Positions 1 through 64,000 of a stretch of DNA of 64,000 nt are shown piece by piece. The translations under genes were made by a program, and so were the position numbers. This stretch comes from an uncultured Bacteroidales bacterium (GTDB lineage: Bacteria; Bacteroidota; Bacteroidia; Bacteroidales; Bacteroidaceae). The stretch lies in assembly GCA_902781515.1 (NCBI GenBank), contig CACZJU010000004.1, forward strand, positions 124,001 through 188,000, read 5' to 3'. Within the stretch, counting starts at the first letter, position 1, and every line of letters begins with the position of its first letter. The notes below the pieces were generated by a model. It was not told the origin of the DNA and made no database searches. It saw only the letters and a program-made list of their open reading frames with translations.

Positions 1-67
1 TAGATACAGTAAGGGCTCTGAAGCCCCATTCTTTTATGGTCTTCATAATGGTTAGCCTCCCCCCTAA

Positions 68-85
68 CCCCTCCAGAAGGAGGGG
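68..85. repeat. GC-rich palindrome downstream of amtB
   Basis: CCCCTCC and GGAGGGG pair over an AGAA loop (7 bp). It sits about 60 bp past the amtB stop and could act as a terminator for the minus-strand transcript, although no clear T-run follows. The same C-rich/G-rich palindrome class recurs inside gltB and queA, so it is more likely a dispersed repeat. Nothing else is recognisable in positions 1-145. Confidence 0.5.
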
Positions 86-145
86 AACCCAAATGGAGAC
101 TCAGGGTTTGTGTTGTTTACATAATGTTATTTGTGTTTTCTCTTC

Positions 146-1399
146 TTAGTTGTAGCACATTTCCCCATGCTCGTACACATCGAGTCCTTCATCCTCGATG
201 CGGGCGGGAACACGGAGACCGTGAAGTTTCTTAATGCCATAGAAGAGAGTGATGCCGCATGCTGCTGCCCAGAGGTCGATGACGAGGATGCCGAAACATT
301 CTGCTCCGAAGAAGCCCCATCCGTGACCATAGAGGGCACCGCTGCTGGTGGAGAGCAGGCCTGTCATGAGTGTTCCGAGAATGCCGCAGACACCATGTAC
401 ACTGGAGGCACCGACAGGATCGTCGATGTGCAGCTTGTGGTCGATGAATTCGATTGCGAATACCAGAATGGTACCGCAGACAAGACCGATGACGACGGCG
501 CCAGCGGGAGAAACCACGTCGCAACCAGCCGTTATGCCTACCAATCCTGCCAGAACACCGTTGAGCATCAGCGAGAAAGATGGCTTCTTGTACTTTATCC
601 ATGTGAGGAACATAGTGGCAACACCACCTGCTGCTGCGGCTAAGTTGGTGGTCAGGAATACATGGCTGATGGCTGTACGGTTGACGGCTCCTGATGCTGC
701 CAACTGAGAACCCGGGTTGAAACCGAACCATCCCAACCATAGGATGAATACACCCAAGGCGGCGAGGGTGAGAGAGTGACCGGGGATGGCACGACTGCTG
801 CCGTCCTTAGCGTATTTTCCGCGTCGGGGACCAAGGGCTATCGCACCGATGAGGGCAAGTACGCCTCCCACGCTATGCACTATGGCAGAGCCGGCAAAGT
901 CGTGGAACACATCGCCGAAGGTGGTCATCATGAAGCTGTCGGCAGCATCGTTGCACAGCCAACCGCCGCCCCATGTCCAGTGCCCTTCGATGGGGTAGAT
1001 GAACAGGGAGATGATGGCGCTGTATATGACGTACATGGAAAACTTGGTACGTTCAGCCATTGCACCGCTGACAATCGTGGCAGAGGTGGCGCAGAATACT
1101 GTTTCGAAGATAAGGAAACCCTCAACGGGGAGGTCACCTTCGTAGAAGGAGAGATTGCCCCAGTTGGGCATTCCTATGAATCCTGCACCGTCGGAACCGA
1201 ACATAAAGCCGAATCCAACGAACCAGAACAGCAAGGAGCCAAACATGAAGTCCACAAAGTTCTTGAAAAGAATGTTGACGGTGTTTTTGCCGCGCGTGAA
1301 GCCAGCCTCACACAGTGCAAAGCCGGGTTGCATGAAGAAAACCAACATTGCTGCCAATAACATCCATACGGTATCCAGTGAAAGTGCTATTTCGTTCAT
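146..1399 (-). CDS. amtB: Ammonium channel AmtB
   Basis: This 417-residue inner-membrane channel conducts ammonia/ammonium and is closed by P-II protein when nitrogen is plentiful. The Amt/Rh pattern is complete: a hydrophobic N-terminus, the GFALCEAGF segment near residues 27-34, about eleven membrane helices, and the twin pore histidines at H175 (in DFAGSAIVH) and H335 (in DDPVGASSVHG). The cytoplasmic C-terminal tail with EDEGLDVYEHGE is the P-II contact region. The gene lies 44 bp downstream of glnK on the same strand, the usual glnK-amtB operon. The length is normal for the family. Confidence 0.96.
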   Translation of the reverse strand: MNEIALSLDTVWMLLAAMLVFFMQPGFALCEAGFTRGKNTVNILFKNFVDFMFGSLLFWFVGFGFMFGSDGAGFIGMPNWGNLSFYEGDLPVEGFLIFETVFCATSATIVSGAMAERTKFSMYVIYSAIISLFIYPIEGHWTWGGGWLCNDAADSFMMTTFGDVFHDFAGSAIVHSVGGVLALIGAIALGPRRGKYAKDGSSRAIPGHSLTLAALGVFILWLGWFGFNPGSQLAASGAVNRTAISHVFLTTNLAAAAGGVATMFLTWIKYKKPSFSLMLNGVLAGLVGITAGCDVVSPAGAVVIGLVCGTILVFAIEFIDHKLHIDDPVGASSVHGVCGILGTLMTGLLSTSSGALYGHGWGFFGAECFGILVIDLWAAACGITLFYGIKKLHGLRVPARIEDEGLDVYEHGEMCYN

Positions 1400-1443
1400 A
1401 TTTCAAAAATCTAAGGGTTAAACTAAAACTTCTTTTTACTTAA

Positions 1444-1791
1444 CTACTTTTTGTCTCTAAGAACCATGTCGCCGTTTTCGCCAGTGCGGATGCTCCATGT
1501 GTCAATCATCTCGCTCACGAAGATGCGACCGTCGCCAACCTCGCCTGTGTGGGCAGTGTTGATAATCACCTTTACGGTGGGCTCCACGAACTGGTCGCGA
1601 CACACAATTGTCACGGCTACACGCTCAATAACGTCAGTTGAGTATTGTACACCACGGTAGATGCGTTCCTGACGGCTCTGGCCAATGCCATGAACGTCGT
1701 GGTATTCAAACCAGTCGATGTCTGAAGAAAGTAGTGCTTCCTTGACATCCTCAAACTTTGTCTTTCGGATAATTGCTTCAATCTTTTTCAT
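1444..1791 (-). CDS. glnK: Nitrogen regulatory protein P-II (GlnK/GlnB type)
   Basis: This 115-residue trimeric signalling protein reads ATP/ADP and 2-oxoglutarate and controls the adjacent ammonium channel. Visible features are the N-terminal MKKIEAIIRKTKFEDVKEAL strand-helix, a T-loop (residues about 37-55) with Tyr50 at the place of the uridylylated tyrosine, a B-loop TGEVGDGRIFV (residues 82-92), and a C-loop with IRTGE (residues 101-105). The T-loop sequence is unlike the enterobacterial one, so modification at Tyr50 is inferred only from position. It is the first gene of the minus-strand operon with amtB, supporting the GlnK assignment over GlnB. Confidence 0.93.
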   Translation of the reverse strand: MKKIEAIIRKTKFEDVKEALLSSDIDWFEYHDVHGIGQSRQERIYRGVQYSTDVIERVAVTIVCRDQFVEPTVKVIINTAHTGEVGDGRIFVSEMIDTWSIRTGENGDMVLRDKK

Positions 1792-1859
1792 AGAAAATCA
1801 TTTTGCCTTAAAACCTAATAATAATGAATATAACTCACTGATATCAATGAACTTGGGTG

Positions 1860-1867
1860 CAAAGTTA
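1860..1867 (-). promoter_or_regulatory. Candidate promoter of glnK-amtB
   Basis: On the minus strand the sequence reads TAACTTTG, matching the Bacteroidetes -7 box TAnnTTTG, about 70 bp before the glnK start. A TTTG sits about 23 bp upstream, slightly wider than the usual 19-21 bp spacing. The rest of the 337-bp gap between glnK and gltB (1792-2128) holds the divergent gltB promoter and no gene. Confidence 0.5.
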
Positions 1868-2054
1868 CGGCAGTATGAGAAAACAGCACTCAAAAAATGG
1901 TTTTTTGTGAATATTATATTTCTTTTGCTCATAAAATGTAAGTAAAATAGCATTTCTAATATCAAATTGTTACAAAAAGGCTGTAAATGGCCGTATTTTG
2001 TTATAAATCGTAAGTTTGCCGCAATTTAAAGAACGAAAGATGGTCGTAGGGCAC

Positions 2055-2083
2055 TTGCATGACGTTGATATGCTGTAACTTTG
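2055..2083 (+). promoter_or_regulatory. Promoter of the gltB-gltD-glnA operon
   Basis: TTG at 2055-2057 and TAACTTTG at 2076-2083, separated by 18 bp, fit the Bacteroidetes -33/-7 pattern and lie about 45 bp before gltB. A second TAAGTTTG occurs at 2011-2018 but without a correctly spaced TTTG, so it could be a weaker start or chance. Confidence 0.65.
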
Positions 2084-2128
2084 CACCCAGAATGAATTAT
2101 ATAAATCATTTTATTTATTAAGGTATAT

Positions 2129-5100
2129 ATGGTAAAAAGGTTTATTGATGAGAATGGATTGTATCAACCAGATTACGAGCACGATGCCTGTGGTGTAGGT
2201 ATGGTGGTGAATATTCATGGTGGTAAGAGCCATGAGCTGGTGGATAATGCGCTGAAGGTGTTGGAGAATATGGAGCACCGCGGAGCCGAGACGCGCGATA
2301 AGACAGGTGACGGTGCCGGTATTATGGTGCAGATTCCCCACGAGTTTATCCTTTTGCAGGGTATTCCCGTTCCGGAAAAGGGAAGATATGGCACAGGACT
2401 GGTGTTCCTTCCCAAGGAAGAAAAGGCGCAGGAGGAAATTCTGAGTATCGTTATAGAGGAAGTGGAGCGCGAGGGTCTGCAGTTGATGCATGTGCGCGTT
2501 GTTCCAACTAATCCGGAGGTGCTTGGTGCTGCTGCCCGCGAAGTGGAGCCAGATATCAAGCAGATTTTCGTTACTGGAGTTGACGAAGAAAGGGCAGAGG
2601 CCTTTGACTGTATCTTATATAAAATAAGGAAAAGGATTGAAAATAGAGTTACTGCAGAGGATTTCTACATCTGCTCTCTCTCAAGTAAGAATATAATATA
2701 TAAAGGTATGCTGACATCGGGACAGCTCAGACGCTATTTCCCCGATCTGTCGAATCCTTATTTTACAAGCGGTCTTGCCCTTGTGCATTCACGTTTCTCC
2801 ACTAACACCTTCCCGAAATGGAAGTTGGCTCAGCCTTTCCGCCTGTTGGCGCACAATGGTGAGATAAACACAATTCGTGGTAATCGCGGTTGGATGAAGG
2901 CACGTGAGAGCGTGCTGAACAACGGTAAGTTGGGCGATATAAGCGACTTGAGACCTATCTTGCAGAAAGGAATGAGCGATTCTGCCAGTCTCGACAATGT
3001 TCTGGAGTTCTTGGTTATGAGCGGTTTGTCGTTACCACAGGCTATGGCGATACTGGTGCCGGAGAGCTTCAACGACAAGAACCCCATCAGTGAGGACCTG
3101 AAGGCGTTTTATGAGTATCATTCGATATTGATGGAACCGTGGGATGGACCGGCTGCTTTGCTGTTGTCCGATGGACGTTTTGCCGGCGGTATGCTCGACC
3201 GCAATGGTCTGCGTCCCAGTCGTTACACTATCACCAAGCAGGGAATGATGGTGGTTGCAAGCGAGGTCGGAGTAATGGATTTCGAGCCAAACGACGTAGT
3301 GAGAAAAGGACGTTTGCAGCCTGGTAAGATACTGATAATAGACACTTTGGAGGGCAAGATATATTACGATGGCGAAATAAAGGAACAGCTCGCCAAGGCC
3401 CATCCTTACCGCGAATGGTTGAGTACCAATCGTATTCAGTTGGAGAAATTGAAGAGCGGTCGTCATGTGGAGAACTCCGTTGAGAACTTCGAGCGCAAAC
3501 TCATAAACTTCGGTTTCGGACAGGAAGACATTGACAAAACTATCGTTCCTATGGCTACAGCAGGACAGGAACCGGTGGCTGCTATGGGTAACGACACTCC
3601 GCTGGCAGTAGTCAGCGACCGTCCGCAGATATTCTTCAACTACTTCCGTCAGCAGTTCGCACAGGTGACGAATCCTGCCATCGACCCCATTCGTGAAGAG
3701 TTGGTGATGTCGCTGACCGAGTATATCGGAGCCGTGGGTACGAATATCCTGACTCCTGACGCAAGCAACTGCAAGATGGTGCGTCTGCCACAGCCAGTGC
3801 TCACTAACACACAGCTCGACATCCTCTGCAATATCCGCTACAAGGGCTTCAACACTAAGAAGTTGGCGATGACATTCAAAGCCCACTCTCGCCCCCTCCC
3901 AATGGGAGGGGAGGTTGAATACCCCCATGCTGGAGAGGATTTACAGCAAGCACTGGATAAACTATGTAAAGATGCAGAGCAAGCAGTGGATGATGGTTAT
4001 AACTACATCATTCTGACGGATAAGGTATCTGAAGCCCCCTCCCTTGGGGAGGGGATGGGGTGGGCATTTATCCCTTCCCTGTTAGCAGTATCGGCTGTAC
4101 ACCACTATCTTATCAGTGTAGGAAAACGCGTTCAGACGGCGTTGATAGTGGAGAGCGGAGAAATTCGCGAGGTGATGCACGCAGCATTGCTGTTGGGCTA
4201 TGGCGCAAGTGCTATCTGTCCGTATATGACATTCGCCGTGCTCGACGACCTTGTCAAGAAACACAAGATTCAGGAGGAATATACTACTGCTGAAGCCCAT
4301 TACATCAAGGCTGTTGATAAGGGCTTGAAGAAGATTATGTCGAAGATGGGTATTTCCACCATCCGCAGCTATCGTGGTGCCAAGATTTTCGAGAGTATCG
4401 GACTTAGCGAGGATTTGCTGAGGAGATATTTCGGAACAGAGGTCAGCACAATCGGTGGCATAGGACTGAAGGAAATCGCCCGCGATGCCATCCGTTTGCA
4501 CGACGAAGCATATCTCTCACCTCTTGACTCTCGCCTCTCGCCACTCAAAAACAATGGGCAGTTCTCGTGGCGTAAGGACGGAATACTTCATGCGTGGAAT
4601 CCCGAAACCATTGCCAACTTGCAGATTGCCACACGTCTTGGTTCGTATAAGAAGTTCAAGGAGTGGGCTGCCATCGTGGATAATGGCGAAAAACCGATAT
4701 TCATACGTGACTTCTTTGATTTCAAGAGAGCTGCAATGCCTACTCCCATAGATGAGGTGGAGCCCGTGGAGAGTATTGTCAGACATTTCGTCACTGGAGC
4801 AATGTCTTTCGGAGCACTTAGCATTGAGGCTCATCAGGCATTGGCACTGGCGATGAATAAGCTCGGAACGCGCAGCAATACCGGTGAAGGCGGCGAGGAT
4901 AATGCCCGTTACCACACTGAGGTTGACGGCGTATCGCTGTCCAGCAAGACAAAACAGATTGCCAGCGGTCGATTTGGAGTCACTGCCGAGTATCTTGTCA
5001 ATGCCGAGGAGATACAGATTAAGGTGGCACAGGGTGCTAAGCCCGGTGAGGGCGGTCAGTTGCCAGGCTTTAAGGTCAATGAGATTATCGCCAAAACCAG

Positions 5101-6718
5101 AAACGCAATTCCTGGCATCAGTCTTATTTCACCTCCACCTCACCACGATATTTACAGTATTGAAGACCTTGCCCAACTGATATTCGACCTGAAGAATGTG
5201 AACCCGACGGCTGCTGTCAGTGTGAAGCTGGTAGCGGAAAGCGGTGTCGGCACTATTGCCGCAGGTGTGGCTAAGGCCAAGGCTGACCTCATCGTTATCA
5301 GTGGGGCAGAGGGTGGTACTGGAGCAAGTCCTGCATCGTCAATGCGCTTTGCCGGTATCTCGCCTGAGATTGGTCTGGCAGAGACTCAGCAGACTCTCGT
5401 CATTAACGGCTTGAGAAATCAGGTGCGTCTGCAGACCGACGGTCAGTTGAAGACGGCAAAGGACGTCATTATCATGGCGATGCTCGGTGCCGACGAGTTT
5501 TCTTTCGGAACTTTGCCTCTCATCGTGCTTGGTTGCGTGATGATGCGTAAATGTAACACAAATACCTGTCCTGTAGGTGTAGCAACACAGGATGAACGTC
5601 TGCGTCAGCGTTTCATGGGACGTGCCGAGTATGTGGTGAACTTCTTTACTTTCCTCGCTCAGCAGGTACGTGAATACCTCGCTGAAATCGGCGTGCACTC
5701 GTTGAAGGAAATCATCGGACATACGGAACTTATAGTTCAGAATGAAGAATTAAGAATGAAGAATGAAGAACTGGATGTTGCTGAGAAGTGGAAGACTATC
5801 GATTTCAGCCGTTTGCTGCATCGTCCCGAAACGGAGGCTCCCCTTTATTGGGATCGTGGTCAGTTCACGAAGGTGACCGGTGTGAAGGACGAGGAAATCA
5901 TCCGTGCTGCATCCAAGGCTATTGAGAATGGTGAGGAGATAAGTCTCGACTATGCCATACGCAATACTGACCGAGCTGTGGGAACGATGCTTTCAGGCGT
6001 AATTGCCAAACGCTATGGCGAGGCTGGTTTGCCTGACGGTACAATCCGTCTTAAGTTCAAGGGCTCTGCAGGACAGTCGTTCGGTGCTTTTGCCGTTCGC
6101 GGTCTCGATATGCGCCTTGAGGGTGAGACAAACGACTATTTCGGAAAGGGCCTTTCTGGTGGACGCATTAGCATCCTGCCTCCAGTGCGCAGAAACGACG
6201 ATTTCATCGTGGAAAATAACATCATTGCAGGTAACACCGGACTTTATGGTGCCACCAGTGGCGAACTGTATGTGAATGGTTGTGTTGGTGAGCGCTTTGC
6301 CGTACGTAACTCTGGTGCTGTTGCCGTTGTGGAAGGTGCTGGTGACCACTGTTGTGAATATATGACGGGTGGACGAGTTGTCGTACTCGGTAAGACGGGA
6401 CGTAATTTCGCTGCCGGTATGAGTGGTGGTGTTGCCTATGTCTATGACCGCGACCATACCTTCGATTTCTTCTGCAATATGGATATGGTGGAAATTAACC
6501 TTGTGGAGGAATCTGCTCACCGTAAGGAGTTGCTGGAACTCGTGCGTCGTCATTATTTACACACTGGAAGTCCACTTGCAGGACGTATGCTTGACGACTG
6601 GAACCGCTACGTTGACGACTTCATTCAAGTCGTTCCTATCGAGTACAAACGTGTGCTTGAAGAGGAGAAAATGGCTCGTCTGCATGAGAAGATTGCCGAC
6701 ATACAGCGCGACTACTAA
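2129..6718 (+). CDS. gltB: Glutamate synthase (GOGAT) large subunit
   Basis: This enzyme transfers the amide nitrogen of glutamine to 2-oxoglutarate to give two glutamates; electrons come from the GltD subunit. In order it has a class II glutaminase domain with nucleophile Cys21 (DACGVG, so a 20-residue propeptide is presumably removed), a central domain, the FMN-binding synthase barrel (TGAMSFGALS, GEGGEDNARY, GGTGASPASS), a 3Fe-4S site with Cx5Cx4C in the CVMMRKCNTNTCPVG segment, and the C-terminal beta-helix rich in Gly. The 1529-residue length fits the family. Several short segments (near residues 588-594, 635-642, 796-807 and 1202-1216) are repeat-like sequence read in frame; see the repeat entries. 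gltD follows after 38 bp. Confidence 0.97.
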   Translation: MVKRFIDENGLYQPDYEHDACGVGMVVNIHGGKSHELVDNALKVLENMEHRGAETRDKTGDGAGIMVQIPHEFILLQGIPVPEKGRYGTGLVFLPKEEKAQEEILSIVIEEVEREGLQLMHVRVVPTNPEVLGAAAREVEPDIKQIFVTGVDEERAEAFDCILYKIRKRIENRVTAEDFYICSLSSKNIIYKGMLTSGQLRRYFPDLSNPYFTSGLALVHSRFSTNTFPKWKLAQPFRLLAHNGEINTIRGNRGWMKARESVLNNGKLGDISDLRPILQKGMSDSASLDNVLEFLVMSGLSLPQAMAILVPESFNDKNPISEDLKAFYEYHSILMEPWDGPAALLLSDGRFAGGMLDRNGLRPSRYTITKQGMMVVASEVGVMDFEPNDVVRKGRLQPGKILIIDTLEGKIYYDGEIKEQLAKAHPYREWLSTNRIQLEKLKSGRHVENSVENFERKLINFGFGQEDIDKTIVPMATAGQEPVAAMGNDTPLAVVSDRPQIFFNYFRQQFAQVTNPAIDPIREELVMSLTEYIGAVGTNILTPDASNCKMVRLPQPVLTNTQLDILCNIRYKGFNTKKLAMTFKAHSRPLPMGGEVEYPHAGEDLQQALDKLCKDAEQAVDDGYNYIILTDKVSEAPSLGEGMGWAFIPSLLAVSAVHHYLISVGKRVQTALIVESGEIREVMHAALLLGYGASAICPYMTFAVLDDLVKKHKIQEEYTTAEAHYIKAVDKGLKKIMSKMGISTIRSYRGAKIFESIGLSEDLLRRYFGTEVSTIGGIGLKEIARDAIRLHDEAYLSPLDSRLSPLKNNGQFSWRKDGILHAWNPETIANLQIATRLGSYKKFKEWAAIVDNGEKPIFIRDFFDFKRAAMPTPIDEVEPVESIVRHFVTGAMSFGALSIEAHQALALAMNKLGTRSNTGEGGEDNARYHTEVDGVSLSSKTKQIASGRFGVTAEYLVNAEEIQIKVAQGAKPGEGGQLPGFKVNEIIAKTRNAIPGISLISPPPHHDIYSIEDLAQLIFDLKNVNPTAAVSVKLVAESGVGTIAAGVAKAKADLIVISGAEGGTGASPASSMRFAGISPEIGLAETQQTLVINGLRNQVRLQTDGQLKTAKDVIIMAMLGADEFSFGTLPLIVLGCVMMRKCNTNTCPVGVATQDERLRQRFMGRAEYVVNFFTFLAQQVREYLAEIGVHSLKEIIGHTELIVQNEELRMKNEELDVAEKWKTIDFSRLLHRPETEAPLYWDRGQFTKVTGVKDEEIIRAASKAIENGEEISLDYAIRNTDRAVGTMLSGVIAKRYGEAGLPDGTIRLKFKGSAGQSFGAFAVRGLDMRLEGETNDYFGKGLSGGRISILPPVRRNDDFIVENNIIAGNTGLYGATSGELYVNGCVGERFAVRNSGAVAVVEGAGDHCCEYMTGGRVVVLGKTGRNFAAGMSGGVAYVYDRDHTFDFFCNMDMVEINLVEESAHRKELLELVRRHYLHTGSPLAGRMLDDWNRYVDDFIQVVPIEYKRVLEEEKMARLHEKIADIQRDY
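3893..3911. repeat. In-frame GC palindrome inside gltB (first)
   Basis: CCCCTCCCA and TGGGAGGGG are separated by one base and are translated as part of RPLPMGGEV in GltB. The segment lies just before a conserved helical region of the central domain, where related enzymes usually have a short loop. It resembles the intergenic palindrome at 68-85. Confidence 0.6.
4036..4054. repeat. In-frame GC palindrome inside gltB (second)
   Basis: CCCCTCCC, two T bases and GGGGAGGGG form a palindrome translated as APSLGEGMG in the loop before the conserved IPSLLAVSAVHH strand of GltB. It belongs to the same class as 3893-3911, only about 140 bp upstream. Confidence 0.6.
4517..4547 (+). repeat. CT-rich repeat-like segment read in frame in gltB
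   Basis: The run built from CTCTTGACTC / TCGCCTCTCG units is translated as SPLDSRLSPL. CT-rich strings of this kind look unlike the surrounding codons. Its membership in a dispersed repeat family is inferred from composition only. Confidence 0.35.
5733..5776 (+). repeat. AT-rich repeat (GAAGAATTAAGAATGA type) read in frame in gltB
   Basis: Iterations of AATGAAGAA / TTAAGAATGAAG are translated as VQNEELRMKNEELDV at the junction between the synthase barrel and the C-terminal beta-helix. The tandem character and AT content differ sharply from neighbouring gltB codons. Confidence 0.5.
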
Positions 6719-6750
6719 TTATCAATTATCCATTATCAATTATCAATTGG
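6718..6750 (+). repeat. ATTATCA/ATTATCC tandem repeat between gltB and gltD
   Basis: The 38-bp gap between the two genes is almost wholly made of the 7-mers ATTATCA and ATTATCC in tandem. The same motif family occurs inside gltD at 7451-7485. Confidence 0.6.
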
Positions 6751-6756
6751 AAAAAG

Positions 6757-8154
6757 ATGGGAAATCCAAAAGCTTTTCTGACAGTTCCTCGTAAAGAGGC
6801 TGGATATAGACCTGTTCATGACCGCGTCCTTGATTTCGGAGAGGTTGAACAGACACTTAACACTCGTGATAGACAGGAGCAGGCTTCACGTTGTATGGAT
6901 TGTGGCGTGCCTTTCTGTCACTGGGCTTGTCCGTTGGGCAACAAAGACCCGGAATGGAACGACGCTCTCTATCGTGGGGAGTGGGAAACTGCATATAAAA
7001 TATTAAAGAAAACAAATCCCTTCCCTGAGTTTACAGGACGCATCTGTCCGGCTCTGTGTGAAAAGGCTTGTGTGCTTTATCACACAACTGGTGAGGCCGT
7101 TACCAATCGCGAAAACGAAGCTGCAATCGCTGAGCGTGCCTTCCTTGAAGGGTATGTAACCATCGAAAGTCCCAAGCGTAACGGTAAGAGGGTGGCAGTC
7201 ATAGGTAGTGGTCCTGCTGGACTTGCTGCTGCTACTCGCCTCAACTATCTGGGTTACAAAGTAACGGTGTTCGAGAAGAACGAAGCCGCAGGCGGCCTCC
7301 TTCGCTACGGCATACCAAACTTCAAGCTGAACAAGAAGATTATAGACCGCCGCATCAGTGTTATGGAGCAAGAGGGTGTGGAGTTCATTTACGGCGCTGC
7401 CGTAAAAATTGACAATGGACAATTGACAATTGACAATTGTTCCGTCCCCGATAATTATCCATTATCCATTATTAATTATCCATTTGATGCAATTGTGATT
7501 GCATCAGGCACTCCTACTGCTCGCGATCTCAAAGCCCCCGGTAGGGAACTGAAAGGTGTCCACCTCGCCCTTGAACTTCTATCTCAGCAAAATCGCGTCC
7601 TGGCTGGTATGGAGTTCTCTAAGGGTGAGCGTGTGACGGCAAAGGATAAGGATGTGTTGGTTATCGGTGGTGGTGACACGGGAAGCGATTGCATCGGTAC
7701 TGCTCATCGTCAGGGGTGCAAGAGTGTAACACAGATAGAGATTATGCCCAAACCGCCCGTTGGTCACAATCCTGCAACCCCTTGGCCAAACTGGCCTGTA
7801 ATCCTCAAAACCACCAGCAGTCACGAGGAGGGTTGTACACGTCGCTGGAATATAAACACCCTCGAATTCATCGGGGAAAATGGCAAAGTGACAGGCGTGA
7901 AAGTTCAGGAGATAGATTGGAAACCTAACCCCGATGGTGGTAGACCTATAATGATGGAGAAGGGCGAGCCGGAAATCATAAAGGCCGACTTGGTGCTTCT
8001 CGCTATGGGATTCCTTAAACCTGAACATCCTCAGTATCCGGAAAATGTTTTCCTGTGCGGCGATGCTGCCAATGGTGCTTCACTTGTGGTACGTGCCATT
8101 GCCTCTGGTCTTCAGACAGCCGACCGCATACATAAATATTTAAGTAGTAAATAG
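6757..8154 (+). CDS. gltD: Glutamate synthase small subunit
   Basis: This FAD and Fe-S protein oxidises NAD(P)H and passes electrons to GltB. Cysteines for Fe-S clusters appear in CMDCGVPFCHWACP (residues about 46-59) and RICPALCEKACVL. The FAD Rossmann motif is VIGSGPAGLAAA near residue 148, the NAD(P)H motif is VIGGGDTGSDC near residue 306, and the C-terminal FAD segment is NVFLCGDAANGASLVVRAI. The 465-residue length is normal. Residues about 218-243 (KIDNGQLTIDNCSVPDNYPL onward) replace a usually short surface loop and are encoded by a repeat element. It is the middle gene of the gltB-gltD-glnA operon. Confidence 0.96.
   Translation: MGNPKAFLTVPRKEAGYRPVHDRVLDFGEVEQTLNTRDRQEQASRCMDCGVPFCHWACPLGNKDPEWNDALYRGEWETAYKILKKTNPFPEFTGRICPALCEKACVLYHTTGEAVTNRENEAAIAERAFLEGYVTIESPKRNGKRVAVIGSGPAGLAAATRLNYLGYKVTVFEKNEAAGGLLRYGIPNFKLNKKIIDRRISVMEQEGVEFIYGAAVKIDNGQLTIDNCSVPDNYPLSIINYPFDAIVIASGTPTARDLKAPGRELKGVHLALELLSQQNRVLAGMEFSKGERVTAKDKDVLVIGGGDTGSDCIGTAHRQGCKSVTQIEIMPKPPVGHNPATPWPNWPVILKTTSSHEEGCTRRWNINTLEFIGENGKVTGVKVQEIDWKPNPDGGRPIMMEKGEPEIIKADLVLLAMGFLKPEHPQYPENVFLCGDAANGASLVVRAIASGLQTADRIHKYLSSK
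7408..7485 (+). repeat. 78-bp inverted-repeat-like element read in frame inside gltD
   Basis: The left part iterates ATTGACAATGGACA and ATTGACA; the right part iterates ATTATCC and ATTA. The reverse complement of the right part is ATGGATAA-rich, so the two halves form an imperfect inverted repeat around a GC-richer centre (CCGTCCCCG). The length is 26 codons and the frame is kept. Related tandem sequence lies between gltB and gltD. Confidence 0.6.
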
Positions 8155-8184
8155 TAGATTGTCAAATTGTAAAATTTTTTAGTT

Positions 8185-10404
8185 ATGGCAAACGAATTAA
8201 GATTTCAAGTTGTAGGTGAGGCGTTCAAGAAGAAGCCTCTCGAAGTAAAAGCTCCAAGTGCAAGACCTTGTGAATACTTTGGTAAATATGTCTTCAACCG
8301 CGAGAAGATGTATAAATATCTTCCCAAGAGTGTGTATGAGAAGATGGTTGATGTGATAGACAACGGTGCCCGACTCGACCGTACTATAGCAGATGCTGTT
8401 GCTGCCGGCATGATGCAGTGGGCAAAGGAGAACGGTGTGACACATTACACCCACTGGTTCCAGCCCCTGACAGAAGGCACAGCCGAGAAGCACGACTCTT
8501 TCATCGAGCACGATGGAAAGGGCGGTATGATAGAAGAATTCAGTGGTAAACTCCTCGTACAGCAGGAACCTGACGCCAGTTCTTTCCCCAGCGGTGGTAT
8601 CCGTAGCACTTTCGAGGCTCGCGGTTATTCTGCATGGGATCCTACAAGCCCTGTATTTATCATCGACGACACTCTCATCATTCCCACGGTATTCATCAGT
8701 TACAGCGGTGAATCGCTCGACTACAAGGCTCCTCTGCTCCGTGCTCTGAAGGCTGTCAACGTTGCTGCGACAGAGGTGTGCCATTATTTCGACCCTTCGG
8801 TCAAGAAGGTTACCAGCAATCTTGGTTGGGAACAGGAGTATTTCCTTGTTGATGAAGGTCTCTATGCCGGACGTCCCGACCTCCTGCTGACAGGTCGCAC
8901 GCTGATGGGACACGATTCGGCAAAGAACCAGCAGATGGACGACCACTATTTCGGTGCAATCCCTGAGCGCGTAGCTGCTTTCATGCGTGAATTGGAAATA
9001 GAAGCTTTGATGCTTGGTATTCCTTGTAAGACTCGTCACAACGAGGTGGCTCCAAACCAGTTCGAGGTGGCTCCAATCTTCGAGGACACAAACCTTGCCG
9101 TTGACCACAATATGTTGTTGATGTCGCTTATGAAGCGTGTTGCTCGTAAGCATGGTTTCCGTGCTCTCTTACACGAGAAGCCCTTTGCGGGAATCAATGG
9201 TTCTGGTAAGCATAACAACTGGAGCCTTTCTACCGACAATGGAGTGCTGCTGCACGCCCCTGGAAAGACTGCGGAACAGAACCTTCGCTTCGCCGTATTC
9301 ATCGTGGAAACCCTGATGGGGGTATATAAGCACAACGGACTGCTGAAGGCTTCGATTATGTCAGCAACTAACGCTCATCGTCTGGGTGCAAATGAGGCTC
9401 CTCCAGCCATCATCTCCAGCTTCCTCGGTAAGCAGCTTTCCGAACTTCTCGACCACATCGAAAAGGCCGATAAGGAAGACCTCTTCTCTATGGACGGCAA
9501 GCAGGGTATGCAACTCGACATTCCTGAAATCCCTGAGTTGTTAATCGATAATACCGACCGCAACCGCACATCGCCTTTCGCCTTCACGGGTAACCGCTTC
9601 GAGTTCCGTGCTGTGGGCAGTGAAGCAAACTGTGCCAGCGCCATGATTACTCTGAATGCAGCAGTTGCTGAGGCTCTTTTCTCGTTCAAGAAGCGTGTGG
9701 ATGCTCGTATCGCCGAGATTGCCAAGGACTTCGAGCACTCGGAACACAACGCAACATTCCATGCCATCATCGATGTTCTCCGTGAGGATATCAAGGCTTG
9801 CAAGCCCATCCGCTTCGACGGCAACGGCTACAGTGATGAGTGGAAGGCCGAGGCTGCCAAGCGCAGACTGGACGTGGAGACTTCTTGCCCCGTCATCTTC
9901 GAGCGCTATCTCGACAAGGAAAGCATCGACATGTTCGAGAGCCTTGGCGTGATGACCAAGAAGGAACTGGAGGCTCGCAACGAGGTGAAGTGGGAGACCT
10001 ACACGAAGAAGATTCAGATTGAGGCCCGCGTTTTGGGCGACCTCTCGATGAACCACATCATCCCCGTGGCCACCAGCTACCAGAGTGCCCTGCTGAAGAA
10101 CGTGGAGCGCATGACTGCCGCCTTCCCCGCAGAGAAAGCTGCCGCGCTCAACGCCCGCAACCTCAAACTCATCGAGGAGATTGGAGAGCGCACGGCTACC
10201 ATTGAGGCCAAGGTTGAGGAACTTGTTGCCGCCCGCAGGGTTGCCAACAAACTGGAGGACGAGCACAAGAAGGCCATTGCCTATCACGACACCATCGCCC
10301 CGATGTTCGACACCATACGTTACCAGATTGACAAGCTGGAACTCATCGTTGACGATGCCCTCTGGCCTTTGCCCAAGTACCGCGAACTGCTCTTCATCCG
10401 CTAA
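8185..10404 (+). CDS. glnA: Glutamine synthetase type III (GlnN)
   Basis: This enzyme makes glutamine from glutamate, ammonia and ATP; type III enzymes are large and typical of Bacteroidetes. The 739-residue length matches GSIII. Signature stretches include HYTHWFQPLTEGTAEKHDSF, SSFPSGGIRSTFEARGY, GWEQEYFLVD, EVAPNQFEVAPIFEDTNLAVDHN, GINGSGKHNNWS and the C-terminal coiled part ending LWPLPKYRELLFIR. It closes the GOGAT operon and is followed by a clear terminator. By eye the last 600-700 bases use more C/G-ending codons than the first 1500, and a divergent copy of its last 35 codons lies at 12772-12885, suggesting the 3' part was exchanged. Confidence 0.96.
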   Translation: MANELRFQVVGEAFKKKPLEVKAPSARPCEYFGKYVFNREKMYKYLPKSVYEKMVDVIDNGARLDRTIADAVAAGMMQWAKENGVTHYTHWFQPLTEGTAEKHDSFIEHDGKGGMIEEFSGKLLVQQEPDASSFPSGGIRSTFEARGYSAWDPTSPVFIIDDTLIIPTVFISYSGESLDYKAPLLRALKAVNVAATEVCHYFDPSVKKVTSNLGWEQEYFLVDEGLYAGRPDLLLTGRTLMGHDSAKNQQMDDHYFGAIPERVAAFMRELEIEALMLGIPCKTRHNEVAPNQFEVAPIFEDTNLAVDHNMLLMSLMKRVARKHGFRALLHEKPFAGINGSGKHNNWSLSTDNGVLLHAPGKTAEQNLRFAVFIVETLMGVYKHNGLLKASIMSATNAHRLGANEAPPAIISSFLGKQLSELLDHIEKADKEDLFSMDGKQGMQLDIPEIPELLIDNTDRNRTSPFAFTGNRFEFRAVGSEANCASAMITLNAAVAEALFSFKKRVDARIAEIAKDFEHSEHNATFHAIIDVLREDIKACKPIRFDGNGYSDEWKAEAAKRRLDVETSCPVIFERYLDKESIDMFESLGVMTKKELEARNEVKWETYTKKIQIEARVLGDLSMNHIIPVATSYQSALLKNVERMTAAFPAEKAAALNARNLKLIEEIGERTATIEAKVEELVAARRVANKLEDEHKKAIAYHDTIAPMFDTIRYQIDKLELIVDDALWPLPKYRELLFIR

Positions 10405-10426
10405 TCGCAGGTTGGCAGTAACGAAT

Positions 10427-10463
10427 AAGGACTACCCCGCATCAGGAGTAGTCCTTTTCTTTT
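10427..10463 (+). terminator. Terminator after glnA
   Basis: AAGGACTAC (10427-10435) pairs with GTAGTCCTT (10448-10456), followed by TTCTTTT. It ends the gltB-gltD-glnA transcript. Confidence 0.85.
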
Positions 10464-10471
10464 GCCCGAAA

Positions 10472-10548
10472 GATAGTAATGTTCAGTCGGAGGGATGGTA
10501 TTCTTGTCGCTGTAGGATTAGTAATCCTTCAGCAATAGGATTAGTAAT
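10472..10548 (+). repeat. Degenerate 23-bp-period array with GATTAGTAAT core
   Basis: Two exact GATTAGTAAT cores start at 10516 and 10539, 23 bp apart. Weaker forms (GATAGTAAT at 10472 and GATGGTATT at 10494) continue the spacing upstream at 22 bp. Only the core is kept; the 13-bp spacers differ. A clearer five-copy array with the same period lies at 52925-53029. Confidence 0.7.
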
Positions 10549-10582
10549 CTTCCAGGGGGAACATCATGGTGTTGTGACTGCA

Positions 10583-10735
10583 GAGAAGGGCAAGCCCGAA
10601 ATCCTCAAGGCCGAGCTGGTTCTGCTGGCTATGGGCTTCCTCAAGCCCGAGCATCCTGAGTACCCCGACAACGTCTTCGTCTGCGGCGACTCCGCCAATG
10701 GCGCCAGCCTCGTGGTCCGCGCCCTCTTCGGATAG
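10583..10735 (+). pseudogene. Fragment of a second gltD (C-terminal part)
   Basis: Translated, this stretch matches the C-terminal FAD segment of the intact GltD at 40 of 47 positions by direct comparison (KPEHPEYPDNVFVCGDSANG versus KPEHPQYPENVFLCGDAANG). It lacks the first about 90% of the gene and the last 15-17 codons, ending RALFG-stop. Codons are strikingly C/G-ending compared with the intact gene, so it is not a recent copy of it; it probably derives from a paralogue or a relative's gene. No start site or promoter was seen. Confidence 0.85.
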
Positions 10736-10760
10736 GCATGACATAAGCATTCGCTTAACA

Positions 10761-10808
10761 CTCAACACAAAGAAGGCACGCCAATCAGCGTGCCTTCTTT
10801 GTGTTGAG
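10761..10808. terminator. Bidirectional terminator with 21-bp perfect stem
   Basis: Positions 10761-10781 pair perfectly with 10788-10808 over the loop CAATCA; the stem contains AAAGAAGGCACGC. T-rich ends on both strands suit the gltD fragment side and the convergent lipoprotein gene. Confidence 0.85.
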
Positions 10809-10824
10809 GTTAGAATTGATTTAC

Positions 10825-11232
10825 TTAATAAACCAATTGTCCGTTATTGCATTTAACTGTAATCGTCTTCACGGTCACCTTATTGGCGTTTTTAATATAG
10901 ATTTCCACAGTGAAAGACTTGCCATAATAAGTCTCGCTGACTCCTTTCTCCTGCGCTTTAATCGTAGCTTTCACATCCTCAATAACTTCGTCAAGAGTAG
11001 CATCTTCCCACTCGTCATCACAGATGAGATTCTCCATTATATATTTCAGGGCTTCCTTATCACTACTGTCCAGGTTGCCATAGTCGGTCACCTTATAATC
11101 CAAGGTGTAGATACCCTTCACGTTTCCATCGATATTTACAACTTCTTCATCGTCGTCACCGCAAGAGGTCAGAACGCTAGCACCCATGAACATGCAAAGG
11201 CAGAGGCTCATCAAATAGAAAAACTTTTTCAT
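10825..11232 (-). CDS. Small lipoprotein of unknown function
   Basis: This 135-residue protein has a signal peptide with lipobox LTSC (Cys24) followed at once by GDDDEE. In Bacteroidetes an acidic stretch after the acylated Cys is the known surface-export signal, so it is probably displayed on the outer membrane. The mature part is about 110 residues, acidic in its first half and rich in beta-prone Thr/Val at the end (SFTVEIYIKNANKVTVKTIT), suggesting a small alpha/beta fold. I do not recognise the family. It stands alone, convergent with the gltD fragment. Confidence 0.8.
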   Translation of the reverse strand: MKKFFYLMSLCLCMFMGASVLTSCGDDDEEVVNIDGNVKGIYTLDYKVTDYGNLDSSDKEALKYIMENLICDDEWEDATLDEVIEDVKATIKAQEKGVSETYYGKSFTVEIYIKNANKVTVKTITVKCNNGQLVY

Positions 11233-11366
11233 TGTTTGTTTTGTTTAAATTGTTAATATAATAAAGATATAAAATAAATTATTATCCAGAAACATCTTTT
11301 TTTTTCGGAGTGCAAAGATATTCCGAAATACCAAAACCTGCAAGATAAATATCGCCATAAGCAAAG

Positions 11367-11402
11367 ATTTTGCATTAGCTGAGACATTTTTTGCATTAGC
11401 TG
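11367..11402 (+). promoter_or_regulatory. Two direct repeats 21 bp apart, possible regulator site
   Basis: TTTTGCATTAGCTG occurs twice, with TGCATTAGCTG starting at 11371 and 11392. A 21-bp direct-repeat spacing puts both on one DNA face, as at classical AraC half-sites. It lies about 150 bp upstream of the AraC-gene promoter and about 140 bp upstream of the lipoprotein start on the other strand. The rest of the 11233-11654 gap is AT-rich and shows no gene. Confidence 0.45.
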
Positions 11403-11519
11403 TAAGTCGCCCTACACTCCAGATTCACCAATTAACTCTATTTCGACCTCAATTCAAGCATTTCCGACATCGGCAAACGTCGATGAAATGGGCAAAAAAC
11501 AAACTTTTTTTTGAATACT

Positions 11520-11551
11520 TGCCTGATTTCACTGAAAAAGTAGTAATTTTG
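11520..11551 (+). promoter_or_regulatory. Candidate promoter of the AraC-type gene
   Basis: TTG at 11520-11522 and TAATTTTG at 11544-11551, spaced by 21 bp, match the Bacteroidetes promoter pattern about 100 bp before the gene. Confidence 0.55.
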
Positions 11552-11654
11552 CGGCGTAAACACCGCGAGTCTGCTCACGCTCGGCCATCGATGCAAGCAT
11601 CATGGCACTCGCTAAACCTTAGACTTGCATTCCGAAAGGAATAATAAGAACGAT

Positions 11655-12791
11655 ATGCCTGAACAGATAACTCCATTGTCGATACTATATCTCCTGCTCC
11701 ACGGCGCAGGAACAGCCGTGTGCGTCGTGCTGTTCCTCTACCTGCTGCTCTGCCGGGGCAAGGCCATCGCACCCGACATCACGCCGCCCGCACGACTGCG
11801 CCGCTGGGCAGCGGCATTATTCGGTATCATGGCCCTGGTCCACATCTGGTGGATACTGTTCTACACATACTCGGACGACAGCCGCTCGGTGATTTACGGG
11901 TTGCTCGTTGCTCTCGACTGCATGGTGCTGCCCCCCGTTTTCATCGGCACACTGTTGAATATGCTGCAGGACCGCCGCCGACCGCTATGGCCCATTGTAG
12001 TCGTCATGACGCCTTGCGCGGTGCTCGCAGTGCTGCAGACAGCTCTGCCATCCATCGACCTCACGACTCCGAACGAGGTCTATGGACTGGTACTCGCCGT
12101 GGCCTTTATTATATATATGGTGGTGGCCGTGCGGCAATATGGGCGGTGGCTGCGCGACAACTACGCCGACCTGGAGCACAAGGAGGTGTGGGTCAGCCTT
12201 GCGCTGCTCATCGGCCTCATGGTACTGCTCATGAGCTTTGAATATACTGACAACTACGTGATGTCGACCATCGCCCACCTCACCGGCTTCCCGTTGGCGG
12301 GTCTCCTGCTGTGGCGCGTGGAGACATTGCCGCAGCTGGATGAAGCGGCAGAGCGCGAGGACGACATCCTGCCGGAGGCGGAGACAATCCCTGACCCCCT
12401 CCCTGTTAGTGATGCTTTATCCCATATCGGCCAACTACTTACGAAGCACTGCGAGGACACGCAGCTCTACCTGCAGCCAGACCTGACCCTGACGCAACTC
12501 TCGGTAGCCATCGGCGTGAACCACTACTATCTCAGCCAGTATTTCGCCAGTCAGGATACAAGCTACTATGCATACATCCACGACCTTCGCATCCGTCATT
12601 TCATAGCCCGCTACCGTGAGCTTGCCGCCGCACATGAGCCCATCGTCGCCCAGCAGCTGGCCCAAGAGAGCGGCTACCACAGCTACAGCACCTTCAGTAC
12701 CGCCTTCAAACAGCGCATGCACAAGAGCGTCGCCGCCTGGATGCGCGAAGGCCAATGTCCTCAACCGCGTAACCGTTGCTCCGATGTTTGA
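11655..12791 (+). CDS. Membrane-anchored AraC-family regulator (seven helices plus HTH)
   Basis: This 378-residue protein has an N-terminal membrane domain with about seven hydrophobic helices (residues 5-220) and a C-terminal AraC double helix-turn-helix (LTLTQLSVAIGVNHYYLSQYF and the second helix pair around QQLAQESGYHSYSTFSTAFK). It probably senses a signal in the membrane and binds DNA at the inner face. The ATG at 11655 is chosen over an upstream TTG because it lies just before the first helix. Codons are GC-rich compared with the neighbours. The last about six residues are read out of frame from a glnA 3' fragment, so its native C-terminus appears to be lost. Confidence 0.85.
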   Translation: MPEQITPLSILYLLLHGAGTAVCVVLFLYLLLCRGKAIAPDITPPARLRRWAAALFGIMALVHIWWILFYTYSDDSRSVIYGLLVALDCMVLPPVFIGTLLNMLQDRRRPLWPIVVVMTPCAVLAVLQTALPSIDLTTPNEVYGLVLAVAFIIYMVVAVRQYGRWLRDNYADLEHKEVWVSLALLIGLMVLLMSFEYTDNYVMSTIAHLTGFPLAGLLLWRVETLPQLDEAAEREDDILPEAETIPDPLPVSDALSHIGQLLTKHCEDTQLYLQPDLTLTQLSVAIGVNHYYLSQYFASQDTSYYAYIHDLRIRHFIARYRELAAAHEPIVAQQLAQESGYHSYSTFSTAFKQRMHKSVAAWMREGQCPQPRNRCSDV

Positions 12792-12885
12792 CACCATTCG
12801 TCGTCAGATAGACAAACTGGAGCTTATCGTCGATGATAGCTTATGGCCTCTGCCAAAGTATCGCGAGCTGTTGTTTATCCGATAA
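12772..12885 (+). pseudogene. Stranded 3' tail of a second glnA
   Basis: Read in its own frame this gives VAPMFDTIRRQIDKLELIVD and onward to a stop, identical to the end of the intact GlnN at 33 of 35 positions, while many third codon positions differ. No upstream glnA sequence is present; the frame runs back into the AraC gene. Its synonymous differences indicate divergence under selection before it was cut off. A terminator still follows it, as expected for the original end of a glnA gene. Confidence 0.88.
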
Positions 12886-12909
12886 GTGATATACGGTTTC
12901 TGATAATGG

Positions 12910-12935
12910 AGGGGAGTTTTCGGACTCCTCTTTAT
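12910..12935 (+). terminator. Terminator after the glnA tail / AraC gene
   Basis: AGGGGAGT (12910-12917) pairs with ACTCCTCT (12924-12931) over TTTCGG, followed by TTATT. It probably once ended the resident glnA transcript. Confidence 0.7.
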
Positions 12936-12965
12936 TCGTCTTACAATATGTTAGTTGCTCCAAAA

Positions 12966-12997
12966 TTTGGCTTTTCGCTCAATTTGCACTATCTTTA
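12966..12997 (+). promoter_or_regulatory. First of two tandem promoter-like repeats
   Basis: TTTG at 12966-12969 and TATCTTTA at 12990-12997 (20 bp apart) form a near-consensus promoter. Positions 12973-12996 match 13092-13115 at 22 of 24 bases. It is followed by CTTTAACCTTCGGTTTTA, an 18-mer found again at 20406-20423. Confidence 0.5.
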
Positions 12998-13085
12998 ACC
13001 TTCGGTTTTAAGGAATTATCGTACCTTTGACCCTGCTTTGCAGTGTCGAAGATAGGCTGCAACTCGGAAATAAAAGAATAAATTC

Positions 13086-13116
13086 TTTGTATTTCGCTCG
13101 TTTTGCACTATCTTTG
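13086..13116 (+). promoter_or_regulatory. Promoter of the DUF5686-type gene
   Basis: TTTG at 13086-13089 and TATCTTTG at 13109-13116 are 19 bp apart, an ideal Bacteroidetes promoter. The region is an imperfect inverted repeat centred on AGAATAAATTCT. Transcription would begin about 20 bp before the GTG start. Confidence 0.75.
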
Positions 13117-13143
13117 CACCCAAATTGAAAGTGCAACCATTTC

Positions 13144-15765
13144 GTGGGAAGAAAATTCATCGTTTTTTGTATGCTGATGCTGACGGCTGCTGTGAAGATG
13201 GCCGCCCAGATGGTAACGGGTGAAATCGTCGATAAGGAGTTCGGCGACCCAATGCCTGGCGTATATATATATTATGTTGATGATAAGTCCACAATGGTGG
13301 TCAGCGATATCAATGGACGTTATAAGATAGCAGCCAGAAAGGGACAGTTGCTGTTCTCTGTTGTCGGTTACGACAAATATATGGTTGAGACCGACGGCAA
13401 GGAGCAGAAGTTGAACGTTCAGTTGGTGGAGACGGCAAGTTCGCTGAATGAGGTCGTGATTGACCGCAAAAAACAGAAATACAGCCGTAAGAACAATCCC
13501 GCAGTTGAGATGATGCGTAAGGTTATCGATGCCAAGAAGTCGAGCGACCTCTACGAACAGGATTTCTTCTCTTATCAGAAGTACGAGAAGATGACACTTG
13601 CGCTGAATGAGTTTACCCCCAAGGTTTTCGAGGACGACCATTTCAAGCATTTCCCATTCCTGAAGGAACACGTCGAGAGGAGTCCTGAGACAGGCAAACT
13701 GATATTGCCTTTGACTGTTGAGGAAAAGGTGAGTCGACAGATTTACCGCAAGAGTCCGAAGTCGGAGAAGACAATCGTAATCGGTCAGCATAACGAGGGT
13801 GTTACCGAACTTATCAATACCGGTGATATTGTGAACAATATGCTTGCCGACTGCTTCACGGATATAGATATCTACAAGGATGATGTGCGATTGTTGCAAT
13901 ATCCGTTCATTAGCCCCATTTCAACGAAGAAAGCTATAGGTTTCTATCGCTATTTTATTGTCGATACGTTGTTGGTGGACAAGCAGGAGTGCTTCCAAGT
14001 AGATTTCACTCCCAACAATGCTCAGGACTTCGGTTTCTCGGGTTCGCTGTATATTCTGGCAGACTCTACGTGGCGATTGAAGAAAGCACACCTCAATATC
14101 CCTGCCCGCAGCGATGTGAACTTCGTGGAGCACATGGATATCATACAGGATTTTGAACCTCTGCCATCCGGTGAACAGGTGGTTAAGGACGCTAAGATGA
14201 TAGTCCAGCTCAAGATTGCCTCCTTCATCCAGAAACTTCAGGTGGAACGTACCGTAAGATATAGCGCTTTCGATTTCAATATTATTCCCGAACGCACGTT
14301 CAAGATACGTGGTGATGTGAAGGTGGAGAGTTCGGCACAGATGCGCGACGAAGAATTTTGGGAGGAATTCCGACCTGCCCCCTTGACAAAGAGCGAAAAC
14401 CAGCTTAACCTGTTGCTGGAACGCATCAAGAACATCAAGGGCATGAAGTATATCATCTGGGTGGGTAAGGCATTCATAGAAAACTACGTTGAAACCGCCA
14501 TAAATCCCGACAAGAAGAGTCTTGTGGATATCGGTCCTGTGAACACGATGATTGGTAGTAACTTCGTGGAAGGCTTCCGTCTGCGTGCTTCTGCTCAAAC
14601 CACTGCGGCACTCAATCCTCACTGGTTTGGTAAGGCCTATGTGAAATATGGTTTTGGCGATAAACGCTGGAAGGGTATGGGCGAGGTCACGTATTCCTTT
14701 AACAAGAAGGACCATCTGCCTCGTGAGTATCCTTGCCGCAATCTTACATTTACATATACAAACGATGTAAGCTCACCCAGTGATAAGTATGTGCCTACGG
14801 ATAAGGATAACGTATTTTTCGCGTTGAAATGGACTCCTGTGAAGCACATGAACTATTTCGAGCGCTACAATCTGTTGTGTGACTGGGAATGGGAAAACGG
14901 TTTCCGACTGACTACTCAACTACGTCGTGAGTGGAACGAGGCTGCCGGTGCCTTGTTCTATCAAACGCTTAATAATGGTATGTATGACGGCAGTGGACGT
15001 TATGTTCCAAACACGCAGAACGGACCGTTGATTCATAAGATATATTTCACGGAGGCAACAGTAGGACTGGAGTATCAGCCAGGAGCTACATACCTGAACA
15101 CGAAGCAACGCCGTGTGCCCACAAACTTCGACTCGCCAATCATGGGACTGACACATACCATGGGTGTGAAGAATGTATTGGGCAGTCAGTATAATTACAA
15201 CTTCACTGAAGCTACACTATACAAGCGTTTCTGGCTCCATTCATGGGGTAAGATTGACTGTATGGCAAAATACGGAATGCAGTGGAACAAGGTTCCTTAT
15301 CCGTTCCTGATTACTCCTGCAGCCAACCTTAGTTACATCATGGAGCTCTATTCGTTCAACCTGATTAACAATATGGAGTTCCTCAACGACCGCTATGCTT
15401 CGCTCATACTTTCATGGGATATGAATGGTAAGATTCTGAACCGAATCCCACTTGTCAAAAAGTTAAAATGGCGCGAATTCATCGGATTAAATATGCTGTG
15501 GGGAACCCTCACTGACAAGAATAATCCATTCTTGGCAAAGAATATGAACGACCCACATTTGATGTTCTTCCCAGGTGTGTATAAGAATGGGCAGTTCCAA
15601 TACACTTCTCATGTGATGAACCGCCGTATGCCTTACTTCGAAGCTGTGGTGGGAATACACAATATATTAAAGATATTCCATGTGGAATACGTTCATCGCC
15701 TGAACTACCACTATCCAAATACCCAGAAGTGGGGCATTCGTTTCTCGTTCCGAGTAACTTTCTAA
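13144..15765 (+). CDS. DUF5686 / carboxypeptidase-like-domain outer-membrane protein
   Basis: This 873-residue protein has a signal peptide (MGRKFIVFCMLMLTAAVKMA), a carboxypeptidase-regulatory-like beta-sandwich (TGEIVDKEFGDPMPGVYIYY, residues about 25-100) and a long C-terminal part rich in amphipathic beta-strands that ends on Phe (FSFRVTF), as outer-membrane barrels do. The layout fits the DUF5686 family, whose exact role is not established. The start is a GTG at 13144: it directly precedes the signal peptide and sits about 20 bp after the predicted transcription start. It is a single-gene unit, convergent with the next gene. Confidence 0.85.
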   Translation: MGRKFIVFCMLMLTAAVKMAAQMVTGEIVDKEFGDPMPGVYIYYVDDKSTMVVSDINGRYKIAARKGQLLFSVVGYDKYMVETDGKEQKLNVQLVETASSLNEVVIDRKKQKYSRKNNPAVEMMRKVIDAKKSSDLYEQDFFSYQKYEKMTLALNEFTPKVFEDDHFKHFPFLKEHVERSPETGKLILPLTVEEKVSRQIYRKSPKSEKTIVIGQHNEGVTELINTGDIVNNMLADCFTDIDIYKDDVRLLQYPFISPISTKKAIGFYRYFIVDTLLVDKQECFQVDFTPNNAQDFGFSGSLYILADSTWRLKKAHLNIPARSDVNFVEHMDIIQDFEPLPSGEQVVKDAKMIVQLKIASFIQKLQVERTVRYSAFDFNIIPERTFKIRGDVKVESSAQMRDEEFWEEFRPAPLTKSENQLNLLLERIKNIKGMKYIIWVGKAFIENYVETAINPDKKSLVDIGPVNTMIGSNFVEGFRLRASAQTTAALNPHWFGKAYVKYGFGDKRWKGMGEVTYSFNKKDHLPREYPCRNLTFTYTNDVSSPSDKYVPTDKDNVFFALKWTPVKHMNYFERYNLLCDWEWENGFRLTTQLRREWNEAAGALFYQTLNNGMYDGSGRYVPNTQNGPLIHKIYFTEATVGLEYQPGATYLNTKQRRVPTNFDSPIMGLTHTMGVKNVLGSQYNYNFTEATLYKRFWLHSWGKIDCMAKYGMQWNKVPYPFLITPAANLSYIMELYSFNLINNMEFLNDRYASLILSWDMNGKILNRIPLVKKLKWREFIGLNMLWGTLTDKNNPFLAKNMNDPHLMFFPGVYKNGQFQYTSHVMNRRMPYFEAVVGIHNILKIFHVEYVHRLNYHYPNTQKWGIRFSFRVTF

Positions 15766-15774
15766 ACTAAAAAT

Positions 15775-16491
15775 TTAATCGTAGTTGACGCTGCGCAGAC
15801 GATTGTAGATTTCTACGTCTATGGGCAGTGTTATCTTGAAGTTGAGCATACTGCCTTCCACGATGTTCAACTCAATGCCTCCAATCTCGTTTACAAGTGT
15901 AAACAATGATTGCGAATCGTAGATTCCTTTATTCTCCGTTTCCTTGACAATGTGAAGGAGAGTGCGCATGGGGAAGGTGATAGGTGTCTGTGCACGCATC
16001 AGTTCATCGCGCTTTACGAAACCATTGGATTTCTCGCCGTCCTTGGTGCGAACGTATGATTCGTGGCTGTAGAGTGCTGTTACGGCATTTCCACGTTCGC
16101 TACAGGTGAGTATGTTGCTGCTGATGATTTGATGCGACACAAACGGGCGCACACCCTCGTGAACCAGCACGATGCTGTTGTCGTCAATGCCGTTTTTCAT
16201 CAGTCCCTTTATTCCGTTCATCACCGAGCGATGACTGGTGGTACCAGATGCCATACAGCGACGGAACTTGCTAATATGACCTATTTCTGCCTGATTCACG
16301 ACATAGTTCTCCCACTCTGTGTTGCACACAACCCATATCTCGTCGATAAGAGGATGACGCTCGAAGGCCTTCATCGTGTGAAGAAGGATGCTCTCGCCGT
16401 CAGTCTCGATGAACTGCTTGGGACGTGTGGATTTCATGCGCAGGCCGTAGCCTCCAGCCAACAATAGGGCTATAATTCGTGGATTATTCAT
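15775..16491 (-). CDS. Nucleotidyltransferase of the IspD/TarI cytidylyltransferase family
   Basis: This 238-residue protein has the N-terminal nucleotide loop LLAGGYGLRMKSTRPKQF and the later VHEGVRPFVS and RDELMRAQTPITF segments of IspD/TarI enzymes, which join CTP to a sugar or polyol phosphate. It overlaps by 8 bp with a CDP-alcohol phosphotransferase gene, so it more probably makes a CDP-activated polyol or similar headgroup than the isoprenoid intermediate of IspD. The family alone cannot decide the substrate. The initial MNNPRIIALLLAGG start is well placed. Confidence 0.85.
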   Translation of the reverse strand: MNNPRIIALLLAGGYGLRMKSTRPKQFIETDGESILLHTMKAFERHPLIDEIWVVCNTEWENYVVNQAEIGHISKFRRCMASGTTSHRSVMNGIKGLMKNGIDDNSIVLVHEGVRPFVSHQIISSNILTCSERGNAVTALYSHESYVRTKDGEKSNGFVKRDELMRAQTPITFPMRTLLHIVKETENKGIYDSQSLFTLVNEIGGIELNIVEGSMLNFKITLPIDVEIYNRLRSVNYD

Positions 16492-17398
16492 GGTTGGTTA
16501 GATTTTTCTGGAATTCTACGCAGAAGCCTTCGTGGCGTCGGCGTGTATAGAAACGTACCGGTTCGAGCACAATGATTTCGAACAGGGGGAATATTATAGG
16601 GTAACCTACAAGCAGCGAAAGGAAGAGAACACCAACGCGGAGGTCGAAGGTCAGAATGTTTGTCAACGGCATCAGGGGCAGGCTCTTTTGACGGAAGTCT
16701 TTTCGTAAATCGCTTGGTATGTTGTTGCCGTAGGTCGCTATGAGTTGTTTGTGGAACTCCTGGAAACGTGGTGTCTGGTCTTCCTGACCTTTGGTGTACG
16801 AGCGGTAGAAGAAGAGATACAACTTCTCGAACCATTCGCCGCGTCGCCATCCGAGTTCGTTGTATCGGGCATTCTCCTGAGCATAGGTGTCGAACTCGCT
16901 TTTCTCGTTACCAAATGCAAACCACAGGTGGATGTTCTTGTAGTAGTCGGCAAGGGCAGCCTGTCTGCCGTGACAGATGAAGCCGGCGTAGGCACACAAC
17001 AGCCAAATCCAAATTCCCAACTGAGGCTGCAGGCGCAGCACGATGCCCAGATAGATACAGAAGAACCAGATGTCGCCTGCCAGTCCGTCGAGCAGACGGC
17101 CCACGAGAGTGCGCTGGTTCGTCATTCGTGCCAACTGACCATCGGCGCAGTCGTACCAGTTTGCCCACACCAACAGCGCCATTCCAATGAGGTTCATCCT
17201 GATGTCGGTGGAGTAGAAGAAATAGCCGCTGGCTGCACCAATGACGATAGATATTAGGGTTACGGCGATAGGGTGGATGTGGAGAGCCTTGAAGAACAGA
17301 GCCCACAGGTAGCCCGGTGTTCGGGTTACGTAAAGCTCAAAGGGGCCTTCAGTGTCTTCCGACTTCATCGTGGCCTGCACTTTCTCCTTCAGACTCAT
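16484..17398 (-). CDS. CDP-alcohol phosphotransferase family membrane protein
   Basis: This 304-residue enzyme carries the signature DCADGQLAR, eight residues, then GRLLDGLAGD, where the last Asp is one residue later than in the common D(x)2DG(x)2AR(x)8G(x)3D(x)3D pattern. About six hydrophobic helices flank it, and a soluble stretch (residues about 150-240) interrupts them. It transfers a phosphoalcohol between a CDP-linked donor and an acceptor in the inner membrane. The 8-bp overlap with the cytidylyltransferase gene indicates a two-step pathway. The product (lipid headgroup, teichoic-like polymer or glycan decoration) cannot be told. Confidence 0.85.
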   Translation of the reverse strand: MSLKEKVQATMKSEDTEGPFELYVTRTPGYLWALFFKALHIHPIAVTLISIVIGAASGYFFYSTDIRMNLIGMALLVWANWYDCADGQLARMTNQRTLVGRLLDGLAGDIWFFCIYLGIVLRLQPQLGIWIWLLCAYAGFICHGRQAALADYYKNIHLWFAFGNEKSEFDTYAQENARYNELGWRRGEWFEKLYLFFYRSYTKGQEDQTPRFQEFHKQLIATYGNNIPSDLRKDFRQKSLPLMPLTNILTFDLRVGVLFLSLLVGYPIIFPLFEIIVLEPVRFYTRRRHEGFCVEFQKNLTNHE

Positions 17399-17531
17399 TT
17401 CCTACTCTATGTTAAAATCAGTGGCAAAGTTACAAATTTTTTGCAACAAAATTGCTTCTAAAGCGGGAAAACTCGCAAATCTGGACTCATTTGATTTTTC
17501 AGCCCGACAATAAATCGGAAACAAATTTGCG

Positions 17532-17567
17532 TTTTTCCATTTTCAAACCGTTTTTGAGTTAATAATT
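17532..17567. repeat. Direct repeat, left copy, flanking the repressor operon
   Basis: This copy contains CCATTTTCAAACCGTTTTT then GAGTTAATAATT and closely matches 18548-18582. It begins the accessory islet and abuts the stop codon of the lipoprotein gene. On the minus strand it reads TTAACTCAAAAACGGTTTGA then AAATGGAAA, a gene-start-like sequence that opens only a 13-codon frame. Confidence 0.65.
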
Positions 17568-18153
17568 ATTTTTCAAACTTACCACCGTCTATTATATAAC
17601 TTCGCGCCATCCCTCTAAGGTTAAAAACATCATTAAGAGGTATGTCAATAGGACCCTTGTTAGTATGTATTTCCCCTGTTACCAAACCTGACAAATTGGA
17701 TAGCATCTTGAAACATTCTACAGAACTATCGTCTGAGGCGTGGAAACCCGCCATCGCAATACCTCTATCGTCTATAGTTTCTGATACAAACGGGAACACC
17801 TTAAACTTTATTCCTTCATAATTAAACTCCAGCATATCAATTTTGGTGACACCCTTGTAGAAAAGCACCACACTTATCCTAAAGCCGTCTGCATACGAAG
17901 TAGGCTTTTCTGACAACAAGTTCCAGAAGTGTAGGTCATAACTTGCAGTAAGCGTTTCGCACTTCCAAGATAGTGATATACAATTATTTTTTTCGTCGTA
18001 CTCAGCCTTTATGTCGGAATCTTCATCGTTATAGTCAGAAACTATCTTTTCCAAAGCCTCACGTTCTTTTTCTTTCAATTCCGATGAGTCTTGCACACGA
18101 GAACAAGCTGCGAGCATGAAGAAAGCAGCCATTAGTGTAATTGCCTTTTTCAT
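17566..18153 (-). CDS. Lipoprotein of unknown function in repressor operon
   Basis: This 195-residue protein has a signal peptide with lipobox LAAC (Cys17), followed by a charged helical stretch (SSELKEKEREALEKIVSDYN) and a mixed alpha/beta remainder. I recognise no family. Its ATG overlaps the stop codon of the repressor gene (ATGA), so the two are translated together. The two-gene unit is bracketed by 35-bp direct repeats. Confidence 0.78.
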   Translation of the reverse strand: MKKAITLMAAFFMLAACSRVQDSSELKEKEREALEKIVSDYNDEDSDIKAEYDEKNNCISLSWKCETLTASYDLHFWNLLSEKPTSYADGFRISVVLFYKGVTKIDMLEFNYEGIKFKVFPFVSETIDDRGIAMAGFHASDDSSVECFKMLSNLSGLVTGEIHTNKGPIDIPLNDVFNLRGMARSYIIDGGKFEK

Positions 18154-18554
18154 GCTTTCTTTGATTTGTTCTTATACTGGGCCAGTTCGTCCTGAAGAGC
18201 GTCTATTGTGGCGTTCTTTGTCTTGATAGTCTCTTGCAGCAATTTTATTGTGTCAATAAGAGTGTCAAGACGGGCATCATTTTTTTGTTCTGCTTCGTCA
18301 GTTGTAACAGATGGCTCAACAAGATACATGTTGCCGCTCCCACGCAAAAGCCATTCTGCCGATAGTTCTCCGTAATTAGCAAGGGTGTTGATGACAGTTT
18401 CAAGAGACAGGTCTCTTTTGCCGTGAAACTGGTTGTGGAGGGTTGCGTGCTTCATCCCGATGCCTCCTGCAAACGCATTTAATGTCAAGCCTGTTTGCTC
18501 TTTGAATTCGACAAGCCGATTAAAAACATCTTGTCTAAAGTCTTTCGTTTCCAT
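18150..18554 (-). CDS. CI-like helix-turn-helix repressor
   Basis: This 134-residue protein has an N-terminal XRE/CI-type HTH (residues about 8-66: LTLNAFAGGIGMKHATLHNQ, then SAEWLLRGSGNMY, the ending typical of Bacteroidetes phage repressors) and a C-terminal coiled coil (LDTLIDTIKLLQETIKTKNA) for dimerisation. It has no LexA-like protease part. It is transcribed away from a plus-strand promoter that lies among TTGCGCCA repeats, which suggests it represses that promoter. The start codon is inside the right copy of the flanking direct repeat. Confidence 0.85.
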   Translation of the reverse strand: METKDFRQDVFNRLVEFKEQTGLTLNAFAGGIGMKHATLHNQFHGKRDLSLETVINTLANYGELSAEWLLRGSGNMYLVEPSVTTDEAEQKNDARLDTLIDTIKLLQETIKTKNATIDALQDELAQYKNKSKKA

Positions 18555-18582
18555 TTTTCAAACCGTTTTTAAGTTAAAAATT
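18548..18582. repeat. Direct repeat, right copy, including the repressor start
   Basis: This copy contains CCATTTTTCAAACCGTTTTT then AAGTTAAAAATT and matches 17532-17567 with few differences. The shorter core TTTCAAACCG recurs at 19109-19118, inside the loop of a hairpin, and a looser form is at 20317-20326. Confidence 0.65.
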
Positions 18583-18590
18583 GTGTCAAA

Positions 18591-18676
18591 TGGCGTTATT
18601 TTTCACAAAATTGCGCCAGTTGTTGCAATTTTCTCCAAAAAAATTTGGAATAATTGCGCCAAATGTTATACCTTTG
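18591..18676 (+). promoter_or_regulatory. Islet promoter with candidate repressor operators
   Basis: TTTG at 18644-18647 and TACCTTTG at 18669-18676 (21 bp apart) form a plus-strand promoter; transcription would begin near 18684. TTGCGCCA occurs at 18611-18618 and 18654-18661, the second between the two promoter boxes, and an inverted near-copy TGGCGTTA is at 18591-18598. These are natural candidates for binding by the divergent CI-like repressor. Confidence 0.6.
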
Positions 18677-18708
18677 CGGTATCAAATCAATCAATCGAGG
18701 GCAAAGTT

Positions 18709-18786
18709 ATGACAAAAACGGCAATTTTCCAAGCAAATCTTTCAAAAACTCTCGTTCTCGGCTTGATTGTAACAAGCGGATGCTAA
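18709..18786 (+). CDS. Possible 25-residue leader peptide
   Basis: ATG at 18709 opens MTKTAIFQANLSKTLVLGLI then VTSGC and a stop, preceded by GAGGG seven bases upstream. It is the first frame after the predicted start of transcription. Its last codons (LIVTSG) are the left arm of a 12-bp stem closing the tRNA-like RNA domain, so translation would compete with folding, as in attenuators. It could equally be a chance frame. Confidence 0.3.
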   Translation: MTKTAIFQANLSKTLVLGLIVTSGC

Positions 18787-18886
18787 TTTGCGTGTTCGCA
18801 GGTATGCACCAAGAGGGGTGCAGCAGGTTCGAGTCCTGGCATGACCGCCATTGAAGAAGAGTTCTTTGACAGACTGTTACAATCAA
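18763..18886 (+). ncRNA. Structured RNA domain with tRNA-like cloverleaf
   Basis: TTGATTGTAACA (18763-18774) pairs perfectly with TGTTACAATCAA (18875-18886). Inside, GCGGATGC (18776-18783) pairs with GCAT (18839-18842) and CCGC (18845-18848) over a 2-base bulge, like an acceptor stem. It encloses three hairpins: TGCG/CGCA (18789-18800), TGCACC/GGTGCA (18805-18822, 6-base loop) and CAGG/CCTG with the T-loop consensus TTCGAGT (18824-18838), then GCCA at 18847-18850. It is not a normal tRNA: the D-loop lacks GG and the anticodon-position loop is AAGAGG. Structures were paired by eye. Confidence 0.6.
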
Positions 18887-18928
18887 ACATATTTAGAGCT
18901 CGCCATTGGACGCCAAAGCTACATAAAC

Positions 18929-19182
18929 ACGGGCAAGGCCCGTTAAGGGTAGATAGGGGCGGAGTGAGACGGGGCTGAATGTTCCCCGGAGCAGCGACCA
19001 TTATAACCCAAAGAGAGGGGACGGTCGTAAAGAGTAACGTCGAGCTGCCCGACAGAGAGCAGCGGAGTAGATAACACATTATTAAAATATAAGGCAGGTT
19101 TTCCACATTTTCAAACCGTTCCTGCCTTGGCCATAGCCTCAGCGGAGGCTTGTAAGCGTACACATCGGAACACGCATGGCCA
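18929..19182 (+). ncRNA. Downstream structured RNA, ending in a three-way junction
   Basis: Successive stems are ACGGGC/GCCCGT (18929-18943), CGGGG/CCCCG (18970-18988), CGACC/GGTCG (18995-19027), GCTGC/GCAGC (19044-19063) and AAGGCAGG/CCTGCCTT (19091-19128). They end in a three-way junction: TGGCCAT/ATGGCCA (19128-19134 with 19176-19182) enclosing AGCCTC-AGCG-GAGGCT (19135-19150) and GCGT/ACGC (19156-19175). The first small gene starts 25 bp later. It may be one transcript with 18763-18886: a long leader or a stand-alone RNA. I cannot assign it to a named RNA family. Confidence 0.5.
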
Positions 19183-19206
19183 CTACACCCCTTAATTTTA
19201 ACGACA

Positions 19207-19410
19207 ATGATTAATTTCAAGAAACTGAGTAGTCAGATACACAAGGGAGGTATCGGCTACGTGTTCGAGCCTACGCCCGAGCAACTGGAGAAATCGGACT
19301 GGCAGATATGGAGCCAGGATGCCGTGAGCAAGCGCAAGCTGCTCAGGAAACTCGTCTCCATCATCCGTGACAGAAGTATGAACCACTGGAGAAAGGAGTT
19401 TATGCTATGA
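19207..19410 (+). CDS. Small protein of unknown function (67 aa)
   Basis: This basic 67-residue protein (MINFKKLSSQIHKGGIGYVF onward) is rich in Lys/Arg near its end (SKRKLLRKLVSIIRDRSMNH) and could bind nucleic acid. I do not recognise it. It is the first gene after the structured RNA and overlaps the next gene by 4 bp (ATGA), suggesting translational coupling. Confidence 0.6.
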   Translation: MINFKKLSSQIHKGGIGYVFEPTPEQLEKSDWQIWSQDAVSKRKLLRKLVSIIRDRSMNHWRKEFML

Positions 19411-19652
19411 GAGTGAGTTTAGACAATGTTCCGCTTGCCACCCAGTCAGCGATGCTCCAGAACATCTTGCTGGCATTCGAGCATGAGACATTCAGTAAGG
19501 AACTTGCCGCACACATAGTAGGCGGTACTTCCAAACTGGAGAGACTCATTGCAGCGGAGAAAGTTCAGGCAAACAAACCATGCTACAAGCAAAACGGCAA
19601 ATGGTTCGTGTGTGCTCCACAGGTGTTGGTACACTGCAAGAACCGCCGATAA
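19407..19652 (+). CDS. Small protein of unknown function (81 aa)
   Basis: This 81-residue protein has a helical first half and a C-terminal segment ERLIAAEKVQANKPCYKQNG then KWFVCAP that resembles the end of a small winged or helix-turn-helix excisionase-like fold, where a lysine-rich wing follows the helix pair. That is a weak resemblance and no function is claimed. It is translationally coupled to the 67-residue gene. Confidence 0.6.
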   Translation: MRVSLDNVPLATQSAMLQNILLAFEHETFSKELAAHIVGGTSKLERLIAAEKVQANKPCYKQNGKWFVCAPQVLVHCKNRR

Positions 19653-19682
19653 AACACAAGTTAAACCGACAATATATAAAAC

Positions 19683-19910
19683 ATGAATACATTAGCACAA
19701 CGATTCACAGGTTCCGTTTACGTTGACGGCAACCTGTTCACCCATCCTAACAGGCTTATGGGTGTTGCCGACACTACTCGGAACAAGGTATTGAAGCAAT
19801 TACGTGAGAACGTGCGTGAGACCCTGACAGAGGAATATATCAGCCGACACGAAATCACACTACGCATCAAGAACCCCAAGACTAAGGAGGTAGAATCTAT
19901 TGACTTTTAA
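19683..19910 (+). CDS. Small protein of unknown function (75 aa)
   Basis: This 75-residue protein (MNTLAQRFTGSVYVDGNLFT onward) has a beta-rich start, a charged helix (TTRNKVLKQLRENVRETLTE) and a final strand pair. No family is recognised. It lies 30 bp after the 81-residue gene in the same direction. Confidence 0.6.
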   Translation: MNTLAQRFTGSVYVDGNLFTHPNRLMGVADTTRNKVLKQLRENVRETLTEEYISRHEITLRIKNPKTKEVESIDF

Positions 19911-19922
19911 TTTGGAGCAGCT

Positions 19923-20171
19923 ATGAAGAAGATTATTATTTCAATCGTATGGATGTCTATCGTGTACCTACCATGTTTTTTGATATTCTGCGAAGGAGGC
20001 TATTCACTGTTGAGTTTCATTGGTATTGACAATGGTCCATACCTCGTGAACCTCATCGGTCTATTATATTCTGCATTTCTGTTGAAGTATCACCGTTTGT
20101 TGATACCAGACTGGATGCAGAAGACGGTTGACAATCTGGTCCGTGAGGATAGGGTGTCAAACCTCGATTGA
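19923..20171 (+). CDS. Small membrane protein of unknown function (82 aa)
   Basis: This 82-residue protein has two hydrophobic segments (IIISIVWMSIVYLPCFLIF, then PYLVNLIGLLYSAFLLKY) and a charged C-terminal tail, so it is probably an inner-membrane hairpin protein. It is the last gene of the islet operon, 12 bp after the previous gene. Size and layout would suit a phage- or plasmid-type membrane accessory protein, but this is only a guess. Confidence 0.6.
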   Translation: MKKIIISIVWMSIVYLPCFLIFCEGGYSLLSFIGIDNGPYLVNLIGLLYSAFLLKYHRLLIPDWMQKTVDNLVREDRVSNLD

Positions 20172-20190
20172 TTTTATTTAATTCAGGACG

Positions 20191-20212
20191 GGGAGAGGTT
20201 GCCGCCTCTCCC
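20191..20212 (+). terminator. Strong hairpin after the islet operon
   Basis: GGGAGAGG (20191-20198) pairs with CCTCTCCC (20205-20212) over TTGCCG. There is no T-run, so it may be a transcript-end stabiliser or part of the adjacent tRNA-like fold. Confidence 0.5.
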
Positions 20213-20216
20213 TTAC

Positions 20217-20296
20217 GGGCAAATTCGTTCCAGTGTGATTCTTGTGTACCTGTTAGTGCTGGAAGGGAGGTAGGGGTTCGAGTCCCTGTTTGCCCA
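20217..20296 (+). ncRNA. Second tRNA-like fold (acceptor and T-arm)
   Basis: GGGCAAA (20217-20223) pairs perfectly with TTTGCCC (20289-20295), followed by A in the discriminator position. A T-arm-like hairpin with loop TTCGAGT (20277-20283) and GGG/CCC stem precedes it, and TTCCAG/CTGGAA (20228-20233 with 20259-20264) forms a central hairpin. No D-arm or anticodon arm is recognisable, so it is not a working tRNA gene. It may be a decayed tRNA, an integration remnant, or a tRNA mimic related to 18776-18850. Confidence 0.45.
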
Positions 20297-20405
20297 CGAT
20301 TTTCATAAGCTTGAAAATTCAAACCGTGACATTAGTGGTACGCGAGTATAGCGAATGTTAAGTTTAATTTTTAATTTTAATTTTTAATTTTGATTTTATT
20401 CGTAA

Positions 20406-20485
20406 CTTTAACCTTCGGTTTTAGTTACTTCCGCTCGATTTTCCTCAAAAACATTTGGGAAATTGCTCGCTTAATCGTAACTTTG
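20406..20485 (+). promoter_or_regulatory. Promoter region of the Cys-rich lipoprotein
   Basis: TTTG at 20454-20457 and TAACTTTG at 20478-20485, 20 bp apart, form the proximal promoter. Upstream, the 18-mer CTTTAACCTTCGGTTTTA (20406-20423) is shared with 12993-13010 and again follows a TAnCTTT box. The remaining 20297-20405 stretch holds AT-rich TTTAATTTTTAATTT iterations; no gene is seen between 20172 and 20531. Confidence 0.6.
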
Positions 20486-20531
20486 CCCCCAGTTATTCAC
20501 TTATTATTAATTTATTAAAAGTTTTAAAGCA

Positions 20532-20924
20532 ATGAAAAAGTTGTTTGCAATGGTTATGGCAGTAGCTGCTATTTCCTTCGTTTCTTGTGGTAACAAGTGT
20601 GGTAAGGGTGAGTGTGAGGACTCTTGCGCTTGCAAGTGCGACACATGTGTTTGCGAACCCTGCCAGTGTGGTCAGCAGGAGTGCCCCGAGGCTGTAGAGG
20701 CTGAGGCTGCTGTTGAGACTCCCGCCGCTGAGGCTGCTGAGGCTACCGAAGCTGCTGAGAAGACCGTTAAGGAGACAGCTATCGATGCTGCCAACCAGGT
20801 TAAGGACGCTGCCGTTGAGGCTGGCAAGGAGACTGCCAAGAGCGCCATCAACAAGGGTCAGGAAGAAGCTAACAAGCAGGTCGAGAAGGGTGCTGCTGCA
20901 GCTGCCAAAAAGCTGGGCCTCTAA
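20532..20924 (+). CDS. Cys-rich lipoprotein with Ala-rich helical tail
   Basis: This 130-residue protein has a lipobox FVSC (Cys19), then a cluster of about ten further cysteines in roughly 35 residues (NKCGKGECEDSCACKCDTCV, then CEPCQCGQQEC), which suggests metal or Fe-S binding or many disulfides. The rest is a long amphipathic Ala/Glu/Lys helix (AANQVKDAAVEAGKETAKSA) of LEA or YtxH-like character. I know of no named family with this combination. It is a single gene with its own promoter and terminator. Confidence 0.8.
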   Translation: MKKLFAMVMAVAAISFVSCGNKCGKGECEDSCACKCDTCVCEPCQCGQQECPEAVEAEAAVETPAAEAAEATEAAEKTVKETAIDAANQVKDAAVEAGKETAKSAINKGQEEANKQVEKGAAAAAKKLGL

Positions 20925-20947
20925 TCCCCGAAACTATTTTAATCCTT

Positions 20948-20980
20948 TTAAGGGCTGCAAAAGTTTGCGGCCCTTAATTT
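20948..20980. terminator. Bidirectional terminator
   Basis: TTAAGGGC (20948-20955) pairs with GCCCTTAA (20970-20977), with inner TGCAAA/TTTGCG pairing, followed by TTT. It serves both the Cys-rich lipoprotein and the convergent esterase gene. Confidence 0.8.
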
Positions 20981-20981
20981 A

Positions 20982-23060
20982 TTATTCATTACGGAAGGTG
21001 GAGGCGGGGAGATTGGCTCCGTTGACGAGGTTGGCGGTGGTGAAGGGCTGCCAGCCGTAGCGGACGAAGCGCGGATGCTTCACCTCCTTGCTTGTGAGGC
21101 GTATCTGATTGCCTACGATGGTGGCTTCAGCAGGGTGGAATTCTCCCTCGTATTCGGCAATCTCGAAGGTGCGCAGGGGCTGTCCGTCGGAAGAATGGAG
21201 CCCCTCGGCGTAGTCGAAGCTGACCAAAGCCTCCTTGCCCTTGAACTCTACGGAGCGGAACAGAGGGCCAGAGGGTACGATGGAGGAGTAACCGTAGTCG
21301 TTGTGCAGAGCCAGGACTGCAAGGCGGTGACCCACAGGCTGCTTGTCGCGAGGGTGAACGTCGTCGCGGTTGCCAACGTCGCTGCTTACAGCCATTCCGG
21401 AGTGTGGGATGCATGAGAGCAGACGGCGCTGCGAGTCGCGGAACCAAGGCCACGACGGGCGGTGGAGGCTGGAGAGCTGCACGTAGTAGAAAGGCAGGTC
21501 GGGACGGTCCCAAGTCTTGCGCCAACTCCTGACTAGCATAGGGAAGAGCTGGTCGTGGGCATCCTTGTTGTGGGCATTGCTCTCGCCTTGATACCAGATG
21601 ATGCCAGAGATGGGTAGGTGCTTCAACAGACGGATGCTGGCCTCGTAGAGGTAGCAAGGCTGATATGGGTGACGCTGCAAGGGGGAGTGACCTTGTCCCA
21701 TATTTCGTTCAGCACGCCCTCGTACCCAGTCCTGTATGAAGTCGTTGTGCGTCCAGTCTCGCAGGATGGCTGGAAATTCGTATTCCAGAGTCCAGCGGTC
21801 GATCCACGCCTCTGCAGGACTGCCACCGATGGCATTGTTGATGATGCCTATGGGGCAGTGGAGACTGTCTTGAAGCTCGCGTGCGAAGTAGTAGCCTATG
21901 GCACTGAATCGTGGTGAGGTCTTGGGGCTGCACTCCTGCCAACCTGGGTTGGTATAGTAGAGTAGGCGGTTGATGGAATCGAGAGCTGTAGCCGTAAATT
22001 CCACGTTGTCTGTACGCCAGCGGGCTTCGAGATTAAGCAGGCGTATCTGGCTGTTTGTCGACTGCGGAATATCGGTTTGCCCCGTGTTGCACTGCTGCAA
22101 TTGAAGTTCCATATTCGACTGACCCGAGCAGAGCCATAGTTCACCTGCCATCACATTCTTTAACGTGATATTCTGCTTGTTGGTACTTACAGAGAGAGTG
22201 TATGGTCCGCCCGATGGTAGGGGATTGACAAGTACCTGCCAATGGCCGTTCTTGCCGGTAGTGGCATGATGGCGTTGCCCGTTGACGGTTAGTGTGACCT
22301 TGTCGCCAGCGTTTGCCGTTCCCTGTATGGGGAATGTAAGATTGCGCGGCAGTACCATATTGTCGGTGAAGTACGGGGGAAGCTGCAAACCGCCGAAGTC
22401 GCCGGTGATGGCGCTATAGACAACGCCTGCCATTATGCCGTAGCCTTCCTTGTTAGGATGTATGGCATCGGGGAAGAGTTCGGGCCGGTGGTGAAGTACT
22501 GAGAAGAAGTCGATGAGCTCGCAGCCTTTGCGCTTGGCAATCTGTTCTATCGCTTGCTGAATCTCCCTGTGCCAGTCGCGAGTGCCACTGAGGAAGCGGT
22601 TGTGGCGGTCGGACAGCGGAGTCATACGAGCCATGATGATGCGAACTTTCGGATTTGACTTCCGCACGGAGTCGATTAGTGCCGAATAATCGGGGATGAA
22701 TTCGTCGCGATAGTTCGGCCAGGCACGAGGGTCAGTATCGTTGATGCCAAGATGTATGACGGCTATGTCGCCATGAAAATCCATTGCATCGCGAAATTCC
22801 TGTTGGTCGAAGTATGGACGGAAGGCACGGCGCAGGAGTGTGGCTCCTGGCTTTCCAAAGCGCCCGACCTCGTAGGATGAGCCGAGCAGACGCTGAAGCT
22901 GACTCGGATAGGAGTCCTGTACGGGGTCTTGCAGACCTGTTCCGTAGGTGATGCTGTTACCGATGCAACTGACGCGAATGGGTCGCTTATCAGACTGTGC
23001 TGCGGCTGAGATGCAAAAGACGAAACTCAGTAGTATACAAAGGTTTCTTAGTACTTTCAT
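20982..23060 (-). CDS. SGNH hydrolase fused to sialate O-acetylesterase
   Basis: This secreted 692-residue two-domain esterase has a signal peptide (MKVLRNLCILLSFVFCISAA). The N-terminal SGNH domain (residues about 28-220) carries CIGNSITYGTG, HLGIND and DAIHPNKEGYG, i.e. catalytic Ser, Gly/Asn block and Asp/His block. The C-terminal domain (about 240-690) has LCSGQSNMEL and IIWYQGESNAHN, the marks of sialate 9-O-acetylesterases. It probably removes acetyl groups from host or plant glycans in the periplasm, but the substrate is not shown by sequence. It is transcribed alone. Confidence 0.9.
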   Translation of the reverse strand: MKVLRNLCILLSFVFCISAAAQSDKRPIRVSCIGNSITYGTGLQDPVQDSYPSQLQRLLGSSYEVGRFGKPGATLLRRAFRPYFDQQEFRDAMDFHGDIAVIHLGINDTDPRAWPNYRDEFIPDYSALIDSVRKSNPKVRIIMARMTPLSDRHNRFLSGTRDWHREIQQAIEQIAKRKGCELIDFFSVLHHRPELFPDAIHPNKEGYGIMAGVVYSAITGDFGGLQLPPYFTDNMVLPRNLTFPIQGTANAGDKVTLTVNGQRHHATTGKNGHWQVLVNPLPSGGPYTLSVSTNKQNITLKNVMAGELWLCSGQSNMELQLQQCNTGQTDIPQSTNSQIRLLNLEARWRTDNVEFTATALDSINRLLYYTNPGWQECSPKTSPRFSAIGYYFARELQDSLHCPIGIINNAIGGSPAEAWIDRWTLEYEFPAILRDWTHNDFIQDWVRGRAERNMGQGHSPLQRHPYQPCYLYEASIRLLKHLPISGIIWYQGESNAHNKDAHDQLFPMLVRSWRKTWDRPDLPFYYVQLSSLHRPSWPWFRDSQRRLLSCIPHSGMAVSSDVGNRDDVHPRDKQPVGHRLAVLALHNDYGYSSIVPSGPLFRSVEFKGKEALVSFDYAEGLHSSDGQPLRTFEIAEYEGEFHPAEATIVGNQIRLTSKEVKHPRFVRYGWQPFTTANLVNGANLPASTFRNE

Positions 23061-23091
23061 GTCTTATCTTGTTGATTTATGGGTACAAATA

Positions 23092-23129
23092 TACAAATAA
23101 GTTTTGATAATACAAATAAGTTTTGATAA
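23092..23129. repeat. 19-bp tandem duplication
   Basis: TACAAATAAGTTTTGATAA occurs twice back to back, just upstream of the esterase start on the other strand. It may be a replication-slippage product. The 23061-23431 gap otherwise holds a 9-bp repeat and the str-operon promoter. Confidence 0.8.
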
Positions 23130-23199
23130 TAGTATCGTTTCGGACTGCTGATCTTGTCTTGTTCTCGCGTGTGCGCGTGCGTACCTTTTATTTATTATT

Positions 23200-23244
23200 A
23201 TGGGGTTAATGGGGCGAATGGGTCAAATGGGGTTAATGGGAGAG
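23200..23244 (+). repeat. Five 9-bp units ATGGGnnnn upstream of rpsL
   Basis: The units are ATGGGGTTA, ATGGGGCGA, ATGGGTCAA, ATGGGGTTA and ATGGGAGAG. Because 9 is a multiple of three they form an open frame MGLMGRMGQMGLMGEVIKC that stops at once. No promoter or ribosome site points to translation. Confidence 0.75.
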
Positions 23245-23317
23245 GTGATAAAATGTTAATAATTCTTAAAAGTTATGGTTTTTGAGTGGTGACAGCGAAA
23301 TAAGAGACGAAGAAAGA

Positions 23318-23347
23318 TTGCCATTCCAGATACTTTTCGTAACTTTG
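23318..23347 (+). promoter_or_regulatory. Promoter of the ribosomal super-operon
   Basis: TTG at 23318-23320 and TAACTTTG at 23340-23347, 19 bp apart, give a leader of about 75 nt before rpsL. Confidence 0.7.
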
Positions 23348-23431
23348 CAGCCCGAAACGGGTGCATTGTGCCAGTACGCGAACAAAATTTGACAATATAC
23401 AATAATATATATAAACTAAAAACAAAACAAA

Positions 23432-23815
23432 ATGCCTACAATTCAACAATTGGTAAGAAAAGGCCGCACAGAGTTGGTAGACAAGAGCAAGAGCCCTGCT
23501 CTGGACAGTTGTCCACAGCGTCGTGGCGTATGTGTTCGTGTTTACACTACCACTCCTAAAAAGCCTAATTCGGCTATGCGTAAGGTAGCCCGTGTTCGTT
23601 TGACTAACCAGAAGGAAGTCAACAGTTACATCCCTGGAGAGGGACACAACTTGCAGGAGCACAGCATTGTGCTAGTGCGCGGCGGTCGTGTTAAGGACCT
23701 GCCAGGTGTACGTTACCACATCGTTCGCGGTACATTGGATACCGCCGGTGTTGCAAACCGCACCCAGCGTCGTTCTAAGTACGGTGCTAAGCGTCCAAAG
23801 GCTGCTAAGAAGTAA
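23432..23815 (+). CDS. rpsL: 30S ribosomal protein S12
   Basis: This 127-residue protein of the decoding centre heads the operon. It starts [12 protein letters not shown] and carries the loop [16 protein letters not shown] and [11 protein letters not shown]. Lysines are present in PKKPNS, the site where streptomycin-resistance changes occur elsewhere, so the loop is wild-type-like. A 126-bp spacer separates it from rpsG. Confidence 0.98.
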
Positions 23816-23941
23816 TTGAGAATTGAAAAAGTAAAAGTTAAAAATCAAACCGTTTTGGTTGTAAGCTAAGGTTGAGTAAGGCTGCAGTGGCAGCACTGAA
23901 GAACGCGAGAATACAGCCCTAAACACAAAACCAAAAACAAA
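23816..23941 (+). promoter_or_regulatory. rpsL-rpsG spacer, possible S7 control site
   Basis: The spacer is long for this operon. It holds CAGTG-GCAG-CACTG (23885-23898) and other GC-rich pairing. In E. coli protein S7 binds the equivalent spacer to repress translation; whether this one does is only inferred from position. Confidence 0.3.
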
Positions 23942-24418
23942 ATGCGTAAAGCTAAACCAAAGAAGCGTGTCATCCTTCCCGATCCCGTTTTCGGTGACGT
24001 TAAGGTGTCTAAGTTCGTTAATCACCTGATGTATTCAGGTAAGAAGAGTATCTCTTACACAATCTTCTATACCGCTCTCGATATCGTGGGCGAGAAGATG
24101 CAGAGCGAAGAAAAGCCCGCACTGCAGATCTGGAAAGAGGCTCTCGACAAGATTACTCCCCAGGTTGAGGTAAAGAGCCGCCGTATCGGTGGTGCTACAT
24201 TCCAGGTTCCTACTGAAATCCGTCCCGACCGTAAGGAGAGCATCTCAATGAAGAATATGATTGCCTTTGCACGTAAGCGTGGTGGCAAGACTATGGCCGA
24301 CAAACTGGCTGCTGAGATTATGGACGCCTACAATGAGCAGGGTGGTGCCTTCAAGCGTAAGGAAGATATGCACCGCATGGCTGAGGCTAACCGTGCATTC
24401 GCACATTTCCGTTTCTAA
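23942..24418 (+). CDS. rpsG: 30S ribosomal protein S7
   Basis: This 158-residue protein nucleates assembly of the 16S 3' major domain. It has the typical MRKAKPKKR start, [20 protein letters not shown] and the end [20 protein letters not shown]. fusA begins 21 bp later. Confidence 0.98.
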
Positions 24419-24439
24419 TCACACAAAGGTACTAAGACG

Positions 24440-26557
24440 ATGGCAAAACAAGATTTGCATTTGACCCGCAACATCGGTATCATGGCTCACATCGATGCCG
24501 GTAAGACAACTACCTCTGAGCGTATCCTCTTCTACACTGGTAAGACCCACAAGATTGGTGAGGTGCACGAAGGTGCTGCCACCATGGACTGGATGGCTCA
24601 GGAGCAGGAGCGTGGTATCACCATCACATCAGCTGCCACCACAGCCTATTGGACTTGGAATGGCAACAAGTACAAGTTTAACCTAATCGACACCCCGGGA
24701 CACGTGGACTTTACCGCTGAGGTAGAGCGTTCACTGCGTGTACTTGACGGTGCCGTTGCTGCATATTGTGCAGTAGGTGGCGTTGAGCCTCAGTCTGAAA
24801 CTGTATGGCGTCAGGCTGACAAGTACAACGTTCCCCGTATGGGTTATGTGAACAAGATGGACCGTAGCGGTGCCGACTTCTTCGAGGTTGTTCGCCAGAT
24901 GAAGGACGTGCTGGGTGCTACTCCCTGTGTTATCGCAGTGCCCATCGGTGCTGAAGAGAACTTCAAGGGTATCGTTGACCTCATCCAGATGAAGGCCATC
25001 CTGTGGCACGATGAGACTATGGGTGCCGAGTACGACGTGGAAGAGATTCCCGCCGACATGAAGGGTGAGTGCGAGGAATGGCGTGCAAAGCTCATTGAGC
25101 AGGCCGCTGAGCAGGACGACAGCCTCATGGAGAAGTATTTCGAGGATCCCGATAGCCTGACCGAGGAGGAAATCATTGCAGCTATCCGTAAGGGTACTCT
25201 GAATTTGGACCTCGTGCCTATGACTTGTGGCTCTTCATTCAAGAACAAGGGTGTGCAGAAGTTGCTCGACTACGTCTGCATGTTCCTTCCCTCTCCTCTG
25301 GATACTCCCGCTATCGTGGGTACCAACCCCGAGACTGGTGAGGAAGAGGATCGTAAACCCAGCGAGGAAGAGAAGACAGCCGCTTTGGCATTCAAGATTG
25401 CTACAGACCCATATGTTGGTCGTCTGACATTCTTCCGCGTTTATAGCGGTAAGATCGAGGCTGGTAGCTATACCTACAACGTACGTTCCGGTAAGAAGGA
25501 GCGCGTAAGCCGTCTGTTCCAGATGCACTCTAACCACCAGAACCCCGTAGAGGTTATCGGTGCTGGTGACATCGGTGCAGGTGTAGGTTTCAAGGATATT
25601 CGTACAGGTGACACCCTTTGCGATGAGGATGCACCAATCGTACTGGAGTCTATGGACTTCCCCGATCCCGTTATCGGTATCGCCGTTGAGCCTAAGACTC
25701 AGAAGGACCTCGACAAGCTGAGCAACGGTCTTGCCAAACTGGCTGAAGAGGATCCCACCTTCACAGTGAAGACTGACGAGCAAAGCGGTCAGACCGTCAT
25801 CAGCGGTATGGGTGAGCTGCACTTGGATATCATCATCGACCGTCTGAAGCGCGAGTTCAAGGTTGAGTGCAATCAGGGTAAGCCCCAGGTTAACTACAAG
25901 GAAGCTATTACCAAGACCGTTAACCTGCGCGAGGTTTACAAGAAGCAGTCTGGTGGTCGCGGTAAGTTCGCAGACATCATCGTTAATGTTGGTCCCGTAG
26001 ACGAAGACTTCAAGGAAGGCGGACTGCAGTTCGACAACCAGGTTACCGGTGGTAATATTCCCAAGGAGTTCATCCCCAGCGTACAGAAGGGCTTCGAGGC
26101 CGCTATGAAGAATGGTGTGCTCGGTGGCTTCCCAATGGACAGCCTGAAAGTTGAACTGTTGGATGGTTCGTTCCACCCCGTTGACTCTGACCAGTTGTCA
26201 TTCGAAATCTGTGCTATCCAGGCCTATAAGAATGCTTGTGCTCAGGCTAAGCCCGTGCTGATGGAGCCCGTTATGCGCCTCGAAGTTGTTACTCCCGAGG
26301 AGAACATGGGTGACGTTATCGGTGACTTGAACAAGCGTCGTGGTCAGGTAGAAGGTATGGACACAACTCGTACAGGCGCTCGTTTGGTGAAGGCTATGGT
26401 TCCCCTGGCAGAGATGTTTGGTTATGTAACCGCTCTGCGTACCATTACTTCCGGTCGTGCTACCTCTTCTATGACTTACGATCACCACGCTCCCGTTAGC
26501 TCTGGTATCGCCAAGGCTGTTCTGGAGGAAATCAAGGGTCGCGTAGATCTGGTATAA
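24440..26557 (+). CDS. fusA: Elongation factor G
   Basis: This 705-residue translocation GTPase shows the G1 motif [13 protein letters not shown], the switch region [19 protein letters not shown] and NKMDRSG, followed by domains II-V ending in the [16 protein letters not shown] segment. It is the long, normal form. In many bacteria tuf follows here; in this window rpsJ follows instead, after a strong hairpin. Confidence 0.98.
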
Positions 26558-26568
26558 TATGAATTAAA

Positions 26569-26604
26569 GGCTGTCGCCGAGCAAATGACTCTTTGGCGAC
26601 AGCC
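26569..26604 (+). promoter_or_regulatory. 10-bp perfect stem between fusA and rpsJ
   Basis: GGCTGTCGCC (26569-26578) pairs with GGCGACAGCC (26595-26604) over a 16-base loop. No T-run follows, so it is probably an attenuator or processing site separating the str and S10 parts rather than a full terminator. Confidence 0.55.
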
Positions 26605-26640
26605 GCAAATTAAAATCAATATTAAATTACAAAAACTGAA

Positions 26641-26946
26641 ATGAGTCAGAAAATTAGAATCAAACTGAAGTCTTACGACCACAATCTGGTTGATAAGTCT
26701 GCCGAGAAGATTGTGAAGACCGTGAAGGTCAGTGGTGCTATCGTTAGCGGTCCCATACCCCTTCCCACTCACAAGCGTATTTTCACCGTTAACCGTTCAA
26801 CCTTCGTTAACAAGAAGGCCCGTGAACAGTTCGAGTTGAATTGCTACAAGCGTCTTATCGACATCTACAGCAGCACAGCAAAGACTGTTGATGCTCTGAT
26901 GAAGCTGGAACTCCCCAGTGGTGTGGAAGTAGAAATCAAGGTGTAA
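26641..26946 (+). CDS. rpsJ: 30S ribosomal protein S10
   Basis: This 101-residue protein of the 30S head has the typical [20 protein letters not shown] start and [17 protein letters not shown]. It begins the S10 segment; in many bacteria S10 is also the NusE antitermination factor. Confidence 0.98.
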
Positions 26947-26994
26947 TACACCAAACAGAAAGAATTAAAATTATTAATATTAACAACAACTGAA

Positions 26995-27564
26995 ATGCCA
27001 GGATTATTAGGAAAGAAAATCGGAATGACATCCGTATTCAGTGCCGAGGGTAAGAATGTACCATGCACTGTTATCGAAGTAGGTCCTTGTGTGCTCGGCT
27101 ACGAGGAAGCAAAGGAGAAGAATACCTCCGCACCCATGAAGGGTCACTTCCAGAAGGCCGGTACTACCCCCAAGAGACACTTGGCCGAGTTCACAGGTTT
27201 CGAACAGGAGATGAATCTGGGTGACACTGTCACCGTAGAATTGTTCGCAGATGCTACTTATGTCGATGTAATCGGCGTCTCTAAGGGACGTGGATTCCAA
27301 GGCGTAGTAAAGCGTCACGGATTCGGCGGCGTTGGTCAGGCTACTCACGGTCAGGACGACCGTCTGCGCAAGCCGGGTTCAATTGGTGCTTGTTCATATC
27401 CCGCAAAGGTCTTCAAGGGCCTGCGTATGGGTGGACAGATGGGTAACAAGCGCGTTACCACACAAAATCTGCAAGTGATTAAGGTAATTCCCGAACACAA
27501 CCTCTTGCTTATCAAGGGTAGTGTTCCCGGATATAATGGTTCAATCGTTAGCGTTCTCAAGTAA
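26995..27564 (+). CDS. rplC: 50S ribosomal protein L3
   Basis: This 189-residue protein starts [15 protein letters not shown] and contains [16 protein letters not shown] and [16 protein letters not shown], the loop reaching the peptidyl-transferase centre. It lies between S10 and L4 as usual, with one base between its stop and the L4 start. Confidence 0.98.
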
Positions 27565-27565
27565 A

Positions 27566-28195
27566 ATGGAAGTTAGTGTATTAAATATTAAGGGTCAGGA
27601 TACCGGTCGTAAGGTATCTTTGAACGATGCTATCTATGCCATCGAGCCCAACGATCATGCCATCTATCTGGATGTTAAGCTGATCATGGCCAACCAGCGC
27701 CAGGGCACAGCAAAGTCTAAGGAAAGAAGTGAAATCGCAGGTTCTACCCGCAAGCTCGGTCGCCAGAAGGGTGGTGGCGGTGCTCGCCGTGGTGATATCA
27801 ATTCACCTGTTCTTGTAGGTGGTGGTCGTGTATTCGGTCCCCAGCCCCGCGATTATGGTTTCAAACTGAACAAAAAGACACGCGTTCTAGCTCGTAAGTC
27901 TGCTTTGGCTTACAAAGCTCAGGAAAATGCAATCATGGTTGTTGAAGACTTCACTTTGGAGGCTCCAAAGACCAAATTGTTCATCGAAATCTTAAATAAT
28001 CTTAAAGTTTCTGGTAAGAAGGCCCTCTTCGTTTTGCCAGGTGCTGATAAAGTTGTATATTTGTCCGCTCGTAACATCGAGCGTGCCAATGTTATGGCTG
28101 CATCTGCCCTGAATACCTACAAGGTACTCGACGCAGATGTAATGGTTGTGGCTGAGGGTGCGCTTCCTGTTATTGAGGCCAATCTTAACAAGTAA
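27566..28195 (+). CDS. rplD: 50S ribosomal protein L4
   Basis: This 209-residue protein lines the exit tunnel. I take the ATG at 27566 ([14 protein letters not shown]), immediately after rplC stops, instead of an in-frame ATG inside rplC. The tunnel loop [20 protein letters not shown] is present. In E. coli L4 represses its own operon; no such site was identified here. Confidence 0.97.
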
Positions 28196-28206
28196 AGAAG
28201 CTGAAT

Positions 28207-28497
28207 ATGGCATACATTATCAAACCTCTGGTCACTGAGAAGATGACCCAGACAACAGAGAAGCAGAATAAGTTCGGCTTCATCGTTCGTCCTGAGGCAA
28301 ACAAGATTGAGATCCAGAAAGAGGTAGAGGCTCGCTACAACGTTACCGTGACCGATGTTAACACAATGGTTTACGGCGGCAAGTCAAAGCAGCGCTACAC
28401 ACGTGCAGGTCTCATTAAAGGACGCACGAACGCATTCAAGAAAGCCATCGTAACACTGAAGGATGGCGATACAATTGATTTTTATAGCAATATTTAA
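28207..28497 (+). CDS. rplW: 50S ribosomal protein L23
   Basis: This 96-residue protein at the tunnel exit docks trigger factor and SRP. It has the family start IIKPLVTEKMTQTTEKQNKF and the Gly/Lys-rich loop VYGGKSKQRYTRAG. Confidence 0.98.
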   Translation: MAYIIKPLVTEKMTQTTEKQNKFGFIVRPEANKIEIQKEVEARYNVTVTDVNTMVYGGKSKQRYTRAGLIKGRTNAFKKAIVTLKDGDTIDFYSNI

Positions 28498-28503
28498 TAA
28501 AAG

Positions 28504-29331
28504 ATGGCAGTACGTAAATTCAAGCCCACAACACCAGGGCAGAGACACAAAATTATAGGTACTTTCGAGGAAATTACTGCATCAGTACCTGAAAAGTCTC
28601 TCGTAACCGGTAAGCTTTCATCTGGTGGACGTAACAACGTCGGTAAGATGACTATGCGCTATATCGGTGGTGGTCACAAGAAGAAATTCCGTTTCATTGA
28701 CTTCAAGCGAGAGAAAGATGGTGTTCCCGCAACAGTTAAGACAATCGAGTACGATCCAAACCGTTCGGCTCGTATCGCTTTGCTTTTCTATGTTGACGGT
28801 GAAAAACGTTATATTATTGCTCCCAACGGTTTGAAGGTTGGTGACACCGTAATGAGCGGCGCTGAGGCTGCACCCGAAGTTGGTAATGCTCTTCCTCTGC
28901 AGAACATCCCCGTAGGTACCATCATCCACAATATCGAGCTCCGTCCCGGTCAGGGTGCACTGCTCGTGCGTTCCGCTGGTAATTTCGCACAGTTGACTTC
29001 TCGTGAGGGACGTTACTGCGTGATTAAGTTGCCTTCTGGTGAGACTCGTCAGATTCTCAGCGCTTGCAAGGCCACTGTAGGTAGTGTTGGTAATTCCGAC
29101 CACGCTCTGGAGAGTTCTGGTAAGGCTGGCCGCTCACGCTGGTTTGGCCGTCGTCCTCACAACCGTGGTGTTGTCATGAATCCCCACGATCACCCAATGG
29201 GTGGTGGTGAAGGTCGTCAGTCCGGTGGACATCCTCGTTCACGTAAGGGCCTGTACGCAAAGGGTCTCAAGACACGCGCACCGAAGAAGCAGTCGAACAA
29301 GTATATTATCGAGAGAGCTAACAAGAAGTAA
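28504..29331 (+). CDS. rplB: 50S ribosomal protein L2
   Basis: This 275-residue protein lies near the peptidyl-transferase centre. It has [27 protein letters not shown] and [20 protein letters not shown]. The His found after DHP in E. coli is Met here. Confidence 0.98.
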
Positions 29332-29355
29332 CCAGGCAAGTTAATAGTGTAAATT

Positions 29356-29625
29356 ATGAGTCGTTCATTAAAGAAAGGTCCATATATTGAGGTAAACCTT
29401 GAAAATAAGGTTCTCGCCATGAATGAGAGTGGCAAGAAGACTGTAGTCAAGACTTGGGCCCGTGCTTCTATGATTTCCCCCGATTTCGTGGGTCACACCG
29501 TAGCAGTACACAACGGAAACAAATTTATTCCTGTTTACATTACTGAAAACATGGTAGGACACAAGCTTGGTGAGTTCGCTCCCACTCGTAAGTTCGGCGG
29601 CCATGCTGGTCAGAAGAAAAAGTAA
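29356..29625 (+). CDS. rpsS: 30S ribosomal protein S19
   Basis: This 89-residue protein of the 30S head starts [18 protein letters not shown] and ends with [18 protein letters not shown]. Confidence 0.98.
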
Positions 29626-29662
29626 GCAGGTCATTTAATAGACAAAAAAGAGTAATAATATA

Positions 29663-30064
29663 ATGGGAAAAAGAAAGAAATTAGCTGCCGAGGCTAGAAA
29701 GGCAGCACTGAAGACCCAGTATTTCGCCAAGCTGAAAGATGTGCCTTCTTCTCCCCGCAAGATGAGATATGTGGTTGACCTGATCCGCGGTATGGAAGTG
29801 AACAGAGCACTTGGTACACTGAGATTCTCTTCGAAGGCTGCTTCTGCAGATGTCGAGAAAGTGTTACGCTCAGCTGTTGCTAACTGGGAGCAGAAGAACG
29901 AACGTAAGGCCGAGGATGGTGAGTTGTTCGTTACCCGTGTGTTTGTAGACGAGGGCGCAACCCTCAAGCGTATGAGGCCCGCCCCTCAGGGTCGTGGTTA
30001 TAGAATCCGTAAGCGTTCTAACCATATCACCTTGTATGTCGGCACTAAGAATGTTAATGATTAA
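29663..30064 (+). CDS. rplV: 50S ribosomal protein L22
   Basis: This 133-residue protein carries the tunnel-lining hairpin [20 protein letters not shown]. It starts [20 protein letters not shown], a longer N-terminus than in E. coli. Confidence 0.97.
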
Positions 30065-30072
30065 GTAAAAGT

Positions 30073-30801
30073 ATGGGACAGAAAGTTAATCCAATAAGCA
30101 ACCGACTGGGTATTGTCCGTGGTTGGGATTCAAATTGGTATGGTGGCAAGGACTTCGGAGATGCCATCCTTGAGGATAGCAAAATCCGTAAGTATCTGAA
30201 TGCCCGTCTGGGTGACGCCAGCATCTCAAAAATTGTCATCGAGCGCACTTTGAAGCTCGTGACTATTACAGTTTGTACTGCTCGTCCTGGTCTTATCATT
30301 GGCAAGGGTGGCGAGAAGGTTGACAAACTGAAGGAAGAGCTTAAGAAAGTAACTGACAAGGAGGTACAAATCAATATCTTCGAAGTAAGAAAACCCGAGC
30401 TGGATGCTACGATTGTTGCTAACAACATCGCTCGCCAAGTGGAAGGTAAGGTTTCTTATCGCCGCGCTATCAAAATGGCTGTTGCCAATACAATGCGTGC
30501 AGGTGCCGAGGGTATTAAGGTACTGATTTCCGGTCGTCTGAACGGTGCTGAAATCGCACGTAGCGAGATGTTTAAGGAAGGTCGTACCCCTCTGCATACA
30601 TTCCGTGCTGATATTGACTACTGCCACACTGAGGCTCTGACCAAGGTTGGCCTGCTTGGTATCAAGGTATGGATTTGCCGTGGTGAGGTGTTTGGCAAGA
30701 AGGATCTTGCTCCCGATTTCACCCAGCAGAAGGAGAACGGTGGTCGTAACTTCGGTAATGGACCAAAGAACTTCCGTCGTAAGAGAAACAACAATCGTTA
30801 A
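30073..30801 (+). CDS. rpsC: 30S ribosomal protein S3
   Basis: This 242-residue protein has a KH domain ([20 protein letters not shown]) and a C-terminal S3 domain, with a basic Asn/Arg-rich end ([11 protein letters not shown]). It forms part of the mRNA entry channel. Confidence 0.98.
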
Positions 30802-30813
30802 AATTAAGTTATC

Positions 30814-31239
30814 ATGTTACAACCTAAAAGAACAAAATATAGAAGACCTCAAAAAGGTCGTTGCAAGGGCAACGCCCAGCGCGGCAACCAGCTGACGTTC
30901 GGTTCTTTCGGAATCAAGTCGCTGGATACGCATTGGATTACGGCACGCCAGATTGAGGCTGCCCGTGTTGCCATGACGCGTTACATGCAGCGTGAGGGTC
31001 AGAGCTGGATTCGTATCTTCCCTGACAAACCCATCACAAAGAAGCCTGCAGACGTTCGTATGGGTAAGGGTAAGGGTGATCCCGTAGGTTACGTGTTCCC
31101 TATTACCCCAGGCCGTATTATTTTCGAGATTGAAGGCGTTTCTTACGATATTGCAAAGGAGGCACTCCGCCTTGCTGCCCAGAAACTGCCTGTTACAACG
31201 AAGTTCATTGTAAGAAGAGATTACGATAAAAACGCATAA
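30814..31239 (+). CDS. rplP: 50S ribosomal protein L16
   Basis: This 141-residue protein shows the family blocks [40 protein letters not shown] and [16 protein letters not shown]. It lies next to the A-site tRNA elbow. Confidence 0.98.
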
Positions 31240-31241
31240 TT

Positions 31242-31436
31242 ATGAAAGTTGCAGAAATAAAGGAGATGTCCACTGCTGACCTGCAGGAAATGATTCAGAC
31301 GGAGAAGGCAAACTATACTCAGATGTTGCTGAATCACGCTGTTTCTCCCCTCGAGAACAATTCTCAGATTAAGGCGGCTCGTCGTAATATCGCTAGATTG
31401 ATGACGGTTCTTCGCCAGAGGGAACTTAACAAATAA
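31242..31436 (+). CDS. rpmC: 50S ribosomal protein L29
   Basis: This 64-residue helical hairpin protein starts [17 protein letters not shown] and ends with the [18 protein letters not shown] signature helix. Confidence 0.97.
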
Positions 31437-31450
31437 ACATTGGTCTACAC

Positions 31451-31708
31451 ATGGAAACTAGAAATTTAAGAAAGACAAGAACGGGTGTCGTAGTTAGCGA
31501 CAAGATGGATAAGACCATTGTGGTAGCCGCTAAGTTCAAGGAAAAGCATCCGATTTATGGTAAGTTCGTCAACAAGACGAAGAAATACCATGCTCACGAC
31601 GAGAAGAACGACTGTCATAAGGGTGATACCGTGATGATTATGGAAACTCGTCCTCTGAGTAAAACCAAGAGATGGAGAGTAGTAGAAATCGTAGAAAGAG
31701 CTAAGTAA
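31451..31708 (+). CDS. rpsQ: 30S ribosomal protein S17
   Basis: This 85-residue OB-fold protein starts [20 protein letters not shown] and has [20 protein letters not shown]. Confidence 0.98.
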
Positions 31709-31710
31709 TC

Positions 31711-32076
31711 ATGATACAAGCAGAATCAAGATTAGTAGTAGCAGACAATAGCGGCGCAAAAGAGTGTCTGTGCATCCGTGTACTGGGTGGCACTCGTCGT
31801 CGTTATGCGTCTGTTGGTGACGTGATTGTTGTAGCTGTTAAGAGCGCAATCCCCACCAGTGATGTTAAGAAAGGTGCAGTATCAAAGGCCCTGATTGTAC
31901 GTACTAAGAAGGAAGTCCGCCGTCCCGACGGTTCCTATATCCGTTTTGATGATAACGCTTGCGTGTTGTTGAACAACGCTGGCGAGTTGCGTGGTAGTCG
32001 TATTTTCGGTCCTGTTGCTCGTGAACTTCGCGCAGTTAACATGAAGGTCGTATCCTTGGCACCTGAAGTTCTTTAA
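31711..32076 (+). CDS. rplN: 50S ribosomal protein L14
   Basis: This 121-residue protein starts [20 protein letters not shown] and contains [14 protein letters not shown]. It forms a bridge between subunits. Confidence 0.98.
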
Positions 32077-32094
32077 TTATTAAGAAACAAACAG

Positions 32095-32415
32095 ATGAGC
32101 AAGTTACACATTAAGAAAGGCGATACAGTATTTGTAAACGCTGGTAACAACAAAGGCAAGACCGGAACTGTGTTGAAGGTTCTTGTTGAGGAGAAGCGTG
32201 CTATCGTTGAGGGTGTTAACATGGTCTCTAAGAGCCAGAAGCCCAGCGCGAAGTATCCTCAGGGTGGCATTATCAAGCAGGAGGCTCCCATCCACATTTC
32301 AAACCTGAATGTGGTTGACCCCAAGAGCGGTAAGCCCACTCGTATTGGTAGAAAACTGAATGCAGACGGAAAGTTGGTCCGTTATGCTAAAAAATCTGGA
32401 GAGGAGATTAAGTAA
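32095..32415 (+). CDS. rplX: 50S ribosomal protein L24
   Basis: This 106-residue assembly-initiator protein has a KOW motif ([20 protein letters not shown]). Its final base overlaps the rplE start. Confidence 0.97.
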
Positions 32416-32975
32416 TGGCAAATACTGCAAGCCTTAAGAAAGAATATGCTGAGCGTATCGCTCCAGCTTTGATGAAGCAGTTTAACTACTCTTCATCTAT
32501 GCAGATTCCCGTGCTGAAGAAGATTGTTATCAATCAGGGTCTTGGCATGGCTACTGCTGACAAGAAGATTATCGAGGTGGCAATCAATGAGCTTACTGCT
32601 ATCACTGGTCAGAAGGCCGTTGCTACTGTTTCTAAGAAAGACGTTGCAAACTTTAAACTTCGTAAGAAGATGCCTATTGGTGTTATGGTAACACTGCGTC
32701 GCGAGCGTATGTACGAGTTCCTCGAGAAACTGGTACGCGTAGCTTTGCCTCGTATCCGTGACTTCAAGGGTATTGAAGGTAAGTTGGACGGTCGTGGAAA
32801 CTACACTCTTGGTATTCAGGAGCAGATTATCTTCCCTGAGATTAACATTGATGCCATCGATCGCATCCTTGGTATGAACATCACTTTCGTGACTACTGCC
32901 AAGACTGACGAAGAAGGCTATGCTCTTTTGAAGGAGTTCGGCCTGCCTTTTAAGAACGCTAATAACGAAAAGTAA
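32415..32975 (+). CDS. rplE: 50S ribosomal protein L5
   Basis: This 186-residue protein binds 5S rRNA. It has [18 protein letters not shown] and the DIPFMT-region equivalent ([15 protein letters not shown]). Confidence 0.98.
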
Positions 32976-32978
32976 AAT

Positions 32979-33278
32979 ATGGCAAAAGAATCAATGAAGG
33001 CCCGCGAGATTAAGAGAGCTAAGCTCGTGGCCAAGTATGCAGAAAGGCGTGCTGAGTTGAAGAAGATTGTCAACACGGGTGACCCCGTTGAGGCATACGA
33101 GGCAGCACGTAAATTGCAGGAAATTCCCCGTAACGCTAACCCCATCCGTCTGCACAACCGTTGCAAGTTGACCGGACGTCCAAAGGGCTATATGCGTTTG
33201 TTCGGAATTAGCCGTATTCAATTCCGCGAGATGGCTTCAAGTGGTCTGATTCCCGGAGTAAGAAAGGCAAGCTGGTAA
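32979..33278 (+). CDS. rpsN: 30S ribosomal protein S14 (zinc-free form)
   Basis: This 99-residue protein ends [20 protein letters not shown] then [20 protein letters not shown]. It lacks the CxxC pairs of the zinc-binding short form, so it is the long zinc-independent type. Confidence 0.98.
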
Positions 33279-33329
33279 TTATTTTTTAATATTGTCGGGA
33301 GAGTCCCGATTAATTAAAACATTTATAAA

Positions 33330-33725
33330 ATGACAGATCCAATAGCAGATTATTTGACACGGTTGCGCAACGCAATTCAGGCAAAGCACAGAGTTGTTGA
33401 GTGCCCGGCGTCGAATTTGAAAAAGGAAATCACAAAAATCCTTTTCGAAAAAGGCTATATCTTGAACTATCAGTTCGTTGAGGATGGACCTCAGGGAACT
33501 ATCAAGATTGCCTTGAAGTATGATGATGCGTCCAAGACGAATGCTATCAAGAAGTTGATTCGCATTTCAAAGCCCGGTATGCGTAAGTATACAGGCTACA
33601 AGGACATGCCTCGTGTAATTAACGGATTAGGTATTGCAATTTTATCTACATCCAAGGGTGTAATGACAAACAAGGAGGCTGCCGACCTGAAGATTGGTGG
33701 TGAAGTTCTTTGTTATGTATATTAA
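33330..33725 (+). CDS. rpsH: 30S ribosomal protein S8
   Basis: This 131-residue protein starts MTDPIADYLTRLRNA and ends with STSKGVMTNKEA then LKIGGEVLCYVY. In E. coli S8 represses the spc operon. Confidence 0.98.
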   Translation: MTDPIADYLTRLRNAIQAKHRVVECPASNLKKEITKILFEKGYILNYQFVEDGPQGTIKIALKYDDASKTNAIKKLIRISKPGMRKYTGYKDMPRVINGLGIAILSTSKGVMTNKEAADLKIGGEVLCYVY

Positions 33726-33739
33726 TAGGAGGATTGAAT

Positions 33740-34312
33740 ATGTCTAGAATTGGTAAGATGCCTATTGCAATCCCTGCTGGTGTAACAGTAACAGTCAGCA
33801 ATGACAACGTTGTTACCGTAAAGGGTAAGTTGGGTGAAATGACACAGGCTGTCGATCCCTCTATTAAGTTGAATATTCAGGACGGCACAATCGATTTGGT
33901 AATCGATGAGGCTAACGACACTGTTGAGAAGAAGCAGAAGCAGGCTTTCCATGGTCTGTATCGTTCTTTGATTAACAACATGGTTGTCGGCGTTTCTCAA
34001 GGTTACGAGAAGCAGATGGAGCTCGTAGGTGTAGGTTATCGTGTATCAAACCAGGGCAACTTGGTTGAGTTCTCACTGGGATACACTCACAGCATCTTCA
34101 TTCAGTTGCCTGCTGAAATCAAGGTTGAGACAAAGTCAGAGAGAAATCAGAACCCTCAGATTATCCTGAGATCTTGCGACAAGCAACTCTTGGGCCAGGT
34201 GTGTGCTAAAATTCGTTCTTTCCGTAAGCCTGAACCTTACAAGGGTAAGGGTATCCTGTTCATTGGCGAACAGATTCGCAGAAAGTCTGGTAAGTCAGCA
34301 GGTGCTAAATAA
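33740..34312 (+). CDS. rplF: 50S ribosomal protein L6
   Basis: This 190-residue protein starts MSRIGKMPIAIPAGV at 33740, preceded by AGGAGG at 33727-33732, an unusually strong Shine-Dalgarno for this genome that decides the start. It ends with the conserved KPEPYKGKGILFIGEQIRRK. Confidence 0.98.
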   Translation: MSRIGKMPIAIPAGVTVTVSNDNVVTVKGKLGEMTQAVDPSIKLNIQDGTIDLVIDEANDTVEKKQKQAFHGLYRSLINNMVVGVSQGYEKQMELVGVGYRVSNQGNLVEFSLGYTHSIFIQLPAEIKVETKSERNQNPQIILRSCDKQLLGQVCAKIRSFRKPEPYKGKGILFIGEQIRRKSGKSAGAK

Positions 34313-34330
34313 CTTTAAAACTGTAAGATC

Positions 34331-34672
34331 ATGACAACAAAGATAGAAAGACGAATTAAGATTAAGTACAGAGTTCGTAATAAGGTTTCTGGTACTGCAG
34401 AGCGTCCCCGTATGTCGGTGTTCCGCAGTAACAAACAGATATATGTACAGATTATAAACGATTTAACTGGCACTACTTTGGTTGCAGCTTCTTCTCTCGG
34501 TATGGAAGCATGTCCCAAAAAAGAGCAGGCTGCAAAGGTTGGTGAACTCGTTGCCAAGAAAGCACTCGAGGCCGGTATTACTACCGTTGTGTTTGATCGT
34601 AATGGCTATCTGTACCACGGTCGTGTGAAAGAAGTAGCTGATGCAGCTCGTAACGGTGGACTTAAATTCTAA
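34331..34672 (+). CDS. rplR: 50S ribosomal protein L18
   Basis: This 113-residue 5S rRNA-binding protein has [20 protein letters not shown] and [20 protein letters not shown]. Confidence 0.98.
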
Positions 34673-34678
34673 AAGATT

Positions 34679-35191
34679 ATGGCACTTAATAAAGTCAAGA
34701 TAAATAGCGATATTGAATTAAAGGACAGGTTGGTTGCTATCAATCGTGTTACAAAGGTAACTAAGGGTGGTCGTACCTTTACCTTCAGCGCAATCGTTGT
34801 CGTCGGTAACGAGAATGGTATTATCGGCTGGGGTCTTGGTAAGGCTGGTGAAGTTACTGCTGCCATTGCCAAGGGTGTAGAGGCTGCTAAGAAGAACTTG
34901 GTTCGTGTTCCCGTGGTTAAGGGAACTGTTCCCCATGAGGCTGCTGCCAAGTTTGGTGGAGCTGAAGTTCTGATTATGCCTGCTTCCGCTGGTACCGGTG
35001 TTGTTGCCGGTGGCGCTATGCGTGCTGTACTGGATAGTGTTGGCGTTAAGGATGTGTTGGCAAAGTCCAAGGGCTCTTCTAACCCTCACAATCTTGTAAA
35101 GGCTACGATTGCTGCACTGTCTGAGATGCGTGATGCAAAGACTGTTGCCGCTCAGCGTGGTGTAAGTCTTGAAAAAGTATTTAGAGGATAA
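34679..35191 (+). CDS. rpsE: 30S ribosomal protein S5
   Basis: This 170-residue protein has the double-stranded-RNA-like N-domain ([20 protein letters not shown]) and the C-domain with [20 protein letters not shown]. It contributes to decoding accuracy. Confidence 0.98.
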
Positions 35192-35205
35192 AGGAGGTTT
35201 ACACT

Positions 35206-35382
35206 ATGGCAACAATCAAAGTTAAGCAAGTAAGAAGTCGTATTCATGCTCCGCGCTATCAGAAGGCCACTCTCGATACACTGGGCCTGCGCAAGCTGAA
35301 TCACGTAGTTGAGATTGAGGATAATGCCTCTAACCGCGGCTTAATCCAAACCGTTCATCACTTGGTAAAAGTGGTTGACTAA
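35206..35382 (+). CDS. rpmD: 50S ribosomal protein L30
   Basis: This 58-residue protein reads MATIKVKQVRSRIHAPRYQK onward to LVKVVD. The start is fixed by AAAGGAGG a few bases upstream, a strong Shine-Dalgarno that is rare in this genome. It lies between rpsE and rplO as usual. Confidence 0.96.
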   Translation: MATIKVKQVRSRIHAPRYQKATLDTLGLRKLNHVVEIEDNASNRGLIQTVHHLVKVVD

Positions 35383-35413
35383 TTACAAATCAACATTTAA
35401 TTCGGTAGAAATT

Positions 35414-35857
35414 ATGAAACTAAATAATTTGAAACCCGCTGTAGGTTCTACTCATTCTTCGCGTCGTATTGGTCGCGGACCAGGCTCTGGTTTGGGTGGT
35501 ACCTCTACTCGTGGTCATAAGGGTGCAAAGGCTCGTTCAGGCTATTCGCGCAAGATTGGCTTCGAGGGTGGTCAGATGCCTCTGCAGCGTCGTCTGCCTA
35601 AGTTCGGCTTTAAGAATATCAATCGTGTAGAGTATCAGGCTGTAAATCTTTCCACCCTTCAGGCATTGGCTGATAAGGGTATTACCACTATTGGTCTTGC
35701 AGAACTGAAAGAGAACCGCGTAATTAAGGGCGGTGAATTGGTAAAGATTCTGGCTAATGGTACATTGACTGCAAAGGTTGATGTTACTGCCAATGCATTC
35801 TCTGCTGCCGCAGAGGTTGCCATACAGAATGCAGGTGGTACGGTTACTAAATTGTAA
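35414..35857 (+). CDS. rplO: 50S ribosomal protein L15
   Basis: This 147-residue protein starts MKLNNLKPAVGSTHSSRRIG and has the Gly-rich GRGPGSGLGGTSTRGHKGAK arm. I choose the ATG at 35414 because an upstream ATG would add 13 residues not typical of L15. Confidence 0.97.
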   Translation: MKLNNLKPAVGSTHSSRRIGRGPGSGLGGTSTRGHKGAKARSGYSRKIGFEGGQMPLQRRLPKFGFKNINRVEYQAVNLSTLQALADKGITTIGLAELKENRVIKGGELVKILANGTLTAKVDVTANAFSAAAEVAIQNAGGTVTKL

Positions 35858-35868
35858 TAACTGATATT

Positions 35869-37215
35869 ATGAAGTTTGTAAAGACAATAAAGAACATTTG
35901 GGCTATTGAGGACCTTCGTTCGAAGCTCCTCGTTACCCTCTTGTTTGCCACGATTTATCGTTTTGGTTCGTTTGTAGTACTTCCCGGTATTAATCCCGAG
36001 AAGTTGACGGCCTTGCGTGAGCAGACCAACGAAGGCCTTATGTCTTTGTTGAATATGTTCTCGGGTGGTGCCTTCTCAAATGCATCTATGTTTGCATTGG
36101 GAATCATGCCCTACATTTCAGCTTCTATCGTTATTCAGCTTTTAGCCGTTGTACTTCCGTATTTCCAGAAAATGCAGCGTGAGGGCGAGAGTGGCCGTCG
36201 TAAGATTAACCAGTATACTCGTTATCTGACGATTTTCATTCTTGTCTTCCAGGCACCATTCTATCTGATGAACCTTAAGATGCAAGCACCAGGTGCTTTG
36301 GCACCCAACGTGTCATGGACGATGTTCATGTTTACTTCTACCATTATTTTGGCAGCAGGTAGTATGTTTATTCTGTGGCTCGGTGAACGCATCACTGATA
36401 AAGGTATCGGCAATGGTGTATCCTTGATTATTATGCTGGGTATTATTGCCCGTTTGCCTCAGGCATTCAGTCAAGAACTTGTTTCTCGCTTTACTGCTCT
36501 TACAGGTGGTGGATTGATAATGTTCTTGATTGAACTGATAATCCTCTTTGGTACAATTGTTGCAGCCATAATGCTTGTTCAGGGAACACGTAAAGTTCCT
36601 GTGCAATATGCTCAGCGTATGGTTCGTGGACAGCAGGTTGGTGGTGCACGTCAGTATATCCCCTTGAAGTTGTTCGCAGCAAATGTGATGCCAATTATCT
36701 TTGCACAGGCAATTATGTTCATCCCTTCTACTTTAATCGGTTTCATTGCCGAGGGTAGTAGCTTCTGGACACGTGTTGCAATGGTAATGTCGGATTACAC
36801 AAGTTGGCAATATAATGTCGTATTTGCAACACTTATTATTGCATTTACACTGCTGTATACAGCTATTACGATGAACCCTGTTCAGATGGCTGAGGATATT
36901 AAGCGTAATAACGGTTTTATTCCTGGAATACGTCCAGGAAAGGCAACTGCTGATTATCTGGATGAAATAATGACCCGTATCACATGGCCAGGCTCTCTCT
37001 TCCTTGCTTTCATCGCATGTATGCCGGCATTTGCTGGTTTGCTGAGCGTGAAGCCAGAGTTTGCTCACTTCTTCGGAGGAACATCACTGCTGATTCTCGT
37101 CGGTGTGGTGTTGGATACCCTGCAGCAAATTGAGAGCCACCTGTTGATGAGGCATTACGACGGCTTGCTGAGTTCTGGTAGAATTCATGGTCGTAATGGT
37201 GTTTCTGCCTACTAA
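35869..37215 (+). CDS. secY: Preprotein translocase subunit SecY
   Basis: This 448-residue channel protein of the Sec translocon has ten membrane helices, the plug region (SGGAFSNASMFALGIMPYIS), and the C5 cytoplasmic loop RNNGFIPGIRPGKATADYLD. It lies between L15 and methionine aminopeptidase. Confidence 0.98.
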   Translation: MKFVKTIKNIWAIEDLRSKLLVTLLFATIYRFGSFVVLPGINPEKLTALREQTNEGLMSLLNMFSGGAFSNASMFALGIMPYISASIVIQLLAVVLPYFQKMQREGESGRRKINQYTRYLTIFILVFQAPFYLMNLKMQAPGALAPNVSWTMFMFTSTIILAAGSMFILWLGERITDKGIGNGVSLIIMLGIIARLPQAFSQELVSRFTALTGGGLIMFLIELIILFGTIVAAIMLVQGTRKVPVQYAQRMVRGQQVGGARQYIPLKLFAANVMPIIFAQAIMFIPSTLIGFIAEGSSFWTRVAMVMSDYTSWQYNVVFATLIIAFTLLYTAITMNPVQMAEDIKRNNGFIPGIRPGKATADYLDEIMTRITWPGSLFLAFIACMPAFAGLLSVKPEFAHFFGGTSLLILVGVVLDTLQQIESHLLMRHYDGLLSSGRIHGRNGVSAY

Positions 37216-37224
37216 GGAGTATCT

Positions 37225-38007
37225 ATGAAGATATTTCTGAAGACAGAGGACGAGATTGAATTGATGAGGGCGGCCAACCTTATGGTAGGTGCCACGCTCG
37301 CAGAGATAAGAAAGGCAATTAAGCCTGGGGTGACAACCCGTCAACTCGACAAGATTGCCGAAGAGTACATAAGAGACAATGGAGCGGTTCCCACTTTCAA
37401 GGGATTTCCGAATCCATGCGGTGGTGAAGCGTTTCCTGCGTCGATATGTACATCTGTAAATGATGAGGTAGTACACGGTGTGCCTAACGACACGCCTCTC
37501 CGTGAAGGAGATATCGTTTCGGTTGACTGTGGAATCCTGCTGAATGGTTATAATGGTGACTCCTGCTACACATTTAGTGTAGGTGAAAACTCGGAGGAGG
37601 TTAGACAGTTGCTTCAGACCACAAAAGAAGCTTTGTATCGAGGTATCGAGACAGCTTTACCTGGACGACGAATAGGAGACATCGGATATATGGTGCAACA
37701 GCATTGTGAAGCTCATGGTTTTGGTGTCGTACGCGAGTTCGTTGGTCATGGCATTGGGCAACAGATGCATGAGGATCCTCCAGTCCCCAACTATGGACGA
37801 CGTGGTAATGGTCCCCAGATTAAAAATGGTCTGTGCATAGCCATTGAACCTATGATTACTATGGGTAGTCCTAAGGTTTATCTTACTAGCGACCGTTGGA
37901 CGGTGAAGACACAAGACGGTAAACCGGCAGCCCATTTTGAACACACCATAGCAATACATCAGGGCAGGGTAGACATCCTCTCCTCGTTTGAAGAAATAGA
38001 AGAATAG
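37225..38007 (+). CDS. map: Methionine aminopeptidase type I
   Basis: This 260-residue enzyme removes the initiator Met. Metal ligands are recognisable in SVDCGILLNGYNGDSCYTF (two Asp), EFVGHGIGQQMHEDPPVPNY (His), IAIEPMIT (Glu) and HFEHTIAI (Glu). It starts 9 bp after secY. Confidence 0.97.
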   Translation: MKIFLKTEDEIELMRAANLMVGATLAEIRKAIKPGVTTRQLDKIAEEYIRDNGAVPTFKGFPNPCGGEAFPASICTSVNDEVVHGVPNDTPLREGDIVSVDCGILLNGYNGDSCYTFSVGENSEEVRQLLQTTKEALYRGIETALPGRRIGDIGYMVQQHCEAHGFGVVREFVGHGIGQQMHEDPPVPNYGRRGNGPQIKNGLCIAIEPMITMGSPKVYLTSDRWTVKTQDGKPAAHFEHTIAIHQGRVDILSSFEEIEE

Positions 38008-38026
38008 TTAAATAAACACATTAGAA

Positions 38027-38245
38027 ATGGCAAAACAGTCCGCAATAGAACAAGATGGGGTTATCGTTGAATCTTTATCCAACGCCATGTTTCATGTAGA
38101 GTTGGAGAATGGTCATGAGATAACGGCGCATATCTCAGGAAAGATGAGGATGCACTACATCAAGATTCTGCCAGGCGACAAGGTTAAGGTCGAAATGAGT
38201 CCGTATGATTTATCGAAGGGCCGTATAGTATTCAGATACAAATAA
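38027..38245 (+). CDS. infA: Translation initiation factor IF-1
   Basis: This 72-residue S1-like OB-fold protein has [40 protein letters not shown] and [11 protein letters not shown]. It blocks the A site during initiation. Confidence 0.98.
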
Positions 38246-38257
38246 AAGAATATCATA

Positions 38258-38374
38258 ATGAAAACAAGAGCATCTATTAAGAAACGTACTCCAGAGTGCA
38301 AGATTGTCCGTCGTAAGGGACGTTTGTATGTAATTAACAAGAAGAACCCTAAGTTCAAGATGCGTCAGGGTTAA
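38258..38374 (+). CDS. rpmJ: 50S ribosomal protein L36 (zinc-free form)
   Basis: This 38-residue protein reads [20 protein letters not shown] then [18 protein letters not shown]. Only one Cys remains of the zinc-binding set, so it is the zinc-independent type, matching the zinc-free S14 in this operon. Confidence 0.97.
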
Positions 38375-38400
38375 TAACATTGCAAGTAAATAATTGATAT

Positions 38401-38781
38401 ATGGCAATTAGAATTGTTGGTGTAGATTTACCTCAGAACAAGAGAGGTGAAATCGCTTTGACCTATGTGTATGGTATAGGTCGTAGTAGCTCGGCCAAGA
38501 TTTTGGACAAGGCTGGAGTTAATCGTGACAAGAAGGTAGTAGACTGGACCGACGACGAGGCAGCCAAGATTCGTGAGATTATTGGAGCTGAGTACAAGGT
38601 TGAAGGTGATCTTCGTAGTGAGATTGCTATGAACATCAAGCGTCTGATGGATATCGGTTGCTATCGTGGTGTACGCCACCGTAATGGTCTACCCGTTCGT
38701 GGACAGAGCACAAAGAACAATGCACGTACTCGTAAGGGTAAGAAGAAGACCGTTGCAAACAAGAAAAAAGCTACTAAGTAA
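38401..38781 (+). CDS. rpsM: 30S ribosomal protein S13
   Basis: This 126-residue protein starts [20 protein letters not shown] and ends with [20 protein letters not shown] and a Lys-rich tail that contacts P-site tRNA. Confidence 0.98.
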
Positions 38782-38792
38782 TAAGTAATAAT

Positions 38793-39182
38793 ATGGCAAA
38801 GAAAACAGTCGCAGCTAAGAAAAGAGTGGTGAAGGTTGACGCTATGGGTCAGCTTCATGTACATAGCTCTTTCAACAACATTATTGTGTCTTTGGCCAAT
38901 AGCGAGGGGCAAGTAATATCTTGGTCCAGCGCTGGTAAGATGGGCTTCCGTGGTTCTAAGAAGAACACTCCCTATGCAGCCCAGATGGCCGCTCAGGATT
39001 GTGCAAAGGTTGCATATGACCTGGGTTTGAGAAAGGTTAAGGCCTATGTGAAGGGTCCTGGTAACGGTCGTGAGTCTGCCATTCGTACTGTACATGGTGC
39101 AGGTATCGAGGTTGTAGAGATCGTTGATGTTACTCCACTGCCCCACAACGGCTGCCGTCCTCCCAAGAGAAGAAGAGTTTAA
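38793..39182 (+). CDS. rpsK: 30S ribosomal protein S11
   Basis: This 129-residue platform protein has [39 protein letters not shown] and the end [11 protein letters not shown]. Confidence 0.98.
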
Positions 39183-39208
39183 TACAAACAGTAGACACAA
39201 TAGAACTA

Positions 39209-39278
39209 CAGCGACAAACAGGTCTTTTGGCTTACATTTCCTTTCTGTGGCCGCGGCTGCTACCCTGGATGTTCGCTG
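39209..39278 (+). promoter_or_regulatory. Structured leader before rpsD
   Basis: In the 111-bp gap before rpsD, CAGCGA (39209-39214) pairs with TCGCTG (39273-39278). Inside, CAGGT can pair with ACCCTG (one bulge), and a GCCGCGGC palindrome lies between. S4 commonly represses its own operon through such leaders; this role is inferred from position and fold. Confidence 0.5.
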
Positions 39279-39293
39279 ACAAATATTAAAATT

Positions 39294-39899
39294 ATGGCAA
39301 GATATACTGGACCAAAAACACGTATTGCCCGCCGTTTCGGCGAGCCCATCTTTGGTGCTGACAAGGCTCTCGCTAAGCGTAACTTCCCTCCTGGTCAGCA
39401 TGGTAATAACCGCCGTAGGAAGACTTCCGAGTACGGCATCATGTTGGCCGAGAAGCAGAAAGCACGCTATACATATGGTGTGCTCGAGAAGCAGTTCCGC
39501 AACATGTTCGAGAAGGCAGCCCGTACTAGTGGCATCACTGGTGAGATTCTGCTCCAGAACTTGGAGAGCCGTCTCGACAATGTTGTCTTCCGTCTTGGCA
39601 TCGCTCCCACTCGCGCCGCTGCCCGTCAGTTGGTTAACCACCGTCACATCACTGTTGATGGTAAGGTTGTAGGTATCGCTTCATATAGCGTTCAGCCTGG
39701 CCAAATTGTAGGCGTTCGCGAGCGCAGCAAGTCTCTCGAGGTCATCGAAGCTGCTTTGGCTGGCTTCAACCACGCCAAGTATCCTTGGCTAGAGTGGGAT
39801 CAGAACAGCAAGTCTGGTAAGTTCCTCCACAAGCCAGAGCGTGCTGACATCCCCGAGAATATTAAGGAGCAGTTGATCGTTGAGTTGTACTCTAAATAA
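39294..39899 (+). CDS. rpsD: 30S ribosomal protein S4
   Basis: This 201-residue assembly protein has [40 protein letters not shown] and the S4 RNA-binding domain ([20 protein letters not shown]). It lacks the Cys-rich zinc-binding N-terminus. Confidence 0.98.
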
Positions 39900-39909
39900 T
39901 TAAATTATA

Positions 39910-40902
39910 ATGGCGATATTAGCATTTCAAAAACCTGAAAAAGTTATAATGTTGGCCGCGGACGAGAAGTACGGCAAGTTCGAGTTTCGTCCCCTTGAAG
40001 GTGGCTTTGGTACTACCGTAGGTAATGCTTTGCGCCGAATACTTCTTTCTTCTTTGGATGGATATGCCATCAACACCATAGCCATTAACGGTGTCGAACA
40101 TGAGTTTGCCACAGTTCCAGGTGTTAAGGAAGATGTCACCAACATTATTCTGAATCTGAAGCAAGTTCGATTCAAAAAATTAGTAGACGAATTCGAGAAT
40201 GAGAAAATTAGCGTCACAGTAGAGAAAACTACAGAACTCAAGGCTGGTGACTTTAATAAGTATCTGACTGGATTTGAAGTGTTAAACCCGGAGTTGGTTA
40301 TTTGCCATTTGGATCCCAAAGCAACGATGCAGATTGAGATTTCCGTTAACAAGGGTCGCGGATACGTGCCCGCTGACGAGAATCGTGAATATTGCACCGA
40401 TGTCAATGTTATCCCCATCGATTCAATTTACACTCCTATTCGTAATGTGAAGTACGCAGTTGAGAACTATCGTGTAGAACAGAAGACTGACTACGAGAAA
40501 CTCGTGCTTGAAATCACAACCGACGGTTCCATACATCCGAAGGATGCTTTGAAGGAGGCCGCTAAGATTTTGATTTATCACTTCATGCTTTTCTCTGATG
40601 AAAAGATTACGTTGGAAAATAGCGATGGTGATGGCAACGAAGAGTTCGACGAAGAGGTATTGCATATGCGCCAGTTGCTTAAAACTAAGTTGGTTGATAT
40701 GGATCTCAGCGTCCGTGCACTAAATTGTTTGAAAGCTGCAAATGTGGAAACACTGGGCGACCTTGTACAGTTCAATAAGACGGACCTCCTGAAGTTCCGT
40801 AACTTCGGTAAGAAGTCCCTTATGGAACTCGATGATATGTTCGAGCGTCTAAACCTCTCTTTCGGGACCGATATCTCTAAGTATAAACTTGACAAAGAAT
40901 AA
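39910..40902 (+). CDS. rpoA: RNA polymerase alpha subunit
   Basis: This 330-residue subunit has the N-terminal assembly domain ([20 protein letters not shown]) and the C-terminal DNA- and activator-binding domain ([38 protein letters not shown]). Confidence 0.98.
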
Positions 40903-40910
40903 ACACAAAA

Positions 40911-41405
40911 ATGAGACACAATAAGAAATTCAACCATCTTGGCCGCACTGCATCTCATCGCGATGCCATGCTTTCAAACATGGCCGTTTCATTGATTATG
41001 CATAAGCGTATCAATACAACTGTGGCTAAGGCTAAGGCTCTGCGCAAGTTTGTAGAGCCTCTGATTAATCGCTCAAAGCAGGACACTACGGCCAGTCGTC
41101 GTGTTGTGTTTGGTTACCTGCAGAATAAGTATGCAGTAACGGAACTCTTTCAGGTAATTTCTGAAAAAGTTGCCGAGCGTCCTGGTGGCTACACTCGTAT
41201 CATCAAGACTGGTTTCCGTCAGGGTGATAACGCTGCTACCTGCTTCATCGAACTTGTTGACTTTGACGAAAACATGGCAAAGACAGCTAAAAAGGCAAAG
41301 CGTACTCGTCGTAGCAAGAAGACAGCCACTGAAGCCGCTCCCGTGCAGGAAACTGTAGCAGAGGAAACAACACAGGAAGCTCCTGCTACAGAGGCTGCAG
41401 AGTAA
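40911..41405 (+). CDS. rplQ: 50S ribosomal protein L17 with acidic C-terminal extension
   Basis: The first about 118 residues are standard L17 ([20 protein letters not shown] and [20 protein letters not shown]). A 45-residue tail follows: a Lys/Arg-rich stretch ([14 protein letters not shown]), then Ala/Glu/Thr-rich sequence. The tail is not part of the conserved L17 fold. It is the last gene of the super-operon. Confidence 0.97.
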
Positions 41406-41432
41406 ATTCTAATTTGCAACCATACAATGTGA

Positions 41433-41472
41433 GTGCCCTGGCCTATGAAGGCTGGGGCGCTTTATCTTTTTT
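41433..41472 (+). terminator. Terminator of the ribosomal super-operon
   Basis: GTGCCCTGGCC (41433-41443) pairs over its full length with GGCTGGGGCGC (41450-41460), with some G-U pairs, followed by TTTATCTTTTTT. Confidence 0.9.
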
Positions 41473-41495
41473 AAAAGATAGTATTACCATTGTAT

Positions 41496-41527
41496 TTTGC
41501 ACAATTGTGAAAAATGTAGTATCTTTG
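41496..41527 (+). promoter_or_regulatory. Promoter of the TolC/HlyD/ABC-2 operon
   Basis: TTTG at 41496-41499 and TATCTTTG at 41520-41527, 20 bp apart, lie just before the TolC start, giving a leader of only about 15-20 nt. Confidence 0.75.
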
Positions 41528-41550
41528 CCCTCGAATTTAATGACAGAATA

Positions 41551-43020
41551 ATGAAACGGTTTATATTTTTCCTTGTTTTCATAATTGGGGCGTTAGGAAT
41601 TTCCAGTGCACAACGTATTTTATCGTTGGATAGTTGTCGTTCCATGGCATTGAGGGATAATAAGCAGTTGGCTTCGGCCAGACTTAATCAGGATTTGGCG
41701 CGCGATGTACACAAGGCTGTACGCACAAAATATCTGCCAAAGGTGGATGCTTTAGGTGGATGGTCGTATATGAATCGCGAAGTCTCGATTCTGAATAATG
41801 ATCAGAAACAGAGTCTTAACAATCTTGGTACTAACGCGCTCAGTGAATTGGCAGCAACGCCTATCGGTACTCAGTTGGCTACAGCACTTGCGGGCTTGGG
41901 TATTACTCCCACGCTTTTACCTTCCGCTGCTGCTGCGGTTGACCAAAGGGGACAGGGTATTGTAGATGCTTTCCGAACAGACACTCGTTCGATGTGGGCT
42001 GGTACGGTACAAGTGCGACAGCCTCTATATATGGGTGGTGCCATTCGTGCAGCCAATCGTATGGCAGACATTGGTATGGATATGGCGGAAACGCGCCTCG
42101 ATCAACAGATACAGGAAACATTGTACGATATAGACAAGACCTATTGGCTTGTAGTATCATTACGTCAGAAACAGCGTTTGGCAGAAAGTTATCGTGATTT
42201 GGTGGTTAAGTTGGATGATGATGTACAGAAAATGATAGGCGAAGGCGTGGCTACACGTGCTGATGGACTGAAAGTGGATGTGAAGGTAAATGAGGCAGAG
42301 ATGCAAATCACTCAGGTAGAGAATGGTCTAAGTCTGTCGCGTATGCTATTGTGCCAGTTATGTGGTATGCCATTGGATTCAGATTTTATTCTTGAAGATG
42401 AAGAACCAAAGGGAGAGGGGTTGAAGATGTCGAGTGAAGAATTAAATATTGAAACAAAAGCCTCTTTTGCAAGACCAGAACTAAGGCTGCTAGAGTCAGC
42501 CGTTACATTGGGTAAGCAGAGTGAGAAACTTGCTATGGCCCCATATTTGCCACATGTGGGGGTTGTGGGCGGTTATACGTTTTCTAATCCTAATGTATTT
42601 AATGGCTTTGAGCAAAAAGTCGGAGGTATATGGAATGTTGGAGTAATGATACATGTTCCCGTGTGGAACTGGATGGAAGGGAAGTTTAAGGTGCGTGCTG
42701 CCAGAACAGCTACATTAATGGCTAAGCACACACTAGATGAGGCTCGTGAGAAGATAGAATTGCAAGTAAGCCAGAGCCGTTTTAAAGTTTTGGAGGCAGA
42801 TAAGCGACTTGTACGTGCACGTAAAAACATAGAAAGTGCCGAAGAAAACCTACGTTGTGCAAATGCAGGTTTTCACGAAGGAGTGATGGATGCAACAACT
42901 GTAATGCAGGCTCAAACTGCATGGCAGCAAGCTCAGTCGCAATGTATAGATGCAGAGGTCGATTTGCGTATGGCGGAAACGACACTGCGAAAATCGCTTG
43001 GTACATTGACTGCAAATTAA
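41551..43020 (+). CDS. TolC-family outer-membrane efflux protein
   Basis: This 489-residue protein has a signal peptide (MKRFIFFLVFIIGALGISSA) and two outer-membrane efflux protein repeats of long helices (e.g. LDSCRSMALRDNKQLASARL and FKVLEADKRLVRARKNIESA). It forms the outer-membrane duct of the export system encoded here. The ATG at 41551 directly before the signal peptide is preferred to an upstream frame that would run across the promoter. Confidence 0.92.
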   Translation: MKRFIFFLVFIIGALGISSAQRILSLDSCRSMALRDNKQLASARLNQDLARDVHKAVRTKYLPKVDALGGWSYMNREVSILNNDQKQSLNNLGTNALSELAATPIGTQLATALAGLGITPTLLPSAAAAVDQRGQGIVDAFRTDTRSMWAGTVQVRQPLYMGGAIRAANRMADIGMDMAETRLDQQIQETLYDIDKTYWLVVSLRQKQRLAESYRDLVVKLDDDVQKMIGEGVATRADGLKVDVKVNEAEMQITQVENGLSLSRMLLCQLCGMPLDSDFILEDEEPKGEGLKMSSEELNIETKASFARPELRLLESAVTLGKQSEKLAMAPYLPHVGVVGGYTFSNPNVFNGFEQKVGGIWNVGVMIHVPVWNWMEGKFKVRAARTATLMAKHTLDEAREKIELQVSQSRFKVLEADKRLVRARKNIESAEENLRCANAGFHEGVMDATTVMQAQTAWQQAQSQCIDAEVDLRMAETTLRKSLGTLTAN

Positions 43021-43052
43021 TTTGAAAGATAAAATTAAAAGAAATAATAGAT

Positions 43053-44036
43053 ATGAGCGAAAAGACGCAACACACCAATGTCCTGCTAGCCGTGCTATGT
43101 TTTGCGCTAGTAGTTATTGTAGTAGCCCTTGTGGGATTTTTCACTTTGGGCAATGAACAGGAGTTTATTCAGGGACAAATGGATGTCACAGAGTATCGTG
43201 TATCAAGTAAGGTTCCCGGACGCATACTTAAGATTTGTAAACATGAGGGTGACTATGTGCATGTTGGTGATACATTGGCAATCTTAGATGCACCGGAGGT
43301 ACGTGCTAAGAGTACGCAGGCAAATGCTGTTGAAAATGCCGCTTCTGCTATGAGTGAAATGGCACAAAATGGTGCTCGTCAGGAGCAGGTGCAAGGCGCA
43401 TATCAGTTATGGCAGCAGGCTAAGGCCGCATTGGAGATACATGAGAAGTCATATCAGCGTGTGCAACGTCTGTTTGATCAGGGAGTGCTTAGTGAACAGA
43501 AACGTGATGAGGCTTATGCCCAATATACTGCAGCCCAAGCTCAAGCCCGTGCTGCAGAAAGCCAATATAATATGGCTGTCAATGGTGCCCGTCGTGAAGA
43601 AAAAATGGCAGCGGCAGCTAAGGTTCAGCAGGCCAAAGGTGCTGTGGCTGAGGTTAGCTCATACATTGGTGAAACTGTACAAATAGCCCAGATGGAAGGT
43701 GAAGTAACCGATGTATATCCCCAGGTGGGAGAGTTGGTAGGTACAGGTTCCCCTATTATGAGCGTTGCTGTTATGTCAGATATGTGGGGCTCTTTTAATG
43801 TCCGTGAGGATCAGTTGCAGGGACTGAAGGTCGGTGATGAGATTGAGGCTTATGTTCCTGCTTTTGACAAAAGCCTTAAGATGCGTGTTTTCTATATGAA
43901 GGATCTCGGTTCCTATGCCGTATGGAAAGCTACTAAAGCCAATGGACGTTATGACTTGAAGACTTTTGAAGTAAAAGCCCGACCAACGGAGACTTTGGAT
44001 GGGCTTCGTCCAGGTATGTCCGTGGTTATTAAATAG
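43053..44036 (+). CDS. HlyD-family periplasmic adaptor
   Basis: This 327-residue protein has an N-terminal membrane anchor (VLLAVLCFALVVIVVALVGF), a biotinyl-lipoyl-like domain (VSSKVPGRILKICKHEGDYV), a coiled-coil hairpin of about 100 residues, and a barrel domain. It would join the inner-membrane permeases to TolC. It follows the TolC gene by 32 bp. Confidence 0.92.
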   Translation: MSEKTQHTNVLLAVLCFALVVIVVALVGFFTLGNEQEFIQGQMDVTEYRVSSKVPGRILKICKHEGDYVHVGDTLAILDAPEVRAKSTQANAVENAASAMSEMAQNGARQEQVQGAYQLWQQAKAALEIHEKSYQRVQRLFDQGVLSEQKRDEAYAQYTAAQAQARAAESQYNMAVNGARREEKMAAAAKVQQAKGAVAEVSSYIGETVQIAQMEGEVTDVYPQVGELVGTGSPIMSVAVMSDMWGSFNVREDQLQGLKVGDEIEAYVPAFDKSLKMRVFYMKDLGSYAVWKATKANGRYDLKTFEVKARPTETLDGLRPGMSVVIK

Positions 44037-44065
44037 CAAATAAAAACAATCCATAGGAATTAGAG

Positions 44066-45226
44066 TTGAAGAGAATTTTTACCATAGTAAGGCGCGAATT
44101 ACGCATCCTGCGTAGGAACCATATATACTTGATATTTATGGTGGTGATGCCTATCGTGGCTGTGTTGTTCTTTACATCAATCCTAGGTAGCGGACAGCCT
44201 ACGGAGATGCCTGTCGGTATAGTTGATCAAGATTATACAACAGTAACTCGCCGTATGACTCGTCTGCTAGACGCATTCCAAACTACAAGAATTGCAGGGC
44301 AGTACTCCACAGTCAGCGAAGCAAGACAAGCTGTGCAACGAGGTGAGATATATGCATTCTTGTATATTCCAAAAGGTACGTCAGCAAAACTTTTGGCCAG
44401 TCGTAAGCCAACTATCTCGTTCTATTATTCGATGACTTCGATGACAAGTGGATCGCTGCTGTTTCGTGACCTAAAGACCATTTCGTCATTGGGTAATGCA
44501 GGACTAATGCAGGCAACGTTGCGTATGCGTGGTGCTACAGACGATCAGATTATGACCTATCTTCAGCCAATAACTATCGACCTGCACATGCTAGCAAATC
44601 CGACGCTTGACTATAATGCTTACCTTTCAACATCATTGGTACCAGGTGTTCTCACACTATTCTTATTCTTATTGGCTGCCTATTCACTGGGTACCGAACT
44701 TAAATTTGAGACAGGGCGTAACCTTATGATTGAGGCTGGAGATAATATATGGGTTGCAATCACAGGTAAGACAATGCCATTGTTCATTCTGTCGCTTGCC
44801 ATATTTTATCTCTACGAGTTATATGTTTACTATTTTCTGGGCTTTCCACATTTGGGCGGTCCGTGGCCGATTGTGTGGCTTGGTTTGTTGACGGTTATAG
44901 CTTCAATAGGTTTCGGTATCTTCATGTTCGGCTTACTACCACAGTTGCGCATGTCTATGAGTATCTGTTCTTTGTGGGCAGTGCTGAGCTTTTCAATGGC
45001 TGGTAGCATATATCCTGTCGATAATATGGATGCTCCAATTAGGGCGTTGACATGGTTGTTTCCAATGCGACACTATTTTATGATATATCAGGCAGTTGTT
45101 TTTAACAACTATTCTGTTTCTGTAGTTTGGATGCATGTTGTCGCATTAGTCGCATTTGCTCTACTTCCGTTATTCACTTTCCCAAGAATAAAAAAAGCGC
45201 TAAAATACTACGTATATGTTCAATAG
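44066..45226 (+). CDS. ABC-2 type permease (first)
   Basis: This 386-residue permease has an N-terminal helix (HIYLIFMVVMPIVAVLFFTS), a periplasmic domain of about 150 residues, then five helices, typical of the ABC-2 permeases that partner HlyD proteins in YbhG/YhiI-like exporters. The only suitable start is a TTG at 44066 (MKRIFTIVRRELRILRRNHI). It overlaps the next permease by 11 bp. No ATPase gene is in the operon. Confidence 0.88.
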   Translation: MKRIFTIVRRELRILRRNHIYLIFMVVMPIVAVLFFTSILGSGQPTEMPVGIVDQDYTTVTRRMTRLLDAFQTTRIAGQYSTVSEARQAVQRGEIYAFLYIPKGTSAKLLASRKPTISFYYSMTSMTSGSLLFRDLKTISSLGNAGLMQATLRMRGATDDQIMTYLQPITIDLHMLANPTLDYNAYLSTSLVPGVLTLFLFLLAAYSLGTELKFETGRNLMIEAGDNIWVAITGKTMPLFILSLAIFYLYELYVYYFLGFPHLGGPWPIVWLGLLTVIASIGFGIFMFGLLPQLRMSMSICSLWAVLSFSMAGSIYPVDNMDAPIRALTWLFPMRHYFMIYQAVVFNNYSVSVVWMHVVALVAFALLPLFTFPRIKKALKYYVYVQ

Positions 45227-46391
45227 GATATATCAGGTTCTATGTGATGTCTGTGAAGTATGGCGTGATGAGATGAAGAACTTCGTTAGAGACGAAGGTG
45301 TCTTTCTCTTCTGTCTGATCATGCCTGCGGTGTATCCTTTGTTGTATGGGTGGATATATAACAACGAATTTGTGCATGAAGTGCCTGTTGTCGTTGTTGA
45401 TGACAGTCGTTCTGGTTTCAGTCGACAGTTTATACAAATGGCAGACGCTTCGCCCGATGTGAGAATAATCTTGCGTGCTAACAATTTGGATGAGGCACGG
45501 AATATTGTGGCTCGTCAGGAAGCACGTGGAGTATACTATATACCAGCTGATTTTACTGATGCCATATATGAGGGACGTCGAACATTCGTAAGCGTTTATA
45601 CAGATATGGCAATGACGTTACAATACAAGTCGATATATATGACGGCAAGTAATGTGGTTGGTAAGATGAATAAGAATATACGTATCAGCCGTATGACAAA
45701 GCTGACAACCGAGCGGGACGAAGATATATCAGCAGCTCCACTTAATTTTGTAGAGGTGCCAATATTCAATCCTGCAAGTGGTTACTCTGGATTCATTCTT
45801 CCATGTGTCCTTATGCTTGTGTTACAACAGACTCTGATGTTAGGCATCGGTTTATCAGAGGGTACACGCCGCGAACGCCGTCGCCTAATCACTGTCGCTC
45901 GTACTATTCCAAGTAGAGGTTACGGTATCCGTTTGGCATTTGGTAAAGGTTTGGCTTATTTTATGATCTATTCTATATGGGCTGCATATTTAAGTATCGT
46001 TGTGCCTAAAATATTTGGGTTAGTAATGATTGCCCAATGGCGCGACCTTTTAGCTCTAATGTTCCCGTATTTATTGGCCTGTATATCCTTTGGCCTGATG
46101 CTGTCTTGGATGGTGCGTTATCGTGAGAATGTCCTATTGTTGGTGGTGTTCACCTCTGTGCCATTCTTGTTCCTGTCGGGTATCTCATGGCCATTGAGTG
46201 CCATCCCTGCTTTTTGGCAAGGTGTGGGTGCGTTAATCCCGTCTACTTATGCAATACGTGCTTATGTTCGTATCGCGACTATGGGGGCCACTATAGGAGA
46301 CTGTATGCCGGAACTCCATGTACTATGGATACAGGCTGCTGCTTATTTTGCAGCGGCAAGCGTTGTTATGTGGCGTACAAGAAAGGGATGA
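45216..46391 (+). CDS. ABC-2 type permease (second)
   Basis: This 391-residue permease has the same layout as its partner: helix 1 (GVFLFCLIMPAVYPLLYGWI), a large outer domain, and five C-terminal helices. The pair probably forms a heterodimer. It ends one base before the convergent rlpA-like gene ends. Confidence 0.88.
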   Translation: MFNRIYQVLCDVCEVWRDEMKNFVRDEGVFLFCLIMPAVYPLLYGWIYNNEFVHEVPVVVVDDSRSGFSRQFIQMADASPDVRIILRANNLDEARNIVARQEARGVYYIPADFTDAIYEGRRTFVSVYTDMAMTLQYKSIYMTASNVVGKMNKNIRISRMTKLTTERDEDISAAPLNFVEVPIFNPASGYSGFILPCVLMLVLQQTLMLGIGLSEGTRRERRRLITVARTIPSRGYGIRLAFGKGLAYFMIYSIWAAYLSIVVPKIFGLVMIAQWRDLLALMFPYLLACISFGLMLSWMVRYRENVLLLVVFTSVPFLFLSGISWPLSAIPAFWQGVGALIPSTYAIRAYVRIATMGATIGDCMPELHVLWIQAAAYFAAASVVMWRTRKG

Positions 46392-46392
46392 A

Positions 46393-46896
46393 TCAAGAGC
46401 CAATAGTGTCATTGTCCCAGTCTGGGAAGTCCGGGAATTCGTATTTCTTGGCTTCAGGCACGTAATCAAGTTTGATATCGATGAGTTCTTCAGGTTCTTC
46501 ATCTTCGAGAGGGTAGGGCACGATGCCGCCTATTTGTGAGGCTACTTTCGTAATCTCCACGGGGGCGTGTCCTTGGAATATGATATCAAGGTGACGTGCC
46601 GCAGCACGACTTAGGTCTATGGTGAAAACATTGGAATAAGGGCCGCGGTCGGTTACTTCCACAACTACAGCATGATTGTTCTTTGGATTCACTACTCGCA
46701 ACCAAGTGCCAAGTGGATAACGACGATGAGCACAGGTGAAACTGTCTTTATTATACGGACGCCCATTTGCCATCTTACGTCCGTGGAAACGATCGTGGTA
46801 ATACGATGCAACGCCCCGTTCGGCGCGCCCTTCCATACACATCGTGGAAATGGATAACAGGGCAATGGTCCAAAGTAGTATTTTTGTGTATTTCAT
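46393..46896 (-). CDS. RlpA-like septal-ring/lytic transglycosylase family protein
   Basis: This 167-residue protein has a signal peptide (MKYTKILLWTIALLSISTMC) and a double-psi barrel of the RlpA family: ERGVASYYHDRFHGRKMANG, LGTWLRVVNPKN, VEVTDRGPYSNVFTIDLSRA. RlpA proteins act on or bind denuded peptidoglycan. It lacks the SPOR domain of the E. coli protein. The start is set at 46896 because the upstream extension is not signal-like. Confidence 0.85.
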   Translation of the reverse strand: MKYTKILLWTIALLSISTMCMEGRAERGVASYYHDRFHGRKMANGRPYNKDSFTCAHRRYPLGTWLRVVNPKNNHAVVVEVTDRGPYSNVFTIDLSRAAARHLDIIFQGHAPVEITKVASQIGGIVPYPLEDEEPEELIDIKLDYVPEAKKYEFPDFPDWDNDTIGS

Positions 46897-47003
46897 GGTC
46901 AAAATCTGTGCAAAGTAAATAAAATTATACATATTAAGCAAGTATTTTACCTTTTTTGTACAATATTGCGTTATTATATGAACAACGTATAAAATAAATT
47001 TTG

Positions 47004-47011
47004 TATCTTTG
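47004..47011 (+). promoter_or_regulatory. Candidate promoter of the Wza/Wzc-type pair
   Basis: TATCTTTG at 47004-47011 matches the -7 box, about 30 bp before the gene. No clear TTTG at the usual distance was found. Confidence 0.5.
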
Positions 47012-47040
47012 CCACGCAATATAACGACATTTACTTTTAT

Positions 47041-47898
47041 ATGATTCGAATTATTAAGTATGTATTTGCACTAGTGATGGCGGTCGCATTGTTTAGCACC
47101 ACATCGTGCATGAGTGAGAAGAAAATCGCTTATCTGCAGGGAGCCGATACTTTGTATGCTGTTCCCCAGCAGATAATTCAAGCATTTGAGTTGGAAATTC
47201 AGCCCGATGACGAGCTGGCGATTTCCGTGGACACGAAGAGCCCCGAACTCCTTAGCCCCTTTAACCATAGGACTATGATTGGTAGTGGTGTTACGAGTAG
47301 TTCTTCTAATACTAATACTAGGCAAAGTTCCTATGGTAGCCAAGGTAACTTGCAGAGTCACTTGGCATATTTCTTGGTGGACAAGAATGGAAATATCGAT
47401 TTCCCAATCTTTGGCACAATCAGTACTAAGGGCAAGACCTGCCGTCAGTTGGCAGAGGACTTGCAGGAGCGTTTCCGCAATGGTGAGGAAAAGGTTTCCG
47501 ATGCGGTTGTTAGCGTGAAAGTGATGTCCTTTAAGGTTACTGTATTGGGCGATGTAAAAGCTCCAGGTACACAGACCTTCCAAGGCGAGCGCCTGACTTT
47601 GCTTGAGGCTCTTGGACGTGCAGGCGACTTGAATCCTTCTGCTCACCGCAAAGGTGTACTTGTTGTTCGTGAGATTGGTGATAAGCGTGTTACCTACGAA
47701 GTTGACCTGCGTGACCCCAAGTCTATATTCGATAGTCCTGCCTACTATATGCAGCAAAACGACATCGTGTATGTACAGCCCAACAAGAGTGTTCGTGTGA
47801 AGGGCTCTACCGGTTACCTCCTGATTTCTATCGGTGCTACTATTGTTAGTATGCTTGTATCAATTACTTCATTGGTTATTGCCATCGTGCGCAAATAA
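47041..47898 (+). CDS. Polysaccharide export lipoprotein (Wza family)
   Basis: This 285-residue outer-membrane lipoprotein (lipobox TTSC, Cys23) has a Poly_export domain (YFLVDKNGNIDFPIFGTIST) and an SLBB domain (VTVLGDVKAPGTQTFQGERL). A C-terminal hydrophobic segment (LLISIGATIVSMLVSITSLV) is present, unlike the amphipathic helix of E. coli Wza. It pairs with the Wzc-like gene 6 bp downstream. Confidence 0.9.
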   Translation: MIRIIKYVFALVMAVALFSTTSCMSEKKIAYLQGADTLYAVPQQIIQAFELEIQPDDELAISVDTKSPELLSPFNHRTMIGSGVTSSSSNTNTRQSSYGSQGNLQSHLAYFLVDKNGNIDFPIFGTISTKGKTCRQLAEDLQERFRNGEEKVSDAVVSVKVMSFKVTVLGDVKAPGTQTFQGERLTLLEALGRAGDLNPSAHRKGVLVVREIGDKRVTYEVDLRDPKSIFDSPAYYMQQNDIVYVQPNKSVRVKGSTGYLLISIGATIVSMLVSITSLVIAIVRK

Positions 47899-47904
47899 AA
47901 TATT

Positions 47905-50370
47905 ATGGAAACAACAAACAACGTAAACCAGAATTATGCTAATAACGCAGCTGTGGTGAATAATCCGGCGCAAGAAGACGAACCCGTTATTTCGCTGCGT
48001 GAGATATTAGATATGTTCCTGTACAACTGGAAGTGGTTTGTACTTTCAGTATTTGTATGCTGCGGTTTGGGTTATCTGTATCTGAAGACACAGCCCAAGG
48101 TTTACCAGCGTCAGGCCATGATGTTGGTGAAGGAAGAGGGTATGAGTGGTCGTCGTAGTGCTATGGGTACAGATGCTTTGATGCAGTTGAATGGTGTCAT
48201 ATCTGGTGCATCAGTTGCCAACGAGGTATATATCCTTAGCAGTTACTTGATAATGAAGCAGGTAGCCAAGGACTTGAAGTTTGATGTACTTTATACTCTC
48301 GATGGTCGTCTGCGTGATGAGTCTCTCTACGACAATCGTCCATTTACCATCACGTTTGAGGAATCCGACACAATGCATGTATCGGTATTTACGGTCAAGG
48401 TTCTCAATGAGAAGGAAGTTCGCATTTTTGATTGTGCTGTTTCCGACCTGGCTGGTGTGGAATTCGACGAGACCGTAAAGCTCGGTCAGCGTGTTAATTC
48501 ACCGATGGGCGTGTTCACTATTGAGGCTGAGCCCGATTACATTGCAGACTATGTAGACAAGAATATATTCGTAAGCCATATCGATGAGAAGATGGCTACA
48601 AACTACGCTCGTTCTCATGTGAGCACCAGCGAGTTCTCGAAGATGAGTTCACTTGTCGTTCTGACATGTACCGATACCAACACAAAGCGTGCTGAGGACA
48701 TTCTGTCGGCAACGCTTGATGCCTATCGTCGCAGTATCGTTGAGGACAAGAATCGGTTGGCACAGAGTACGGCAGACTTTATTGATGAACGTATCGAACT
48801 TATCAGTAGAGAACTGAACGAGGTTGAGAGCAGTATGGCCAATTATAAGCAGAGTAACAACATTGTTGACATCTCGTCAAATGCACAGGCCTTCCTGCAG
48901 CAGAGCAGTTCTGCCCGTCAGCGCACTATTCAGTTGCAGGCTCAGCGTAGCACCGTTCGTTTCATGCTCGACCATCTTAAATCTAAGAGTCAAGGTAACG
49001 GCTTGATTCCTGCTATAAGTGGTGTTGCTGATGCCAGCATACAAGCTCAGATTACTGCGTATAACACAATGATGCTCGAACGCAATCGCCTGGTAGCTAA
49101 TTCTGGTGATAACGCGACTCCAATCCGCGAGTATGATACCAATCTGAAGGAGATGAAGGCTGCGATTATCACATCAATGCAGGGCTTCTTGTCGAGCCTC
49201 GATATGCAGGTACGTCAGGCAATTGGAGAAGAGAATCAACTTAAGGGTATGCTTTCTGCTGTACCCCAGAAGGAAAAGAATATGCTCGATATTGCTCGTC
49301 AGCAGGCAATTAAGGAAACCCTCTACACATATCTGTTGAACAAACGTGAGGAAACAGCTTTGCAGTTGGCCATCAGTGAGGCAAACATCCGCATCGTTGA
49401 GCAGCCATTCGGTAGCGACGCTCCAATCTCACCAAAGAGTTCAATAATAATGATGGGTGCCTTTGCAATGGGTATGATTCTGCCATTTGGCTTCTTGTAC
49501 TTCATAAGCCTGTTGAATATGGGTGTTCGTGGTCGTCGTGACGTTGAGAACTACACCACGATACCTGTGATCGGTGAGATTCCTCACGTGAAGGAAGGCT
49601 TCGACAAGACCAAGATTATGGTAAGCGAGAAGAGTACCGATACATTGAGCGAGTCGTTCCGCCTGTTGCGTTTCAACTTAAGCTTTGTGAACAAGAATGC
49701 CCGTGTTATAATGTTCACCAGTACTATTCCGGGTGAGGGTAAGACATTCATCAGTCGTAACTTTGCCCAGACCTTGGCATTGGCGGGCAAGCGAGTAGTG
49801 CTGATAGATACCGATATCCGTAAGCGTACTCAGACGGCTCTGTATCTGGCTAAGAGTAAGGAAGGTTTGACCTCATACCTGAATGGTACTGAAACAGACC
49901 TGACGAAATTGATTGTACTAGGTGATGATAAGTACAATGTAGACTTGCTGCCTGCAGGTGTACGTCCACCTAACCCTGCTGAGTTGCTCATGAGCAGCCG
50001 CTTCGATGAACTGATTGAGGAACTGAAGAAGACTTACGACTATATTATCATAGATAACGTACCTGCTCTGGTTGTTGCTGATGCCGGTATTGTTAACCGT
50101 GTGGCTGAGATGACCATCTACGTTATCCGCGACCGTAAGATTGACCGTCGTTATCTGACCGATCTTGAACGTCTGCATCAGGAGAAGAAGTTCAATAACC
50201 TTACCATCCTGCTTAACGACGTACACGTTGAGAAGCGCTCTTATGGCTATGGTTATGGTAACTATGCATACAGCTATCGTTATGGATATGGTTACGGCTA
50301 TGGTGCTGGTTATGGAAATCCGACTCAGCAGCGTCGTACTCACAGTTTCCGTCGTCGCGATAATCGCTAA
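47905..50370 (+). CDS. Polysaccharide co-polymerase / BY-kinase (Wzc family)
   Basis: This 821-residue protein has an N-terminal Wzz domain with a membrane helix (WFVLSVFVCCGLGYLYL), a long periplasmic coiled part, a second helix (MMGAFAMGMILPFGFLYFIS), and a cytoplasmic BY-kinase with Walker A (STIPGEGKTFISRNFA) and Walker A' (VVLIDTDIRKR). The C-terminal tail has 11 tyrosines within about 30 residues, the autophosphorylation cluster. It controls chain length and export of a surface polysaccharide. No glycosyltransferases or polymerase follow. Confidence 0.95.
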   Translation: METTNNVNQNYANNAAVVNNPAQEDEPVISLREILDMFLYNWKWFVLSVFVCCGLGYLYLKTQPKVYQRQAMMLVKEEGMSGRRSAMGTDALMQLNGVISGASVANEVYILSSYLIMKQVAKDLKFDVLYTLDGRLRDESLYDNRPFTITFEESDTMHVSVFTVKVLNEKEVRIFDCAVSDLAGVEFDETVKLGQRVNSPMGVFTIEAEPDYIADYVDKNIFVSHIDEKMATNYARSHVSTSEFSKMSSLVVLTCTDTNTKRAEDILSATLDAYRRSIVEDKNRLAQSTADFIDERIELISRELNEVESSMANYKQSNNIVDISSNAQAFLQQSSSARQRTIQLQAQRSTVRFMLDHLKSKSQGNGLIPAISGVADASIQAQITAYNTMMLERNRLVANSGDNATPIREYDTNLKEMKAAIITSMQGFLSSLDMQVRQAIGEENQLKGMLSAVPQKEKNMLDIARQQAIKETLYTYLLNKREETALQLAISEANIRIVEQPFGSDAPISPKSSIIMMGAFAMGMILPFGFLYFISLLNMGVRGRRDVENYTTIPVIGEIPHVKEGFDKTKIMVSEKSTDTLSESFRLLRFNLSFVNKNARVIMFTSTIPGEGKTFISRNFAQTLALAGKRVVLIDTDIRKRTQTALYLAKSKEGLTSYLNGTETDLTKLIVLGDDKYNVDLLPAGVRPPNPAELLMSSRFDELIEELKKTYDYIIIDNVPALVVADAGIVNRVAEMTIYVIRDRKIDRRYLTDLERLHQEKKFNNLTILLNDVHVEKRSYGYGYGNYAYSYRYGYGYGYGAGYGNPTQQRRTHSFRRRDNR

Positions 50371-50389
50371 TGTAGCATACAGAGAAAGG

Positions 50390-50424
50390 AAAGCCCCGTT
50401 CAGGAATGAGCGGGGCTTTCTTTT
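50390..50424 (+). terminator. Terminator after the Wzc-type gene
   Basis: AAAGCCCCG (50390-50398) pairs with CGGGGCTTT (50411-50419), followed by CTTTT. Confidence 0.9.
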
Positions 50425-50453
50425 GTGAGTTGCAATGATTGCAACATGCGAAA

Positions 50454-52880
50454 CTATTTGATTACGAGGGCGCGGTCGATTATGTCCTTCAAGGCTTGGG
50501 CATGTGGAGTTGAGGCTGCGGCAAGTTGGCGCTGCAACTGCTTCAAAGCCTGCAAGGCATAAGGACGTAGCATCGTGTTGACGTGGTTCAAGCGACCTAT
50601 GAGGTTGTTGACATATTGTTCCTGCAAGGTCTGGCGGTAGGGTGAGAGGTTGCGCTGGTTGACATCCTTCATAATCATACGGCTCAGGTCTGCCAGATAT
50701 TCATCGCCTTTGTACAGGTCGTTGAGGTAACCAAGACGGCCTATCAGGCGAGCTACGCCAAGGTTTGCAATGTTTTTTGTCAAGTTGTTGGGGTCGGCTG
50801 TCAAACGCTTAGCGTAGGGGAGGTCACGAAGCCAAGTGGGTTCGGTAAGGATATTACGTTCCACGAACTTCATGGCTTCGAGTTGTTTCTCGCGAGGTTG
50901 GGGACGATAGACATCGCCTTGTTCGTCGATGGTCTTGAACTCTTCGAGTTGACCGCCGATGTTGTTAATAACATGAACGCAATAACGCTGGAACTGGGTA
51001 TTAATCTGGTTGTACATAGTTTCCAGGTTCTCGTTGTATATATCGTCTTCAGCATATGTCCAGACGGGAAGGTTCTTGAGCTCGCGCTTCAGGTTCTTGA
51101 TGCCGTATTCGCTGGCCTTCATGGCGTTGTCGCTCAGGTCCTCGGTCTGTCGGCGTGGATCATCCTGATAGGTTTCACCATCACCCCACCAAAGGCGTGG
51201 GTTGCTAGCTACGTTCTCTTTCTTAAACAGGGTTTGCAGGGCTTTGTAGTCCTCGTCTTCGTTCGTTGCATCCAGCGTCGGGGTGTAGCCCCACTGTATA
51301 GCCCAGATGTCGTAGTCATTGATGCGTGGGAATATTTCGTTCTGCGTCATTCCATCCTCGGGCTGAGCCACGTAGTTGAAGCGTGCGTAGTCCATGATTG
51401 AAGGCGTGTGTCCGTGTTCGGCAACCCAAGCTTTGTCGCGCAGTTTCTCCACAGGAACTGTGCTCGATGAACCGAAGTTGTGGCGAAGTCCCAATGTATG
51501 ACCCACCTCATGGCTCGATACGAAGCGAATCAGTTGTCCCATAAGTTCCTCGTCATAGTGCATCTTGCGGGCAGCTTCGTCTATTGATGAGGCCTGCACC
51601 ATATACCAGTCATGGACGAGCGACATTACATTGTGATACCAGCATATGTGGCTCTCGAGGATTTCTCCTGTACGAGGGTCGCTGACGTGAGGCCCGTAGG
51701 CATTGGGTATGGGGCTTGCAAGGTATCGGATTACACTATATCGTGCGTCCTCCATCGACATTATGCTGTCCTCGCCTTCAGGCCATTCGAGGGCATAGAT
51801 GGCATTTTTGAAACCAGCCTTTTCAAATGCCTTCTGCCAGTCGTTTACGCCCAGAATCAGATACTTGCGCCATTGTTTCGGAGTTGCGGGGTCGATGTAA
51901 TAGACGATGGGCTTCTGGGGTTCCACCAGTTCGCCTTGGCGCATCTTCTCCACATCCTGGGGCTTGGGCTCTAAGCGCCAACGGCTTGCAAAAATCTTTG
52001 ATTTAACGCGCTGCTGACCGTCGTTATAGCTGTTGAAGCCATGTGTGAAGAATCCCACGCGAGGGTCGTAGTATCGCGGCTTCATTGGATTAGAGGGTAG
52101 CAGGACGAATGATAGGTTCAGACCGAAGGTTGCCTTGCCTGTTGAGCGAACCGATGCCAGTGATGTGGAGTTCGAGTTGTAAGTCTTCACCATACGAACC
52201 TCGGTGTTCATGGGGAAGGTCTTGATATCTTCGATGTACGAGAGGTTAGGCATCATGTTGGCAATCTGGTAGCTTGTCTTCGTAGACTTTGTGAGTCCCG
52301 TCGTTGGATTGTCCTCGTTGAGGAACTGTGTTACCTTTATCTTCAGCAGACTGTCCTTCTCGCTCTCAATCTTGAACGAGGCGATGATAGGGTTCTCGTT
52401 CGAGACCGTGATGGCCTTGTTAATCATCTGCGTGGTGTCGCTCACATTGACAAAGAGACGGACGCGCATGAGCAGTTGCTTGTCCACGCCTCGCTGGAAA
52501 TAGACGGTCTGCTGGTTGAGCATTTCGCCGCCGAACTTTCCGCTACCGGCAGGTGTAGAGGTGTAACGTGTAGTCGTAAGGAAGTCGCGACCGATGAGCG
52601 AGTCTGGAATCAGGAAGAACCAGTCGTTTTCGAGTTTCTGCACCTGAAACATTCCCTTACGGTCCACAGATGGCTTGGGAGCAGGCTTGGGCTGCTGGGC
52701 AACGGGTGCGGGCTCTCCCTTCTTTCCCTTCTTGTTGTCCTTCTTTTTGTCGTTTGCCTTTTGCCCTTGGGCCTTTGCGGCTTGCTCGGTCTTGGCTTTG
52801 GCTTTTTCCTTCTTTTCCTTTGCGCTCAGGGTGGGGCATAGTAGTGCCAGCGCAAGGATGATAGTTAGTAGTTTGTTCAT
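50454..52880 (-). CDS. Secreted zinc-dependent metalloprotease (DUF5117/DUF4953 type)
   Basis: This 808-residue protein has a signal peptide (MNKLLTIILALALLCPTLSA) and a Lys/Ala/Pro-rich linker (residues 21-75). Domains matching the DUF5117 layout follow, then a zincin motif HEVGHTLGLRHNFG near residue 467, whose two His and final His bind zinc, and a C-terminal domain. It is probably periplasmic or surface-located. Its substrate is unknown. The linker's composition is low-complexity and may anchor or space the enzyme. Confidence 0.9.
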   Translation of the reverse strand: MNKLLTIILALALLCPTLSAKEKKEKAKAKTEQAAKAQGQKANDKKKDNKKGKKGEPAPVAQQPKPAPKPSVDRKGMFQVQKLENDWFFLIPDSLIGRDFLTTTRYTSTPAGSGKFGGEMLNQQTVYFQRGVDKQLLMRVRLFVNVSDTTQMINKAITVSNENPIIASFKIESEKDSLLKIKVTQFLNEDNPTTGLTKSTKTSYQIANMMPNLSYIEDIKTFPMNTEVRMVKTYNSNSTSLASVRSTGKATFGLNLSFVLLPSNPMKPRYYDPRVGFFTHGFNSYNDGQQRVKSKIFASRWRLEPKPQDVEKMRQGELVEPQKPIVYYIDPATPKQWRKYLILGVNDWQKAFEKAGFKNAIYALEWPEGEDSIMSMEDARYSVIRYLASPIPNAYGPHVSDPRTGEILESHICWYHNVMSLVHDWYMVQASSIDEAARKMHYDEELMGQLIRFVSSHEVGHTLGLRHNFGSSSTVPVEKLRDKAWVAEHGHTPSIMDYARFNYVAQPEDGMTQNEIFPRINDYDIWAIQWGYTPTLDATNEDEDYKALQTLFKKENVASNPRLWWGDGETYQDDPRRQTEDLSDNAMKASEYGIKNLKRELKNLPVWTYAEDDIYNENLETMYNQINTQFQRYCVHVINNIGGQLEEFKTIDEQGDVYRPQPREKQLEAMKFVERNILTEPTWLRDLPYAKRLTADPNNLTKNIANLGVARLIGRLGYLNDLYKGDEYLADLSRMIMKDVNQRNLSPYRQTLQEQYVNNLIGRLNHVNTMLRPYALQALKQLQRQLAAASTPHAQALKDIIDRALVIK

Positions 52881-52924
52881 TTTACTATTGTTTTTGGTTT
52901 TATATTAGTTATCTTTTGAAAAAA

Positions 52925-53029
52925 GATTAGTAATGTATCGGCCATAAGATTAGTAATGTATGAGGCGAAAGATTAGTAATGTGTGAGGCATAAGATTACT
53001 AATGCGTTTGGCGTGGGATTAGTATTGAC
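52925..53029 (+). repeat. Five-copy 23-bp-period array with GATTAGTAAT core
   Basis: Cores begin at exactly 52925, 52948, 52971, 52994 and 53017. The first three are GATTAGTAATGT; the fourth is GATTACTAATG and the fifth GATTAGTATTG. The spacers between differ. The last two copies lie in the 3' end of queA and encode part of its final residues. A second array with the same core and period lies at 10472-10548. Confidence 0.85.
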
Positions 53030-54249
53030 GAATCGCCATAGCTTAGGAAACGGAAGTCGTGCGATAGGGCGTAGTCGTAAACGCGATGCCAGTCGTCGCC
53101 GATGAATGCCGAAACCAGAAGCAGCAGCGTTGACTGTGGTTGGTGGAAGTTCGTTATCATTCGTTCCACAATGCGGTATCGGTAGCCTGGTGCGATAATA
53201 ATCTGGGTAGATGCATGCAGCACATCGAGTTCGTTGTCGTCCATGAATTTCAGCAGGGCTGAAAGTGAGTCGAGTACTGATAACTGGGCAGTTTCAGGCT
53301 TTTCGTATGGTTCCCACTGACTTACGTGTGTCTGTCCGTTGCATCCCATCCAGTATAGGCTCTCGAGAGTGCGAACGCTGGTTGTGCCGACAGCAATAGC
53401 ACGTCCGCCGTGCTCGATAAGCTTCTCTATCGTATGACGACTGACGGCAATGTGCTCAGTGTGCATATCGTGCCCACCGATGTCCTCCGACTTCACTGGA
53501 CGAAACGTACCTGCTCCGACGTGCAGCGTCACCTCCTCGCGCTCAATGCCCCTTATGTCAAGCTCGTCGAGGACACGTTGCGTGAAGTGCAGTCCTGCTG
53601 TGGGAGCAGCCACGCTGCCCTCTATCTTGGAGTAAACGGTCTGATACGTCTGTTTGTCGCTCTCTTCTGTCTCGCGGTTCAGATATGGTGGAATGGGCAG
53701 CTCGCCCATAGCCTCCAGAATCTCTGACCAAGTGTAGTTGCCCGTCCATGAAAACGTAATCAATACCCCCCCTCCATCTCCCACGAGGGGGAGTGTTTTC
53801 CTTTCCCCTACTGGTTGATTGAGAGTGGGTTCCTTCTCAGCCTTTACCTCAATATCTTCTCCGTCAATGCTGACATCGGCGGTCAGGGGACCTTGCTTCC
53901 ATTTCTTCAGTCCGCCCACCATGCAGAACCAAGCTGTGCGTCCTCGCTGTGCGAAGTTCTCCTGATATTCGCGAGGCAAGGCTGGTTCCAAGACCAGAAT
54001 CTCCACGCGCGCGCCCGTTTCCTTATAAAAATATAGGCGCGCCTGTATCACGCGCGTGTTATTCATCACCAGCAACGAACCCTTTGGCAGCAGGCTCGGA
54101 ATGTCATAGAAATGGCGCTCGCTTATCTCGCCTCGGTCGTAGATGAGCAGCTTGCTTTGGTCGCGCTCAGCCAGAGGAAACTTGGCAATCCTTTCGTCTG
54201 CCAACTCATAGCTATAGTCCTTTATTTGTATTGTTCGTGGGTCAGTCAT
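52999..54249 (-). CDS. queA: S-adenosylmethionine:tRNA ribosyltransferase-isomerase
   Basis: This 416-residue enzyme makes epoxyqueuosine in tRNA. Motifs include ADERIAKFPLAERDQSKLL, VMNNTRVIQARLYF, GSVAAPTAGLHFT and NFHQPQSTLLLLVSAFIG. I choose the ATG at 54249 over a TTG two codons upstream. A segment (ERKTLPLVGDGGG, about residues 150-162) is encoded by a GC palindrome-like insertion. The last residues are encoded by copies of the GATTAGTAAT array. Confidence 0.95.
   Translation of the reverse strand: MTDPRTIQIKDYSYELADERIAKFPLAERDQSKLLIYDRGEISERHFYDIPSLLPKGSLLVMNNTRVIQARLYFYKETGARVEILVLEPALPREYQENFAQRGRTAWFCMVGGLKKWKQGPLTADVSIDGEDIEVKAEKEPTLNQPVGERKTLPLVGDGGGVLITFSWTGNYTWSEILEAMGELPIPPYLNRETEESDKQTYQTVYSKIEGSVAAPTAGLHFTQRVLDELDIRGIEREEVTLHVGAGTFRPVKSEDIGGHDMHTEHIAVSRHTIEKLIEHGGRAIAVGTTSVRTLESLYWMGCNGQTHVSQWEPYEKPETAQLSVLDSLSALLKFMDDNELDVLHASTQIIIAPGYRYRIVERMITNFHQPQSTLLLLVSAFIGDDWHRVYDYALSHDFRFLSYGDSSILIPRQTH
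53766..53794. repeat. GC-rich palindrome-like segment read in frame in queA
   Basis: A C-rich run, CTCCC, ACGA and GGGGGAG form an imperfect palindrome resembling those at 68-85, 3893-3911 and 4036-4054. It encodes a Gly/Leu-rich loop in QueA. Confidence 0.5.
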
Positions 54250-54304
54250 AGACAATAAAATGTAAAAATCGCTACGAAGTTACAAAAATATCGTGGAAAA
54301 ACGT

Positions 54305-54312
54305 TATATTTG
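54305..54312 (+). promoter_or_regulatory. Candidate promoter of the papain-like gene
   Basis: TATATTTG at 54305-54312 matches the -7 consensus about 40 bp before the gene. The region also starts the divergent queA gene. Confidence 0.55.
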
Positions 54313-54352
54313 CGTGCGATACTATGTATAAAACCATAAAAACTTATATATC

Positions 54353-57300
54353 ATGAAGCACTTCATCAGTAGTTTGCTTGCCTTCTGCCTATTGGCTCCG
54401 GCAGCTGTGAATGCACAGGATTTGAAACGGGATGCCAATTCCGAGTACAATCCCACCAATTTGCCACCTGAACCGTCACTTGTCAAGTACGGCAAGGCTT
54501 CGAGCCGTCAGAAGGCCCGAGCTTTGGCTCAAGAAACCGGCTTGCCCGACCATTGGAACAATGCCGAAACCAAGTATTTCCCACCCGTCTTCAATCAGGA
54601 TGGCGGCTCGTGCGGCTCTGCTTCGCGCATCTGCTATATGTTTACCCACGAGATTAACTCGTATCGCGACGTTGCCAGCAACACGGCCGAGACCATGTAT
54701 CCCAGTCACTTCGTATGGCTGCTGACATACGGCAACTCGTCGAAGGACGATTTCGTGACCAACGTCGGAGTGCCCAATGCCCAGACATACGGAGGACGTA
54801 CCTACAGTAAGTACTTTGGCAACCAGGACGAACGCAACGAAGCCTTCGGATGGATGCAGGGCTACGATCGCTGGTATTCAGGTTTCTTCAACCGTATGAC
54901 ATCCCCCACGCAAAACCCCTATACGCTGGGAACCGAAGAAGGTCGTCTCGCAGCTAAAGCTTGGCTCTACAACCACGCAGGCGACACCTCGTACAAGACC
55001 GGTGGCCTTATCGGACTTGGCGTTGCATCAGGTGGAACATGGGCATCTATCCCCAAGACCGAGACCAACGACGCTTTGGGAGTCACTGGAATGTCCTATG
55101 TGAAGAAGTGGGGCACAAGTATTGACCACGCTCTGACAATGGTGGGCTACGACGACCGTATCGAGTTCGATATCGATGGCAACGGCGTCTATGGCGAAGA
55201 AGACAAAGACGAGAAGGGCGCTTGGATTATCGTGAACTCATGGGGTTCAGGCTGGTGCAATGGAGGCTTCATCTATTGCCCCTATGCAATGGCTGGTCCG
55301 AGTGTAGATTCCAATGGTAAACTGACAGGCTTCTGGACAGGTGAGCTTTACCACACTCGCAAGGATTATCGCCCCTTCCGCACCATTAAGCTGAAGATGG
55401 ACTATACACGTCGCAGCGAACTGTATCTGCAGGCTGGCGTCAGCGCCGACCTCAATGCTACAAAGCCCGACAAACTCATCGCTATGGACCACTTCAAGTA
55501 TGCAGGCGACGGACAAAGTGGAAACACCAACCCTGCACCAGAGGTTCCCATGCTCGGTAAGTGGGCAAACGGCAAGATGCATACCGAACCTATGGAGTTC
55601 GGCTACGACCTTACCGACCTTTCTGCAGGTTTCGACCGCAGTCAGCCCTTGAAGTATTTCTTCGTTGTCAATACACGTGACTGGGGCCTTGGCGAAGGTC
55701 ACATCTACGGGGCAAGCATCATCGACTACGAATACGACCAGGAAGGTCTGGAGACTCCGTTCGACATCACCGATAACAGTGCTGTTGAGGTTAAGAGTGC
55801 AGGTGCACAGACCATCATCAGCGTTATCGTTTACGGTAACTCGTACAACGCTCCTCAGAATGTGACTGTTGCTGACGGACAACTGAAATGGGATGCTCCA
55901 ATACGAACAGGTCACGCTCTTGTCGGCTATACAGTATATGCCGAGGGCGAGAAACTTGCAGACGTTAATACAGAAACATTTGCTTATGCTGTTGCCGACG
56001 GTACCAACTTTGCTATTACAGCCCGTTACGAAGGCGATGTTGAAAGCCGTCAGGTTTCTGCCACCGCAGCTGTGGTAAAGCCAGCCAGTAACAATCAGGT
56101 TGCCTTTACTGGTGGCGGTTTCAGTATTCCCGACATATTCACTTCAAAATACGAGGAGTGCACCATCGAATACTACATCAAGCCCAATAGCCTGACTAAC
56201 TACAACAATATGTTCGGTCCAGGGTGGGGCACTTTCCACGGACATTGCAACTCTGGTGGAGCTATGTCTATCGGATGGAACACAGGTAACGACCGTATCG
56301 CTTCAACCAGCAGTACCCTCAAGACTGGCACATGGACTCATGTTGCAATTGTAGTCAATGGCAACAAGATGACGGCGTATTTCAATGGCTCCAGCGTAGG
56401 TTCGGTAACCAGTTCCAATTATAGCGGTGTTGGCGGTTTCGGCAACCTTGTGTTCACAGGCAGCGGCAACAATGCCCAGAATGCCACTTACGATGAGATT
56501 CGTATTTGGAATCGTGCACGCACTGCAGCGGAGGTAAAGGCAGTGTACAATCGTGAATTCTATGGCGATGTAATGCCCGAAGGCCTGATAGCCTACTTTA
56601 AGGGCGACGTTTTTGAAAGCGATGGTAAGTCGTATCTGCGCGACTGCGTCGGCGGTCATCATGCTTTGCTAACTAACAAGTTTAGCAGTACAACCAGCAC
56701 TTCGCCAACTCTCTCTCGTCCGAAAGATAATACCAATATCCTTTCCATTGATGCTCCTACCGGAGATGTACAGGCTAACGTTCCTGTAACCTTGACGGCA
56801 ACACGCGGCGATGCCATTCGTCGTCTTGTATGGAGCATTCCTGAATTGAACATCACCGACTGGCACATTACCAGTCCTACCGTTGTGTTCCCACAGGCTG
56901 GCACATACACCGTAAAACTTTCAGGTTTCGACTATGAAGCCGATGCAAAGGTAACGGCCTCAAATCCTAATCCTGCCGACCGCGAGGCTACCGATGAACT
57001 TGTGCTGAACGTAGGTAGTGCTCCTGCCCTCGATGCTTCGTTCAGCGTAAGTGCTGCCGAGGTACCCAGCGGTGAGCACGTAAGCTTCCAAGTTGACAAC
57101 TTCGTACAGGGCTACGTCTATACCTGGTCAATGCCCGGAGCCGATGTCGAGACCGCTTGCACTCCTATCGCAGGTGCTACGTTCCAGAAGCCCGGTGACT
57201 ATGAGGTAACTCTGACTGTAACAGCACCTACAGGCGAAAATACCAAGAAGAAGCAGACGGTGAGCGTAACAGAAGTTGTGCCCCTGGCAGACTTCGAGGT

Positions 57301-58357
57301 TTCGGAGGCAATAATCATGAACAATGAAACAACAACATTGAAGGACCTTTCGAAGCATTATCCCACAAGCCTGAAATGGACTATTGACAACGGCGTGCAG
57401 AAGACCATAGTGAATGGTGGCAGCAGTTTCGACTTTACTCCTGCGGAACCAGGTGTTTATGATGTGACGTTGGAAGCTACTAATGGTAAGGGAACAAATA
57501 CTGTTACTATGGAACGAGCTGTCATAGTTACAAATGCCGATTCAAAGAATGGTTTGACGTTTACTCCAGAAGGTGCGACAGTAACTATCTCGAAGCCCAT
57601 AACTGATGCCACATCAATAACGAGGCTGACTATAGACTGGTGGATGAATGTCGAGAAGTTGAGTGCTCAATCCATTCAGCTCGGCGAGTCTTCGTCGATG
57701 GTCATCATGTCAACTCCAACCGGACAGATGTCTTTCTACGCCGGCGGCAAGTCCGTAAGCAGCACCGCGGACTACATCATTCCCGGCCAGTGGCACCATT
57801 ATGCAGTCATGTATAATGCTGGCACAGTAACATTCTTCCGCGATGGCAAGAAAATTAATACTCCATCGACAAAGGTGGCTACAACGATTACCCGTCCTGC
57901 TACATTTGCAATTACATCTTCAGGCAGCATCGATGAGTTCCGTATTTGGGAGAACACCACTACAGAAAATATTCTGAAGTCTATCATTAACCAGCCAATG
58001 GACGATCCCGAGTACTACATCACAGGTGATAAGAAGAACTATAAACTGCGCGTTTACTACCAGTTCAACCAGAGTAGTGGAGATGTTCAGGATTTAACTT
58101 CATACGAGAATACAGGTGTTCGTTCGGGCTTTGGTCCCGAAGGTGATGCCTGGGGTCTTTCGAAGGGCGTCTTCTGTCTGAACTTCAATTCGAGACTGCC
58201 GAACATCGTTGTTGATGGAATCAATGAAATCAATAATGGAGAATTGGTAATTGATAATGCCCGTAAGGGAGTGTTCGACTTGAGCGGCCGCCGTATTACA
58301 GGCACGCCGAAGCCAGGTCTCTATATCATCAACGGTAAGAAGAGGGTAGTAAGATAA
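54353..58357 (+). CDS. Large secreted papain-like (C1) peptidase with LamG and PKD-like domains
   Basis: This 1334-residue protein has a signal peptide and a C1 peptidase core: Cys87 in NQDGGSCGSASRICYMF, His259 in DHALTMVGYDD and Asn295 in IIVNSWGSGWCNGG. A LamG/concanavalin-like domain follows (about 580-745, ending DEIRIWNRARTAAEVK), then PKD-like domains (about 770-1050), a second LamG-like domain (about 1060-1220), and a C-terminal tail GVFDLSGRRI ... GLYIINGKKRVVR. The tail resembles sorting-type ends of Bacteroidetes secreted proteins. About residues 1290-1304 come from an AT-rich repeat (INNGELVIDNARKG). Confidence 0.9.
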   Translation: MKHFISSLLAFCLLAPAAVNAQDLKRDANSEYNPTNLPPEPSLVKYGKASSRQKARALAQETGLPDHWNNAETKYFPPVFNQDGGSCGSASRICYMFTHEINSYRDVASNTAETMYPSHFVWLLTYGNSSKDDFVTNVGVPNAQTYGGRTYSKYFGNQDERNEAFGWMQGYDRWYSGFFNRMTSPTQNPYTLGTEEGRLAAKAWLYNHAGDTSYKTGGLIGLGVASGGTWASIPKTETNDALGVTGMSYVKKWGTSIDHALTMVGYDDRIEFDIDGNGVYGEEDKDEKGAWIIVNSWGSGWCNGGFIYCPYAMAGPSVDSNGKLTGFWTGELYHTRKDYRPFRTIKLKMDYTRRSELYLQAGVSADLNATKPDKLIAMDHFKYAGDGQSGNTNPAPEVPMLGKWANGKMHTEPMEFGYDLTDLSAGFDRSQPLKYFFVVNTRDWGLGEGHIYGASIIDYEYDQEGLETPFDITDNSAVEVKSAGAQTIISVIVYGNSYNAPQNVTVADGQLKWDAPIRTGHALVGYTVYAEGEKLADVNTETFAYAVADGTNFAITARYEGDVESRQVSATAAVVKPASNNQVAFTGGGFSIPDIFTSKYEECTIEYYIKPNSLTNYNNMFGPGWGTFHGHCNSGGAMSIGWNTGNDRIASTSSTLKTGTWTHVAIVVNGNKMTAYFNGSSVGSVTSSNYSGVGGFGNLVFTGSGNNAQNATYDEIRIWNRARTAAEVKAVYNREFYGDVMPEGLIAYFKGDVFESDGKSYLRDCVGGHHALLTNKFSSTTSTSPTLSRPKDNTNILSIDAPTGDVQANVPVTLTATRGDAIRRLVWSIPELNITDWHITSPTVVFPQAGTYTVKLSGFDYEADAKVTASNPNPADREATDELVLNVGSAPALDASFSVSAAEVPSGEHVSFQVDNFVQGYVYTWSMPGADVETACTPIAGATFQKPGDYEVTLTVTAPTGENTKKKQTVSVTEVVPLADFEVSEAIIMNNETTTLKDLSKHYPTSLKWTIDNGVQKTIVNGGSSFDFTPAEPGVYDVTLEATNGKGTNTVTMERAVIVTNADSKNGLTFTPEGATVTISKPITDATSITRLTIDWWMNVEKLSAQSIQLGESSSMVIMSTPTGQMSFYAGGKSVSSTADYIIPGQWHHYAVMYNAGTVTFFRDGKKINTPSTKVATTITRPATFAITSSGSIDEFRIWENTTTENILKSIINQPMDDPEYYITGDKKNYKLRVYYQFNQSSGDVQDLTSYENTGVRSGFGPEGDAWGLSKGVFCLNFNSRLPNIVVDGINEINNGELVIDNARKGVFDLSGRRITGTPKPGLYIINGKKRVVR

Positions 58358-58375
58358 CCATCAAACACAATACAG

Positions 58376-58412
58376 AATAAAGCCCGACTGAAATCTCAGC
58401 CGGGCTTTATTA
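58376..58412. terminator. Bidirectional terminator
   Basis: AATAAAGCCCG (58376-58386) pairs with CGGGCTTTATT (58401-58411). It serves the plus-strand papain-like gene and the convergent secreted-protein gene. Confidence 0.9.
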
Positions 58413-58431
58413 TTTACGTTGTTTAAGTTTG

Positions 58432-61215
58432 TTACTTAACCACGAGTTTCTTACCACCTACAATGTAGAGACCCTTTGGCAGGCCCTCAACAGAGGTGTT
58501 GCGACGCAGTAGTTGACCATTCAGACTGTAAACACCTGCAGCAGCCTTAACAGCCTTAGCTTCTACGGCAGGAGCAGTAATGGCTGTGGGCTCGTATGCT
58601 CCGTAGTAGAACAGGTTGAAGTAATCGAAGAAAGGCATAGAACCGTTTGTGCTGGCAATCTCAACACGGAAACCAATCTTGATGTCGCCCTTCTCATCCA
58701 AAGAGAATGGAACGTATGTGTCGTAGTAGTCATTGTCGGCCTTCAGCATGTTGTCCATCAATGTTCCGTTACCATGACGATAGTCATAGTCATTGGTCAT
58801 AGCCAACATGTTTTCCAGAGTCAGGCCCTTTTCCTCATCAACATAGAAGAACGGGTGGATAAGAGCACTGTCATTGTTGGCATATACGCTGTAGTCAGTG
58901 GCAATAGTGCCCTTCTTTTCATCGGTGTATTCGTCAACCCTGTATGAACCACCAAGACGGATGGCAGCGCGAACCTTCAGCAGGTAGTTACCGGCAGGCA
59001 TGCCTGTGATTGTCTGATATACATCCTGAACAAGAGAAGTAGGACCGCTTGAACCGAACCACCAGCTTACGCAGTCTGTGCCAGTAGGCAGTACCATGTT
59101 TTCGGGATCTGTGAGACTCCAGCCAGCAGCATCTGTGTCGAAGTTGGGATTAACAAGCATGTTGGTGAAGTCAAAGTTGTTTCCCTGCTTTGGAGATACA
59201 CCGCAGAGGTAGAAGTCCTTAATAGCCTGTTTGATTTCCACTACTGTCTGTTCTACCAATTCGGCAGGAATGCCTGCAGGACTGGCAATGATGCTTTCAC
59301 CCTCAGTAATCCATACAGATATTTGTTCCTTGCTGATGTCAACACCATTGGCGTCAACGCTTTCTACCAAAGCCTTAGCTTCAGCAACGGCATCCTTCAG
59401 GTCTTCAAGAATCTGTCCTAACTCGGCAGCAGCCTTGTCAGCCATATACTTGTCCTTAGGACCAACGAACTGCAGTTCAACCTCGTCCCATGCAATCCAG
59501 TTGGCTGTGGTTGTAGCATCGATGTACAGACCGAAAGTCAGTTCCTGACCTTCGGCAGTTGTTTCCATTTCGAGTGTGTAAACCTCAGCAATACCATTAC
59601 CGGTATGAACGTCAACACTCTTATCGTTGAGGCGAATCTGTACACCAGTTACTGGGGTGCTAACGTCGCTCTGCTGAACAGCAACGGCAGATGCCTTCAA
59701 GATGTAATATCCAACGGGGAGTGGCTTGCCATTGGGCAGAGTAGTTACAGTCTGCGTAGCATAGTTCTCCTGACCATAGGCATCAGGATTCTTCACCCAG
59801 CATTCCATGAAGGGTTTTGTGAAACCTGTAACATTACCGCTGGTGTTGATGTGCAGGGCAGGATTAGCAGTTCCGCCATTGAGACAGGTCCAACCATTCA
59901 TGCTTGACATATCGCCGTTAGTGATAACATTGGCGGGGTGTGCATAGCTGGCATTTCCCATGCGGAATTTATCCATAGCCTCGTTCAATGCAGCTCTTGC
60001 ATTGTCGAATGGTTCGTCAACCATTTGGTCGAAATAATTATAGTCTGGATCAGCCGTAAAGTTTTCTATAGTCTGCGACATAACACCCTTGGCGGTATTA
60101 ATGGCTTGCTGGAATTCCTCCAGTCCCTCGGGCATTGTCTTTGCCAGTTCCTCGGCATCGGCTATAGCCTTCTGCAGACGGGCATACGAGGTGTTAATAG
60201 TATTGTATTTCTTAACCTCATCGTTCAAAGTGGTTGTTGCTTCTTCCAGAGTTGTGAGGTCGCTGTTTTCATCTTCAACCGTTAATTGAGCGTCATCGAT
60301 AGCATCCTGCAGTTCGCTCTTGTAGAATACGGCGTTGTCGCGTTCCTTAGCCTCTTTGGCAGCTGTAATGGCGGCGGTCAGAGTCTCGCGTGCAGCAGCA
60401 ATTCTTTCTACGTCCATTGATGCGTTCCAGTCGTCTTCGGAACCTACATAGTATAACTTCACGTTGTCGATAACCACCCAGTTTACATTGGGGTGATTGA
60501 ATCGGAAACCAATGGTCAGGGTCTCATCTTTTTCAATGTCCACGTCAACACCGAAGTTTACACCTGCTTCCATACCGAGCTTTGTTGTGCCGAACTCGCG
60601 TACTTGCTCATTTGCGTAGATTTCAAGACCATCGCTCTCTTCTGGATTGTCAGCACCTTGGAAGCAAGCTAAGATATCAACTGTCAGACGATAGTGACCA
60701 GCAGGCAGACCTGCAATGTCCTGATGGATATCACCGTCGCTGTTCAGCACGTTTTTACCATTATTACTGTTTGCCCACTGCTCAGCAAAATATGATATTG
60801 TTGTTGAGCTGGTGCTGGCAATGTTGTTGTTTCGGCTGTTCTGCTTCATGTTTGTGGATACCCAGCCGGTGATGTTGGTGGCATTGGTGGCATCCTTGTT
60901 GAAAGTCTGGTTTTGCACTTTCTCTGTTGCATCAATGGCGTTCTCTGCGATGAATGCATCGATAGCTTCCTGCAGGGCGATGATTATAGAGCGAACGGTT
61001 TCATCGTCTTCTGCATTCTCGGCATCAGTTTTTGCTGTGGAAATAGCAGCTTCGAGGCCGCTCTGACCTGATGCATAACTATCGCAATTTAACATGTAGG
61101 TGGCGTCTTCAATGACTGCCATCAATGACTTTTTGTGGACGATGGTTTCGTCCTGTGCCCATAGACCTGCTGTTGTGAACAAGGCCAGGGCCATTAGAAG
61201 TAATTTTCTCTTCAT
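58432..61215 (-). CDS. Large secreted modular protein with sorting-like tail
   Basis: This 927-residue protein has a signal peptide (MKRKLLLMALALFTTAGLWA) and alternating helical FIVAR-like stretches (AAISTAKTDAENAEDDETVR; AIADAEELAKTMPEGLEEFQ; LKDAVAEAKALVESVDANGV). Beta-sandwich modules with NGDMSSMNGWTCLNGG and NLLVNPNFDTDAAGWSL-like starts resemble carbohydrate-binding modules. It ends VYSLNGQLLRR ... GLYIVGGKKLVVK, the same tail type as its neighbours. No catalytic motif was seen. It probably binds glycan or an extracellular partner. Confidence 0.75.
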   Translation of the reverse strand: MKRKLLLMALALFTTAGLWAQDETIVHKKSLMAVIEDATYMLNCDSYASGQSGLEAAISTAKTDAENAEDDETVRSIIIALQEAIDAFIAENAIDATEKVQNQTFNKDATNATNITGWVSTNMKQNSRNNNIASTSSTTISYFAEQWANSNNGKNVLNSDGDIHQDIAGLPAGHYRLTVDILACFQGADNPEESDGLEIYANEQVREFGTTKLGMEAGVNFGVDVDIEKDETLTIGFRFNHPNVNWVVIDNVKLYYVGSEDDWNASMDVERIAAARETLTAAITAAKEAKERDNAVFYKSELQDAIDDAQLTVEDENSDLTTLEEATTTLNDEVKKYNTINTSYARLQKAIADAEELAKTMPEGLEEFQQAINTAKGVMSQTIENFTADPDYNYFDQMVDEPFDNARAALNEAMDKFRMGNASYAHPANVITNGDMSSMNGWTCLNGGTANPALHINTSGNVTGFTKPFMECWVKNPDAYGQENYATQTVTTLPNGKPLPVGYYILKASAVAVQQSDVSTPVTGVQIRLNDKSVDVHTGNGIAEVYTLEMETTAEGQELTFGLYIDATTTANWIAWDEVELQFVGPKDKYMADKAAAELGQILEDLKDAVAEAKALVESVDANGVDISKEQISVWITEGESIIASPAGIPAELVEQTVVEIKQAIKDFYLCGVSPKQGNNFDFTNMLVNPNFDTDAAGWSLTDPENMVLPTGTDCVSWWFGSSGPTSLVQDVYQTITGMPAGNYLLKVRAAIRLGGSYRVDEYTDEKKGTIATDYSVYANNDSALIHPFFYVDEEKGLTLENMLAMTNDYDYRHGNGTLMDNMLKADNDYYDTYVPFSLDEKGDIKIGFRVEIASTNGSMPFFDYFNLFYYGAYEPTAITAPAVEAKAVKAAAGVYSLNGQLLRRNTSVEGLPKGLYIVGGKKLVVK

Positions 61216-61244
61216 ACTTTTGTTTTGTTAATTAAAAAAATAGG

Positions 61245-62006
61245 TTAGTTGATGTTGTTAATAATTATTTCCACGGGGCAGTGGTCGCTGCCCATGATTT
61301 CGTTGTGTATAGAGGCAGACTCGAGTTGAGGTACGAGCCTGTTGCTCACAATGAAGTAGTCGATACGCCACCCTGCATTCTTCTCACGGGCGTGGAATCG
61401 GTAGCTCCACCATGAGTATGATCCTTCGAGGGTGGGGTAGAAGTGACGGAACGAATCGGTGAATCCGCTTCCGAGCAGTTCAGTCATCTTCTCGCGTTCT
61501 TGGTCGGTGAAGCCTGCGTTCTGACGATTCGACTTGGGATTCTTCAGATCTATCTCTTCGTGTGCCACGTTGAGGTCGCCGCAGAGGATTACGGGCTTCT
61601 TGGAATCCAACGCAAGCAGGTACTGTCGGAAGTCGTCCTCCCACTTCATACGATAGTCCAGTCGCTTCAGTCCGTCCTGACTGTTTGGTGTGTAGCAGCA
61701 TACAAGGTAGAAGTCTTTGTACTCCAACGTGATGAGACGCCCTTCGTGGTCGTGCTCGTCAACTCCCATTCCGTACTTCACGGAAAGTGGTTGGTGCTTT
61801 GTAAATATTGCAGTTCCTGAATACCCTTTCTTTTCGGCGTAGTTCCAATACGACTGGTAGCCAAGGAATGGCAAATCCAATTGTCCTTCCTGCATTTTTG
61901 TTTCCTGCAAGCAGAAGAAATCTGCATCCAGCGACTCAAAGGCTTCGGCAAAGTTTTTGCCTACTACGGCTCGCAAGCCGTTTACGTTCCATGAAATAAA
62001 CTTCAT
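61245..62006 (-). CDS. xth: Exodeoxyribonuclease III
   Basis: This 253-residue DNA-repair enzyme (AP endonuclease and 3' exonuclease) has FISWNVNGLRA, CLQETKMQEGQ, CGDLNVAHEEIDLKNPKSNR, GWRIDYFIVSNRL and GSDHCPVEI, carrying the metal and catalytic residues. Its ATG overlaps the stop codon of the upstream CotH-family gene. Confidence 0.96.
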   Translation of the reverse strand: MKFISWNVNGLRAVVGKNFAEAFESLDADFFCLQETKMQEGQLDLPFLGYQSYWNYAEKKGYSGTAIFTKHQPLSVKYGMGVDEHDHEGRLITLEYKDFYLVCCYTPNSQDGLKRLDYRMKWEDDFRQYLLALDSKKPVILCGDLNVAHEEIDLKNPKSNRQNAGFTDQEREKMTELLGSGFTDSFRHFYPTLEGSYSWWSYRFHAREKNAGWRIDYFIVSNRLVPQLESASIHNEIMGSDHCPVEIIINNIN

Positions 62007-64000
62007 CTTCCTACTGCAATCTTTTTACCATTAACAATGTATATGCCAGGCTGCAGTCCATCGGCAAATCGACTATAGGGCACAGCGCGGCGTAAGAGCA
62101 TACCATTAATATTATATACGTTAACACGTCGTTCGCCTAGTTCCGTTACATCTATTATCTTTGTTGGTGTGCCGTAATCGTCCTCTTCAGGGTCAATGAT
62201 ATCGTCAGACAGGTCATAGACATCGAGATTCTTATAGATGTATTCGGCACGTTTCCGTAGCCAACTCTTTGCATTCGTCGTGTGTGTGGCGTAGTTCTTT
62301 CCGTCACCCCATCCCGTCCTCGTATATTTATATCCATCGTAGTAAATGGAATTATCCACACCGCTTTGGTTGTGTTCCAAAGACAAGCGGGCAAACTGGA
62401 AGTAGTCGTCGCAGTATTCGATAAGTTCCTCCATGCGTCCGTCGTTCATGAAATGGTGCCACAGGCGGTAGTATTCCTTCTTCACCTTCTCGCTGCCGCG
62501 TAGCAGGTCGCGGAAGAAGGGATAGCCCTTGTTGCTACTGGACATATAATAGAATAGGTCTATGTCAGCAGCTGTAACAAAGTAGTTGTGTCCGCGTTCG
62601 TAACCGAACGACCAGTCGAAGTCCCATACCGGACCGAGGTTCCAAAGCGAGTCAGGCGATGTGATATCTGTGTTATAGATGAACCAGCTCTTTGCGTGCA
62701 TCAGTTCCTCGTTGCGTACTAGGTCAGTCACGAACATTGCGCTTACCACGCTTTCTACATCGAACTTGGCATTCTCGCAGTCGTACTTCACATCGTATGT
62801 CAGTGCGTTGAATGCTCTCATAATCTGTGTGCTGGTGAGATTGTCAGGTTCACCGTCTTCGAGATCCGGCTCTTTTATCTTTGTCTTTATACCGTAGCTT
62901 GTCTCGTTGTAGATGGTTTCGTCAGTATATGTGTCGAGTTCTAGCATCACGGCATTGGTCTCGTCCTTGATGTCGATGCTGTTATTGCTGAATCCGGTCT
63001 TTTCAGTAAAGTTGTATGAGCCGCGATACTGGTTGTTGACGTATAGTTCCACTGGTACAATGTGGTTGCAGCCGCGCGTCTCCACCATATCTGCCACCTT
63101 CATAGCTATGGCGTTGGTGGTCATGGAGCCTTCCTGTTTGTTGCAGAGCAGTACCCACGACTTACCACCCGTCATGCCAAGCGGTTTCTGCTTCTCATTA
63201 AACTTCAGACGGTAGGGGTTCTTGCTGTCGTAGCCGTCGTACCATGTGGAGTTTCCGCGACCTTTAATTTTCACAGCCATTTTCTCCAAATCGGGATAAA
63301 CACCGCCGCCGTCAATCTTTATTTGAGCGTCCTCATAGTAGGTCTTTCCATATCGGCCTATCCACATGTTGTTGTTCCACGTCGTGCTGTCGCCAAACCA
63401 GATATCGATGCGCGGCACCTTGTATTCCGTTGTGGAGTGGTCGGTCAGGAAATCCACTGTCACCTCATAGTCTGTGCCGTAGGGCTGGAATCCTTTTTTG
63501 TATTCAGCAGGCGATATGAGTATTGGCTCAGAGCTACCGTGACTGGGGTTCTCTACTACGCTATAGAGCGCAAATTCGCTGAATACCAAGTAGTTCTTGC
63601 GCTGTGCTTCTGTCAACTGCAGACGCATATATTTATAAGAGGTATTCCAGGTTATTACGGGACTGGTGTATGTTGCATCAGTTGTAGTGGGCAGATTGTC
63701 ATCGTTAGCTGTGAATGTCTTCACATTCACCCATGAAGTGCCGTTAGTGCTGGCTTGCAGTATGAGGCCCAGAGGTGCGTAACTTCCGTTGTTGCGAGTG
63801 ATATACTCGAACTTCAGGTTCTCCATAGTCTCCGGCAGGTTAATCTGCAGGTATGGCCATTCGCTTACTCCGTCACCGTAGTATGCCCCTTCGTACCAGT
63901 TGAGCTTGGGATAGGTCATATTGTCACCATAGGTAGAGTGGAAGATGGTGTTGTGGTTGCCATCGAGCATATTGCCCAGATAGTCAGAATGGTTAGTTGG
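62003..64000 (-). CDS. CotH-family secreted protein (partial, N-terminus beyond window)
   Basis: The frame stays open to the window edge, so the start is missing. The visible about 665 residues begin inside a discoidin/F5-8-like module (SDYLGNMLDGNHNTIFHSTY), followed by a CotH protein-kinase-like domain (MAVKIKGRGNSTWYDGYDSK, YRGSYNFTEKTG, GPVWDFDWSFGYERGHN). The end is VNVYNINGMLLRR ... GIYIVNGKKIAVGR, the same sorting-like tail as two neighbours. It overlaps xth by 4 bp. Confidence 0.88.
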   Translation of the reverse strand, partial: PTNHSDYLGNMLDGNHNTIFHSTYGDNMTYPKLNWYEGAYYGDGVSEWPYLQINLPETMENLKFEYITRNNGSYAPLGLILQASTNGTSWVNVKTFTANDDNLPTTTDATYTSPVITWNTSYKYMRLQLTEAQRKNYLVFSEFALYSVVENPSHGSSEPILISPAEYKKGFQPYGTDYEVTVDFLTDHSTTEYKVPRIDIWFGDSTTWNNNMWIGRYGKTYYEDAQIKIDGGGVYPDLEKMAVKIKGRGNSTWYDGYDSKNPYRLKFNEKQKPLGMTGGKSWVLLCNKQEGSMTTNAIAMKVADMVETRGCNHIVPVELYVNNQYRGSYNFTEKTGFSNNSIDIKDETNAVMLELDTYTDETIYNETSYGIKTKIKEPDLEDGEPDNLTSTQIMRAFNALTYDVKYDCENAKFDVESVVSAMFVTDLVRNEELMHAKSWFIYNTDITSPDSLWNLGPVWDFDWSFGYERGHNYFVTAADIDLFYYMSSSNKGYPFFRDLLRGSEKVKKEYYRLWHHFMNDGRMEELIEYCDDYFQFARLSLEHNQSGVDNSIYYDGYKYTRTGWGDGKNYATHTTNAKSWLRKRAEYIYKNLDVYDLSDDIIDPEEDDYGTPTKIIDVTELGERRVNVYNINGMLLRRAVPYSRFADGLQPGIYIVNGKKIAVGR

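Follow-up and report, generated by a model that had tools for sequence, protein, structure and literature searches.

The block described in an earlier note as an islet is the left (attL) end of a temperate Bacteroidales phage that had integrated into the genome and whose remaining part has been lost, and it carries an early leader that constitutes an RNA family backed by covariation and without an Rfam match. Comparison with related loci establishes both the phage origin of the block and its insertion between two host genes in the window (the whole 64,000-nt stretch of DNA analysed). A promoter box, a boxA and an RNA structure that includes both a pseudoknot and a three-way junction are conserved in the leader itself, which encodes no protein.

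The phage remnant and its edges

The following features delimit the block and its protein genes:

17424 to 17433, minus strand: attL core GCAAAGTTAC (minus strand GTAACTTTGC), left limit of phage homology
17566 to 18153, minus strand: putative lipoprotein ORF, 195 aa; L015, L024 and L025 have a similar ORF in the corresponding position
18150 to 18554, minus strand: HTH repressor, 134 aa (phrog_8, 2.7e-8; phrog_2328, 5.5e-8; phrog_4, 6.9e-7)
19207 to 19410, plus strand: ORF1, 67 aa, with 84-87% identity in three phage contigs
19407 to 19652, plus strand: ORF2, 81 aa (phrog_18744, 2.1e-21)
19683 to 19910, plus strand: ORF3, 75 aa, present in L024 and L012, absent from L007, L013, L014 and L015
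19923 to 20171, plus strand: ORF4, 82 aa, small and hydrophobic-looking by eye (ORF list, relatives)
20358 to 20369, no strand: right limit of phage homology, a deletion or rearrangement junction with no attR as far as read

Phage homology spans 17424 to 20369 at most, which shifts the limits of 17532 and 20326 originally given for the block. Homology with the prophages L025 (93.6%) and L024 (73.9%) begins at 17424, and each of them starts at GCAAAnnTAC next to different host DNA. In the window, the attL core lies at the presumed -7 box of the adjoining CDP-alcohol phosphatidyltransferase gene. On the right side, the farthest match is that of L025 (72.3%), up to 20369, with L024, L007 and L014 stopping at 20219, 20300 and 20303, respectively. 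Reading of the sequence at 20358-20369 did not show the attL core repeated in direct orientation, and this edge was rejected as an attR; a motif GTAACTTTGCC at about 20477 is oriented opposite to attL and fits the promoter of a host lipoprotein gene. The insertion between host genes was borne out by the relatives L077 and L078, where the flanking genes are adjacent (empty site). Repeats of TTTTCAAACCGT (exact at 17540, 18555 and 19108, with two changes at 20316) were discarded as element ends or att sites, as similar repeats occur inside the phage homology of the relatives and the phage edge lies at 17424; with two mismatches they are no commoner in the window than expected by chance (8 vs 6.4).

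The same leader was found in eight related phage or prophage loci, with about 73-85% identity. Full-length relatives in IMG/VR lie on contigs 15-61.5 kb long, with three in the range of 42-61.5 kb, among which integrase, amidase, Erf, helicase and tail genes occur. The gene order of the relatives places integrase, lipoprotein and repressor on one side, and leader, small ORFs, Erf, exonuclease-like and SSB-like genes on the other; in the intact ones, the repressor diverges from the early operon, and genes for integrase and recombination lie close by. The window retains the described layout of a lipoprotein ORF and an HTH repressor on the minus strand, and four small ORFs (19207-20171) on the plus strand, as read from the ORF list. 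The repressor matches PHROGs of phage repressors and regulators, and the label "CI-like" suits it by its position and HTH motif, its Pfam HTH matches being below cut-offs. The lipoprotein, with no family above curated cut-offs and weak PHROG matches only, may act in superinfection exclusion. A PADLOC search with the six proteins of the block gave one weak match, to the repressor (0.0034), and none for the other five. Homologues of ORF2 show weak HTH_17 (4/24) and pXO2-72 (5/24) signals, and ORF2 had no match in the PDB.

No integrase, packaging or structural family was detected among the six proteins, apart from a weak portal match to the lipoprotein (0.0022), and integrase and Erf queries against the rest of the genome (86% complete, with no positive control in it) gave no match; therefore, the window copy is only a stub. 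A search of leader DNA against phage and plasmid collections gave no match, and block DNA gave just three scraps of 29-41 nt in 60 relatives. The compactness of the block and its position between host genes would suit a phage satellite, or a novel accessory module that moves by itself, but the absence of integrase and packaging families among its proteins, the colinearity of its genes with those of phage contigs as long as 61.5 kb and the failure to see an attR make this most improbable. Of the two readings first offered, that of an RNA-based module has survived, its structure being conserved and belonging to no named family, while that of a satellite or a free-standing islet has not.

A different possibility, which we consider doubtful, is that the host kept the repressor and the lipoprotein under selection as an immunity island after deletion of the rest, the RNA being simply carried along. 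The open stub ORFs, full-length with respect to those of the relatives, the highest score of the core model R1 for the window (201 bits, the window being one of the model's own rows) and the empty Erf and integrase queries would all agree with it. However, a recent deletion accounts equally well for intact genes, the observation comes from a single 86%-complete genome, with no positive control there for either of the empty searches, and selection for immunity would explain the stub but not the RNA.

The early leader RNA

The plus strand between the repressor and the end of the block contains the following elements:

18611 to 18618, plus strand: first TTGCGCCA repeat, a possible operator, common to the window and L007
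18654 to 18661, plus strand: second TTGCGCCA repeat, a possible operator, common to the window and L007
18669 to 18676, plus strand: -7 box TACCTTTG of the early promoter, with TTTG 21 nt upstream
18801 to 18846, plus strand: TLS1, a tRNA-like fold consisting of a hairpin and a T-arm (CAGG-TTCGAGT-CCTG) closed by a 4-bp helix, helices 1-3 of the alignment
18861 to 18871, plus strand: boxA antitermination element GTTCTTTGACA, sole copy in the window
18898 to 19065, plus strand: core leader RNA, with a long bulged hairpin P1, hairpins P2 and P3/P3a and an H-type pseudoknot (alignment A4)
19039 to 19063, plus strand: H-type pseudoknot P4/P5 (GTCG/CGAC, GCTGC/GCAGC), helices 8 and 9 of A4
19093 to 19126, plus strand: P6 hairpin GGCAGG/CCTGCC, from a single-sequence fold, with pairing letters seen by eye in L015, L014 and L011
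19129 to 19181, plus strand: P7 three-way junction with loop ACATCGGAAC at 19162-19171, the CATCGGAAC element (alignment A5)
20217 to 20296, plus strand: TLS2, a tRNA-like fold with a 7-bp acceptor GGGCAAA/TTTGCCC, a middle arm whose loop is enlarged, and a T-arm, arms read by eye

The plus-strand promoter predicted at 18669-18676 is well conserved, with TAnnTTTG kept in 8/8 leaders compared and TTTG lying 20-21 nt upstream of the box in seven of them, as read from the alignment; transcription would start near 18684. The TTGCGCCA repeats noticed at this promoter are indeed present but not general, as only two of the eight leaders, those of the window and L007, contain them; by eye, the L007 repressor is nearly identical to that of the window.

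The expectation that the leader has no protein gene was confirmed by its indels, since 54 of the 63 that separate the window from seven relatives have lengths not divisible by three, and no reading frame stays open across all eight leader rows. A protein spanning 18800-19200 on either strand was rejected, the 145-aa minus-strand ORF of the window not being kept in frame. The strong stems predicted from the single sequence proved real by covariation: 29 of 62 pairs show changes on both sides, with compensatory changes among them, 96.7% of the cells pair over the eight aligned rows, and none of 500 shuffles equals this result. The structure of the leader is proven by covariation on eight aligned rows, although the counted structure was derived from the same sequences it was scored on and so has an advantage in the slide control. 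Folding energy is unremarkable (single-sequence z = -1.82; 3/100 shuffles fold equally well).

For the core, A4 gave 24 of 41 pairs with both-side changes and 95.6% of paired cells (0/500 shuffles). In the pseudoknot, helix 8 has both-side changes in 2/4 pairs and 83.3% of cells paired, and helix 9 in 4/5 pairs and 100% of cells. Many unpaired stretches of the core are conserved as well. P6, in a poorly aligned region, was left out of the covariation count. A first stem guess (TTGG/CCAA), with one pair broken in 2/8 rows, was replaced in A4 by the P1 stems of RNAalifold. Rfam gave no match at gathering threshold over the window, to tRNA, tmRNA or any other family, and only eight matches, all far below gathering scores, over 18500-20400 with E up to 10. 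Model R1 found no convincing match in 22 distant loci with default filters, nothing in four distant leaders without filters (best 9.8 bits, away from the leader) and no copy in 392 other Bacteroidales genomes with strict filters.

boxA, the P7 junction and the tRNA-like folds

boxA occurs in all nine leaders (10/11 bases in L014) and adjoins 16S genes in two of the three Bacteroidales loci examined, both before and after the gene in L063 and likewise, with one change, in L064; it was not seen in the ~190 nt examined ahead of the L065 gene. Such sequence identity suggests that the boxA of the leader acts in antitermination. Among 22 more distant ORF2 loci, just four have an exact boxA upstream.

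The three-way junction suspected in the leader was corroborated by A5, where six of 16 pairs show both-side changes (0/500 shuffles), and by an extension to 15 loci (an earlier set of 16 minus L073b, with overlapping stem letters and an unconfirmed pattern), in which 134/135 cells are paired (0/2000 shuffles). P7 ends 25 nt ahead of the ORF1 start. The junction also occurs in distant phages, twice ahead of Mu-type transposase genes: the genes that follow it in L068 and L069 match the transposase family phrog_310. At seven of ten further sites it lies 10-29 nt ahead of a start codon, and at the other three 128-170 nt from the next one. Model R2 with default filters detected, beyond the nine loci, L048 only; the matches in L036 and L046 come from a filter-free run on four loci chosen for having boxA. 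AGTAA-N6-ACATCGGAAC is found in 23 stretches of viral contigs, of which L102 and L104 have 4/4 inner pairs and are followed 27-34 nt later by a long ORF, and the remaining 21 look like chance; a stricter junction pattern found none in these contigs.

The "tRNA-like cloverleaf" of the earlier note corresponds to TLS1, which is neither a tRNA nor a cloverleaf (no ARAGORN or Rfam hit) but a conserved fold of three helices that includes a T-arm, whose helices 1-3 are paired in 96.9, 97.9 and 100% of cells, with one mismatch in the closing helix of the window's own copy. The second fold claimed, TLS2, is likewise conserved, its plan being the same in 10/10 loci with changing letters (arms read by eye), but it lacks a D-arm and is no tRNA. 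Both went unscored as tRNAs by ARAGORN and Rfam, having just an acceptor-like helix, another arm and a T-arm. A true tRNA-Met lies inside the same leader in L011, and tRNA-scored genes with long insertions are found nearby in L042 and L021. These tRNAs could suggest that the tRNA-like folds and the leader are functionless relics of a decaying phage tRNA array, a very unlikely origin, largely contradicted by the compensatory changes and invariant loops over nine loci, which argue for selection on the leader RNA, as decay would break pairs.

Proposed role and comparison with known systems

The reading towards which we lean is that of an attL-side stub of a temperate phage with a boxA-dependent antitermination leader and a translation-control element for the early operon. 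The early transcript of the phage would begin with the ~520-nt "empty" stretch as its untranslated leader. Related phages have this RNA ahead of their first genes, probably so that transcription of these continues. Once repression is lifted, RNA polymerase would start near 18684, and the boxA RNA would load host NusB-S10, as on rRNA, rendering the polymerase resistant to Rho over ~350 untranslated nt and further into the early genes. The structured core would act in cis within this antitermination or processing signal, the three-way junction ahead of ORF1 would set translation of the first gene, and the tRNA-like folds may be where tRNA-processing enzymes trim the transcript. In the remnant, the leader copy of the window may be unused.

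To our knowledge, known boxA leaders need less than a few hundred nucleotides of pseudoknotted RNA, and because the RNA described here exceeds that need, a role in trans is possible, albeit less credible to us. The core would then be a stable phage RNA made in bulk behind boxA, like rRNA, released when RNase P and RNase Z cleave at the tRNA-like folds, and targeting host ribosomes, polymerase or a defence. boxA has been described ahead of long non-coding RNAs, and the pseudoknot, the many conserved unpaired stretches and the conserved T-arms would fit such a molecule; GOLLD and ROOL are phage RNAs often close to tRNA islands (PMC12286853). However, the core is always in cis to the early operon in the nine loci found, no stand-alone core appeared in the 392 other genomes under strict filters, and the tRNA-like folds bracket the core untidily, since TLS1 precedes boxA and the core, and TLS2 follows the ORFs. 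Bolder and more unlikely still would be a new class of ornate leader RNAs, in which a boxA-driven pseudoknotted RNA of several hundred nt, alongside tRNA-like structures that have no anticodon, is excised from the early transcript by enzymes of tRNA processing and acts in trans on host machinery, with a separable CATCGGAAC junction controlling early-gene translation in both tyrosine-recombinase and Mu-type phages.

As far as we know, little has been learned about early-gene switching by phages of a dominant gut phylum. Through boxA, a new leader RNA family would be tied to host Nus factors; the P7 junction is a small cis element common to unlike phages, and the tRNA-like folds raise the question of whether phages use host tRNA enzymes on their own messages.

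Several known systems share some of these features. CTnDOT-type integration sites have the form GTAnnTTTGC, as do the attL core of the window on the minus strand and its counterparts in L024 (GTAATTTTGC) and L025 (GTATCTTTGC), whereas the window element is a phage stub without integrase, not a conjugative element. GOLLD and ROOL are also pseudoknotted phage RNAs with tRNA-related neighbours, although the core of the window is only ~170 nt, is fixed in an early leader and had no match with their Rfam covariance models. The DUF2693-FD RNA (RF02926) resides in Bacteroidales phage early leaders too, just upstream of boxA in L048 and L046, which do match its model; in the window leader, this place is occupied by TLS1, and 18500-20400 gave no match with E up to 10. 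The lambda nut and HK022 put sites belong to early-operon leaders with RNA elements between the promoter and the first early genes, the same position as in the window, but the structured part is several times larger here, and neither an N-type boxB hairpin nor a put sequence was found in it (Rfam; by eye). Finally, the boxA of rRNA and CRISPR leaders, which directs NusB-S10 antitermination, has a similar sequence, with GTTCTTTGACA matching GTTCTTTGAAA before and GTTCTTTGACA after the L063 16S gene, and, as in rRNA, the boxA of the window precedes a long untranslated structured RNA; unlike those systems, it lies in a phage early leader, and both a pseudoknotted RNA and genes for proteins come after it.

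Phage origin and insertion site

The stretch between 17424 and about 20369 is the left end of a temperate phage integrated in this genome, with DNA homology to phages covering the repressor, the leader (aligned pieces at 73-85%), the small ORFs and the closing fold. The features concerned are:

about 18684-19206, plus strand: leader
18801..18846: TLS1, first tRNA-like fold
18898..19065: core, with hairpins P1-P3 and pseudoknot P4/P5
19129..19181: P7 three-way junction, or CATCGGAAC element after its loop
19207..19410, 19407..19652 and 19923..20171, plus strand: small early genes ORF1, ORF2 and ORF4
20217..20296: TLS2, second tRNA-like fold

Relatives of ORF2 (81 aa) occur at 81-93% identity in five distinct IMG/VR contigs (61.5, 59.2, 42.2, 22.2 and 15.0 kb), with a partial match in a sixth, and those of ORF1 (67 aa) at 84-87% in three. 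Of 139 same-genus genomes, 5 carry a relative of ORF2, namely the genome of the window, G074 and G079, which share the leader, and two whose relative is distant. The same kind of phage is integrated, with other host DNA alongside, in two named MAGs, from goat reticulum (L024; L039 is the same place) and roe deer rumen (L025; L038 is the same place), and a third contig (L026) begins within TLS1. The gene order in the phages is amidase, integrase, lipoprotein and repressor on one side, and leader, ORF1, ORF2, ORF4, TLS2, Erf, exonuclease-like and SSB-like on the other, where integrase, Erf and amidase are named from Pfam or PHROGs, and the last two labels, the exonuclease-like protein being without a Pfam match, are our own reading. 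Two phage contigs, L018 and L016, additionally contain tail, helicase and ParB-like genes. The related phage L018 also has a reverse transcriptase gene (phrog_1423, 4977-6305) preceded by a long gene similar to tail proteins, which we take to resemble a diversity-generating retroelement. In L025, an extra small ORF (3376-3723), repressor-like by eye and without a match in a Pfam search, lies between lipoprotein and repressor.

The left edge of phage homology, 17424, falls inside GCAAAGTTAC (minus strand GTAACTTTGC), presumably at the -7 box of a CDP-alcohol phosphatidyltransferase gene, named from its family match. Homology starts at similar sites in L024 (3045) and L025 (2626), and all three integrations are at GTAnnTTTGC sites that resemble a -7 promoter box and are flanked by different host DNA. 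For the L025 site the closest long ORF is about 270 nt away; the window and L024 sites directly precede a host gene, and thus insertion there may change the promoter of that gene. In other genomes, two of eleven esterase loci (L077 and L078) lack the block and have the CDP-alcohol gene back to back with the gene for the 130-aa lipoprotein. On the right side, the farthest phage match (from L025) stops at 20369 and no direct copy of attL was seen, and Erf and integrase queries, run without a positive control, found no match in the window's genome (86% complete), so the remainder of the prophage has probably been deleted. Searched as DNA against 60 other genomes, the block gave nothing beyond three scraps of 29-41 nt.

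A conserved, structured leader

The leader encodes no protein and is conserved as a structured RNA in nine distinct loci (the window, L007, L013, L014, L015, L011, L024, L025 and L026). In A2, an eight-row alignment made without structure, from which L026 was excluded because it starts inside TLS1, 96.7% of the cells in 62 named pairs are standard and 29 pairs change on both sides. None of 500 shuffles scored as high, and the slid structure pairs 36-43% of cells, a control that favours the named structure, since this was named from the same sequences. Most of these helices are recovered independently by RNAalifold, which also contributes the stems of P1; of its 80 predicted pairs, 34 have both-side changes. 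The nine-row alignment of the core with its pseudoknot, the latter chosen by eye (A4), shows such changes in 24 of 41 pairs (0 of 500 shuffles), including two of four in pseudoknot stem 1, with 83.3% of cells paired, and four of five in stem 2, with every cell paired; the junction alignment (A5) shows them in 6 of 16. Folding energy (z -1.82) would not by itself reveal the structure. Against Rfam, the window's leader matches no family, and the sole match inside the leaders of its relatives is a true tRNA in L011. This tRNA-Met (4409-4480) is inserted, with further T-arm sequences, between the junction and ORF1. A literature search by title or abstract opening, with most subscription papers outside its coverage, found nothing on this leader.

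TAnnTTTG precedes a conserved AATCAATCAATCG in all eight leaders compared by eye, with TTTG 20-21 nt further upstream in seven. The TTGCGCCA repeats are common only to L007 and the window, which also have nearly identical repressors; this would fit operators that co-vary with their repressor.

boxA and tRNA-like folds

The boxA GTTCTTTGACA at 18861 is the window's sole GTTCTTTGA[AC]A, and GTTCTTTGAC is found in 9/9 leaders. At ribosomal loci, L063 has GTTCTTTGAAA upstream of its 16S gene, at a distance of 187 nt, and GTTCTTTGACA roughly 140 nt downstream of the gene; in L064, GTTCATTGACA occurs on both sides, and the 16S flank examined in L065 has no boxA; the copies after 16S genes presumably lie in the spacer. 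An exact boxA precedes ORF2 in 4 of 22 more distant ORF2 loci (L036, L042, L046 and L048) and is absent in 18. PMC7862264 reports that GTTCTTTAAAA of L. pneumophila Lens, when added to a synthetic CRISPR array, raised the expression of the array about tenfold. Directly upstream of boxA, where the window has TLS1, L048 (3180-3230) and L046 (3623-3673) carry the known DUF2693-FD RNA (RF02926), and the arrangement in L042 and L021 is similar by eye.

TLS1 consists of a T-arm, a hairpin and a short closing helix. TLS2 shows, in 10/10 loci and with letters changing, an acceptor of 5-7 pairs (5 of 7 form in L007), a middle arm and a T-arm, and lacks a D-arm, all arms being assigned by eye. Other Bacteroidales phages have tRNA-like genes close to their ORF2 relative, at L021 4260-4369, L042 4121-4278 and 5606-5737, and L046 about 4378-4499. 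By eye these show an acceptor, a D-arm and a T-arm, and tens of nt are inserted in their anticodon region; Rfam scores those of L021 and L042 as tRNA and gives no match for that of L046, identified by eye only.

The CATCGGAAC junction and a candidate mechanism

The covariance model of the junction (R2) detects it in L048 and, with filters off, also in L036 (E 7e-6) and, as a weak match, L046 (0.047), downstream of a boxA in each. Among 392 other Bacteroidales genomes, the model finds it in 5. Over 15 junction loci, nine pairs, with stems entered by hand and letters checked against the loci, are standard in 134 of 135 cells (0 of 2000 shuffles). The next start codon, measured from 14 nt past the loop, is 10-29 nt away at seven of ten further sites and 128-170 nt away at three; among these sites L069 and L070 look almost the same, as do L071 and L072. 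A transposase-family gene (phrog_310) directly follows the junction in L068 and L069, the latter with a weak Mu DNA-binding Pfam match. Of 23 pattern matches in viral contigs, 2 (L102 and L104) have the junction structure, and the ORF following that of L104 resembles the L069 transposase at its start. In L073, two copies of the element (1088 and 1536), about 450 nt apart, precede successive genes.

In the mechanism proposed here, a polymerase loaded via boxA would traverse the untranslated stretch with the core assisting in cis, the junction would tune translation of ORF1, and tRNA enzymes would trim the transcript at the tRNA-like folds. The main rival is an ornate RNA acting in trans, for which GOLLD and ROOL, as described in PMC12286853, offer a precedent among phage RNAs near tRNA islands.
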